DNA of 38,383 bases, taken from Micavibrio sp. Its GTDB lineage: Bacteria; Pseudomonadota; Alphaproteobacteria; UBA9219. A model generated the notes under the pieces. The model saw only the letters and a program-made list of their open reading frames with translations. It was not told the DNA's origin and ran no database searches. The position numbers and the translations under genes are program-made. The stretch lies in NCBI GenBank assembly GCA_020718105.1, contig DYDA01000020.1:1-38383 (forward strand), written 5' to 3'. Positions 1 through 38,383 of this stretch are shown in pieces. The first letter of the stretch is position 1, and each line of letters opens with the position of its first letter.

Positions 1-34
1 CTAACCCCTAACCCCTAACCCCTAACCCCTAACC
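1..34. repeat. Right-hand heptad array of a truncated element
   Basis: The window opens inside perfect copies of the 7-base unit CTAACCC. They end at a run of seven T and then AAAGGAG, the ribosome binding site of the first gene. By comparison with the four complete copies downstream, this is the right arm of a heptad-flanked element whose core and left arm lie before position 1. Confidence 0.85.
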
Positions 35-55
35 TTTTTTTAAAGGAGAAAACGA

Positions 56-679
56 ATGTCATTTGATGAAGTCAGGTTGCCGCTGCGTGTGCGTTATGGC
101 GCGAGCGGCGGGCCGCAATTTTTAACGGACGTTGTGACCACGCAAAGCGGTCATGAGCGTCGCAATCAATGCTGGGCGCAGGCGCGAAGGCGCTTTGATG
201 CGCGATCTGGCGTGGTGACGGCGGCGGATGCTTCGCTGCTGGCTGCGTTTTTTCAGGCTAGGGCGGGGCGGGCACGCGGCTTTTGCCTGAAGGACTGGAG
301 CGATTTTACCTCAGCGTTAGATGGCGTGAGTGCGCCTGCGTTCAGCGATCAATCTATCGGTACAGGCGATGGGACGCGCACGCAATTTCAGTTGGTCAAA
401 AACTATGGCAGCGGCGGCGTGATCCATGCGCGGGAGATTAGAAAGCCGGTCGAGGGCAGCGTTGTCGTCGGCGTGGACGGCGTTTTGTACGCAAGCGGGT
501 GGAGCGTGGACAACACGGGCGTGATCACGTTTGCGCAGGCGCCTGCCAATGGCGCGGTGATCACGGCGGGCTTCGCTTTTGATGTGCCGGTGCGTTTCGA
601 TACGGACAGGCTGACGCTTAGCCATGAGGACCAAAAACTGGCGCAGGTCGAGATTCCTTTGATTGAAGTGAGGGTGTGA
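56..679 (+). CDS. DUF2460 tail protein, GTA gp12-like
   Basis: 207 residues. The N-terminal half (SFDEVRLP, then a GGPQF segment and a stretch ending in GFCLKDWSDF near residue 83) is typical of the DUF2460/TIGR02217 family. This is one of the small distal tail proteins of Rhodobacter-type gene transfer agents and related siphophages. AAGGAG lies seven bases before the ATG. The TGA stop shares its last base with the ATG of the DUF2163 gene, so the two are probably translationally coupled. The order DUF2460-DUF2163-NlpC/P60-giant tail protein is the classical GTA g12-g15 order. Family assignment is from recognised sequence; the exact role in the tail is taken from the family. Confidence 0.88.
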   Translation: MSFDEVRLPLRVRYGASGGPQFLTDVVTTQSGHERRNQCWAQARRRFDARSGVVTAADASLLAAFFQARAGRARGFCLKDWSDFTSALDGVSAPAFSDQSIGTGDGTRTQFQLVKNYGSGGVIHAREIRKPVEGSVVVGVDGVLYASGWSVDNTGVITFAQAPANGAVITAGFAFDVPVRFDTDRLTLSHEDQKLAQVEIPLIEVRV

Positions 680-1521
680 TGAAAGAGATAGACGCGGCGT
701 TGACCGCTCATTTGGCGGGTGCGCTGACGACGCTCGCCACGCTTGTCAAAATCACGCGGCGTGATGGCGGTATCGTCGCGTTCACCGATCATGACGACGA
801 TGTGAGCATGGACGGCGTGACGTACAAAGCCGATGGCTCCTTTTCCGCAAACGCTTTGACTCAGCAGGCGAACATGAAGGTCAAGGATTTCGATATCGTC
901 GGGCTTTTGGACAGCGCGTTGATCGGCGAGGATGATATGAAGGCCGGTCTTTTTGATCATGCTCGCATTGATGTTTTTATCGTTAACTGGGCGGATGCCT
1001 CGCAAGGCGCGGTGCAGGTACGGCGCGGCTGGCTGGGTGAGGTTGCGATGCGTGGCGGGCAGTATGTGGCCAGCCTACGCGGCCTGCACGATTTGCTGAC
1101 GCGGCGTGTGGGTGAGACGTTTACGCCCGAATGCCGCTTTGATTGCGGCGACGTCCGGTGCGGCGTGAACCTTGTCGCGTTGACCGTCAGCGGCGTGGTC
1201 TCTAGCGTGATTGATGCGCGCACCTTTACGGATGTGACGCGTGGCGAGGAGTCAGCGTATTTTCAGGACGCGACGCTCACGTGGACCAGCGGCGATAACG
1301 CAGGCGCAAGCGTTGAGGTGGCCGCATGGGATGGGGACTCGCGGACGTTCACGCTGTGGTTGCCGATGCCTGCGCCGATGAAAGTTGGCGATGCGTATCA
1401 GGTCGCGGCGGGCTGCGACAAGCGCTATGCGACGTGCCGCACACGGTTTGGCAATGGCGTGAACTATGGCGGGTTTCCCTCTTTGCCCGGCGTGGGCAAG
1501 GTGTTGGATTATCCGGAATGA
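679..1521 (+). CDS. DUF2163 tail protein, GTA gp13-like
   Basis: 280 residues from the ATG at 679; a GTG one codon earlier is a less likely start. The N-terminal part (TLATLVKITRRDGGIVAFTDHDDD) and the cysteine-containing C-terminal part (FTPECRFDCGDVRCGVNL near residues 150-167, and a later CDKRYATCRTRF segment) are characteristic of DUF2163/phage_BR0599. In this family the C-terminal region carries clustered cysteines, often taken as an iron-sulphur or metal site. In the Rhodobacter GTA the equivalent is a hub protein at the baseplate. It overlaps the upstream gene by one base and ends about 10 bases before the NlpC/P60 gene. Confidence 0.88.
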   Translation: MKEIDAALTAHLAGALTTLATLVKITRRDGGIVAFTDHDDDVSMDGVTYKADGSFSANALTQQANMKVKDFDIVGLLDSALIGEDDMKAGLFDHARIDVFIVNWADASQGAVQVRRGWLGEVAMRGGQYVASLRGLHDLLTRRVGETFTPECRFDCGDVRCGVNLVALTVSGVVSSVIDARTFTDVTRGEESAYFQDATLTWTSGDNAGASVEVAAWDGDSRTFTLWLPMPAPMKVGDAYQVAAGCDKRYATCRTRFGNGVNYGGFPSLPGVGKVLDYPE

Positions 1522-1531
1522 GGAGGCATGG

Positions 1532-1933
1532 ATGACGCAGATTGAAACAATGATTGCGGCGGCGCGGGCGTGCGCGGGCACGCCGTTTCACCATCAGGGG
1601 CGCGTTGCGGGCGTTGGACTGGATTGCATTGGCCTCATTGTCGTGGCGATGCAGGCGGCGGGTCTGCCTGTGCGTGACCGCCTTGATTACGGGCGCAGAC
1701 CCGATGGCGCATCGCTGGTCGCGGCGTTGGAAGATCATGGGATGAAGCGCGTTACAGGAGAGATTAAGGCAGGCGATGTGCTTCTGTTTCGCTATGACCA
1801 TCAGCCGCAGCATGTCGCGTTGGCAACCAGCGCGGACACAATGATTCATGCTTTTGCGGTGGCAGGGCGCGTGGTGGAGACAGGCATCGGCGCGTATTGG
1901 CGGCGGCGATTGGTGGGGGTTTATAGGGACTAG
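1532..1933 (+). CDS. NlpC/P60 family tail peptidase, GTA gp14-like
   Basis: 133 residues. The start at 1532 is chosen because AGGAGG lies just upstream; the frame stays open to 1466 but that part overlaps the DUF2163 gene. The NlpC/P60 catalytic cysteine is in GLDCIGLI and the histidine in QPQHVAL, with the acidic DVLLF strand between them. Family members cleave peptidoglycan stem peptides and in phages sit at the tail tip to open the wall during DNA entry. The TAG stop at 1931 is also the first TAG of a TAGRGGT heptad array, so the repeat element begins exactly at the end of this gene. Confidence 0.9.
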   Translation: MTQIETMIAAARACAGTPFHHQGRVAGVGLDCIGLIVVAMQAAGLPVRDRLDYGRRPDGASLVAALEDHGMKRVTGEIKAGDVLLFRYDHQPQHVALATSADTMIHAFAVAGRVVETGIGAYWRRRLVGVYRD

Positions 1934-2240
1934 GGGTTAGAGGTTAGAGGTTAGGGGTTAGAGGTTAGGGGTTAGGGGTTAGGGGGGATTGCGTCACCAT
2001 CATTCCTTTTCCGTCATCGCGAGGAGCCTTGAAAAGGCGACGTGGCGATCCAGCTGCGAGCGATAGCGAGCGCATGAGTCAAAAAAACGAAGTGCACGCG
2101 TTGTTGATCTTTTTTCCTCACACGCCGCGCAGACGCGCGGCGCTGGATCCCCGCCTTCGCGGGGATGACGAAACCCTAACCTCTAACCCCTAACCTCTAA
2201 CCCCTAACCTCTAACCTCTAACCTCTAACCTCTAACCCCT
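1931..2240. repeat. Heptad-flanked REP element B (between gp14- and gp15-like genes)
   Basis: The left arm at 1931-1986 is eight consecutive 7-base units TAGRGGT (R is A or G), beginning at the upstream stop codon. The core at about 1987-2172 starts with GGATTGCGTCACC and holds REP-like palindromes. The right arm at 2174-2236 is nine units of YCCTAAC type, the reverse complement of the left arm, followed by CCCCTATTTTAAAAGGAG. The 328 bases between the genes contain nothing else that I can recognise. The left-end sequence recurs in elements D and E, showing that they are copies of one family in the same orientation. Confidence 0.88.
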
Positions 2241-2261
2241 ATTTTAAAAGGAGAGAGAAAA

Positions 2262-5200
2262 ATGGCTTCGATTATTTTATCCAGCGTTGCGTCTTCGGTT
2301 GGCAATGCGATTGTGCCCGGCGTGGGCGGGCGGCTTTTAAGCTCGCTGGCGCGCAAAGTCGGCGGCGCGATTGACGACGAGATCGGGTGGAGCAACCGCG
2401 CGGCGGTTAAGGACGGCGCGAGGCTTGAGAATTTCAAGGTGCAGGACTCGCGCTATGGTATCGCGATCCCTGTTGCGTATGGATGCGTGCGCGTGGCGGG
2501 CAATGTCATTTGGGTCTCGGACTTGATCGAGACGGCGCACGAAAGCAGCGTGTCGGGCGGCAAGGGCGGCGTGATCAGCGGCGCGTTCAGCGCAACACGC
2601 ACGACGTACACTTATTCGATCAACGTCGCGATTGCGATTGCGGCGGGCGAGATCGGCGGCCTTCAAACCATTTGGGCGGATAGCAAGGTGATTTACGAAG
2701 GCGGCGTGTGGAAAAGCGGCGTTTGCGGCAGCGCGAGTTTTCACGGCGGCGCGGCGGATCAGGCCGTTGATCCTTTGTTGGAAGGCTGGATCGGCGCGGG
2801 GTTGACTCCTGCTTATCGCGGCGTGGCTTATTTGGTGATCGAGGGCTTACAGTTGAAAGGGTTTGGCAATCGTTTGCCCAACCTGACGTTTGAGGTTCTG
2901 CCCAAGGACACGCAGGAGACTCCCGCTTTTCTGGGCGAGATGAACCCGCAAACGATGCACGGGATTGTTGCCAGCAAGCAGGGCGCTATGCCGCCGCTTG
3001 TTGTTGATGGTGGCGCGACCAGCGCAAGGCGTATGTTGATCGGCGGTTATGCGTGCGATGGGTTTCAGGCCTATATGGAGGTGATCGAGGTTGACGTGAC
3101 GGGCGATGCGCCTGTGGAAGCAGCGCGGACGGTGAGCTCTCTTTTCGCCAGCGAAGAAGTCGCGGCGCAGACGTGGGCGATGGCCCCCGATAACCGGATG
3201 GTGGCCATCGGGTTTCAAGACAGCGCGGGCGGCAATCCTTTTCGCGTGAGGTTGTACGATAGCGCCACGCGCCGCTTTGGCAGCGTGTTGACGCTCGGCA
3301 TGGAGGCCGTTGAAGAAAGGCCTTCCCTTTGGCTGGATGCGCATCATCTGGCCGTGATGGAGCAGCGTGACGGCAAGCGCGGCGTGCGCGTTCTGCTGCG
3401 TAGTGGCCTTGATTGTGTGGATTTGGGATTCTTTGACGTGTGGGGCGCGGGCAGCGCCCTAACGCGCGTGCCTGTTTTTTCTACGGCGTTTAAGGCGCTG
3501 GGCAGCGGCGCGATGATGATGATGGCCGATCACGCGCCGACCTTCACTGCGTTTTATGGGCGTTTTTTATCGTGGGTTGATAACGCGCTTGTCGTTGGCG
3601 AAGAAATAACGATTGCCAGCGGCCTTGATGTTGGATCGGGTAGCGGGATGCAGGTGCGCGTGCTGCCCTGTGGGCAGGACGAGTGGGCCTTGCTGTACCT
3701 GACCGCGATGGATATGCGGATGATGAGCTTTACGCCCGCGCCTGATAGCGTTGTCCTCACGCGCCCGTGGCAGGTGATCACCAGCGCCGCGATGGGAACG
3801 GTAGCGTGTCATGCGCCGATAGCGCTTGGCGATAGACTTGCGATTTTGCATCGTCCTGCGCTGGAGAATGCCTATCGGTTGAGTGAGATCACCTTGGGCG
3901 ATGGCGCGTTTACGCTGACGCGTGATGCGGCGTTGGTGGAGGACGTGGCTGCGCCTTCCTTTGCGTTCGATGCGGTGACGGTTTCCGCGTCGCGGTTTTT
4001 GGTCTCAGGCAATGTCGGCTATGATGGAACGCTGGGCAGTCTTGCGCTTATGAAGCGGCGCAGTCTTGGCGCGGCGCTGGATTCCATCGTGGAATCCATT
4101 TTGGCGCGGGCGGGCTATGACAGCGGCGACGTGGACGTCAGCGCTTTGGCAGGCACGGTGATCGATGGCTATGTCCTGTCCGATCAGGCCAGCGCGGCGG
4201 GCGCTTTGGCGCCGCTGCAAATTGTTGAGCCTTTTGATTTGGTTGAGCGCGGCGGTCAGTTGGTTGCCGTCTTGCAAGGCGCGGGCGCGGTGATCAGTGT
4301 GGACGAGGATGAGTTGAGCTCTCCCGACTCTGCCTTGCCCTCCTTGGCACAAGAGCGCGGGCAAGAGTTGGACTTGCCGATTGAAGTAACGTGCAATTAT
4401 CACGATGCCTCACGCGATTATGAGGTTGGCAGCCAGCGTGCGCGGCGCAGCGTAACGCGCGGCGCTCGCGCCGTGGCATCGGTTGATGTGCCGCTGGTTT
4501 GCACGGCCACGGCGGCCAAGCAAATCGCGGCGCGGCTTTTGTACAGCGCATGGGTGGAGCGGAACCGCTTTCGCTTTTTCCTCTCGCGCCAAGGGCTGGC
4601 CATTGAGCCAAGCGATATTGTGGAGGTGGGCGGCGTTCGCGTGCGCATCATGCGCGTGGTTGCCTCGCAAGGTGGGTTGCTGCAATTCGATGGCGTGGCC
4701 GCGATCCCCGATCATTTTGGGCAAACGGCGCAAGCCGATGGCGGGCAGGCTGGCGCGGCGGTGGCCGTCAGCGCGGTTGCCAGCGTCTTGCACGTCATGG
4801 ATTTGCCTTTGCTTCGCGCTGCCGATGATCAGCCGGGCGTTTATGTCGCCGTCAGCGGCCTTGCCGGATGGCGCGGCGCAAGCCTGTGGCGCAGTGAGGA
4901 TCAAGTGACCTTTTCACGCGTCACGACGCTGACGGACGCCGCGATCATGGGCGTTGCGGTGACGGCTTTGCCTGCGCGGAGCATGTCCGTTATGGATCGC
5001 GCCAGCACGCTGCGCGTTCAGCTGCTGCGCGGCAATTTAAGTTCTTGCAGCGAGGCGGAGTTATTAAACGGCGCGAACGTCGCTTTGATCGGCGCGGAGA
5101 TCGTTCAGTTTCAAACCGCGACGTTGATGGAGGAAGGCTTGTACGAGTTGAGCGGTTTCTTGCGGGGACGGCGCGGGACAGAGGCCACCGCGCATCAGGT

Positions 5201-5681
5201 TGGTGAGGCTTTTGTCATGTTGCAAGAAGGGACGGTACACTTTCTGCCCGTTCCGTTAAGCGAGCGCGGCAAGGTCGTGCATTTCCGCGCCGTATCGGAT
5301 GGCGGATCTTTGGCACTCGCGCAGGATATCCCGTTCGCCTATGGCATGAAAACGCTTGCGCCCTTTGCGCCCGCGCATGTGAAGAGTGTGAGGGCGGGAG
5401 GCGCAGGCAGCGACGTGACGTTGTCGTGGGTGCGCTGCGCGCGCAAAAACGCGGCGTGGGTGGATTATATCGATGTGCCTTTGGATGAAAGCGAGGAACG
5501 CTATGTCGTCGAAGTGATGAATGGCGCGGCGGTGGTTCGGTTCTTTGATGTCGTGGGCGCTTCGTCGGTTGTTTATACGGCGGCGATGCAAACGGCGGAT
5601 TGGGGCGGCAGCATGCCTGCGTTGTTTGATGTGCGCGTCGCGCAGGTCAGCGCAACGTATGGGCTAGGGGCTAGAGGTTAG
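2262..5681 (+). CDS. Giant phage/GTA tail-tip host-specificity protein, gp15-like
   Basis: 1139 residues. The start is supported by AAAAGGAGAGAG before the ATG. The N-terminal region (residues about 45-140: an RYGIAIPVAYG segment, VIWVSDLIE, SINVAIAIAAGEI) is typical of tail-tip proteins that follow NlpC/P60 in GTA clusters. The region around residues 610-800 (ARAGYDSGDVDV, then YVLSDQASAAGALAPL) resembles the Phage-tail_3 family, and FLRGRRGTEAT near residue 970 is a common C-terminal signature. Rhodobacter gp15 is longer and has a TIM-barrel-like domain; I do not recognise that barrel here. Residues about 235-600 instead read as successive beta-strands. The last residues (GLGARG) and the stop are encoded by heptad repeats of the following element. 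Confidence 0.88.
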   Translation: MASIILSSVASSVGNAIVPGVGGRLLSSLARKVGGAIDDEIGWSNRAAVKDGARLENFKVQDSRYGIAIPVAYGCVRVAGNVIWVSDLIETAHESSVSGGKGGVISGAFSATRTTYTYSINVAIAIAAGEIGGLQTIWADSKVIYEGGVWKSGVCGSASFHGGAADQAVDPLLEGWIGAGLTPAYRGVAYLVIEGLQLKGFGNRLPNLTFEVLPKDTQETPAFLGEMNPQTMHGIVASKQGAMPPLVVDGGATSARRMLIGGYACDGFQAYMEVIEVDVTGDAPVEAARTVSSLFASEEVAAQTWAMAPDNRMVAIGFQDSAGGNPFRVRLYDSATRRFGSVLTLGMEAVEERPSLWLDAHHLAVMEQRDGKRGVRVLLRSGLDCVDLGFFDVWGAGSALTRVPVFSTAFKALGSGAMMMMADHAPTFTAFYGRFLSWVDNALVVGEEITIASGLDVGSGSGMQVRVLPCGQDEWALLYLTAMDMRMMSFTPAPDSVVLTRPWQVITSAAMGTVACHAPIALGDRLAILHRPALENAYRLSEITLGDGAFTLTRDAALVEDVAAPSFAFDAVTVSASRFLVSGNVGYDGTLGSLALMKRRSLGAALDSIVESILARAGYDSGDVDVSALAGTVIDGYVLSDQASAAGALAPLQIVEPFDLVERGGQLVAVLQGAGAVISVDEDELSSPDSALPSLAQERGQELDLPIEVTCNYHDASRDYEVGSQRARRSVTRGARAVASVDVPLVCTATAAKQIAARLLYSAWVERNRFRFFLSRQGLAIEPSDIVEVGGVRVRIMRVVASQGGLLQFDGVAAIPDHFGQTAQADGGQAGAAVAVSAVASVLHVMDLPLLRAADDQPGVYVAVSGLAGWRGASLWRSEDQVTFSRVTTLTDAAIMGVAVTALPARSMSVMDRASTLRVQLLRGNLSSCSEAELLNGANVALIGAEIVQFQTATLMEEGLYELSGFLRGRRGTEATAHQVGEAFVMLQEGTVHFLPVPLSERGKVVHFRAVSDGGSLALAQDIPFAYGMKTLAPFAPAHVKSVRAGGAGSDVTLSWVRCARKNAAWVDYIDVPLDESEERYVVEVMNGAAVVRFFDVVGASSVVYTAAMQTADWGGSMPALFDVRVAQVSATYGLGARG

Positions 5682-5909
5682 GGGTTAGAGGTTAGAGGGT
5701 ATTGTGGCGCGGTTTTCCCTTTACCGTCATCGCGAGGGAGCGCAGCGACCGTGGCGATCCAGCTGCGAGCGATAGCGAGCGCATGAGTCTTATGCCGCGT
5801 GGACACGCGGCGCTGGATTGCCGCGCTCCTTGCAGTCGCTCGCAATGACGGGGGGAGTGAGAGTCTCTGAACTCTGACCCCTGAACTCTGAACTCTGAAC
5901 TCTAACCCC
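5665..5909. repeat. Heptad-flanked REP element C (after gp15-like gene)
   Basis: The left arm at 5665-5699 is five 7-base units (TAGGGGC, TAGAGGT, TAGGGGT, TAGAGGT, TAGAGGG). The first two lie inside the upstream reading frame and the third supplies its stop. The core shares with elements B and E a near-identical segment beginning GATCCAGCTGCGAGCG (5756-5789 here). The right arm at 5864-5909 is a variant heptad array with units like ACTCTGA, ending TAACCCC before TTTTTTAAAC. Confidence 0.85.
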
Positions 5910-5938
5910 TTTTTTAAACAACCATAATGGAGAAAAAC

Positions 5939-6280
5939 ATGACAACACCGAATTTGGAAATGCCGTATTTGGTCGCCTCGCAGGCGCAGAAGGAAATCAC
6001 ACATAATGAGGCGATCAGCGATTTGGACGTGATGGCTCAGCTGTCGGTTATCAGCCGCGTGATTAATGCGCCGCCCGCTTCGCCCGCCGATGGCGCGGCC
6101 TATATCGTCGGGACTTCGCCCACAGGCGCGTGGGAAGGCAAGGTGGGGCAGGTCGCTTTTTATTTTTCAGGCTGGCGATTCAAAACGCCCAAGGCCGGAT
6201 GGCTCGCCTTCTCGCAGGCCGATGGAAAGTTTTATGCCTATAACGGCAGCGTGTGGGCTTTGTTAGGGGGGTATGTGTGA
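5939..6280 (+). CDS. DUF2793 domain protein
   Basis: 113 residues. The start at 5939 is preferred because TGGAG lies six bases upstream; an in-frame ATG at 5927 has no such site. The segment LEMPYLVASQAQKEITHNEA and the closing FYAYNGSVWALLG are hallmarks of DUF2793, a small domain found next to or fused with tail-tip proteins of GTA-like elements in alphaproteobacteria. Its biochemical role is unknown; a tail-fibre or receptor-contact role is inferred from position only. The TGA stop shares one base with the ATG of the next gene. Confidence 0.85.
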   Translation: MTTPNLEMPYLVASQAQKEITHNEAISDLDVMAQLSVISRVINAPPASPADGAAYIVGTSPTGAWEGKVGQVAFYFSGWRFKTPKAGWLAFSQADGKFYAYNGSVWALLGGYV

Positions 6281-6555
6281 TGAAGATGGAAGTGCATGAC
6301 GGCCTCATTCGCGGCTTGCCTTTGGCGGTGTTGATGATGATTTTGGTGCAAGGCTCTGGCGCAATTTGGTGGGTGTCGGCGCAGGCGAGGGATAAGGCCT
6401 TTTTGGAGCAACGCGTTGAGAAGCTGGAAAGCGGGGCGGCCAAAGCTGACGATACGTCGGGCGCGGTTTTGCAACGCCTCGCACGGATCGAAGAGCGTGT
6501 TGCCGCCCAGAATGTCCTGTTGGAGCGCATCGAGAAAAGGATCGGGGAGAAGTAG
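6280..6555 (+). CDS. Single-pass membrane protein with coiled coil, possible lysis accessory
   Basis: 91 residues from the ATG at 6280, which overlaps the upstream stop by one base; the frame extends to 6253. One hydrophobic segment at about residues 10-30 (LPLAVLMMILVQGSGAIWWV) is followed by a charged heptad-like region rich in E, K, R and L, likely a coiled coil. The topology, size and position just before lysozyme and holin would fit an inner-membrane spanin-like or other lysis accessory protein. There is no family match that I recognise, so this is inference from layout. The TAG stop is the first unit of the next heptad array. Confidence 0.6.
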   Translation: MKMEVHDGLIRGLPLAVLMMILVQGSGAIWWVSAQARDKAFLEQRVEKLESGAAKADDTSGAVLQRLARIEERVAAQNVLLERIEKRIGEK

Positions 6556-6813
6556 GGGCAGGGGTTAGGGGTTAGGGGTTAGAGGTTAGGGGTTAGGGGT
6601 TAGGGGTTAGGGGGGATTGCGTCACCATCATTCCTTTAGCGTCATCCCCGCGAAAGCGGGGATCCCGTTTGTTTTGATTCATTATCCCTCAACCCCATCG
6701 CTGTTCGTTATTCTTTGCAAAAAAAAGAAAACGGGATCCCCGCTTTCGCGGGGATGACGATAGGGGGAGAGCCCCTAACCTCTAACCTCTGCCCTCTGAA
6801 CTCTGATCCCTAT
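6553..6813. repeat. Heptad-flanked REP element D (before lysozyme)
   Basis: The left arm at 6553-6615 is nine TAGRGGT-type units beginning at the upstream TAG stop; the second unit has lost one base. The core begins ATTGCGTCACCATC as in element B. It contains a perfect 31-base inverted repeat, 6640-6670 against 6729-6759, each arm itself a GC-rich palindrome with CCCCGCGAAAGCGGGG. The right arm at 6772-6813 is a degenerate CTAACCT/CTCTGAA heptad array ending CCCTA before the lysozyme ribosome binding site. Confidence 0.87.
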
Positions 6814-6840
6814 TGAACATCATTTTTATAAGGAGCTATT

Positions 6841-7326
6841 ATGGAAGGTCTTGGAGAAACCGGCGAAACGCTGGGCGCTATGCCATGGCTGGCGCGGCGC
6901 GTGAATAACGCGGGACTTGCGCTTATCAAGGAACATGAAGGCTTGCGGTTGACGGCCTATCGCTGCCCCAAGGGCGTGTGGACAATCGGCTATGGCCACA
7001 CGCGCACAACCTATCCGACGATGACGATTGATGAAGCCGAAGCGAACCGTCTTTTGTCGGAGGATTTGAACGTGTTTGAGCGCGCCGTCTCGCGCCTTGT
7101 GAAAGTGCCGCTGGAGGATAACGAGTTTGCCGCGTTGGTGAGCTTTGTCTTTAACGTCGGCGTCGCCGCGTTTGATGCCTCAACGCTTCTCAAGTTGCTC
7201 AATCGTGGATGGTACGAACAAGTTCCCGCGCAGTTGATGCGTTGGGTTCATGTACAGGGTGAAGCCTTGGGCGGCCTGACACGCCGCCGCGCCGCCGAAG
7301 GCGCGTTGTGGCGGAGGAGGGGTTAG
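6841..7326 (+). CDS. GH24 (T4/P1-type) endolysin
   Basis: 161 residues with AAGGAG upstream. Residues about 28-60 hold the GH24 lysozyme signature: catalytic Glu in EHEGLRL, then YRCPKGVWTIGYGHT. The spacing is Glu-8 residues-Cys-5 residues-Thr, the catalytic-triad spacing of T4-type lysozymes, with Cys in the place of Asp20, as in some phage R21/P1-like endolysins. It cleaves the glycan strands of peptidoglycan to release particles. No signal peptide or N-terminal anchor is visible, so export would need the holin encoded downstream. The C-terminal RRRG and the TAG stop run into the next heptad array, so the exact C-terminus may have been altered by the repeat. Confidence 0.92.
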   Translation: MEGLGETGETLGAMPWLARRVNNAGLALIKEHEGLRLTAYRCPKGVWTIGYGHTRTTYPTMTIDEAEANRLLSEDLNVFERAVSRLVKVPLEDNEFAALVSFVFNVGVAAFDASTLLKLLNRGWYEQVPAQLMRWVHVQGEALGGLTRRRAAEGALWRRRG

Positions 7327-7576
7327 AGGTTAGGGGTTAGAGGTTAGGGGGGATTGCGTCCCCATCATTTCTTTAGCGTCATCCCCGTTCTATCCTCCTA
7401 TCGTCATCCCCGCGAAAGCGGGTATCCAGCTGCGAGCGATAGCGAGCGCATGAGTCTTATGCGCGGCAGACGCAGCGCAGCTGGATTGCCGCGCTCCTTG
7501 CAGTCGCTCGCAATGACGGGGGAGGGCGAGTCCCTAACCTCTAACCTCTAACCCCTAACCCCTGAACCCTAGTCCC
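7324..7576. repeat. Heptad-flanked REP element E (lysozyme-holin junction)
   Basis: The left arm at 7324-7351 is four units (TAGAGGT, TAGGGGT, TAGAGGT, TAGGGGG) starting on the lysozyme stop. The core begins ATTGCGTCCCCATC and contains the CGTCATCCCCG palindrome motif and the GATCCAGCTGCGAGCG-type segment shared with B and C (7423-7456). The right arm at 7531-7576 (CTAACCT, CTAACCC, then a degenerate CTGAACCCTAGTCCC) ends at TTTTTT before the holin ribosome binding site. Confidence 0.87.
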
Positions 7577-7600
7577 TTTTTTAACAAACGGAGGTATGCA

Positions 7601-8011
7601 ATGTGGCAAGCTTTAATAACACCGATTTTTTCTTTGCTGGATAAAGTGATCCCCGATGAAAAGGCGCGTGAGGCCGCCAAGCTGCAGTTGATGCAGCATG
7701 AAGGGCAGCAGGCTTTGCAGGAAATCCAAGCGCAGCTCTCGCCCATTTTGGCCGAGGCGCAAAGCGCCGACCCGTGGACAAGCCGCGCTAGGCCTTCGTT
7801 CATGTATGTGATTTATGTTTTGCTGTTGGCCTCTCTGCCGATGGGCGTGCTGTTTGCGTTTGAGCCTGACGTTGCTAAAAACGTGACCGAGGGTTTCAGG
7901 GCGTGGCTTGCCGCGCTGCCAGAGCCGATCATCAATCTGTTTGGTATGGGCTATTTGGGCTATACAGGCGCCAGAAGCTTTGAAAAGTGGAAGGGGCATG
8001 GGAAGAAGTAG
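7601..8011 (+). CDS. Holin of the 3TM GTA-release family
   Basis: 136 residues, with ACGGAGG eight bases before the ATG. After an amphipathic N-terminal half rich in Q, E and A come hydrophobic stretches at about residues 67-86 and 105-123, then a basic C-terminus (KWKGHGKK). The PWTSRARPSFMYV segment before the first clear membrane span is typical of the 3TM holin family (PF11351), which works with an endolysin to release gene transfer agents or phages. The gene lies next to the lysozyme, giving a compact lysis cassette. Its TAG stop is followed by GGGT, i.e. a single heptad unit TAGGGGT (8009-8015) without an array. Confidence 0.82.
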   Translation: MWQALITPIFSLLDKVIPDEKAREAAKLQLMQHEGQQALQEIQAQLSPILAEAQSADPWTSRARPSFMYVIYVLLLASLPMGVLFAFEPDVAKNVTEGFRAWLAALPEPIINLFGMGYLGYTGARSFEKWKGHGKK

Positions 8012-8052
8012 GGGTAATTTTTTGATTCTCAATTTGTGGTTAATGCTTTAGG

Positions 8053-9150
8053 ATGCGAGAATCGAGAGAGTCTTTCCTTTCCTTTTTAACCGCTGTTTCT
8101 TTTGCCATGGGCAATCCTTTTACGAAAATTGTTGAAAATCCCGCGCTTCAAGCGCGGGTGCTTCGTCTTCGCCTTTTTCTCGTTGGGCTTGCCCGCGACT
8201 ATTGGAAGGATGCGCCGCTTAACGCCAGCCCGACGTTTCAACGGTTTTTGTCGTTGATGGGCAAGATGAGCCGCGCCCAAAAGACTGGTGCGGCGCAACC
8301 TTCCGCGCCTGCGTCTGAGGTTAAGGAAAAGACTTTGTCTGCGTCTTCTGTTCATGCGCAAGAGGGGGGGGCTTCAGAAAAAGAAGAAACGCGCGTTTGG
8401 ACAGCGGACCGCATTCAAGTGATGGAAGTGATGTGGGGCGCGGGAAGCTCTTTTCCCGGAGGGGAGGCTTATATCGATTCCTTGACGTCTCCTTTGGGGC
8501 TGAATGAGGAGGTAAGCGTTTTGGATTTGGGCGCTGGCCTTGGCGATATGGCGCGTAAGCTGGCCGAGGATTACAAGTGCTATGTCACGGGGCTGGAGAT
8601 GGATCAGACCCTTGCAACACGCGGGATGGTGATGTCAATTGCTGCCGCTAAAGGCAAGAAAGCACCCATCACCGTTTATGATCCGGCTGAATACAATGCC
8701 ACGCGTAAATATGATTGTATTATAGCGCGGGAAGTTTTTTGCCGTGTTGTAGGAAAAGAAAAGTTTTTCAAGGCGGTGGATTCCAGTTTAAAAAATGGCG
8801 GCGGGCAGATTGTTTTTACCGAGCTTGTAATGGCCCCTTCAGTGAGAGAGAAGCCTGCCATCAGAAAATGGTTGGAGCGTGAGAAGTCGATGGTTCCGTT
8901 AACGCAGATTGAACTTATCAAGACGTGGAAGGGCATGGGGTATGATTTGCGCATTGCCGAGGATCAAACGACGCTTTATAAAAATCATATTTTGACAGGC
9001 CTCGTGTCGTTGGTTTCCCATATGAAAACCAACGTGCCCGATAAGGACACTAAGCGCCTTGTGGTCAGGGAGGTCGATTTTTGGTCTCGCCGTCTTGCCG
9101 CTTTTGGACAAGGCCTTAAATACTATCGGTTTTATGGTCTTAAATATTAA
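8053..9150 (+). CDS. Class I SAM-dependent methyltransferase
   Basis: 365 residues from an ATG at 8053; a second in-frame ATG at 8107 (MGNPFTK) is possible, and neither has a clear ribosome binding site. Residues about 155-180 (VSVLDLGAGLGDMARKLAE, then TGLEMD) form motif I and the acidic loop of a Rossmann-type methyltransferase. CIIAREVFCRV and VFTELVMAP follow as motifs II-III. The first ~150 residues are unlike the catalytic domain and contain a low-complexity linker rich in S, A, E and K. The substrate cannot be read from sequence. It lies between the lysis genes and the hopanoid genes, with no clear sign of belonging to either. Confidence 0.75.
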   Translation: MRESRESFLSFLTAVSFAMGNPFTKIVENPALQARVLRLRLFLVGLARDYWKDAPLNASPTFQRFLSLMGKMSRAQKTGAAQPSAPASEVKEKTLSASSVHAQEGGASEKEETRVWTADRIQVMEVMWGAGSSFPGGEAYIDSLTSPLGLNEEVSVLDLGAGLGDMARKLAEDYKCYVTGLEMDQTLATRGMVMSIAAAKGKKAPITVYDPAEYNATRKYDCIIAREVFCRVVGKEKFFKAVDSSLKNGGGQIVFTELVMAPSVREKPAIRKWLEREKSMVPLTQIELIKTWKGMGYDLRIAEDQTTLYKNHILTGLVSLVSHMKTNVPDKDTKRLVVREVDFWSRRLAAFGQGLKYYRFYGLKY

Positions 9151-9333
9151 GAAGCATTCAGCATTTAAGGGGCTCCGGTTCTCGAAAACCACCATTTTCG
9201 CCGCAAGCTAGCATAATTGAGACCTTGCTTTAGCCCCCACAATTATTCTCCATTCAGGATTCGGCTTTCAGGGGCTTTTGTGCTATAGCCATCGCCTTGT
9301 TTTAGCACCAAAACGATGAAGGTTGGAGAGACG

Positions 9334-11283
9334 ATGACGGCAGGCATGACGGGAAGTTTGGCGGGCAGCGATGCCGTTTTGCAAAAGGCTTTGGCGGGAA
9401 GCGTTCAGGCTTTGGCTGCTGCGCAAAAAAAGGATGGCCACTGGATTTATGAGTTGGAGGCCGATGCCACAATTCCATCCGAATATATTTTGCTGGATCA
9501 CTTCTTGGGGCGGCTGACGCCAGAGCAAAAAGCTTTGCATAAGCGCATGGCAAAGTATCTGCGCGATAGTCAAGAAGAGCATGGCGGCTGGCCGCTGTTT
9601 CATCGCGGCGCGTTTGATATGAGCGCGAGCGTCAAGGCCTATTACGCTTTGAAATGCACGGGCGAGGATATTTATGCAGGGCCCATGATCAACGCTCGTC
9701 GCGCTATTTTGGCGCATGGCGGCGCGGCGAAGAGCAACGTCTTTACGCGCATCCAGATGGCTCTTTTCGGTGCGGTTCCGTGGAAGGCCGTTCCTGTGAT
9801 GCCGGTTGAGATTATGCTGCTACCGCGTTGGTTTCCTTTTCATTTGGACAAGATCGCTTATTGGTCGCGTACTGTGATCGTTCCGCTTTTGGTTTTGTGC
9901 GCCTTAAAGCCCTTGGCGAAGAATCCCGATGGCATCACGATTGACGAGTTGTTTGTCACGCCGCCTCAAAGCGTCAAAAACTGGCATTCAAATCCTTCGG
10001 GTTCTTTTTTGGTGCCTGTTTTTCGCGTGGTGGATGCGGCTTTGAGGCTGGTCGAGCCTTTCTTTCCCAAGGGCCTGCGGCAAAAAGCCATTGATAAGGC
10101 GCTGGCGTGGGTCAAGGAACGCGCCAACGGCCTTGATGGGCTTGGCGCGATTTATCCCGCAATGGCCAACAGCGTGATGATGTGGGACAGGCCGGGGGTT
10201 TCTCATGATGACCCGCTGTTCGCGCAGGCGCTTAAGGCCATTGATTTGATGGTGATCGATGATGGCCATGCCCGCGCCTATTGCCAGCCTTGTGTTTCGC
10301 CCGTGTGGGATACGGCTCTGGCGGCGCATGCGGTGCAAGAAGCGGGCTTGTCCAAGGAAGCCGCGCTCAAGGCGTGCGATTGGCTTGCGTCTAAACAGAT
10401 TTTGGATGTTGCGGGCGATTATAGCGCTCGCCGCCCCGCTGTGAGGGCGGGCGGTTGGGCCTTTCAGTACAACAACGCTTACTATCCTGATTTGGACGAT
10501 ACGGCGGTTGTTGTGATGGCGATGGATCGCCTTGATCATGATCGTTATCGCGCTTCGATTGATCGCGCTGTGGAATGGGTGTTGGGTCTTCAATCCAAAA
10601 ACGGCGGTTGGGGCGCGTTCGATGCGGACAATGTGCATTATTATTTGAACCATATTCCGTTCGCTGATCATGGCGCTTTGCTGGATCCGCCTAGCGCTGA
10701 CGTTTCGGCGCGATGCCTGTCGATGCTGGGCCAGCTGGGTTATAAAAAGGATCATCCGGCTGTCACGGCGGCGATTGATTACTTGCGGCGCGAACAAGAG
10801 CCGGAAGGCTGCTGGTTTGGCCGTTGGGGCACGAATTATATTTATGGAACATGGTCGGTTCTGTGCGCCCTTAACGCGATTGGCATCGATCATCAGGAGC
10901 CCATGATCCGTCGCGCCGTTGCGTGGCTTTTGGCGCGGCAACAAGCCGATGGTGGCTGGGGCGAAAGCGGCGCAAGCTATTACGCTGGAACGCCGAAAGG
11001 CGAGGGGGCTCCTTCGACTCCGGCGCAAACCGCGTGGGCTTTGCTGGCGCTGATGGCGGTGGGTGAGGTGGATCATGCGGCGGTTGCCGGCGGCGTTGCG
11101 CATCTGGCCGCGACACAAAAAGACGATGGAACATGGGCGGAAGATTATTATACCGCTGTCGGTTTCCCACGCGTGTTTTACCTAAGCTATCACGGGTATA
11201 AGGCGTACTTCCCCGCATGGGCTCTGGCGCGCTATCGCAACCTGAAACAGGGCAACGCCCGCACCGTTATGGTGGGGATGTGA
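9334..11283 (+). CDS. shc: Squalene-hopene cyclase
   Basis: 649 residues from the ATG at 9334, which has GGAG five bases upstream; an in-frame ATG at 9316 would add six residues. The catalytic DxDD acid motif is in YPDLDDTAVV, and several QW-type repeats are visible (QKKDGHWIYE, QSKNGGWGAF, EGCWFGRWG, QADGGWGES, QKDDGTWAED). The enzyme cyclises squalene to hopene/hopanol at the membrane, the committed step of hopanoid synthesis. Length is normal for the family. hpnG follows after 7 bases and panB overlaps that, suggesting one transcript. The other hopanoid genes (hpnCDE, hpnH) are not in the window. Confidence 0.96.
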   Translation: MTAGMTGSLAGSDAVLQKALAGSVQALAAAQKKDGHWIYELEADATIPSEYILLDHFLGRLTPEQKALHKRMAKYLRDSQEEHGGWPLFHRGAFDMSASVKAYYALKCTGEDIYAGPMINARRAILAHGGAAKSNVFTRIQMALFGAVPWKAVPVMPVEIMLLPRWFPFHLDKIAYWSRTVIVPLLVLCALKPLAKNPDGITIDELFVTPPQSVKNWHSNPSGSFLVPVFRVVDAALRLVEPFFPKGLRQKAIDKALAWVKERANGLDGLGAIYPAMANSVMMWDRPGVSHDDPLFAQALKAIDLMVIDDGHARAYCQPCVSPVWDTALAAHAVQEAGLSKEAALKACDWLASKQILDVAGDYSARRPAVRAGGWAFQYNNAYYPDLDDTAVVVMAMDRLDHDRYRASIDRAVEWVLGLQSKNGGWGAFDADNVHYYLNHIPFADHGALLDPPSADVSARCLSMLGQLGYKKDHPAVTAAIDYLRREQEPEGCWFGRWGTNYIYGTWSVLCALNAIGIDHQEPMIRRAVAWLLARQQADGGWGESGASYYAGTPKGEGAPSTPAQTAWALLALMAVGEVDHAAVAGGVAHLAATQKDDGTWAEDYYTAVGFPRVFYLSYHGYKAYFPAWALARYRNLKQGNARTVMVGM

Positions 11284-11290
11284 TGGCCTT

Positions 11291-11962
11291 ATGATCGGGA
11301 TCTTGTGCGGCATGAAGAGCGAGGCGGTGATCGCGGATAAGCTCCCCGATGTGATGGTGGGATGCAGCGGCGCAAGGCGTGAGCGTGCCGAGGCTCTTGT
11401 GCGGCATATGATCGATCAAGGCGCAAGGCGCCTTATCAGCTTTGGCTTGTGCGGCGCGGTCAGCCCCGATTTGGTCGCGGGCGATTTGCTTTTTGGCACA
11501 AGCGTGATGGCGCTTGGCGATGCGTGGGAAGCCGATGGCGCGGCGTATCAATCCTTGGTGGATCGCGTTCCTCGCGCCTTATGCGTTTCCTTTTGGGGCG
11601 GTGACAGGATCGCGGCGAGGGAGCAGGACAAGGCAATGATCTATCGCCGCACCGCCTGCATGGCCGTGGATATGGAAAGCCATATCGTTGCGAAGTATGC
11701 GCACGAAGCGGGAATACCGTTCAATGTTATTCGCGCCGTCAGCGATCCGTTCGATATGGATTTACCGCCTGCGGCTTTATTGCCATTGACGGCTGAGGGT
11801 GGTGTGGATGGACGCGCCGTGTGGCAATCGATCAAGAAAACGCCCGCGCAGGTGTTTGATCTGGCGCGTCTTGGGTACAATACGCATTTGGCCATGCGCT
11901 CCTTGCGCTTGGCCGTCGCTGCTTTGATGGAGGTGTATCATGAGCCTGCAAGCAACCGTTAA
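11291..11962 (+). CDS. hpnG: Hopanoid-associated phosphorylase/nucleosidase HpnG
   Basis: 223 residues. The N-terminus (MIGILCGMKSEA), SFGLCGAVSP near residue 53 and VDMESHIVAKYA near residue 130 place it in the purine nucleoside phosphorylase/MTA-SAH nucleosidase superfamily. Within that, position after shc and size fit the hopanoid-associated subfamily. HpnG is known to remove adenine from adenosylhopane on the way to extended (C35) hopanoids. It starts 7 bases after shc stops and overlaps panB by 23 bases. Product implies that HpnH, the radical SAM enzyme making adenosylhopane, is encoded elsewhere. Confidence 0.9.
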   Translation: MIGILCGMKSEAVIADKLPDVMVGCSGARRERAEALVRHMIDQGARRLISFGLCGAVSPDLVAGDLLFGTSVMALGDAWEADGAAYQSLVDRVPRALCVSFWGGDRIAAREQDKAMIYRRTACMAVDMESHIVAKYAHEAGIPFNVIRAVSDPFDMDLPPAALLPLTAEGGVDGRAVWQSIKKTPAQVFDLARLGYNTHLAMRSLRLAVAALMEVYHEPASNR

Positions 11963-12788
11963 ACGCCTGACCGCGCCCGCTTTTACGGCGCGTAAGGGCG
12001 GCGAAAAGCTGGTGTGCCTCACCGCTTATAATGCGTGGATGGCGCGGCTTTTGGATGAGCATGTTGATATGCTGCTGATTGGCGATTCCATGGGCATGGT
12101 GCAGATGGGCTATCAAAGTACGCTTCCCGTGATGCTGGAGGATGTGATTGTGGGAGGTCGCGCCGTTGTGGGAGCCTCGGTCAAGGCGTTGGTCGTCGTC
12201 GATATGCCCTTTGGGTCTTATCAAACCTCGCCGCAGGTTGCGTTTGAGGCATGTGCCCGTGCCATGAAGGAAACAGGCTGTGGCGCGGTGAAGCTGGAAG
12301 GCGGCGTGGAGATGGCAGGCACGGTGGCGTTTCTGGCGCAACGCGGCATTCCTGTGATGGGGCATGTTGGCCTCACGCCCCAATCCGTCAATGTGCTGGG
12401 GGGCTATGGCGCTCGCGGGCGCAAGGATGTGGAGAGAAAGAAGATTATGGATGACGCGCTGGCGATTGCCGGGGCGGGCGCTTTTGCGTTGGTGATTGAG
12501 GCGGTGGAGGAGCCGCTGGCGCGCAAAATCACGCGGGCGGTTGCCATTCCCACTATCGGCATTGGCGGCTCACCCGATTGCGATGGGCAGATTTTGGTGG
12601 CGGAAGATATGCTGGGGCTTTTGGGCGACGGCGGCCCCAAGCCAAAGTTCGTGAAGCAATACGCGCATTTGGCGGGCGAGGTCAGCAAGGCCGCTGCCGC
12701 GTATGCCAAGGAGGTGCGCGGCGGCGCGTTTCCAGACCGGCAGGCGCATTGCTATCCGCAGATTAAGAAACAAGCGGAGAAGGGTTAA
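11940..12788 (+). CDS. panB: 3-methyl-2-oxobutanoate hydroxymethyltransferase
   Basis: 282 residues. It transfers a hydroxymethyl group from 5,10-methylene-tetrahydrofolate to 2-oxoisovalerate to make ketopantoate, the first step of pantothenate/CoA synthesis. Visible PanB signatures are LVCLTAYNAWMARLLDE at about 24-40, LLIGDSMGMV at 44-53 with the metal-binding Asp, VVVDMPFGSYQ near 89, AVKLEGG near 117 and GIPVMGHVGLTPQSVN near 139. The start lies 23 bases inside hpnG, and GGAGG just before it (in the hpnG reading frame) can serve as ribosome binding site. Pairing with hopanoid genes looks like transcriptional convenience; no pathway link is evident. Confidence 0.96.
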   Translation: MSLQATVKRLTAPAFTARKGGEKLVCLTAYNAWMARLLDEHVDMLLIGDSMGMVQMGYQSTLPVMLEDVIVGGRAVVGASVKALVVVDMPFGSYQTSPQVAFEACARAMKETGCGAVKLEGGVEMAGTVAFLAQRGIPVMGHVGLTPQSVNVLGGYGARGRKDVERKKIMDDALAIAGAGAFALVIEAVEEPLARKITRAVAIPTIGIGGSPDCDGQILVAEDMLGLLGDGGPKPKFVKQYAHLAGEVSKAAAAYAKEVRGGAFPDRQAHCYPQIKKQAEKG

Positions 12789-12923
12789 TTTTCTGAAAGG
12801 CGCACACGAGGCGCGAGATTGATCGCGCAGGATAAATGGATGAGCATGGTTAACAAGATGGGGCATTGAGAGGAGCTTTTAATACTTTCTCAACCATAAC
12901 ATCTTGAAATTATTATATTTTAT

Positions 12924-12952
12924 TTGACATTCCCTTTGCTTTTCTGTATAAG
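12924..12952 (+). promoter_or_regulatory. Sigma-70-type promoter for the AT-richer gene pair
   Basis: TTGACA at 12924-12929 and TATAAG at 12947-12952 are separated by exactly 17 bases. Transcription would begin near 12959, about 45 bases before the start codon at 13003. AT-rich sequence (ATTATTATATTTTATT) lies just upstream and could act as an UP element. Confidence 0.75.
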
Positions 12953-13002
12953 CGAAGGGACAAGAATTGTTCACGCTGAAACCATTTTGAAAAGGAAAAA
13001 AA

Positions 13003-13293
13003 ATGACCTACAATGCCCCGTCGGCTCCAGCTTCCCCTCATGGTTCTTCAATGACATTTCGTAACCTCCTCATATCCTTTTTTAGACCACTTACGTTTGA
13101 TGAATTGGTTCCACCAAAAGAACGTGCGCGTGATTGGCACGAGATGATGCGCGGCGTTAATAGAGATGCGTCGAAAATGTTCCGTGAATCAGTAGATCAA
13201 CTTTTTAAAGAGAACAACATCGTTTCGAAATCTGTTCCGTCACGACCAAACACAAAACATCAATCCCCCCCTCCATTTTCCCATAAGCGCTGA
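13003..13293 (+). CDS. Hypothetical protein, 96 aa
   Basis: Not recognised. It starts with AAAAGGAAAAAAA before the ATG and is driven by the strong-looking promoter 50-80 bases upstream. The protein is basic and polar overall with a Pro/Ser-rich start and end. The middle (FDELVPPKERARDWHEMMRG, then KMFRESVDQLFKENN) is probably helical. A similar short segment, KVFRESAQFFSEKYR, occurs in the next gene. The coding region is visibly AT-richer than the flanking panB and tail genes. The two genes are separated by about 40 bases and are probably co-transcribed. Confidence 0.6.
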   Translation: MTYNAPSAPASPHGSSMTFRNLLISFFRPLTFDELVPPKERARDWHEMMRGVNRDASKMFRESVDQLFKENNIVSKSVPSRPNTKHQSPPPFSHKR

Positions 13294-13335
13294 TCATTTC
13301 TCTGTTTCACGGGTTGTTTTTTAAAAGGGGGCATT

Positions 13336-13986
13336 ATGAGCCGTCGCAATAAACGTCATCCGAAATTTGTTCAACATTCGCCTATGGACAAAGTCTTTCG
13401 GGAATCAGCACAATTTTTTTCAGAAAAATATCGGCATAATGATAATCCTGCCATTCTTATGGTGGCGTTTGAGTTTGACGAAGGGATTAGAAGCTTTCCA
13501 GAAACGGAAGAAAAAGCAAAGGAAGTCTTACGTCTTCTTCGAAATCACGATCAGATGGATCGTTGGCTTGAACAAAAACAATGGAAATATGAGCAACTGT
13601 TAGATCAACGCGCTGAAACAGCTCAATTCCTATGGATAAAGAAGGCTCTGAGCGAGATTCAAAAAAGCACGCATATTAGGACGGCGATTATTTTGGCAAG
13701 TTTTATGGCTGTTTTTTCTTTGACGGTCTCGCCGTACTTTTCGAAACTGCTTGATCCGGAAGCCGATGCGGCTGCTAAGGCGATGCGTCATGCGGTGGCT
13801 CATCTTTTTACACGCACGGCGCAAGCGCAGACACGCAGCAAAGAAGAGGGATTGACGGTGAACGCAAGATTGGGGGTTTTATGCCCTTACGCTCGCACGC
13901 AGAAGGTTTGGCCTGCATCGTCCGCGCCGCTTTCCCCCGTTTCCTTTTTGCCGCGTCAGCCAAAGGAATGGCGTTGCTTGAGATGA
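13336..13986 (+). CDS. Hypothetical membrane-anchored protein, 216 aa
   Basis: Not recognised. AAGGGGGC precedes the ATG. Residues 1-110 are charged and largely helical (KVFRESAQFFSEKYR, then EETEEKAKEVLRLL-like and LEQKQWKYEQLLDQR segments). One hydrophobic span at about residues 116-135 (TAIILASFMAVFSLTVSPYF) would anchor it with the N-terminal part in the cytoplasm. The final ~55 residues (SKEEGLTVNARLG onward) have a different, Pro/Arg-rich composition and a higher GC content. This might reflect readthrough into non-coding sequence after a lost stop or frameshift, so the true C-terminus is uncertain. It converges with clpA. Confidence 0.55.
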   Translation: MSRRNKRHPKFVQHSPMDKVFRESAQFFSEKYRHNDNPAILMVAFEFDEGIRSFPETEEKAKEVLRLLRNHDQMDRWLEQKQWKYEQLLDQRAETAQFLWIKKALSEIQKSTHIRTAIILASFMAVFSLTVSPYFSKLLDPEADAAAKAMRHAVAHLFTRTAQAQTRSKEEGLTVNARLGVLCPYARTQKVWPASSAPLSPVSFLPRQPKEWRCLR

Positions 13987-14000
13987 GGTTAGCCGAGGTT

Positions 14001-14030
14001 GACGGAAGAGAATTTTATCTCTTCTCCGTC
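14001..14030. terminator. Inverted repeat between convergent genes
   Basis: GACGGAAGAG at 14001 can pair with CTCTTCTCCGTC ending at 14030, with a two-base bulge and an AT-rich loop. It lies between the stops of the 216-aa gene and clpA. There is no following T-tract, so factor-independent termination is only possible, not clear. Confidence 0.4.
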
Positions 14031-14047
14031 ATGCTCTCCTGCCTGTT

Positions 14048-16372
14048 TTAGGCGAGTTCAACCGGTTCTTTGGTGTTTTCTTTTTCAGGGGGCTTTTCTG
14101 GCGTAGTGGGGGGCGTGAAAGGCTCTTTAAACAGGAAGGTGAGGGCGGCTGTCGATTCATCCACACCCACCAGAATGGTTCCGCCGTTTTGCAAGCGGCC
14201 AAAGAGAAGCTCTTCAGCCAAAGGCTTTTTGATTTTTTCTTGGATAAGGCGTGCTAAAGGCCGTGCGCCATAAAGTGGGTCATAGCCGTTTTGGCCAAGC
14301 CAACTTCGCGCTCTTTCCGAAACCGTCAAACTGACGGCGCGATCCGCAATTTGGTTTTCCAGTTGCAGGATAAACTTATCGACGATGCGGGTCATTGTCT
14401 GGTGAGACAGTGTCTTAAAGCCGATGATGGCGTCAAGGCGTCCACGGAACTCTGGCGTGAAAAGGCGCTGGATCGCTTCGTGATCCTCATCGGTGCGTGC
14501 CTTGCGTTCAAAGCCGATGACGGCGCGGGCTAAATCAGCCGCGCCCGCGTTCGTGGTCATGATAAGAATGACGTTTCTGAAATTGACGCTTTTGCCGTTA
14601 TGGTCGGTCAGTTGCCCATGATCCATGATTTGCAGCAAGATGTTGAACAGGTCGGGGTGAGCCTTTTCAATCTCATCTAAAAGAACGACGCAATGAGGAT
14701 GTTGATCGACGGCATCGGTTAGAAGGCCTCCTTGCTCAAAGCCGATATAGCCCGGAGGCGCACCGATAAGGCGAGCCACGCTGTGCTTTTCCATGTATTC
14801 CGACATATCAAAGCGTTTAAGTTCGATGCCCATGTTTTTGGCCAGCTGGCGTGCCACTTCGGTTTTGCCCACGCCTGTGGGGCCAGAGAAAAGATAGCTG
14901 CCGATAGGCTTTTCCGCCTCGCGTAGACCTGCGCGAGCCAGTTTGATGGCGCTGGCCAACGCTTGAATCGCTTCGCTTTGGCCATAAACCATCGCCGCCA
15001 AATCGCGCTCAAGATGTTGAAGAATCGTCTTATCGTCCTGACTGACGGAATGGGCGGGGATTTGGGCCATTCTGGCGATGACGGCCTCGATATCTTTGGT
15101 TCCGATTATTTTCTGGCGCAAGTTCGTGGGAACAAGCTTTTGCGCCGCGCCGACTTCATCGATGACATCAATGGCCTTGTCCGGCAGTTTGCGATCATTG
15201 ATGTGGCGAGAGGAAAGCTCTACCGCTGCGCGGAGCGCATCGTTGCTATAGAGCACGTTGTGATAAGCTTCAAACGTCGTTTTAAGCCCCATCAGGATGG
15301 TCACGGCTTCTTCGACCGAGGGTTCTTCGACGTTGATTTTTTGAAAGCGTCTTGCCAGCGCGTGATCTTTTTTGAAAATGGCGCTGTATTCTTTATAAGT
15401 GGTGGAGCCGATGCAGCGAAAAGCGCCTTCCGTCAACGCGGGCTTAAGAAGGTTTGAGGCATCCATCGAGCCGCTGGAGGTTGCGCCTGCGCCAATCACG
15501 CTGTGGATTTCATCGATGAAGAGGATCGCATGAGGAATCTTTTTGATTTCCGTCAAAACATTTTTCAGGCGTTCTTCAAAATCGCCGCGATAGCGCGTTC
15601 CCGCGACAAGAGAGCCTAGATCAAGGGTTAAAATGGTGGCTTCCTTTAAAACGTCAGGCACTTCGTTTTTCACGATGCGCCTTGCAAGGCCTTCGACAAT
15701 CGCTGTTTTGCCGACGCCCGCTTCGCCGACGAAAAGGGGGTTGTTCTTTTGACGGCGGCATAAAATTTGGATGGTGCGTTCGATTTCTTTATCGCGGCCA
15801 ATGAGGGGATCGATGTTGCCTTGGATCGCTTTTTGATTGAGGTTGATGCAATAGGTTTCAAGCGCGTCGCAAGCATCTTGAGCGTTTTCACCTGAGGCCG
15901 CTTCCGTTGGGTGGCCTTTTGTTTTTTTGGCGCTCTTTTCTTTTTTCTTGATGCCGTGCGCGATAAAGTTCACGACATCCATTCTTGTGACGTTTTGTTG
16001 GGTTAGGAAAAAAACGGCATGGCTCTCTCGCTCTTGGAACAAGGCGGCCAAAAGGTGCGCCCCCGTTGCTTCCGTTTTTCCGGCGGATTGAACCTGGATC
16101 ACGGCGCGTTGCAACGCGCGTTGAAAGCCCATGGTGGGGAGCGGCTCAACAATCTGATCGGTGATCAAAACGTCCAACTCTTCTTCCAGATAATGATCCA
16201 AGCTTGCCTGCAAAAGGCCGATATCGATGGCGCAAGCCGCCAAAACGGGCAGCGCATCGGGATCCTCGGTCAAGGCCAAAAGCAAATGCTCTAACGTCGC
16301 GTATTCGTGATGGTGGGCGCTGGCCAAGGTTAAGGCGCGGTGCAATGTGTCTTCAAGATGGGGAGAGAGCAT
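14048..16372 (-). CDS. clpA: ATP-dependent Clp protease ATP-binding subunit ClpA
   Basis: 774 residues from the ATG at 16372 ([14 protein letters not shown]), with AAGGA upstream; the open frame continues to 16516 but runs into clpS. The N-domain with Clp_N repeats is at about 1-145. The first AAA+ module has Walker [14 protein letters not shown] and Walker [11 protein letters not shown]. The second has Walker [14 protein letters not shown], Walker [12 protein letters not shown] and a C-terminal D2-small domain. It unfolds substrates, including N-degron proteins delivered by ClpS, and feeds them to ClpP. clpS lies 25 bases upstream on the same strand, the usual arrangement. Length is normal. 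Confidence 0.97.
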
Positions 16373-16397
16373 AAGCCAGCATCCTTGTTTTCTTTGT

Positions 16398-16766
16398 TTA
16401 TGCGCGTTCCATTTTGCATTGAAGCGGGTGCTGCGCACTGTGCGCGGCCTGTAGAACTTGCGAGATTTTAGTTTCTGCAACGTCAAAGGAATAGACGCCG
16501 CAAAGGCCACTGCCACCTTGATGAACCTGTATCATGATGTGCGTGGCCTCTTCGTGATCCTTATTAAAGACCGTTTCCAAAATAACGATCACAAAATCCA
16601 TCGGCGTATAGTCGTCGTTCAGAAGATAAACTTTATACAGCGAAGGCTTCTTTGTTTTGGTTTGAGTCTCGATGGACAGCTGAGTCAAAGACGCGTGACT
16701 CTCGATAGAGTCGCTTTCGCGTTCGCTCATCATTATGGGGAAAGGGGTGCGTGTCATGTCTTCCAT
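16398..16766 (-). CDS. clpS: ATP-dependent Clp protease adaptor ClpS
   Basis: About 122 residues from the ATG at 16766; ATGs at 16793 and 16757 and an MM pair a little downstream are alternatives, and none has a convincing ribosome binding site. The core ([40 protein letters not shown]) contains the NDD loop and His that form the N-degron pocket of ClpS. The protein binds substrates with Phe, Leu, Trp or Tyr N-termini and docks on the ClpA N-domain. The first ~40 residues are a poorly conserved Ser/Thr/Glu-rich tail, as expected for this family. It is encoded directly upstream of clpA and divergently from nadD. Confidence 0.93.
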
Positions 16767-16849
16767 CTTATACAAAACCGTGTCACAAGACAAATAGATG
16801 AAAAGTGTGTATGATTTGCAACACTCCTGTAAGAGGTCAAATTTGAATC

Positions 16850-17725
16850 ATGAAGTCAAAAACGGATGAAAAAAAAGTGATCGCAAAACAAAAACGCATC
16901 GGTCTTTTGGGCGGCTCTTTCAACCCCGCGCATGAGGGGCATGTGGCGATGAGTCTCTTTGCGCTTGCGCGTCTTAAACTGGATGAAGTTTGGTGGGTGG
17001 TGTCACCGTTAAATCCCTTGAAAACACGGGATGAAATGATGCCTTATGCTATGCGCATAAGGGGCGCGCGCAAGCTTGCTTTGCCCCATACAAAGATTGT
17101 TGTGACGGACATCGAAAAACGTCTTGGCACACGCTACACCATCGACACTTTACGCGCGTTGAAACGTCGTGCGCCGATGAAAAAATTTGTCTGGTTGATG
17201 GGCGAAGACAACTTCAAAACGATTTCTTTGTGGAAGTCATGGCAACAGATTTTCCTTGAGCTACCGGTTGCTGTTTTTCGCCGATCGGAGTATTCTGATT
17301 CGAACGTAAGGGGTGACGCTCATGCAGTCTTTGCAAAAGAGCAGTTGCCTTTAGCGTTGGCCGAGGATCTGGCCGAGGCCAATACGCCCGCTTGGGTGCT
17401 GTTGGACAATACAGTGAATCCCTTGTCTGCGACGCAGATAAGACAACGAAGTAAGGTCGCTTCAAAATCTAACCCATCCAATGAAGGAGTACTAGAAATG
17501 GTAGTCAAGAAACCAGCCGTTAAGAAGGCCGTTGCCAAGAAACCAGCCGCGAAGAAGGTCGTTAAGAAGACCGTCGCCAAGAAGCCAGCTGCTAAGAAGC
17601 CAGCCGCGAAGAAGGTCGTTAAGAAGACCGTCGCCAAGAAACCAGCTGCTAAGAAGGTCGTTAAGAAGACCGTTGCGAAGAAACCAGCCGCTAAGAAGGT
17701 TGTGAAGAAGACAGTCAAGAAATAA
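16850..17725 (+). CDS. nadD: Nicotinate-nucleotide adenylyltransferase with lysine-rich C-terminal tail
   Basis: 291 residues. Residues about 17-210 are NadD: nucleotide-binding GGSFNPAHEGH at 21-31, then VWWVVSPLNPLK, FVWLMGEDNF and the closing NPLSATQIRQRS, which is the ISSTxIR-type motif. The enzyme adenylates nicotinate mononucleotide in NAD synthesis. No stop follows the catalytic domain. The frame continues through SNPSNEGVLE into about 75 residues of KKPAAKKVVKKTVA repeats like bacterial histone-H1 tails. A separate start for that tail is visible at 17498 (see nested entry), so NadD may be a true fusion, the tail may be made separately, or both. A terminator follows at 17742. Typical NadD is near 200-220 residues. 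Confidence 0.9.
   Translation: MKSKTDEKKVIAKQKRIGLLGGSFNPAHEGHVAMSLFALARLKLDEVWWVVSPLNPLKTRDEMMPYAMRIRGARKLALPHTKIVVTDIEKRLGTRYTIDTLRALKRRAPMKKFVWLMGEDNFKTISLWKSWQQIFLELPVAVFRRSEYSDSNVRGDAHAVFAKEQLPLALAEDLAEANTPAWVLLDNTVNPLSATQIRQRSKVASKSNPSNEGVLEMVVKKPAVKKAVAKKPAAKKVVKKTVAKKPAAKKPAAKKVVKKTVAKKPAAKKVVKKTVAKKPAAKKVVKKTVKK
17498..17725 (+). CDS. Histone-H1-like lysine-rich protein, possible internal start in nadD frame
   Basis: A 75-residue product (MVVKKPAVKKAVAKK...) would start at an ATG in the same frame as nadD. AAGGAG at 17484-17489 lies eight bases upstream, an ideal ribosome binding site, and the sequence before it reads like an untranslated leader. The protein is almost only K, A, V, P and T in 14-residue repeats. 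Such proteins bind DNA or RNA non-specifically and compact nucleoids in several bacteria. Whether it is made alone, only as the NadD tail, or both, is unresolved by sequence. Confidence 0.55.
   Translation: MVVKKPAVKKAVAKKPAAKKVVKKTVAKKPAAKKPAAKKVVKKTVAKKPAAKKVVKKTVAKKPAAKKVVKKTVKK
17533..17718 (+). repeat. 42-bp tandem repeats encoding VAKKPAAKKVVKKT
   Basis: About four copies of a 42-base unit encode a 14-residue motif; one copy has an extra KKPAA. Copies differ mostly by synonymous changes such as GTC/GTT and GCC/GCT, so the repeat expanded and then drifted. Confidence 0.8.
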
Positions 17726-17741
17726 GCTTGAGTGACTTTTT

Positions 17742-17775
17742 ATGCCCCATCCGCCTTGCGGGTGGGGCATTTTTA
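17742..17775 (+). terminator. Factor-independent terminator after nadD/H1-like gene
   Basis: The stem ATGCCCCATCCGC pairs with GCGGGTGGGGCAT across a CTT loop (one G-U pair) and is followed by TTTTTA. It separates the nadD tail gene from the rsfS transcript, so rsfS is likely to have its own promoter in the 45 bases before its start. Confidence 0.88.
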
Positions 17776-17818
17776 TTGCATGATGATCGCATAATAAATA
17801 GCAATTGGAGATTTACTG

Positions 17819-18739
17819 ATGGTCGTTAAGAAAAAAGTTGCCCCTTCTAAAAAAGTCGTGGCCAAGAAGACTCCCGTGAAAAAGGTTGCGGTGAAGAAGG
17901 TTGTGGCCAAGAAGGCTCCCGTGAAAAAGGTTGAGGTGAAGAAGGTTGTGGCCAAGAAGGCTCCCGTGAAAAAGGTTGCGGTGAAGAAGGTTGTGGCCAA
18001 GAAGGCTCCTGTGAAAAAGGTTGCCGTGAAGAAGGTCGTGGCCAAGAAGGCTCCCGTGAAAAAGGTTGTGGTGAAGAAGGTTGTGGTCAAGAAGGCTCCC
18101 GTGAAAAAGGTTGCGGTGAAGAAGGTTGTGGCCAAGAAGGTTGCCGTGAAGAAGGTTGCCGTGAAAAAGGTTGTGGCCAAGAAGGCTCCTGTGAAAAAGG
18201 TTGCCGTGAAAAAGGTTGTGGCCAAGAAGGTTGCCGTGAAGAAGGTCGTGGCCAAGAAGGCTCCCGCGAAAAAAGTTGCGGTGAAGAAGGTTTTGGTCAA
18301 GAAGGTTGCCCCTAAGAAAGCACCTGCGAAAAAGGCGGTTCTTTCTGTGGAGGCTTCAGTAAAGCCTGTGGTTTCTGAAATCCAAGAGCCCCTTGGCCTT
18401 CCTGAGCAGATGCGGGATGCCGCGTTGCGTGTTTTGGATGAGCGGCAGGCCGAAGATGTGATGGCGGTGGATGTGCGAGGCCGTAGCGCCATCGCGGATC
18501 ATGTCATTATTGCGTCTGGCCGTTCAGCGCGTCAGTTGGCGGCGATGGCTGAGTATATAAGAGAGGCGTTCTTTAAATTGGGTGTTAAGGGAATGCGCGT
18601 TGAAGGGTTGCCTCAAGGCGATTGGGTCTTGATCGATGCGGGTGACATTATTATTCATTTGTTCCGCCCCGAAGTGCGCGCCTACTATCACATTGAAACC
18701 ATTTGGTCGGCGACAACGCCTGTCGAAACAGGGGCATGA
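17819..18739 (+). CDS. rsfS: Ribosome silencing factor RsfS with lysine-rich N-terminal extension
   Basis: 306 residues; TTGGAG lies nine bases before the ATG. Residues 1 to about 175 are H1-like repeats built from VKKVAVKKVVAKKAP. Residues about 195-300 are RsfS/Iojap: ALRVLDERQAEDVMAVDVRG, DHVIIASGRSARQLAAMAEY, EGLPQGDWVLIDAGDIIIHLF, and RPEVRAYYHIETIW. RsfS binds ribosomal protein L14 and blocks joining of subunits when nutrients are short. Family members are normally about 105-140 residues, so the extension more than doubles the size. An internal ATG at 18410 starts right at the domain but has no clear ribosome binding site. The stop overlaps the rlmH start (ATGA). Confidence 0.9.
   Translation: MVVKKKVAPSKKVVAKKTPVKKVAVKKVVAKKAPVKKVEVKKVVAKKAPVKKVAVKKVVAKKAPVKKVAVKKVVAKKAPVKKVVVKKVVVKKAPVKKVAVKKVVAKKVAVKKVAVKKVVAKKAPVKKVAVKKVVAKKVAVKKVVAKKAPAKKVAVKKVLVKKVAPKKAPAKKAVLSVEASVKPVVSEIQEPLGLPEQMRDAALRVLDERQAEDVMAVDVRGRSAIADHVIIASGRSARQLAAMAEYIREAFFKLGVKGMRVEGLPQGDWVLIDAGDIIIHLFRPEVRAYYHIETIWSATTPVETGA
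17866..18315 (+). repeat. 45-bp tandem repeats encoding VKKVAVKKVVAKKAP
   Basis: Around ten full or partial copies of a 15-codon unit, several nearly identical at DNA level. They should be prone to slippage and copy-number change between strains. The complementary strand has an open frame across them (Thr/Phe-rich) that is a by-product of the repeat. Confidence 0.85.
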
Positions 18740-19170
18740 AAACCAGAATTCTGGCTGTTGGTAAGGCCAAAGGCGCGCAAGCCTCCCTTTGTGATGAGTA
18801 TGCCAAAAGGTTGATGGGGGGCTTTTCTGTTCGTGAACTGACCACTCAAAACCAGAAGGCTGAGAACGAAGCCATCATGGCGGCTGTATCGCCGCAGGCG
18901 TTTGTCGTGATTTTGGATGAGCGTGGGCAGGATCTAACCAGCCGTGAGCTTGCTCAGAAAATAGCCGGTTGGCAGGATCAAGGCGTGCAAGAGCTTGTCT
19001 TTGTGATCGGTGGGGCTGATGGCCTGATGCAAGATGTCAAAGAACGCGCTGATTTCAGCCTGAGCCTTGGGTGCAAGACCTGGCCGCATCAATTGGCGCG
19101 CGTGATGTTGATTGAGCAGCTTTATCGCGCTCAACAAATCAATAAGGGACATCCTTACCATAGGGATTAG
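18736..19170 (+). CDS. rlmH: 23S rRNA pseudouridine-1915 N3-methyltransferase
   Basis: 144 residues from the ATG at 18736, which overlaps the rsfS stop; upstream in-frame codons belong to rsfS. The SPOUT-fold signatures are VVILDERGQDLTSRELAQKI near residues 56-75, FVIGGADGL near 92-100 and the C-terminal HQLARVMLIEQLYRAQQINKGHPYH. The enzyme methylates pseudouridine 1915 in helix 69 of 23S rRNA on the assembled ribosome. The rsfS-rlmH pairing is conserved in many bacteria. Confidence 0.96.
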   Translation: MKTRILAVGKAKGAQASLCDEYAKRLMGGFSVRELTTQNQKAENEAIMAAVSPQAFVVILDERGQDLTSRELAQKIAGWQDQGVQELVFVIGGADGLMQDVKERADFSLSLGCKTWPHQLARVMLIEQLYRAQQINKGHPYHRD

Positions 19171-19233
19171 GGCGTATTCCCCTGCCGGTTTTTATGCCGT
19201 ATAGTTCTGAAAACAGCGTCATAAGGAATCACC

Positions 19234-20775
19234 ATGCCTCATTCCCTTCCACATTCCCGTCCTGTCGTTCTTTGCATCCTTGACGGGTTTGGTTATCGTG
19301 AGCCAGCAGCTGATAACGCGATCAGTATCGCCAAAATGCCGACGTGGCAGAAATTATGGAAAGATTGTCCCCATGCTTTATTAGAAGCGTCAGGGGAAGC
19401 GGTTGGCTTGCCCGTGGGGCAGATGGGTAATTCCGAAGTTGGCCATATGAATTTGGGCGCGGGGCGTGTGGTTTATCAGGATTTGCCTTTGATTGATCGC
19501 TCCATCGCCTCTGGCTCCCTTGAAACAAACGAACAGTTGATGGTTTTTATAGCCAAGCTTCGCGCCAGTGGAGGCGCATGTCATCTTATGGGGCTGGCTT
19601 CGACGGGCGGCGTTCATTCGCATCAAGATCACATGGTCGCGTTGGCCAAGATTCTTACAGCGGCGGGTGTGACGGTTCAGGTTCATGCTTTTCTGGATGG
19701 GCGTGATGTGCCTCCGCAAAGTGCGGCCACGCAAATAGGACGGCTTGAGGATTCTCTTTCCGATTGTGTTGGCGCGAGCTTGGCGACTGTGTGTGGTCGT
19801 TATTATGCGATGGATCGTGATAAAAGGTGGGGGCGTGTTCAAAAAGCGTATCATTTAATGGTGACGGGAGAGGGCGCGCGCGTGCCTGATGCGGTGGATG
19901 CGATTGAATCCAGTTATGTTGATGGAATCTACGATGAGTTTGTTTTGCCTATCGCGTTGACATCCTATCAAGGGATGAACGACGGCGATGGCGTTCTGTT
20001 TGCCAATTTTCGAACGGATCGCGCAAGAGAGATTTTAGAGGCGTTATTGATGCCGTCCTTTAGTGGATTCGCACGCAAGAAAGTCGTTCTTTTTGCTGCC
20101 GCCATGGGTATGGTTGAGTATTCGGAATCGCTCAATCAGGTAATGACGCCTCTCTTCCCCCCTAAAAAGATTGACATGGGGCTTGGCGAATATATGGCTC
20201 ACCTTGGGTTGAAGCAGTTGCGCCTTGCCGAAACGGAAAAGTATCCTCACGTCACGTTCTTCTTTAATGGTGGACGTGAAGAGCCTTACGTGGGGGAAGA
20301 CCGGATCATGATTCCCTCGCCCAACGTGGCAACTTATGATCTTCAGCCTGAAATGGCCGCCGTTGCTGTGACGGATAAATTGGTCGCTGCGATTGAGGGC
20401 GAAGCTTATGACCTGATCGTTGTGAACTATGCCAATCCTGATATGGTGGGGCATACGGGATCCTTGCCTGCCGCCATCAGGGCGGTGGAGACTGTTGATG
20501 GCTGTCTTGCGCGATTGATGAGCGCTCTTGAAAAGGCGGGCGGCGTGGCCTTGATTACGGCCGATCACGGTAACTGTGAGGTGATGGCGAATGCCGAGAC
20601 GAAGGGACCCCATACCGCGCATACTTTGTCCAAGGTTCCCGTTGTGATTGTGGGGCGGACATCGTGTCATCGCTTGCGTGAGGGGCGTCTTGCCGATGTC
20701 GCGCCCACGTTATTATCTCTCATGGGGGTTGATCAACCTTCCCTTATGGAAGGATCGAGCTTGATTGTAGGATAG
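19234..20775 (+). CDS. gpmI: 2,3-bisphosphoglycerate-independent phosphoglycerate mutase
   Basis: 513 residues; AAGGAA precedes the ATG. It interconverts 3- and 2-phosphoglycerate with two Mn ions and a phosphoserine intermediate. Metal-site Asp is in VLCILDGFGYR near the N-terminus and the nucleophilic Ser is in QMGNSEVGHMNLGAGRVVYQ at about residues 65-84. Substrate residues include HSHQDH and FLDGRDVPP, and the second metal cluster is VVNYANPDMVGHTG and ITADHGNCE. Length is normal. It is followed after 4 bases by the envC-like gene, an arrangement common in alphaproteobacteria. Confidence 0.97.
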   Translation: MPHSLPHSRPVVLCILDGFGYREPAADNAISIAKMPTWQKLWKDCPHALLEASGEAVGLPVGQMGNSEVGHMNLGAGRVVYQDLPLIDRSIASGSLETNEQLMVFIAKLRASGGACHLMGLASTGGVHSHQDHMVALAKILTAAGVTVQVHAFLDGRDVPPQSAATQIGRLEDSLSDCVGASLATVCGRYYAMDRDKRWGRVQKAYHLMVTGEGARVPDAVDAIESSYVDGIYDEFVLPIALTSYQGMNDGDGVLFANFRTDRAREILEALLMPSFSGFARKKVVLFAAAMGMVEYSESLNQVMTPLFPPKKIDMGLGEYMAHLGLKQLRLAETEKYPHVTFFFNGGREEPYVGEDRIMIPSPNVATYDLQPEMAAVAVTDKLVAAIEGEAYDLIVVNYANPDMVGHTGSLPAAIRAVETVDGCLARLMSALEKAGGVALITADHGNCEVMANAETKGPHTAHTLSKVPVVIVGRTSCHRLREGRLADVAPTLLSLMGVDQPSLMEGSSLIVG

Positions 20776-20779
20776 AGTT

Positions 20780-21901
20780 TTGCTTCAAAAGATATTTCTT
20801 CTCATCGCGTTAGTCGCCGTTTCTCTCTTATCACCTGAGGCGATAAGTTTGACGCAGACGCCTGCCGATTTGGCGCGTATCGAAAAGGAAATGGAAGAGC
20901 AAAAGGCTGCTGCGCAAGGATTAGAAAAAAAAGAAAACGCGACGGCTCAAGAGCTAGAGACCTTGCGCGATAAGCTTATTGCGGCTGGGCAAGAACTTCA
21001 GACTAAAAGCAATGAACAGGAAGAGCTTGAAAATCGTTTAACAGCTTTGGAAAAAGAAACGGAGCGGCGCACCCTTTCTCTTCATGAATCGAATCAACGG
21101 CTTGCTTTGCTCACGCGGCTTCTTTTACAATTTTCGCGTCAGCCTTCCGAGGTCGTCTTGATGCAAGAGGCCTCCCCCGATGAGCCCATTCACCGCACCA
21201 TTTTGCTTCGCTCTATGCTTCCTCGCCTGAAGGATGAGACGAACAAATTGGCTCAAGAAGTTGATCAATATACGCAATTGCAAAATCAGACGGAGGGGCA
21301 GCGGAATCTTGTTAAGGCTGCTGGTCAAAATCTTTCATGGCAGAAGAATAAACTGGACCAACTCATTCAAACCCGCCAAGGGTATCTGAAAAAAACGACT
21401 GAGGAAAAAGAGGCCTTGGCGCGTCAGCTTGAAAGTCTGACAAACGAAGCGAAAGACCTTCGCCAACTTATGGAAAAGGTTTCCGATTCTTCGTGGAGCA
21501 AGGCGGTTGGTAAGGAGAAAACGAAACGCTCACCGCGCGCGAAGGCGGGGCTTAAGCTGCCTGTCGCGGGCAAGGTTTTGCGTGGTTATGGCGATAAGGA
21601 TGATTTCGGTGTTATCAGCGAAGGCCTTACTTTTGCGGCTTCGGCAGGTAGCCCTGTTATAGCGCCACAGGCAGGGCGGGTTGTATTTGCGGGCGCTTTT
21701 CGCGGATATGGAAAGGTCATTATTCTTCAGCATGAAGGAGATTATCACTCCTTTTTGTCAGGCTTTGCGCGTCTTGATGTCGATGTGGGGCAGCCCGTTG
21801 ATAGTGGAGAGCCTTTGGGTGTGTTACCCACGAAGGGACAGGGGAAGGCCGAGCTGTATTTCGAATGGCGGCACGATTCGAAGCCAGTGAGCCCGATTTA
21901 G
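20780..21901 (+). CDS. envC: EnvC-like murein hydrolase activator (degenerate LytM)
   Basis: 373 residues from a TTG start 4 bases after gpmI. An N-terminal signal-like hydrophobic segment (IFLLIALVAVSLLSPEAIS) precedes a long coiled coil at about 30-240 rich in E, K, Q and L. The C-terminal LytM/M23 domain is at about 255-373. The zinc ligands of active LytM enzymes are absent: the HxxxD position reads EGLTF and the HxH position reads ELYFEW. This matches EnvC, which does not cut murein but activates periplasmic amidases at the division site. No partner amidase or FtsEX is in the window. The gene converges with the minus-strand HATPase gene. Confidence 0.88.
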   Translation: MLQKIFLLIALVAVSLLSPEAISLTQTPADLARIEKEMEEQKAAAQGLEKKENATAQELETLRDKLIAAGQELQTKSNEQEELENRLTALEKETERRTLSLHESNQRLALLTRLLLQFSRQPSEVVLMQEASPDEPIHRTILLRSMLPRLKDETNKLAQEVDQYTQLQNQTEGQRNLVKAAGQNLSWQKNKLDQLIQTRQGYLKKTTEEKEALARQLESLTNEAKDLRQLMEKVSDSSWSKAVGKEKTKRSPRAKAGLKLPVAGKVLRGYGDKDDFGVISEGLTFAASAGSPVIAPQAGRVVFAGAFRGYGKVIILQHEGDYHSFLSGFARLDVDVGQPVDSGEPLGVLPTKGQGKAELYFEWRHDSKPVSPI

Positions 21902-21947
21902 CATTGAGTACGATAGAGCGGCGCTTATGGAAAAAAGGGCGCTTGGG

Positions 21948-22421
21948 TTAGTTGGCGTTATCGGCTTTGATCCAAAGATGGAGTTTTTTGTAATCGTTGC
22001 TGATGGTGATTTTGCGCGCCAGCTTTAACAAAATCGGAAAGCCCAACCCCCCCGGCATTTCCATGTTGCATTCTCGAATCTGTCCCGCCTTTGCCATCGA
22101 TAAGACGGCGCTAATGCGTTTTTGCATAGGGGGCTTTTGGAGAAAGGAGAGCAACAGGACATTGCTGCGTCGCCGCGCAGAGAAACCAAGAATCTCGGCC
22201 TGTCCGTGCAACACGGCGTTTGCGATACATTCTGCCATGATAAGAAACAGGTCGGCGCGGTCGATATGACCCGTCGGAAAGTCTTCTAACACCACATCAA
22301 GAGTCACAGGATCCCACAACGATTGCCGATCAAATAACGCGGCATAGATGTTTCTTGGGTCTGCCAAAGAGTCTTGAAAGAGGTCTGTTTGTTCATCGTT
22401 GAGAAACCCGAAAGTTTTCAT
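21948..22421 (-). CDS. HATPase-domain regulator, RsbW-like serine kinase/anti-sigma type
   Basis: 157 residues. The GHKL N-box is in IMAECIANAVLHG (about 81-93) and the G-box in MEMPGGLGFPILLKLA near 130-145. This pattern fits the single-domain ATPases of partner-switching systems, which bind and phosphorylate a STAS protein or hold a sigma or other partner. It is the last gene of a three-gene minus-strand set with a STAS protein and a PP2C phosphatase, 17 bases from the STAS gene. The target of the switch is not visible; no sigma factor gene is adjacent. It could equally regulate a non-sigma target. Confidence 0.8.
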   Translation of the reverse strand: MKTFGFLNDEQTDLFQDSLADPRNIYAALFDRQSLWDPVTLDVVLEDFPTGHIDRADLFLIMAECIANAVLHGQAEILGFSARRRSNVLLLSFLQKPPMQKRISAVLSMAKAGQIRECNMEMPGGLGFPILLKLARKITISNDYKKLHLWIKADNAN

Positions 22422-22438
22422 ACTGGTCCCATGATTTT

Positions 22439-22756
22439 TTAAGGTTTTATCTCGGCGATTCGGCTTAGTTCAACGATATCGAATAGGCGGCAAATGTCTT
22501 TGTTGGGTTTTTCGATAACGAAGGTTGCTTTTCTTTCCTTCACGCGACGCAAGATGCGTATTAAAACGCCCAGCCAATGGCTGTCCATACGCAAGACTTC
22601 TTCGAAATTCATTCGTACCGATTCCACCTCGCCATTATCAACAAGGGTTGCAATTTGATAGACCAATTGCTCCCCCTCCTTATGCTGATGAAAGGTCAAA
22701 ACACCGGAAATATAAATAGCCAAATCACGCCCTTCACGGCGAAATTTAAACGGCAT
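22439..22756 (-). CDS. STAS-domain anti-anti-sigma-type protein
   Basis: 105 residues. The STAS pattern is visible: an initial strand ending in ISGVLTFHQHKEGEQL, the strand SVRMNFEEVLRMDSHWLGVLIRILRR with the Ser of MDSHWLG at the usual phosphorylation position (about residue 58), then KERKATFVIEKPN and DICRLFDIVELSRI. It should alternate between a phosphorylated form and a free form that sequesters the HATPase protein. Its start overlaps the end of the phosphatase gene by 11 bases, indicating coupled translation. Confidence 0.85.
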   Translation of the reverse strand: MPFKFRREGRDLAIYISGVLTFHQHKEGEQLVYQIATLVDNGEVESVRMNFEEVLRMDSHWLGVLIRILRRVKERKATFVIEKPNKDICRLFDIVELSRIAEIKP

Positions 22757-23936
22757 GGGAGGCCCTCCTTTGAAAAGTGATAAGCGTAAGGTCGTCGATC
22801 AAGGATTCTTCTGGTGCCAAACTTTGGGCAAGGTCATAACGCGTGATATCCGCCTTGGCGAGAAGGGAGGCCGGTTCCCCCGTGATGCTTTCGGACCACC
22901 CATCGCTGTAGAGAACAAGCGTGTCGCCTTCCTTCATTGTTGCCTGCGCCGTTGTCAGCGATACGACGCCCGATCCTAAGGGAAGACCTCGCGTTTTTAA
23001 TTCTGTCACAAAACCGTTTGACATTAAAAGCGGATAGGGGATGCCAGAGCCAGCATAACGAATTTCCCCTGTTGTTTTGTTGAAGGTCATGGCAATGGCA
23101 CCCGCGAACAGTTGACCAAAAGAAATTTTGGCCATGGCTGCATCAAGCTTGTTCAGGAAAAGTCCTGGATCACGAAAATCGCCCATGTATTCTTGTACCA
23201 AACAATCAACGCGTAGCGCATTGATGGCGCCAGCAAGGCCGTGGGCGCTGGCATCAACCAAAAGAATGCCCAGCAGGTCATCATCGATGACATGCAAAGA
23301 CCAAAGATCACCACCAATTTCATCATGAGGCCGATAAACAGATGAGCAGTTCAGCCCGAAAGAAGAGGCCGTTATCTCGGCCTTTTCCTGCGTTGGAAGA
23401 ATGGCGTCTAAAAACGAGTGTGTGATTTCGATGTGTGCTTGGATGCGATTGCGAAAATCAAAAAGAACGCGTGATGCAATGGCGCTTCGCAAATGCGCGG
23501 TGATGCGTGCCTTAAGTTCGGCTAGATGAAAAGGACGGCTAACAACGTCTGTCGCGCCAAGGTTAAAGCAACGAACACGATCATCTTCTCCTTGCAACCC
23601 CGTTTGTACAAGAATCGAAAGACGATCAAGGGTGGGGTTGGCGCGAAGCTGACGCATCAGTTCAAGGCCATCCATGCGCGGCATCCGTATATCCAGTAAA
23701 ATCAAATCAGGTTGAAAACGAGAGATCAGCTCCATCGCGACAACGCCGTCTTCGGCTTCATCGATAATGCCCACGCCGATTTTCTCGCATACGCTTCGCA
23801 ACAAAACGCGATTGGTGGGGTCGTCATCAACAATGACAACGTGAGCTCGCCTGAACTCAACCGTGATGTCTTCCAGAAGATTGTGATAGGCTTGAGACAC
23901 AACGAAACCCTTTATGAGCGTCTTTTCATAAAGCAT
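22746..23936 (-). CDS. Response regulator-PP2C (SpoIIE/RsbU-type) phosphatase
   Basis: 396 residues. The receiver domain is at about 32-150: acidic pair in VVIVDDDPTN and phospho-acceptor Asp in LILLDIRMPRMDG. The conserved Lys of receiver domains is replaced by Arg in VVSRPF. A short linker precedes a PP2C/SpoIIE phosphatase domain at about 190-396, with metal-binding acids in GGDLW, LVDASAHGLAG and LYSDGWSES. It would dephosphorylate the STAS protein when the receiver is activated. The sensor kinase is not in the window. A GTG a few codons into the frame is an alternative start. Confidence 0.9.
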   Translation of the reverse strand: MLYEKTLIKGFVVSQAYHNLLEDITVEFRRAHVVIVDDDPTNRVLLRSVCEKIGVGIIDEAEDGVVAMELISRFQPDLILLDIRMPRMDGLELMRQLRANPTLDRLSILVQTGLQGEDDRVRCFNLGATDVVSRPFHLAELKARITAHLRSAIASRVLFDFRNRIQAHIEITHSFLDAILPTQEKAEITASSFGLNCSSVYRPHDEIGGDLWSLHVIDDDLLGILLVDASAHGLAGAINALRVDCLVQEYMGDFRDPGLFLNKLDAAMAKISFGQLFAGAIAMTFNKTTGEIRYAGSGIPYPLLMSNGFVTELKTRGLPLGSGVVSLTTAQATMKEGDTLVLYSDGWSESITGEPASLLAKADITRYDLAQSLAPEESLIDDLTLITFQRRASHAV

Positions 23937-24035
23937 TTATAAGTTTTATTGGTTTAAATATGCCTAACGACCTGCCTACGCGTTTATTGGCGCGTTTATT
24001 GGCAAGCTGAATACTGTTGCGTGTAAGTGCGGAAA

Positions 24036-24066
24036 CAAAAAAGGCCACATGACGTGGCCTTTTTAA
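24036..24066. terminator. Bidirectional factor-independent terminator
   Basis: GGCCAC at 24043 and GTGGCC ending at 24059 pair around a five-base loop and are flanked by A-run and T-run on either side. It ends the rpsU transcript on the minus strand. Confidence 0.88.
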
Positions 24067-24100
24067 TAAGTTCTTGAGAGAGCCGCAAAAGCGGAAGGCT

Positions 24101-24304
24101 TTAGATGCCTTCACGTTCCTTGCGCTTGCGCTCAACCTTACGGGCGCGACGAACGGCTTCAGCCTGCTCACGAACGCGCTTTTCTGAAGGCTTCTCATAA
24201 TTGCGGCGGAGTTTCATTTCACGAAACACACCTTCACGTTGAAGCTTCTTTTTCAAAACGCGGAGCGCTTGATCAACATTGTTATCACGTACGAGTACTT
24301 GCAC
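24101..24304 (-). CDS. rpsU: 30S ribosomal protein S21
   Basis: 67 residues from a GTG at 24304 with AAGGAGGGG about seven bases upstream; the longer open frame upstream is not used. The sequence [20 protein letters not shown], then [17 protein letters not shown]-like and a basic tail ending [13 protein letters not shown], is typical S21. It binds 16S rRNA near the anti-Shine-Dalgarno region. A terminator follows 35 bases after the stop. Confidence 0.96.
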
Positions 24305-24458
24305 GAATAATCCCCTCCTTATGGGAATGAAAAACAGTTTATAGGCGCTCTTTGTAAAAGATACAAAAACCACCTTCCGAAAGCCCTAGTGGCGATCAGC
24401 AGCAGCGTTTGATAGCACAACCAAGGCTTTAGGCAAAAGCTTTTCTTTGCCTATCGCT

Positions 24459-24489
24459 TTTTAAAAAGCAATACGTTGCTAACGTATTG
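24459..24489 (-). terminator. Factor-independent terminator of sspB
   Basis: Read on the minus strand, CAATACGT pairs perfectly with ACGTATTG across a five-base loop and is followed by CTTTTT. It lies about 20 bases after the sspB stop. Confidence 0.75.
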
Positions 24490-24509
24490 ATATTATGCGA
24501 TTGTTTGTG

Positions 24510-24983
24510 TTATTTTTTGCGAAATTTATCAAGGCTGATCACTTCGCCCTTTTTTGGCTCTTCGGTGTCAGAGGAAGAATCACCATCCTTGGCTTCATCC
24601 ACCGCTCCCTCTTCTTCCTCAGAAACGGGAATGTTTTGAAACTGCAACGCGAAGTTCACAGACGGATCGGCAAAAGTTGTGACCGCCGCAAATGGAATTG
24701 TCAAACGCTCGCGCACATTGTTGAAGCTGAGAAGGACGCTAAAGCCTTCATCCGTCACCGTCAGCCCAAAGAATTGGTGCTGTAGCACGATCGTCATTTC
24801 TTCAGGATATTTTTCATACAAATAATCGGGGATATCGACTCCCGGATAATGCGTTAGAAAAGAAATGTAAAAGTGATGTTCTTCGGGAAGACCCGTTTGA
24901 ACCACCTTGGCCATGGCTTGATGCACCACCGAGCGCAAAGCATTTTCAATAAGCATGTCGTATCGGATATGATCGGTCGCCAT
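24510..24983 (-). CDS. sspB: SspB-type ClpXP adaptor (alphaproteobacterial form)
   Basis: 157 residues. The core at about 1-115 (DHIRYDMLIENALRSVV, EEHHFYISFLTHYPGVDIP, LQHQFFGLTVTDEGFSVLLSF) is the SspB fold that binds the tmRNA tag. An acidic linker (VSEEEEGAVDEAKDGDSSSD) follows, and the protein ends in EVISLDKFRKK, the likely tether that docks on the ClpX N-domain. It lies directly downstream of the tmRNA gene on the same strand. A -10-like TATAAT (minus strand, 25011-25016) at the tmRNA 3' edge may give it its own promoter. Confidence 0.9.
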   Translation of the reverse strand: MATDHIRYDMLIENALRSVVHQAMAKVVQTGLPEEHHFYISFLTHYPGVDIPDYLYEKYPEEMTIVLQHQFFGLTVTDEGFSVLLSFNNVRERLTIPFAAVTTFADPSVNFALQFQNIPVSEEEEGAVDEAKDGDSSSDTEEPKKGEVISLDKFRKK

Positions 24984-25017
24984 GGCATTCTTTCAACAAA
25001 TAAGACCCAAATTATAA

Positions 25018-25317
25018 GTAGGGGGCTTCTGTTGCCCGGCGCCCCCCCAGCCGCGTGAGTAACAAACTACCCTAATTCCGCAAAGCGGAGGTTAGGCAGC
25101 AACAGCCACTGCACTCATGTCAACATTGTCGTTGGCATTTGTCAAAATGACCCGATAACGGCGGTATCATGCCGAGCAAAAACTCTGTCTTTACTGCGCG
25201 CGTCGATCCTGTTTCGCCCCCCTACAAAAGAGTGGTGGAGGCGCCGGGTACCGCCCCCGGGTCCGCAGCGTCTATGCCACAAAGCGTTTATCACCATAGT
25301 CGGCGTGAGCCGACATC
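25018..25317 (-). ncRNA. ssrA: Circularly permuted two-piece tmRNA
   Basis: On the minus strand the acceptor piece comes first and ends CGCCTCCACCA at 25233. After an 11-base intervening segment, the coding piece starts GGGGGCGAAAC at 25221. GGGGGCG pairs over 7 bp with CGCCTCC (one G-U), rebuilding the tRNA acceptor stem. The T-arm sequence GGACCCGGGGGCGGTACCC precedes the CCA. The tag frame at 25136-25092 encodes ANDNVDMSAVAVAA and TAA. The order acceptor-then-coding is the alphaproteobacterial permutation. The product rescues stalled ribosomes and tags proteins for ClpXP. Outer ends are approximate. Confidence 0.95.
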
Positions 25318-25319
25318 TG

Positions 25320-25325
25320 ATTATA
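25320..25325 (-). promoter_or_regulatory. -10 element of the tmRNA promoter
   Basis: A perfect TATAAT on the minus strand lies six to eight bases before the predicted 5' end of the acceptor piece, within a very AT-rich stretch. No good -35 hexamer is visible 17 bases further upstream. Confidence 0.65.
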
Positions 25326-25401
25326 TAACATAAAATATGTTAATAAAAAGGCTGTGAGCGCGTGTTTTTTAAAATCCTTTTAAAAGGGCATGAAAAAAGC
25401 C

Positions 25402-25869
25402 TTAGCCCAAGGATAAGGATTGGGAGAGCGGTGTTGTGCTGTCGCGCCCTGAGATAACGGCAGATACTTCCCTTGCTCTGTTATGCAAAACGCCGTCATC
25501 TTCTCTTTTTCGAGACGCCCGTATAACAGAGCCCACGCCCTCATTGGCCTTTTGGGGACGCGTTTGGGCTAAATCTTTTGCAAGATGCAAAAGCGCCGTT
25601 GCTGTCGCCCCTTCGAATTCGCTTCCTGTTTGGCTTTTGTTAAAGGCGCGGCGCGCTTCGTCAAAAGCAAACTCAACGCCAAACTGTTTGGAAACATCGC
25701 GAACGATCAGGAAATACCATGCTGTCACTAACTCCGTTTTGGAAAAATCGACATGATCCAAAATGCGTTCATGCGTTTTTTGTAAATGCGCCGTGTTTCC
25801 TTTCAACAGCGAGCGAACAATCCCTTTAAATACGTCTTCATTATTATAGGCGGCGCTATGCTCAGTCAC
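25402..25869 (-). CDS. Hypothetical protein, 155 aa
   Basis: Not recognised. It starts at GTG with AAAGGAGA eight bases upstream, a strong ribosome binding site. The sequence is soluble and mostly helical: VFKGIVRSLLKGNTAHLQKTHERILDHV, KTELVTAWYFLIVRDVSKQFGV, then FDEARRAFNKSQTGSEFEGATATALLHLAKDLA. The C-terminal ~45 residues are polar and Arg/Ser-rich, probably disordered. No membrane segment or signal peptide is seen. Neighbours (rcdA, ssrA, sspB) all concern regulated proteolysis, but this alone does not support a function. Confidence 0.65.
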   Translation of the reverse strand: MTEHSAAYNNEDVFKGIVRSLLKGNTAHLQKTHERILDHVDFSKTELVTAWYFLIVRDVSKQFGVEFAFDEARRAFNKSQTGSEFEGATATALLHLAKDLAQTRPQKANEGVGSVIRASRKREDDGVLHNRAREVSAVISGRDSTTPLSQSLSLG

Positions 25870-26042
25870 TATAAGCTCTCCTTTTATTTTCTGGTAAAAT
25901 AACGAAGGAGAAAGTCTAGCAAATTTTCTTGTGTTAATGCTACCTTATTTTTTGAAGGGTTGGGAAGGGCGATTTCTTTTTCTTCCTATCCCATAAAGTC
26001 AACTCTTAGAATGGAAGATACTCCTTCTTATCAGCGGTACGA

Positions 26043-26516
26043 TTATTGGCAGGGATCCGTAGGGGGATCAATGATTTGGATGCCTTGGATCATGCCAAAG
26101 TTTGGCACTTCGCCTGCCGCCAGCTTATCGCGCACCATCGCATCCAGACGCAAAATCCGTGCGTAAAGCAGATGAGTGCGCTCTAACAATTGACGCAAGC
26201 CGGACGGCAATTCTTCTAATTCATTGCCAATGGGATTTTCGCACTCATCGCCGCCGCCTAGCGCATATTGGGGGGATGAAAATTGCTCAGGCGAAATCTC
26301 TCCCGATAGCAAGGCCTTCATCGCCAGAAGCCATGTCATCACCTGAATAAGGCGTGCGGAAACGCGTGTGTGATGATAGCCAACGTGTAAATTATGAGGA
26401 AGATTTTGAGGCCCACGTCCCGATTGCTCTTGAAACGCGATGTAGTTACGCGCCTCCATAGTGAGCGCGACGCCTTCATCAAACGTGCGATCCAAAAGAG
26501 TGGCTGTTTTGGGCAT
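26043..26516 (-). CDS. rcdA: RcdA/DUF1465 family protein, CtrA-degradation adaptor type
   Basis: 157 residues from the ATG at 26516 with AAGGAGAACATT upstream; the frame is open for eight more codons. Family features are DRTFDEGVALTMEARNYIA near the start, RVSARLIQVMTWLLAMKALL near residue 65, LPSGLRQLLERTHLLYARI and RLDAMVRDKLA. In Caulobacter RcdA works with CpdR and PopA to bring CtrA to ClpXP at the cell-cycle transition. The C-terminal tail after residue 140 is longer and unconserved. The name follows the DUF1465 family; CtrA as the actual target here is inference. Confidence 0.82.
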   Translation of the reverse strand: MPKTATLLDRTFDEGVALTMEARNYIAFQEQSGRGPQNLPHNLHVGYHHTRVSARLIQVMTWLLAMKALLSGEISPEQFSSPQYALGGGDECENPIGNELEELPSGLRQLLERTHLLYARILRLDAMVRDKLAAGEVPNFGMIQGIQIIDPPTDPCQ

Positions 26517-26722
26517 AATGTTCTCCTTAAACGGGGGCATCTGATTTCACTTTTTCCATCCCTACAACAGGGAATCTTAAAAAGACGTGTATGATCTTCT
26601 TTTTTGATGAAAGGGAAGCGTGGGCTAGATGGCCAAAGCCTATAATTTTCTAATTTGATCAATAGGGTAGCCCTTTTTTAGGGCTTTTGTGTCTTTTGTT
26701 TTAAAGGGCGCATGGATACTGT

Positions 26723-26728
26723 TATAAT
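26723..26728 (+). promoter_or_regulatory. -10 element placing +1 at the diguanylate cyclase ATG
   Basis: A perfect TATAAT ends six bases before the ATG at 26735, so the transcript would start at or next to the start codon. A TTGTTT upstream (26697) is spaced too far for a normal -35. Confidence 0.55.
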
Positions 26729-26734
26729 CTTTTT

Positions 26735-28045
26735 ATGAAAAAGCCCTTGCCTGATTTGAGCCCCAGTGAGCGCCGCCGCATCCTTCGCCGCCGCGATGAT
26801 GATTTGTTGCCTAATTTTCAAGATTTAATTGATGGCGCGGTGCAAGGCATTTTGGTGCACAGCAACTTCAGGCCGCTTTACGCCAACGATTCCTTCGCGC
26901 GTCTCTTTGGGTATGATTGCGCGGAAGAGATTATGGCGCTGCCGCTCATCCGTTCCCTTTATGCGCCAGAAAGCTGGCCGGACGTAGAGCAAGATTACAA
27001 CGATATTATTCGTGGGGCTACTTTTGCGCCGATTGGACGGATGCCTGCCGTGCGTCGCGATGGACAGGAAATATGGCTCTCGGTGACCAAGCGGCTTATC
27101 AACTGGCATGGGCAACAAGCCGTCCATTTATGCGCTTTTGATATCACGCGCCAAGTCGAGGTTGAGGCGACGATGATGGATAACGAGCAAGCCTTGCGCT
27201 CGATCCTAGAGATTTTGCCCGTTCCTGTTTTTATTGCGCGGCGCAGTGATGGCCGGATGATGTTCGTCAATCGCAAAACGTGTTTGCTGTTGGAACAAAG
27301 CGCGGGGCCTTTGCTGAAATCTCGTTCGTCTGATTTTTATGTTGATCAAGAAGATCGCCAACGCATTCATTCGATGGTCGATACTATCCACGATGTGCGC
27401 GATATTGAGGTGCATATGAAAACGGCGCAAGGGCGCGGCTTTTTGGCTGAGCTGGCGGCGATTGGCATGAGCTATATGGGCGCTCCCGCGACGCTGGTTT
27501 CTATGAGCGACATTTCTAAGCGCAAAGAGCTTGAGGACGAATTATTCCATCAGGCCAATACGGATGAGCTGACGGGGATTAGCAACCGGCGTAGCTTTAT
27601 GAATCAGGCTGAGCAAGAAATTCGTCGCGCACGGCGCTTTGGGCGCGGCCTTTCTATCATCATGATGGACTTGGATCATTTTAAGCGAGTCAACGACACT
27701 TTTGGCCATGCGGTCGGTGATATAACGCTGGGGACGGTGGTGCGCGCCAGTCTTGAAAGTTTACGCGAGTCCGATATCATGGGGCGTTTGGGCGGCGAGG
27801 AGTTTGCGGTTCTTTTGCCAGAGACTGAGCAGCAAGCGGCCAGTGAAGTTGCAGGACGCTTGCTGACTCATATTCGTGAAACGCCCATTGCTATGGCGGA
27901 AGGAACGATCCAATGCACGACCAGCCTTGGCGTGGCAGAGCTTAGACCCTCGGACAGCACCATTGATGATTTATTGGCGCGTGCCGATGTTGCCCTTTTT
28001 CGTGCTAAAGAGTCAGGCCGTAATCGCGTCGAGATGGCGGTGTAG
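26735..28045 (+). CDS. PAS-PAS-GGDEF diguanylate cyclase
   Basis: 436 residues. Two PAS-like sensor domains lie at about 28-145 (ILVHSNFRPLYANDSFARLFGYD) and 150-265 (PVPVFIARRSDGRMMFVNRKT). The GGDEF domain is at about 275-436: TDELTGISNRRSF, DLDHFKRVNDTFGH and active-site GGEEF. An RxxD inhibitory site (RESD) sits five residues before GGEEF, so product feedback is likely. It makes cyclic di-GMP in the cytoplasm; no membrane segments are visible. The signal sensed is unknown. There is no ribosome binding site; see the promoter entry. It converges with the metal-binding protein gene with only six bases between stops. Confidence 0.93.
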   Translation: MKKPLPDLSPSERRRILRRRDDDLLPNFQDLIDGAVQGILVHSNFRPLYANDSFARLFGYDCAEEIMALPLIRSLYAPESWPDVEQDYNDIIRGATFAPIGRMPAVRRDGQEIWLSVTKRLINWHGQQAVHLCAFDITRQVEVEATMMDNEQALRSILEILPVPVFIARRSDGRMMFVNRKTCLLLEQSAGPLLKSRSSDFYVDQEDRQRIHSMVDTIHDVRDIEVHMKTAQGRGFLAELAAIGMSYMGAPATLVSMSDISKRKELEDELFHQANTDELTGISNRRSFMNQAEQEIRRARRFGRGLSIIMMDLDHFKRVNDTFGHAVGDITLGTVVRASLESLRESDIMGRLGGEEFAVLLPETEQQAASEVAGRLLTHIRETPIAMAEGTIQCTTSLGVAELRPSDSTIDDLLARADVALFRAKESGRNRVEMAV

Positions 28046-28051
28046 AAAGGC

Positions 28052-28972
28052 TTACTTCATTCCGTCTAAAATCTTTTTGATATTGCCTTTCATCATTGTC
28101 AGATAGGTTGGCGCTTCGCCGTTTTGGTGTGAAAGTGCATCGGCGTAAAGTGTGCCTCCTATCCTTGCACCTGTATCCTTGGCTAGTTGCTGGATCAGAC
28201 GCGGATCGGCCATGTTCTCGATATAGAATGTTTTGATGTCTTCGTTTTTGATTTGATCCGTTAGGGCAGCAAGGATTGAGGCCGAAGGCTGCGCATCGGT
28301 GCTGATCCCCATGGGCGCAAGAATTTGCAGGCCGTAGGCAGTAGCGAAATAGCCAAAGGCATCATGCGAGGTTAAAAGCTTGCGTTTTTCCGGCGCAAGC
28401 GATGCAAAAGCGGCGCGGGTTTCTTGATCAAGGGCTAGAAGCTCATCGCGATAGGCGCGGGCGCGTTCTTTCATCGCTGGGGCGTCATCAGGACGTGCGG
28501 CGCTGAGCGCGCCATAGATATTTTGGACGTATAAAGCACCGTTGCGCAAATCTTGCCATGCGTGGGGATCGGTCGCGTCATCATGATGGTGATGGCCTTC
28601 GTGTTTTTCATGGCCTTCGTGGTCTTCTAGGGTGCGGGGTGTGACGCCTGCCGATACCACTAACAGTTTGGCTTTGGTGCCAGAGGCTTTGATGATTTTG
28701 TGGAGCCATGGCTCAAAGCCAAGGCCGTTGATGGCGATGATATCCGCGCTTGCGATGAGTTTAACGGCATCAGGCGTTGGCTCAAACGTGTGCGCGTCTT
28801 GATCGGGGCCAACCAGCGTCTTCACTTCAACGGTCTCACCACCCACTTGCGCCACCATATCGCCAAGCAAGCTAAAGCTGGCTACGACTTTAAGCGGTGT
28901 GGGTTCTTGCGCCTGCGTGGGGATGGCAATTTGAAGCAAAGCCAAAAGAGAAAGCCAAAGAAAGGGGCGCAT
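28052..28972 (-). CDS. znuA: Zinc/manganese ABC transporter substrate-binding protein, ZnuA-like
   Basis: 306 residues from the ATG at 28972, chosen because GAGG lies six bases upstream; an ATG four codons earlier lacks a site. Signal peptide FLWLSLLALLQIAIPTQAQ, then the cluster A-1 fold: GLGFEPWLHKI, a His-rich loop (HEGHEKHEGHHHHDD) at about residues 125-140, DPHAWQDLRNG, LTSHDAFGYFATAYGL and FYIENMADPRLI. The His-rich loop favours zinc over manganese. It is divergent from the ATPase and permease genes, so a shared regulator such as Zur is likely but no clear operator was identified. Confidence 0.92.
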   Translation of the reverse strand: MRPFLWLSLLALLQIAIPTQAQEPTPLKVVASFSLLGDMVAQVGGETVEVKTLVGPDQDAHTFEPTPDAVKLIASADIIAINGLGFEPWLHKIIKASGTKAKLLVVSAGVTPRTLEDHEGHEKHEGHHHHDDATDPHAWQDLRNGALYVQNIYGALSAARPDDAPAMKERARAYRDELLALDQETRAAFASLAPEKRKLLTSHDAFGYFATAYGLQILAPMGISTDAQPSASILAALTDQIKNEDIKTFYIENMADPRLIQQLAKDTGARIGGTLYADALSHQNGEAPTYLTMMKGNIKKILDGMK

Positions 28973-29053
28973 GAAAAACCTCATGATGTTTTTTGAAGAA
29001 AAGGAGGCTATACTATAGAGCCTTATCGGTTAAAACAAAAGGGGAGGGACCTC

Positions 29054-29140
29054 ATGTTCGGCATGAGTATGACGGCGCGGCTGGCTGTTGCCACGATATT
29101 ATCCACGTGTGTGATCTTGCTGGCTCTGTGGGCATGGTAG
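29054..29140 (+). CDS. Small hydrophobic ORF, 28 aa
   Basis: An ATG at 29054 preceded by GGGGAGGG opens a 28-codon frame (MFGMSMTARLAVATILSTCV, then ILLALWAW) ending in TAG, 18 bases before the zinc transporter ATPase gene. The peptide is nearly all hydrophobic and would form one membrane span. It may be a small membrane protein, or a leader whose translation affects the downstream genes. No homologue is known to me. Confidence 0.5.
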   Translation: MFGMSMTARLAVATILSTCVILLALWAW

Positions 29141-29158
29141 AGAAGGGGCAAAAGTGAA

Positions 29159-29908
29159 ATGACGCAAGCGCATGTGACCCTTGACGATGTGAGTTATCAC
29201 TACGGCCATCATAAAGCGTTGCAGGATGTATCCGGTGTGTTTCCTGCGGGTTCTCTGACGGCGGTGGCAGGGCCGAACGGCGCTGGCAAAAGCACACTGC
29301 TTAAAATAATCGCAGGCGTGATGAAGCCGAAAAAGGGGCGTGTGATTGTCGCGCCTGCTTTGAAAGGTAAGATAGGCTATTTGCCGCAGGCCAGCGCGAT
29401 TGAGCGCGATTATCCTCTTAACGTGCGTGATGCGGTGAGTACGGGGCTGTGGCCTGATGCGGGAAGTTTGCCTTCATTTCAAGAAGGCCCGTTGAAGGCA
29501 CGGGTGGATAAGGCTTTGGCAGATGTCGGGTTGCAAGATTTCGCAGCGCGGCAAATGGGTGAGCTTTCAGGCGGCCAGTTTCAACGGCTTTTATTTGCCC
29601 GTCTGATTGTGCAAGACCCCCAACTGATTTTGCTGGATGAGCCGTTTGCGGCGATTGACGCGCAAACGATCGCGCCATTGATCCAGCAGATTATGGTGTG
29701 GCACGCGCAGGGGCGCACGATTATTTGCGTTCTGCATGACTTGCTTCTTATTCGAAAATATTTTCCTGAATCCTTTTTGCTGGCTGGCAAATGTATGGGG
29801 CGTGGTCATACGCATGCGTTGTTTGATCAAAAATTACTGTCTTTCGATTTGGATATGGCAGAGCTTGTCGCTCCGGAAAAGAAGGAAGATTTAGGAGGAA
29901 ACGCATGA
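29159..29908 (+). CDS. znuC: Zinc/manganese ABC transporter ATP-binding protein, ZnuC-like
   Basis: 249 residues. Walker A GPNGAGKST, Q-loop in IGYLPQA, signature LSGGQFQRLLFARL, Walker B LILLDEPF and the switch His in CVLHD are all present in order. The protein powers import of metal delivered by the periplasmic binding protein. Its stop overlaps the permease start by four bases (ATGA). Assignment to zinc rests on the divergent His-rich binding protein; family alone fits zinc, manganese or iron. Confidence 0.93.
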   Translation: MTQAHVTLDDVSYHYGHHKALQDVSGVFPAGSLTAVAGPNGAGKSTLLKIIAGVMKPKKGRVIVAPALKGKIGYLPQASAIERDYPLNVRDAVSTGLWPDAGSLPSFQEGPLKARVDKALADVGLQDFAARQMGELSGGQFQRLLFARLIVQDPQLILLDEPFAAIDAQTIAPLIQQIMVWHAQGRTIICVLHDLLLIRKYFPESFLLAGKCMGRGHTHALFDQKLLSFDLDMAELVAPEKKEDLGGNA

Positions 29909-30774
29909 CTCTTACAGATTTTCTTATAAGTCCATTCACCGACTATGCCTTTATGAAACGGGCGCTTGTTGCTGCGTTGGCGTTGGCTATTTCCGGTGCG
30001 CCGCTGGGCGTTTTGATGATGTTGCGGCGTATGACTCTGGTGGGGGATGCCCTATCTCATGCGATTTTACCCGGTATTGCCGTTGCTTTTTTTGTGGCGG
30101 GGTTATCTCTTTGGGCGATGACGTTAGGTGGCGTGACGGCGGCGCTGATTGTTGCAGGGCTGGCGGCGTTGTTGACGCGCTTGACCGATATGAAAGAGGA
30201 TGCGGCGTTTGCGCTTCTTTATTTGCTTTCTTTAGCCGTGGGCGTGGCGTTGATCTCGTTTAAGGGGAGCAGCGCCCATCTTATGCACGTTCTATTCGGC
30301 AACATTCTGGCGATTGATCAAGAAACACTTACTCTTGTTGCGAGTGTTTGCTGTCTGTCGCTTTTCACCATCGCTGTTCTTTACAGGCGATTTGTGATTG
30401 ATGGGTTTGACGGCGCGTTTATGCGAACAGCCGGAGCGCAAAGGCGTGGTGTGGGGCTTATGAGTCTTGCCTTTTTCGCGCTGTTGATGATTAATTTGGT
30501 GGCGTCGTTTCAGGCTATGGGCACGTTGATGGCGTTGGGGCTTATGGTCTTGCCTGCACTGGCTGCCCGTTTTTGGGCTAAGACGATGGATGGCATGTTG
30601 CCTTTTGCCATGGGGCTGGGTGCTTTGGCCGCGTATGCGGGGCTGGTGTTATCGTATCATACGGCCATTCCTTCAGGACCCGCCATTGTTCTGGTGGCGG
30701 GGGCCATAACCGTTTTTTCAGCGATGATAGGCAGGTTCGGCAGTGTGATGGCTTGTGCTGGCCAACGTAACTGA
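29905..30774 (+). CDS. znuB: Metal ABC transporter permease, ZnuB-like
   Basis: 289 residues with seven or eight hydrophobic spans. Family signatures are ALVAALALAISGAPLGVLMMLRRMTLVGDALSHAILPG near the start, a typical ABC-3 permease opening, and LVASFQAMGTLMALGLMVLPALAARF near residue 200. AGGAGG lies just before the overlapping ATG. It forms the membrane channel with the ATPase. It converges with the small lipoprotein gene, the stops being about four bases apart. Confidence 0.92.
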   Translation: MTLTDFLISPFTDYAFMKRALVAALALAISGAPLGVLMMLRRMTLVGDALSHAILPGIAVAFFVAGLSLWAMTLGGVTAALIVAGLAALLTRLTDMKEDAAFALLYLLSLAVGVALISFKGSSAHLMHVLFGNILAIDQETLTLVASVCCLSLFTIAVLYRRFVIDGFDGAFMRTAGAQRRGVGLMSLAFFALLMINLVASFQAMGTLMALGLMVLPALAARFWAKTMDGMLPFAMGLGALAAYAGLVLSYHTAIPSGPAIVLVAGAITVFSAMIGRFGSVMACAGQRN

Positions 30775-30778
30775 TCGC

Positions 30779-31027
30779 TTACCAATCTTGATTTTCGATA
30801 TAATCATACAAATAGCCCGATCCTGCGCCAACCGCGCCGCCAATGGCTGCGCCGCAAGCCACGCAGCCACCCATGGCCACGGTGCTGATCGCGCCGACTG
30901 TCGTGCCGATAGCGCCGCCCGTTAGGACGCGCTGTTGCTTCGCCGAAAGATCGCTGCAAGCGCTAAGACTTAGCAAACAAACCAAAAGCAACCCAAGGCG
31001 ACCCGTGCGAGTGGATAAAGTTGTCAT
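30779..31027 (-). CDS. Small glycine-zipper lipoprotein
   Basis: 82 residues from the ATG at 31027 with GGGAGA upstream; the longer frame upstream is unlikely. A signal peptide ends in the lipobox LSAC (Cys near residue 24). The mature part contains glycine-zipper repeats (GGAIGTTVGAISTVAMGG and GAAIGGAVGAGSGYLYDY). Such proteins insert in or span the outer membrane; related small 17-kDa-antigen-like lipoproteins are common in alphaproteobacteria. Precise role unknown. Confidence 0.75.
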   Translation of the reverse strand: MTTLSTRTGRLGLLLVCLLSLSACSDLSAKQQRVLTGGAIGTTVGAISTVAMGGCVACGAAIGGAVGAGSGYLYDYIENQDW

Positions 31028-31250
31028 GAAGCATCTCCCAATAAATACAGAACTTACCCCATAACAGGAATTTCCTACCAAAAGGTTGACGCTTTCGCGC
31101 CTCTTTGCTTCAAGGGATATCAAGAGAGCCTTAACCCCTTGAAACTTAATTTTTATTATGTGTTTTTTTGTTTGGTCTTTGGCGGCCAAAGTGCTAGTTT
31201 TTAGGTCGGTTTTTGACCGACTCAATTCTCATGAAAAAATAGGTATTCCT

Positions 31251-33995
31251 TTGACTGATACGCTTGTTCCGCCTTTGCCTCGTTCTGATATCGCGCTTGT
31301 CACTATCGAAGATGAAATGCGCAGTTCTTACCTTGATTACGCGATGAGCGTGATCGTTTCGCGCGCGCTTCCTGATGTTCGCGACGGGTTGAAGCCTGTG
31401 CATCGCCGCATTCTGTATGCGATGAAAGAGGGCGGCTACGACAGCACCAAGCCTTATAAAAAATCGGCTCGTATCGTCGGTGATGTGATGGGTAAGTATC
31501 ACCCGCATGGTGATAGCGCGATTTACGACGCCATGGTGCGTATGGCGCAGGATTTCTCGATGCGCCTGCCACTTGTGGATGGGCAGGGTAACTTTGGATC
31601 GATGGATGGCGATCCTGCGGCGGCCATGCGTTATACCGAAGCGCGTTTGGCTAAGGTTGCCGAAACGCTGCTGGATGATATTGACAAGGACACGGTAGCG
31701 TTTCAGCCAAACTACGACGAAATCACGGTTGAGCCAACGGTTCTGCCAGCGCGTTATCCCAACCTTTTGGTGAACGGTGCGGGCGGCATTGCGGTCGGCA
31801 TGGCCACGAACATTCCGCCTCATAATTTGGGCGAAGTTTGCAACGCTTGTGTGGCGTTGATTGACAATCCAGACCTTTCGACGGATGAGATGTTGGAAAT
31901 CGTGCCGGGTCCTGACTTTCCCACGGGCGGTTTGATCCTTGGGCACACGACATGCCGCACGGCGGCCCATACAGGGCGTGGCAGCATTATTATGCGTGCG
32001 AGGACGAACATCGAAGAAATCCGCAAGGATCGTCAAGCGATCATTGTGACTGAGATTCCCTATCAGCAGAACAAAAAGCGATTGATTGAAACTATCGCTG
32101 AGTGCGTGCGGGATAAAACGATTGAAGGTATCTCTGACTTGCGCGATGAGTCTGATCGTGATGGCGTTCGCGTGGTGATCGAGATTAAGCGCGATGCGAT
32201 GGCGGATGTCGTCTTGAATCAGCTTTTCAAACACACGCCGCTGCAAACCAGCTTTGGCGTCAATATGCTGGCGCTTAATGGTGGACGGCCAGAGCTGATG
32301 GGGCTTCGCGCGGTGCTAGAGGCTTTTGTGGCCTTCCGTGAAGAGGTTATCACGCGGCGCACGACTTATGAGTTAGAACAAGCCCGCGCTCGCGCCCATA
32401 TTCTTGTGGGGCTTGCGGTTGCGGTTGCCAATATCGATGAAGTGATAGCCTTGATCCGTGCGGCGGCTGAGCCTGCGATCGCGCGGCAGCAGTTGATGGA
32501 GCGGCATTGGCCAGCCTTGGACATTGCGCCGTTGATCGCTTTGGTGGACGAAGACGGCTTGAACAAGGGGGCTGGAACTTATCGCTTATCTGAAACGCAG
32601 GCTAAGGCCATTTTGGATTTGCGCTTGCACCGCTTGACGGGGCTGGAGCGCGACAAAATTGGCGGCGATTTGCACGCTGTCGTGGATCAGATTAAAGATT
32701 ATTTGGACATTCTGGCTAATCGCGCCCGCGTTCTGGACATTATGAAAGAAGAGATCACCGCTATTCGTGATCGCTTTGCGACGCCGCGTCGCACAACGAT
32801 TGAAGCGCAAGAGTTTGAATCGGATATTGAAGATTTGATCCAGCGCGAAGACATGGTCGTAACGGTTAGCGGATCGGGGTATATCAAGCGCGTGCCGCTT
32901 TCCACCTATCGCGCCCAGCGACGCGGGGGTAAGGGGCGCACGGGCATGGTGACGAAGGATGAAGATTTCGTATCGGATATTTTTGTCGCCAGCACGCACA
33001 CGCCCATGCTGTTCTTCTCGTCGCTTGGCAAAGTTTATAAGCTGAAAGTGTACAAGTTGCCGCTCGCCAGCCCGCAGGCGCGTGGCAAGGCCTTGGTCAA
33101 TTTGTTGCCGTTGGAGCAGGGGGAGACGATCACAACAACCCTTCACCTGCCGGAAAACGAAGCGCTATGGGGGGAATTGTTTGCCCTGTTCGCCACCGCT
33201 TCGGGCGGCGTACGGCGGAACAAGCTTTCTGATTTTTGCAATGTGCGCTCAAGCGGCATCATCGCTATGAAGCTGGATGAGGGCGACCGTTTAATTGCGG
33301 TGAGGGCGGGTAGTGGCTATGACGACATCTTGCTGGCGACCAAGGCCGGACGCGCCATTCGCTTTGCCATTGAGGATTTGCGTGTGTTTTCCGGACGTGC
33401 CTCAACGGGCGTGCGCGGCGTGCGCCTTGCCAAGGATGACGAGGTTATGTCCATGTCCGTTTTGGCTCATGTGGAGGCAACGGGTGAGGAACGCGCGGCC
33501 TATATCAAACAAAGCCGCGCTCTTCGTGCGGCGGCGGGTGAGGATCTGAGCGGCGTTGAGGGCGGTTCAGAAGGTGGCGAGGATGATGAAACGACAACGG
33601 ATTTGACGCTCTCGCCTGAACGCTTCGCGCAGCTGGCTTCACAAGAGGAGTTCTTGCTGACCGTTTCCGATCGCGGTTTTGGCAAGCGTTCCTCGGCCTA
33701 TGAATACCGCAACACCAATCGTGGTGGGCAGGGCATCGTGAACATGAAGCTGACCGAAAAGAATGGCTCTATCGTCGCGACCTTCCCGATTAAAAATGAT
33801 CAGGAAGTCATGATGGTGTCGGACGGTGGCCAGATTATCCGCATGCCTGTCCATGATGTGCGCGTGACAGGTCGCGGCTCACAGGGCGTGATTCTGTTCC
33901 GTGTCGGCGTGGAGGAACACATTGTTTCTGTCGTCGCGTTAGACAGGGACGAATCCGGCGAAGCCCCTGAGGAGGATGTTGCGACAGAGGCTTGA
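31251..33995 (+). CDS. gyrA: DNA gyrase subunit A
   Basis: 914 residues from a TTG at 31251, where the N-terminus aligns best with other GyrA proteins; the frame is open to 31158 and the start is uncertain. The catalytic Tyr is in [11 protein letters not shown]. The gyrase-specific GyrA box [10 protein letters not shown] in the C-terminal domain separates it from ParC. In the quinolone-determining region [10 protein letters not shown], the positions equal to E. coli Ser83 and Asp87 are unchanged. An acidic insertion ([14 protein letters not shown]) interrupts the C-terminal beta-pinwheel. It introduces negative supercoils with GyrB, which is encoded elsewhere. Confidence 0.96.
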
Positions 33996-34135
33996 TTTTG
34001 TAGCCTAAAGCGTGAGGTGATGAGGGCTATGAGGTTAACCCTTACTTAAATCCTTTTTGGGCATGATGCGTGAGTGGCGGCTGCTTTTTTATCAAGGCGG
34101 TTTGTTGTCGTTTTTCCTTTAACCCCCCTTGCATT

Positions 34136-35872
34136 ATGCCTGTTCATGAATTTGGCTTTTTATCGACTTTTGTCATTGGCCTTGTCGCGGCTTTTGCAGG
34201 TGGGCTTGCTGCGCGTTCTTTAAAACTTCCTCCTCTTCTTGGCTATCTTCTGGCGGGCGTTGCCATTGGCTTTTTTAAGCCTAGTTTAATGGCCAATCAG
34301 GAAATGGCGAACGAATTGGCTGAGGTTGGCGTTGCTCTTCTTCTTTTCAACATCGGCCTTCATTTTTCCTTTAAAGATCTTCTGATGGTGCGGCGCATCG
34401 TTATTCCTGGCGCGATCATTCAGGTTCTTGTGACTTCCTTTGTTGGTGCAATGGGGGCGTATTGGATCGTTCATACCTCTATCGGCGCATCGATTGTGAT
34501 TGGCCTTTCTTTGGCGATTGCCAGCACGGCCGTTTCAACGCGTGTTTTAGACGAAAGGCAACAGCTGGCGACCCTTGTGGGACGCATCGCGCTGGGCTGG
34601 CTTGTCGTGCAGGATGTCATTGTCATCGTGGGGCTTGTGTTGTTTCCTGTTTTGGGAAGCATGACAGAGATGCAACCTGCGTCTATTTTTGTGGCCTTGG
34701 GTAAAACGCTTCTTCAAGTCGCGGGATTTGTTGCCGTTATGGTCGTAGGGGGGCGGCGCGCAATTCCGTGGCTTTTGGGGTATGTGGCGCGTGTGGGATC
34801 GCGAGAACTTTTTACGCTTTGCGTGATTGTGGTGGCGTTGGGTATTGCTTATGGCTCGGCGCTTATTTTTGGTGTTTCGCTGGCGCTTGGTGCGTTTTTC
34901 GCGGGCGTTGTGATTGGCGAGAGTGATCTTCATCATCATGCGGCATCTGAGGCCGTTTCGATGCAGCAAGTTTTTACGATTCTGTTTTTCGTTTCCGTTG
35001 GAATGCTCTTTGATCCGCGTAGCGTTATGAGCATGTCGCTAGAGATTTTGGCCTTTTTAGGCATTATCATTTTGGGAACAGGATTCTTGACCTTTGGGTT
35101 ATTGGCAGCGATGCGTATACCGCTGCAAGCGGCGGCTCTTGTCGGTGCTACCTTTGCCCAAATTGGCGAGTTTTCGTTTGTCTTGAGTGAGCTTGGCCAC
35201 AAAAACGGTTTTTATGGCGCGAGTGAGCGAGACTTGATCGTTGCTGTCGCTTTGCTGTCTATTATGATCAACCCGCTGGTTCTTTCTCTTTCTATGCGGT
35301 TGGCGCGTTGGTCTGTCGGTCAGCCTTGGGTCATTCAGTGGCAGTCTCGGCGCACTGAAATAAGTCTGCCAGAGGTTGAGGGCTTGCGCGATCACACCAT
35401 CCTCATCGGGCATGGCCGCGTTGGGCGCATTGTTGCCAGCGCTTTAAGTGAAAACGGGCTGCGTTATATCGCAATTGAATCGGACAGAGCTTTGACAGAG
35501 AGGCTTCGGGTGGAGGGCAAGCAAGTCATCTATGGCGATGCTTCACGCGAAGCCGTGTTGGCGGCGGCGCGGCCAGAGCATGCCAAGATTATTATTGTGG
35601 CTGTCCCTGATCCCTATTTGGCCAAGCAGATTGTCAAGGTGGCGCGGAAAAATTATCCCGCCATTCCTATCGTTGTTCGTACCCATTCGGATGAGGAAGC
35701 GCGCGCCATGACAAAGCTTGGCGTTGGGTTTGCGGTGATGGGGGAGAGAGAAATCGCCTTTGGTCTTATTTATTACGTTTTACAGACGTTGGGGTTTGAG
35801 CTGGATCAGGCGCGCACCACCATCGTCAAGTTGAGAAAGGCTATTTATGACTTAGATCAGCGGGAAGCCTAA
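34136..35872 (+). CDS. CPA2 cation/proton antiporter with RCK domain, YbaL/KefB-like
   Basis: 578 residues from the ATG at 34136 (MPVHEFGF), though no good ribosome binding site is present and a GTG at 34070 is possible. About twelve membrane spans fill residues 1-390, beginning with LPPLLGYLLAGVAIG, an opening typical of Kef/YbaL. The TrkA-N/RCK domain at about 415-540 has the nucleotide loop GHGRVG and a following acidic residue (AIESD), suggesting NAD(H) control. It exchanges K+ or Na+ for protons across the inner membrane. No KefF/KefG-like ancillary gene is adjacent. Confidence 0.88.
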   Translation: MPVHEFGFLSTFVIGLVAAFAGGLAARSLKLPPLLGYLLAGVAIGFFKPSLMANQEMANELAEVGVALLLFNIGLHFSFKDLLMVRRIVIPGAIIQVLVTSFVGAMGAYWIVHTSIGASIVIGLSLAIASTAVSTRVLDERQQLATLVGRIALGWLVVQDVIVIVGLVLFPVLGSMTEMQPASIFVALGKTLLQVAGFVAVMVVGGRRAIPWLLGYVARVGSRELFTLCVIVVALGIAYGSALIFGVSLALGAFFAGVVIGESDLHHHAASEAVSMQQVFTILFFVSVGMLFDPRSVMSMSLEILAFLGIIILGTGFLTFGLLAAMRIPLQAAALVGATFAQIGEFSFVLSELGHKNGFYGASERDLIVAVALLSIMINPLVLSLSMRLARWSVGQPWVIQWQSRRTEISLPEVEGLRDHTILIGHGRVGRIVASALSENGLRYIAIESDRALTERLRVEGKQVIYGDASREAVLAAARPEHAKIIIVAVPDPYLAKQIVKVARKNYPAIPIVVRTHSDEEARAMTKLGVGFAVMGEREIAFGLIYYVLQTLGFELDQARTTIVKLRKAIYDLDQREA

Positions 35873-35934
35873 CTGGTTAGATATACCTCTCCCACTTTAA
35901 GAGTTGGGTTTCTGGCAGCAGAAAAAAACAAAAA

Positions 35935-36025
35935 AAACGGGATCCCCGCTTTCGCGGGGATGACGCTAAAGGGAAATAAAACAACAAAAAACACCGTCAT
36001 GCCCGCGAAAGCGGGCATCCCGTTT
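35935..36025. repeat. Paired REP palindromes
   Basis: A 31-base unit AAACGGGATCCCCGC... at 35935-35965 is the same as the inner repeat of element D. It faces an inverted near-copy at 35995-36025 in which the GGGGATCC part is changed to a matching GGGCATCC pair. The heptad arrays are absent. The rest of the 320-base gap (35873-36192) shows only the leader of the pilin gene. Confidence 0.8.
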
Positions 36026-36192
36026 GGTTTCTTGACTGCTTGCCAACTCTTCAACTGTTTTGAGTATATCCTTCATCTTTTGCTGTTTTTGTAAGAAAAA
36101 CGCGCTTGTTCATATTTTGTTAAAGAGGTTCCATTACATTGATCTTCAACTGGAACAAGGTTCCAACAGATAACTTTTTAAGGAGAGACCTG

Positions 36193-36345
36193 ATGTTCAC
36201 ACGTTTCCTGAAACAAGAAGAAGGCGCGACAGCCATTGAATACGGCTTGATCGCTTCGTTGATTGCCGTTGCCATTGTTGGCGTTTTGTTGACGCTCGGC
36301 CCAAGACTAGAGGCTGTGTTCACAACGGTTCAAGATAGCTTGTAA
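36193..36345 (+). CDS. Flp/Fap-type pilin
   Basis: 50 residues from the ATG at 36193 with AAGGAGAG upstream. The sequence FLKQEEGATAIEYGLIASLI is the class IVb Flp pilin signature: a short basic leader, processing site before GATAIEYG with Glu at mature position 5 or near it, then one hydrophobic helix. It would polymerise into the tight-adherence (Tad) pilus after cleavage by a TadV-type peptidase. No other tad/cpa genes are in the window. A strong terminator follows, so this is a single-gene transcript. Confidence 0.92.
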   Translation: MFTRFLKQEEGATAIEYGLIASLIAVAIVGVLLTLGPRLEAVFTTVQDSL

Positions 36346-36446
36346 GTCTCTTTTGTGATTTTCAAGTGTTAGCGATTCTCAATCCAACAGCTACTTGGCA
36401 AAAGCTAGGTGGCTGTTGGATGGACTTCACTGCGCATTAGGTGTAC

Positions 36447-36471
36447 ACCTCGGCTTTGCCGAGGTTTTTTT
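36447..36471 (+). terminator. Factor-independent terminator of the Flp pilin gene
   Basis: ACCTCGGC pairs with GCCGAGGT across TTT and is followed by seven T. It lies inside the longest open frame of corA, which supports the downstream corA start. A second inverted repeat (CCAACAGC with GCTGTTGG, 36386-36420) lies just before it. Confidence 0.9.
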
Positions 36472-36517
36472 CTGTCCCATCGGCTCTTTTCCTCGTCTTC
36501 GTAGAATGGTCTTTGCT

Positions 36518-37486
36518 ATGATTACACTTTTTCATCTTGATCATGGTCGGTTGGCTCAAATCAGCGTTGAGGGCGGGCTGGACGTTCTCCCCGAAGATAC
36601 CGTTTGGGTTGACCTTTATTCGCCCAATCGTGAGGAAGAAAAGCTTGTTGAGCGGCTTTTATCGATTGAAGTGCCAACCCGCGATGAAATGCAGGAAATT
36701 GAAACGTCCAGCCGCCTTTATGTGGATGAGGGCGCACTTGTCATGACGATGGCCATTTTGAACAAGCCGACGAGTGATGAGCCAGAGGCCGCCTCAGTGA
36801 CCTTTATCCTTGTTCGCAATCGCTTGTTGACGGTGCGTTATGTTGATCCTGTGCCGTTTAGCCAATTTACCCAGAAAATCAAAAAGCATCCCGTTCTGGT
36901 TCCTTCGGGGGAGCAAGCTTTGTTGGGCTTGTTAGAGCAAATTTCCGATAACCTTGCCGATATTTTGGAAAGCGCCACATCGGATTTGGAAGGGTTATCG
37001 CGCACCATTTTCCGCTCTAATCGCGCTGCGCAAAACCATACGGATTTTAAAGAGGCGATTGACCGCATCGGTCATGTCGGAGATTTAGCAACCAAGGCCA
37101 AGGGCAGTTTGATGAACCTGACGCGCCTTCTTCTCTTTTTTGCGGCGCAGTCTGATGTTAATAAGGATGCCAAGGATCGTATGAAGACCTTGATGCAAGA
37201 CGCCAATTCAATCGATGAACATGCGCGATTCCTTTCCGCGAAGGTCAGTTTTATGCTGGATGCGACAATGGGCCTGATCAATTTGGAGCAGAATAATATT
37301 ATCAAGATGTTTTCTGTGGCCGCTGTTGTTTTCCTGCCGCCGACGTTGATCGCCAGTATTTATGGCATGAATTTCCATGCGTTACCGGAATTGGGGTGGC
37401 GTTTTGGGTATCCCTTTGCTTTATTGCTGATGCTTCTGTCGGCGGCGGTTCCTTTGTGGTTCTTTTGGCGTAAAAAGTGGCTTTAA
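36518..37486 (+). CDS. corA: CorA-family magnesium/divalent cation transporter
   Basis: 322 residues from the ATG at 36518; the frame extends to 36395 but crosses the pilin terminator. A large cytoplasmic N-terminal domain rich in charged helices (residues about 1-255) is followed by two membrane spans. The CorA signature YGMNF lies at the end of the first span (IASIYGMNFHALPE), and the protein ends in a basic KKWL motif. It forms a pentameric Mg2+ channel in the inner membrane. No ribosome binding site is clear. Confidence 0.93.
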   Translation: MITLFHLDHGRLAQISVEGGLDVLPEDTVWVDLYSPNREEEKLVERLLSIEVPTRDEMQEIETSSRLYVDEGALVMTMAILNKPTSDEPEAASVTFILVRNRLLTVRYVDPVPFSQFTQKIKKHPVLVPSGEQALLGLLEQISDNLADILESATSDLEGLSRTIFRSNRAAQNHTDFKEAIDRIGHVGDLATKAKGSLMNLTRLLLFFAAQSDVNKDAKDRMKTLMQDANSIDEHARFLSAKVSFMLDATMGLINLEQNNIIKMFSVAAVVFLPPTLIASIYGMNFHALPELGWRFGYPFALLLMLLSAAVPLWFFWRKKWL

Positions 37487-37592
37487 CACTGCGTTAAGGT
37501 TCTTTTGGTACAAATTGGCCTAAGTTTTTTTAGGGTCATCTTAGGCATTGCCCGAAAAAAGATCCAACCGAACCGAAAAAGGGAGAATTCCA

Positions 37593-38195
37593 ATGCTTGT
37601 TAAAAAAATGATGCCCCGCTCAATGCGCGGCTTTACCTTAACCGAAGCCGCCATCGTCCTTGGCATCGTCGGTTTGATCTTGGGCGCGATCTGGGTCGCG
37701 GCTGCGGCTGTTTACAATAACCTCCGCGTTTCGACGACGTCGAATCAGTTGTTGCAAATGGTTCAATCCATTCGCTCGATCCATGCGACGCAAAACACGA
37801 TTGATACTGCTTTAGCGGGAACTGCTGGGGCTGTTTTGATTGCTCGCACAGGGGGTATGCCTAAGGATATGCTCGATAGCCCAACGAATCCTACAACGGT
37901 TCGTAACGTATGGAATGGTTTGGTTGAGCTTGCCTCTGCGAACTCAGCGGGTGTTGCTGGCGATAGCTTTACAATCACCTTTCCTGGGGTTCCACAGAGC
38001 GCGTGTTCAGATCTCTTAACACGTAATACAGGCGCGGGTCGTGACACTGGCCTCTTTTCTGCTGGCGCAAACGGAACCCTATACACGCAAGCGGCTGGCA
38101 ATTTCCCAGTTTCTGTAACAAATGCTGTTGGCGCTTGTTCGGTAACGGCGGCAGCGGGCAATACGTTGACCTTCACCTTTATGTTGAAGTCATAA
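37593..38195 (+). CDS. Type IV prepilin-like protein
   Basis: 200 residues from the ATG at 37593, with GGGAGA upstream. A short basic leader ends in the prepilin peptidase site RGFTLTEAAIVLGIVG, with Phe+1 and Glu+5, followed by a hydrophobic helix (LILGAIWVAAAAVYNNL). The C-terminal globular part is rich in T, A, G and N and has two Cys residues (SACSDLL and GACSVTA) that could form the usual disulphide. The sequence resembles PilS/R64-type and other minor or major pilins. Which assembly machine it uses cannot be told; neighbours contain no pilus motor genes. A terminator follows. Confidence 0.85.
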   Translation: MLVKKMMPRSMRGFTLTEAAIVLGIVGLILGAIWVAAAAVYNNLRVSTTSNQLLQMVQSIRSIHATQNTIDTALAGTAGAVLIARTGGMPKDMLDSPTNPTTVRNVWNGLVELASANSAGVAGDSFTITFPGVPQSACSDLLTRNTGAGRDTGLFSAGANGTLYTQAAGNFPVSVTNAVGACSVTAAAGNTLTFTFMLKS

Positions 38196-38223
38196 GCTAA
38201 AGACAACGCGCAAGCGTTAAAGA

Positions 38224-38256
38224 AAAGCGGGGGGCTTGTCCCTCCGCTTTTTTTTT
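38224..38256 (+). terminator. Factor-independent terminator of the prepilin gene
   Basis: AAAGCGGGGGG pairs with CCCTCCGCTTT (11 bp, one G-U) across a five-base loop, with nine T at the 3' side. Confidence 0.9.
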
Positions 38257-38346
38257 ATGCGTTGGGGGCGGGGTTAACAAAGTCGTAAGGCGTGTTTGAT
38301 ATACCTATTTCGTCAAGAGTTTGTTTTTAACAGACAAAAAAACAGA

Positions 38347-38367
38347 AAATGGGATCCCCGCCCCCCT
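38347..38367. repeat. Possible partial REP unit at window end
   Basis: AAAATGGGATCCCCGCCCC resembles the start of the 31-base REP unit (AAACGGGATCCCCGC), with one change and then divergent sequence. The window ends before a partner could be seen. Confidence 0.4.
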
Positions 38368-38383
38368 CTCTTCGCCCGCCGCA

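Follow-up and report, generated by a model that had tools for sequence, protein, structure and literature searches.

Seven-base palindromes at gene junctions of an RcGTA-like tail/lysis cluster: a persistent plan with exchangeable repeat units

Tandem heptamers have been described between the genes of several bacteria. Rehm et al. (2015; PMC4692102) reported G-rich heptamer repeats, GGGAATC in Xanthomonas and GGGGAYT in Nostoc, whose G-rich strand points away from the gene edge into the intergenic space, being the sense strand after stop codons and the antisense strand before start codons; Xanthomonas carries 70-75 convergent inverted heptamer pairs (PMC4692102). TAACTGA direct repeats were found in the Beggiatoaceae, some Cyanobacteria and Bacteroidetes (MacGregor 2015; PMC4679880), and Geobacter metallireducens harbours the heptanucleotide elements GGGACCG and MTYCTGA (PMC2700814). 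CGTC-tagged REPs, whose dimers lie in longer palindromes in Halothiobacillus and Anabaena, were described by Di Nocera et al. (2013; PMC3733652). The earlier heptamer studies each dealt with a single genome and a single sequence, interpreted as G-quadruplexes in Xanthomonas and as protein-binding sites in Beggiatoaceae. Here, a contig of 38,383 nucleotides from Micavibrio sp. (DYDA01000020.1), hereafter the window, was found to hold palindromes that occupy the intergenic gaps of a phage-like cluster as long hairpins, with arms made of a chained seven-base word.

Palindromes in the tail/lysis cluster

Open junctions of an RcGTA-like tail/lysis cluster are occupied by four complete units bounded by heptads, together with the right half of a fifth. 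They are inverted pairs of period-7 arrays at 1931-2241, 5665-5909, 6553-6812 and 7318-7577, with the right half, (CTAACCC)n, at 1-34. A preliminary description of the sequence had proposed that such arrays enclose REP palindromes and sit at almost all open junctions, which was confirmed, the only empty junction being 8012-8052; the four complete elements and the right half are likewise real. The left array and interior of the element cut at position 1 make up one end of contig C7 (C7:1-281, reversed), and the genes flanking this C7/C10 element are adjacent to each other in the relative G001, so the C7rc|C10 join is supported. Contig breaks fall within arrays, which is a concern for assembly.

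The first complete element opens with (TAGRGGT)8 at 1931-1985, whose first TAG serves as stop codon for an NlpC/P60 gene (ending at 1933), continues with an interior at 1986-2171 composed of the leader GGATTGCGTCACCATCATTCC and a CGTC-tagged REP dimer with CGTC/CCA hallmarks (PMC3733652), and closes with (CCYCTAA)10 at 2172-2241, 21 bases upstream of the ATG at 2262. The left array of the second, (CTAGRGG/TTAGRGG)5 at 5665-5700, supplies the stop codon (5679-5681) of a 1139-aa tail protein; its interior (5701-5864) has a distinct leader and a CGTC-tagged REP dimer at 5729-5850, and its right array (5865-5909) consists mainly of CTCTGAA/CCCTGAC units, a heptad unlike that of the left arm. The third combines (TAGRGGT)8 at 6553-6613, with TAG 6553-6555 as stop codon of a 91-aa gene, an interior (6614-6771) holding the common leader and a long REP palindrome (6640-6760), and a degenerate right array of CCTCTAA and CTCTGAA units (6772-6812). 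In the last, (TAGRGGT)4-5 at 7318-7350 provides the stop codon of the lysozyme gene (7324-7326), the common leader and REP palindromes lie at 7351-7530, and the right array (7531-7577) passes from CCTCTAA/CCCCTAA to CCCTGAA and CCCTAGT ahead of a TTTTTT run and the holin ATG (7601). Upstream genes draw their stop codons from the arrays and encode shortened proteins; this editing of gene ends is a concern for annotation. On reading, the hallmarks of CGTC-REPs (PMC3733652) were recognized at 2012-2170, 5729-5850 and 6640-6760.

The common core put forward initially proved only partly valid: the leader GGGRTTGCGTCMCCATCATT is confined, within this genome, to three of the four elements, the element at 5665-5909 has another one, and the inner REPs vary from locus to locus. 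A fixed-core element family was rejected, the leader being common to only three copies. Nor do both arms always follow one heptad plan, as had been assumed, the element at 5665-5909 joining a TAGRGGT left arm to a mostly TTCAGAG right arm and the C7/C10 element having TAGAGGT on the left only and CCCCTAA on the right only. The designation as a family of REP elements was abandoned: since arms occur without REPs, REPs occur without arms and interiors vary, heptad palindrome and REP are separable components. The constant part of this architecture is the inverted pair of period-7 arrays, and the interior may be a CGTC-type REP dimer, a different palindrome or just a short loop.

Within the window, such arrays are confined to the tail/lysis cluster, as first noted, and more than 10 further heptad loci, several of them one-armed or REP-less, were detected genome-wide by pattern searches and a 386 kb sample, on which all genome-wide statements for this genome are based. 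A search for heptads, a spacer and GTCATCGCGAG in this arrangement retrieved six occurrences, versus 0.00 in shuffled sequences. The GTA cluster is enriched in these arrays (7/14 gaps vs 7/177, P=6e-6), which would suit RNA hairpins selected as intrinsic terminators, attenuators or mRNA 3'-end protectors that balance expression among cluster genes, with pairing conserved while the sequence drifts. The strong outer stems found in every dialect of the unit tested, the T-runs immediately after several right arms of the window and the occupation of the same junctions in sister species point in the same direction. Yet G001 and distant relatives keep the genes with short or empty junctions, T-runs exist in G001 without any heptad palindrome, the arms of 5665-5909 pair only partly, and many sites are one-armed. 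One-armed sites upstream of an ATG have no T-run. An Rfam search of positions 1-8400 returned sub-threshold matches only and none at gathering score. Selected hairpins appear an unlikely, if conceivable, explanation.

Unit, polarity and change of heptad among relatives

In a 386 kb sample of this genome (G000), tandem arrays between genes have a period of 7 (and 14), other periods being nearly absent. Arrays nearly always have one orientation, starting at the gene edge and heading into the spacer, and read in this direction the unit is usually YYRG followed by three variable bases (27/31 arrays in this genome, 15/17 in G005 and 11/15 in G002). Units are species-specific, mostly TTAG/TCAG plus RGG/AGT in this genome and TTAG/TTGG plus CAT in the sister species G002 and G005; mixed arrays include intermediate units. 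In this genome, the arms of one locus shared triplets more than permuted pairs did (P=0.034 in a weak test; nine pairs, two of which share an arm), and the same arm-coupling test in G005 gave P=0.14. TTAGRGG arrays of many other phyla share this polarity and pair convergently: across phyla, they run outward from the near gene edge in 57 cases vs 12 (P=4e-8), and 29/87 have a convergent partner against 1/87 with a divergent one and 4/87 in shuffled data. When all heptads across phyla were considered, a rule based on the purine-rich strand was unsupported (29 vs 21, P=0.32); polarity is a property of each unit.

Plain, structureless microsatellite growth at random intergenic sites would produce tandem seven-base units of varying copy number at sites throughout the genome with no fixed core, and it was the outcome expected initially should heptads turn up at other loci. 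They did, and no fixed core accompanies them, but gene-edge polarity, partners that are convergent and not divergent, and the reuse of a junction with another unit would all be unexpected. Polarity, convergent pairing and the conservation of sites all depart strongly from randomness, so this is not plain microsatellite growth, which is very improbable here. The units also differ from GGGNATC and GGGGAYT, being TAGRGGT, TTCAGAG and GCATTTR; G tracts occur in part of the TAGRGGT units and in none of the GCATTTR ones. Quadruplex folding, suggested earlier for the heptamers of Xanthomonas and Nostoc, would here involve the G-rich strand of TAGGGGT arrays; it agrees with the regular G tracts of GGGG units and with a placement and polarity matching those in PMC4692102. 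However, GCATTTR in the sister species, AGAGTTC and AATGTAG have no G tracts and stand at the same kind of site, sometimes at the same junction, and many TAGRGGT units read GAGG, which breaks the tract. As a general account, with which GCATTTR is inconsistent, the quadruplex is largely refuted and has very little probability left.

Comparison with draft genomes of relatives revealed different units at orthologous junctions. At the tail|DUF2793 junction, the same palindromic plan is spelled TAGRGGT in this genome, GCATTTA in G005 and GCATTTR in G002, and the c|d, f|g and g|h junctions and the site upstream of gene a keep the plan with another heptad in G002. The neighbour of groEL has AGAGTTC here vs GCATTTA in G005, and L041/L152 and L136/L159 are further same-junction pairs with different heptads. 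Two 20-base patterns show reciprocal counts (39/1 in this genome, 0/21 in G002 and 1/16 in G005). As sister species use other units at the same junctions, the palindrome persists while the heptad is replaced: what persists is the shape, not the sequence. Junctions are empty or short in G001, and several are occupied by another heptad in G002 and G005. In more distant relatives too, the genes are retained but the junctions between them are short or empty. Samples of G003, G006, G009, G010 and G012 contained no intergenic period-7 array, nor did 400 kb of G016, although two arrays are known in that genome; since samples of several members are devoid of arrays, the trait is patchy within the family. 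Among one-armed sites, that of dnaE has a short degenerate version in G001, and neither it nor that of hpnN was found in G002, G003 and G004, with no match in G005.

Empty junctions in G001 are also what MITE-like elements would leave, in which case non-autonomous transposons would have the heptad arrays as their terminal inverted repeats, and each dialect would be a different family mobilized by a transposase in trans. Palindromic ends of fixed polarity, a single dialect at many sites in one genome, the leader common to three cluster copies and a 205-base stretch, array edge included, that is 94% identical between C7 and C20 are consistent with this. Against it, interiors are unconserved apart from the leader of those three copies, one-armed copies are frequent, dialects grade into one another inside single arrays, and no target duplication was seen by eye when c|d was compared with the empty G001 site, the sequences having diverged. 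PF01797 (Y1 transposase/RAYT, the sole transposase family searched) had no match in this genome (96% completeness), and no Y1 transposase was found in G002 either. The REP-associated transposase that had been suggested as a check was therefore not found in this genome, and RAYT-driven spread within it was rejected on that basis. Mobile elements of this kind are quite unlikely, and the initial view that these are not ordinary transposon ends was upheld.

Proposed origin

We favour, at a probability of roughly 0.55, a reading in which the intergenic heptad palindromes are slippage-grown arrays whose arms are kept complementary by hairpin template switching. Two convergent arrays of seven-base units stand at neighbouring gene edges, around a loop that is short or holds a CGTC-type REP dimer. 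Replication slippage would lengthen and homogenise the arrays, and template switching across a single-strand hairpin would keep the arms roughly complementary. Units may drift via intermediate spellings, copying between loci could spread them among sites, and REP dimers would join or quit the loop independently. The arrays are tolerated at gene ends since stop codons of several units fall in every frame, and transcribed palindromes would form long hairpins between cistrons, with a possible effect on expression. The unlike arms of some elements (5665-5909; C7/C10) speak against slippage with template switching, and slippage alone does not account for the period of seven.

It is a doubtful, speculative extension that many phyla share a process building convergent period-7 palindromes at gene edges from four mostly constant bases (the YYRG frame in this genus) plus three exchangeable ones sweeping through a genome, so that the palindrome stays and its sequence is rewritten. 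Heptad switching makes two questions testable: the reason for a period of seven, and the means by which scattered repeats of one genome keep their likeness.

Comparison with described repeats

The initial statement that no such bacterial element had been described was too strong, given the Xanthomonas pairs (PMC4692102) and nested REP dimers (PMC3733652). REPIN/RAYT systems (PMC3116915, PMC2817692) similarly involve short palindromic repeats scattered between genes; the present palindromes differ in their heptad arms, their exchangeable interior and the absence of a detected RAYT gene. The Geobacter metallireducens elements (PMC2700814) are likewise tandem runs of four or five heptamers scattered through a single genome, and MTYCTGA fits an outward TCAG+NNN, but they were interpreted as regulator sites or RNA elements and no switching between species was reported. 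TAACTGA arrays (PMC4679880) lie directly upstream of start codons in a fixed orientation with stops in all frames, and read outward as TCAG+TTA, which fits YYRG+NNN. In contrast to the palindromes described here, they are almost always direct (one inverted repeat was reported), with no REP and no reported unit switching.

The CGTC start, CCA-type tail, dimers with tags outside and lack of a dedicated transposase are shared with CGTC-tagged REPs, whose enclosing palindromes, however, are not heptad arrays (PMC3733652). The Xanthomonas and Nostoc heptamers (PMC4692102) share the intergenic arrays, convergent pairs, polarity, overlap with stop codons and occurrence at the same gene pairs in related species. 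By contrast, the unit described here differs between sister species at a given junction and is not always G-rich, CGTC REP dimers are frequent in the loops, and the palindromes are concentrated in the GTA cluster. That sister species retain the palindrome and change the word argues against a general validity of either the quadruplex or the protein-binding reading. Convergent heptamer pairs and REP dimers nested in palindromes were thus already known; what is new is the switching of heptads at orthologous junctions, the enclosure of REP dimers in heptad palindromes, and the enrichment of a GTA cluster in such arrays.

Heptad arrays in the tail and lysis cluster

Period-7 arrays were seen both by reading positions 1-8400 and by Tandem Repeats Finder, at 1-34, 1931-1985, 2172-2241, 5665-5698, 5865-5909, 6553-6613, 6772-6812, 7318-7350 and 7529-7577, which bears out the inverted heptad arrays of the preliminary description. 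They form convergent inverted repeats (1931-1985 is 96% complementary to 2187-2241), and the heptads-spacer-GTCATCGCGAG pattern had 6 matches in the window versus 0 in 100 shuffles. Elsewhere in the window (17507-18318), long Lys/Ala/Val-rich tandem repeats run across two adjacent ORFs; the first ORF is nicotinate nucleotide adenylyltransferase-like, and in both the repeats form histone-H1-like tails.

The arrays are flanked by a set of RcGTA-like tail and lysis genes, namely DUF2460, baseplate hub, NlpC/P60, Rcc01698-like tail protein, DUF2793, lysozyme and GTA holin. Period-7 arrays occupied 7/14 gaps in this gene transfer agent-like cluster versus 7/177 (4%) of sampled gaps elsewhere (P=6e-6). 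In the window, each of the four upstream genes terminates at a TAG within an array, and the tail protein and lysozyme end prematurely compared with relatives devoid of arrays, at points that differ among the source genome (G000) and its sister species G005 and G002. The half that the first element (1-34) lacks here sits at one end of C7, a contig encoding terminase, portal, prohead protease, capsid and connector. Since the two genes expected to flank this element are side by side in the relative G001, C7 in reverse orientation very probably adjoins the window contig. Between the head genes of C7 are two ORFs (L037:3059-3799 and L037:6532-7224, both on the minus strand) resembling exchangeable cassettes, with about 95 N-terminal residues in common, unrelated C-termini, a small ORF after each and no match in a Pfam search; the underlying DNA repeat is 332 bases long and 98% identical.

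The arrays had been proposed to bound a family of REP elements with a shared core, a view that did not hold. The leader GGGRTTGCGTCMCCATCATT is found at only three sites in the whole genome, every one within this cluster; the 5665-5909 element has another leader, and inner palindromes vary between elements. Elsewhere in G000, heptads surround other palindromes (contigs C12 and C32), occur without any REP (C16) or are one-armed. A fixed-core family was therefore rejected. Where REPs are present, they share CGTC outer ends, CCA-type tails and dimers with the CGTC-tagged REPs (PMC3733652), for which no dedicated transposase is known; the search for a REP-associated transposase that the preliminary description had called for was negative, with no Y1 gene found in G000 or G002.

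Heptad replacement at corresponding junctions

Cluster gene order is kept in the relatives, and junctions are therefore directly comparable, with the proviso that G000 and most relatives are many-contig drafts in which repeats may be misassembled. Between the tail and DUF2793 genes, TAGRGGT arms enclose a REP dimer in G000, (GCATTTA)4 arms a short loop in G005 (88% protein identity), and GCATTTR arms a REP dimer in G002; heptads are absent from this junction in G001. In G002, further GCATTTR palindromes precede gene a and occupy the c|d, f|g and g|h junctions as well as junctions among the head genes. The switch proceeds junction by junction, since f|g and g|h in G005 bear arms of the TAGGGGTCAGG type, as in G000. 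Upstream of its tail gene, G005 contig C224 jumps to sequence matching the C7 portal region (L078:10090-11075) and appears rearranged or chimeric.

Outside the cluster, switches with both flanks alignable were found beside groEL (AGAGTTC in G000, GCATTTA in G005), at L041/L152 (G000 vs G002) and at L136/L159 (G000 vs G001). Genome-wide counts were reciprocal: the 20-base TAGRGGT pattern had 39, 0 and 1 matches in G000, G002 and G005, and the GCATTTR pattern 1, 21 and 16. Another relative, G007, carries (AATGTAG)n...(CTACATT)n. The two dialects adjoin in G000 (C26:24691-24860, L042), where a TAGRGGT left arm precedes a complete GCATTTA...TAAATGC palindrome.

Form and possible origin of the unit

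De novo detection over 386 kb of G000 yielded intergenic tandem arrays whose period was 7 or its multiple 14, and hardly any with other periods. Read into the spacer from whichever gene edge lies closer, the unit is YYRG+NNN, mostly TTAG, TCAG, CTAG or TTGG; the NNN of G000 is GGG, AGG or AGT, and that of G005 and G002 is CAT. This orientation is kept in 27/31, 15/17 (one tie) and 11/15 arrays of G000, G005 and G002, respectively, the frame being derived from the very data it describes. Some arrays pass through intermediate units, such as one on C19 containing TTAGGGG, TTAGAGG, TTAGAGT and TCAGAGT, which favours gradual change over unrelated elements. The arms of one locus shared triplets above permuted pairs in G000 (P=0.034), and not clearly so in G005 (P=0.14).

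On the simplest account, 7-base units would grow via slippage in hairpin-prone spacers. Template switching, documented at inverted repeats (PMC8794818, PMC8604942), may homogenise the two arms, and units might be copied from locus to locus; a polymerase-footprint idea for the length of seven is cited in PMC4692102. Because folding predicts strong stems in every dialect tested, an RNA role for the palindromes is possible. The corresponding G001 junctions are short or empty, and the palindrome is thus dispensable there.

Other phyla and known heptamer elements

Scanning GTDB genomes with GGTTAGRGGTTAGRGGTTAGRGG revealed at least 119 stretches, the matches listed including Cyanobacteria, Bacteroidota, Planctomycetota, Chloroflexota, Acidobacteria, desulfobacteria, Clostridia and others. 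Among these matches, with gene edges taken from mechanical ORF calls, none of 113 arrays at the fetched loci lay within an ORF, those no more than 50 bp from a gene edge were oriented outward in 57 cases vs 12 inward (P=4e-8), and partners were convergent in 29/87 and divergent in 1/87, against 4/87 in shuffled sequence. Other heptads, when tested, gave no support to a general purine-strand rule. The complete genome of Mucilaginibacter sp. SMC90 holds over 30 units of TTAGAGG in one long, almost perfect array (L222:6376-6594), suited to length-polymorphism tests.

In the literature searched, whose partial coverage makes an absence weak evidence, no report was found of orthologous junctions with a replaced heptad, of the YYRG+NNN frame, of CGTC REP dimers enclosed by heptad palindromes or of heptad concentration in a GTA cluster. 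The preliminary description knew of no described bacterial element with such a structure, a view too strong given the Xanthomonas heptamer arrays, which have the same polarity and convergent pairs as here, and the REP dimers enclosed in longer palindromes in other bacteria. Heptamer arrays are also located at start codons in Beggiatoaceae, and heptamer elements occur in Geobacter.
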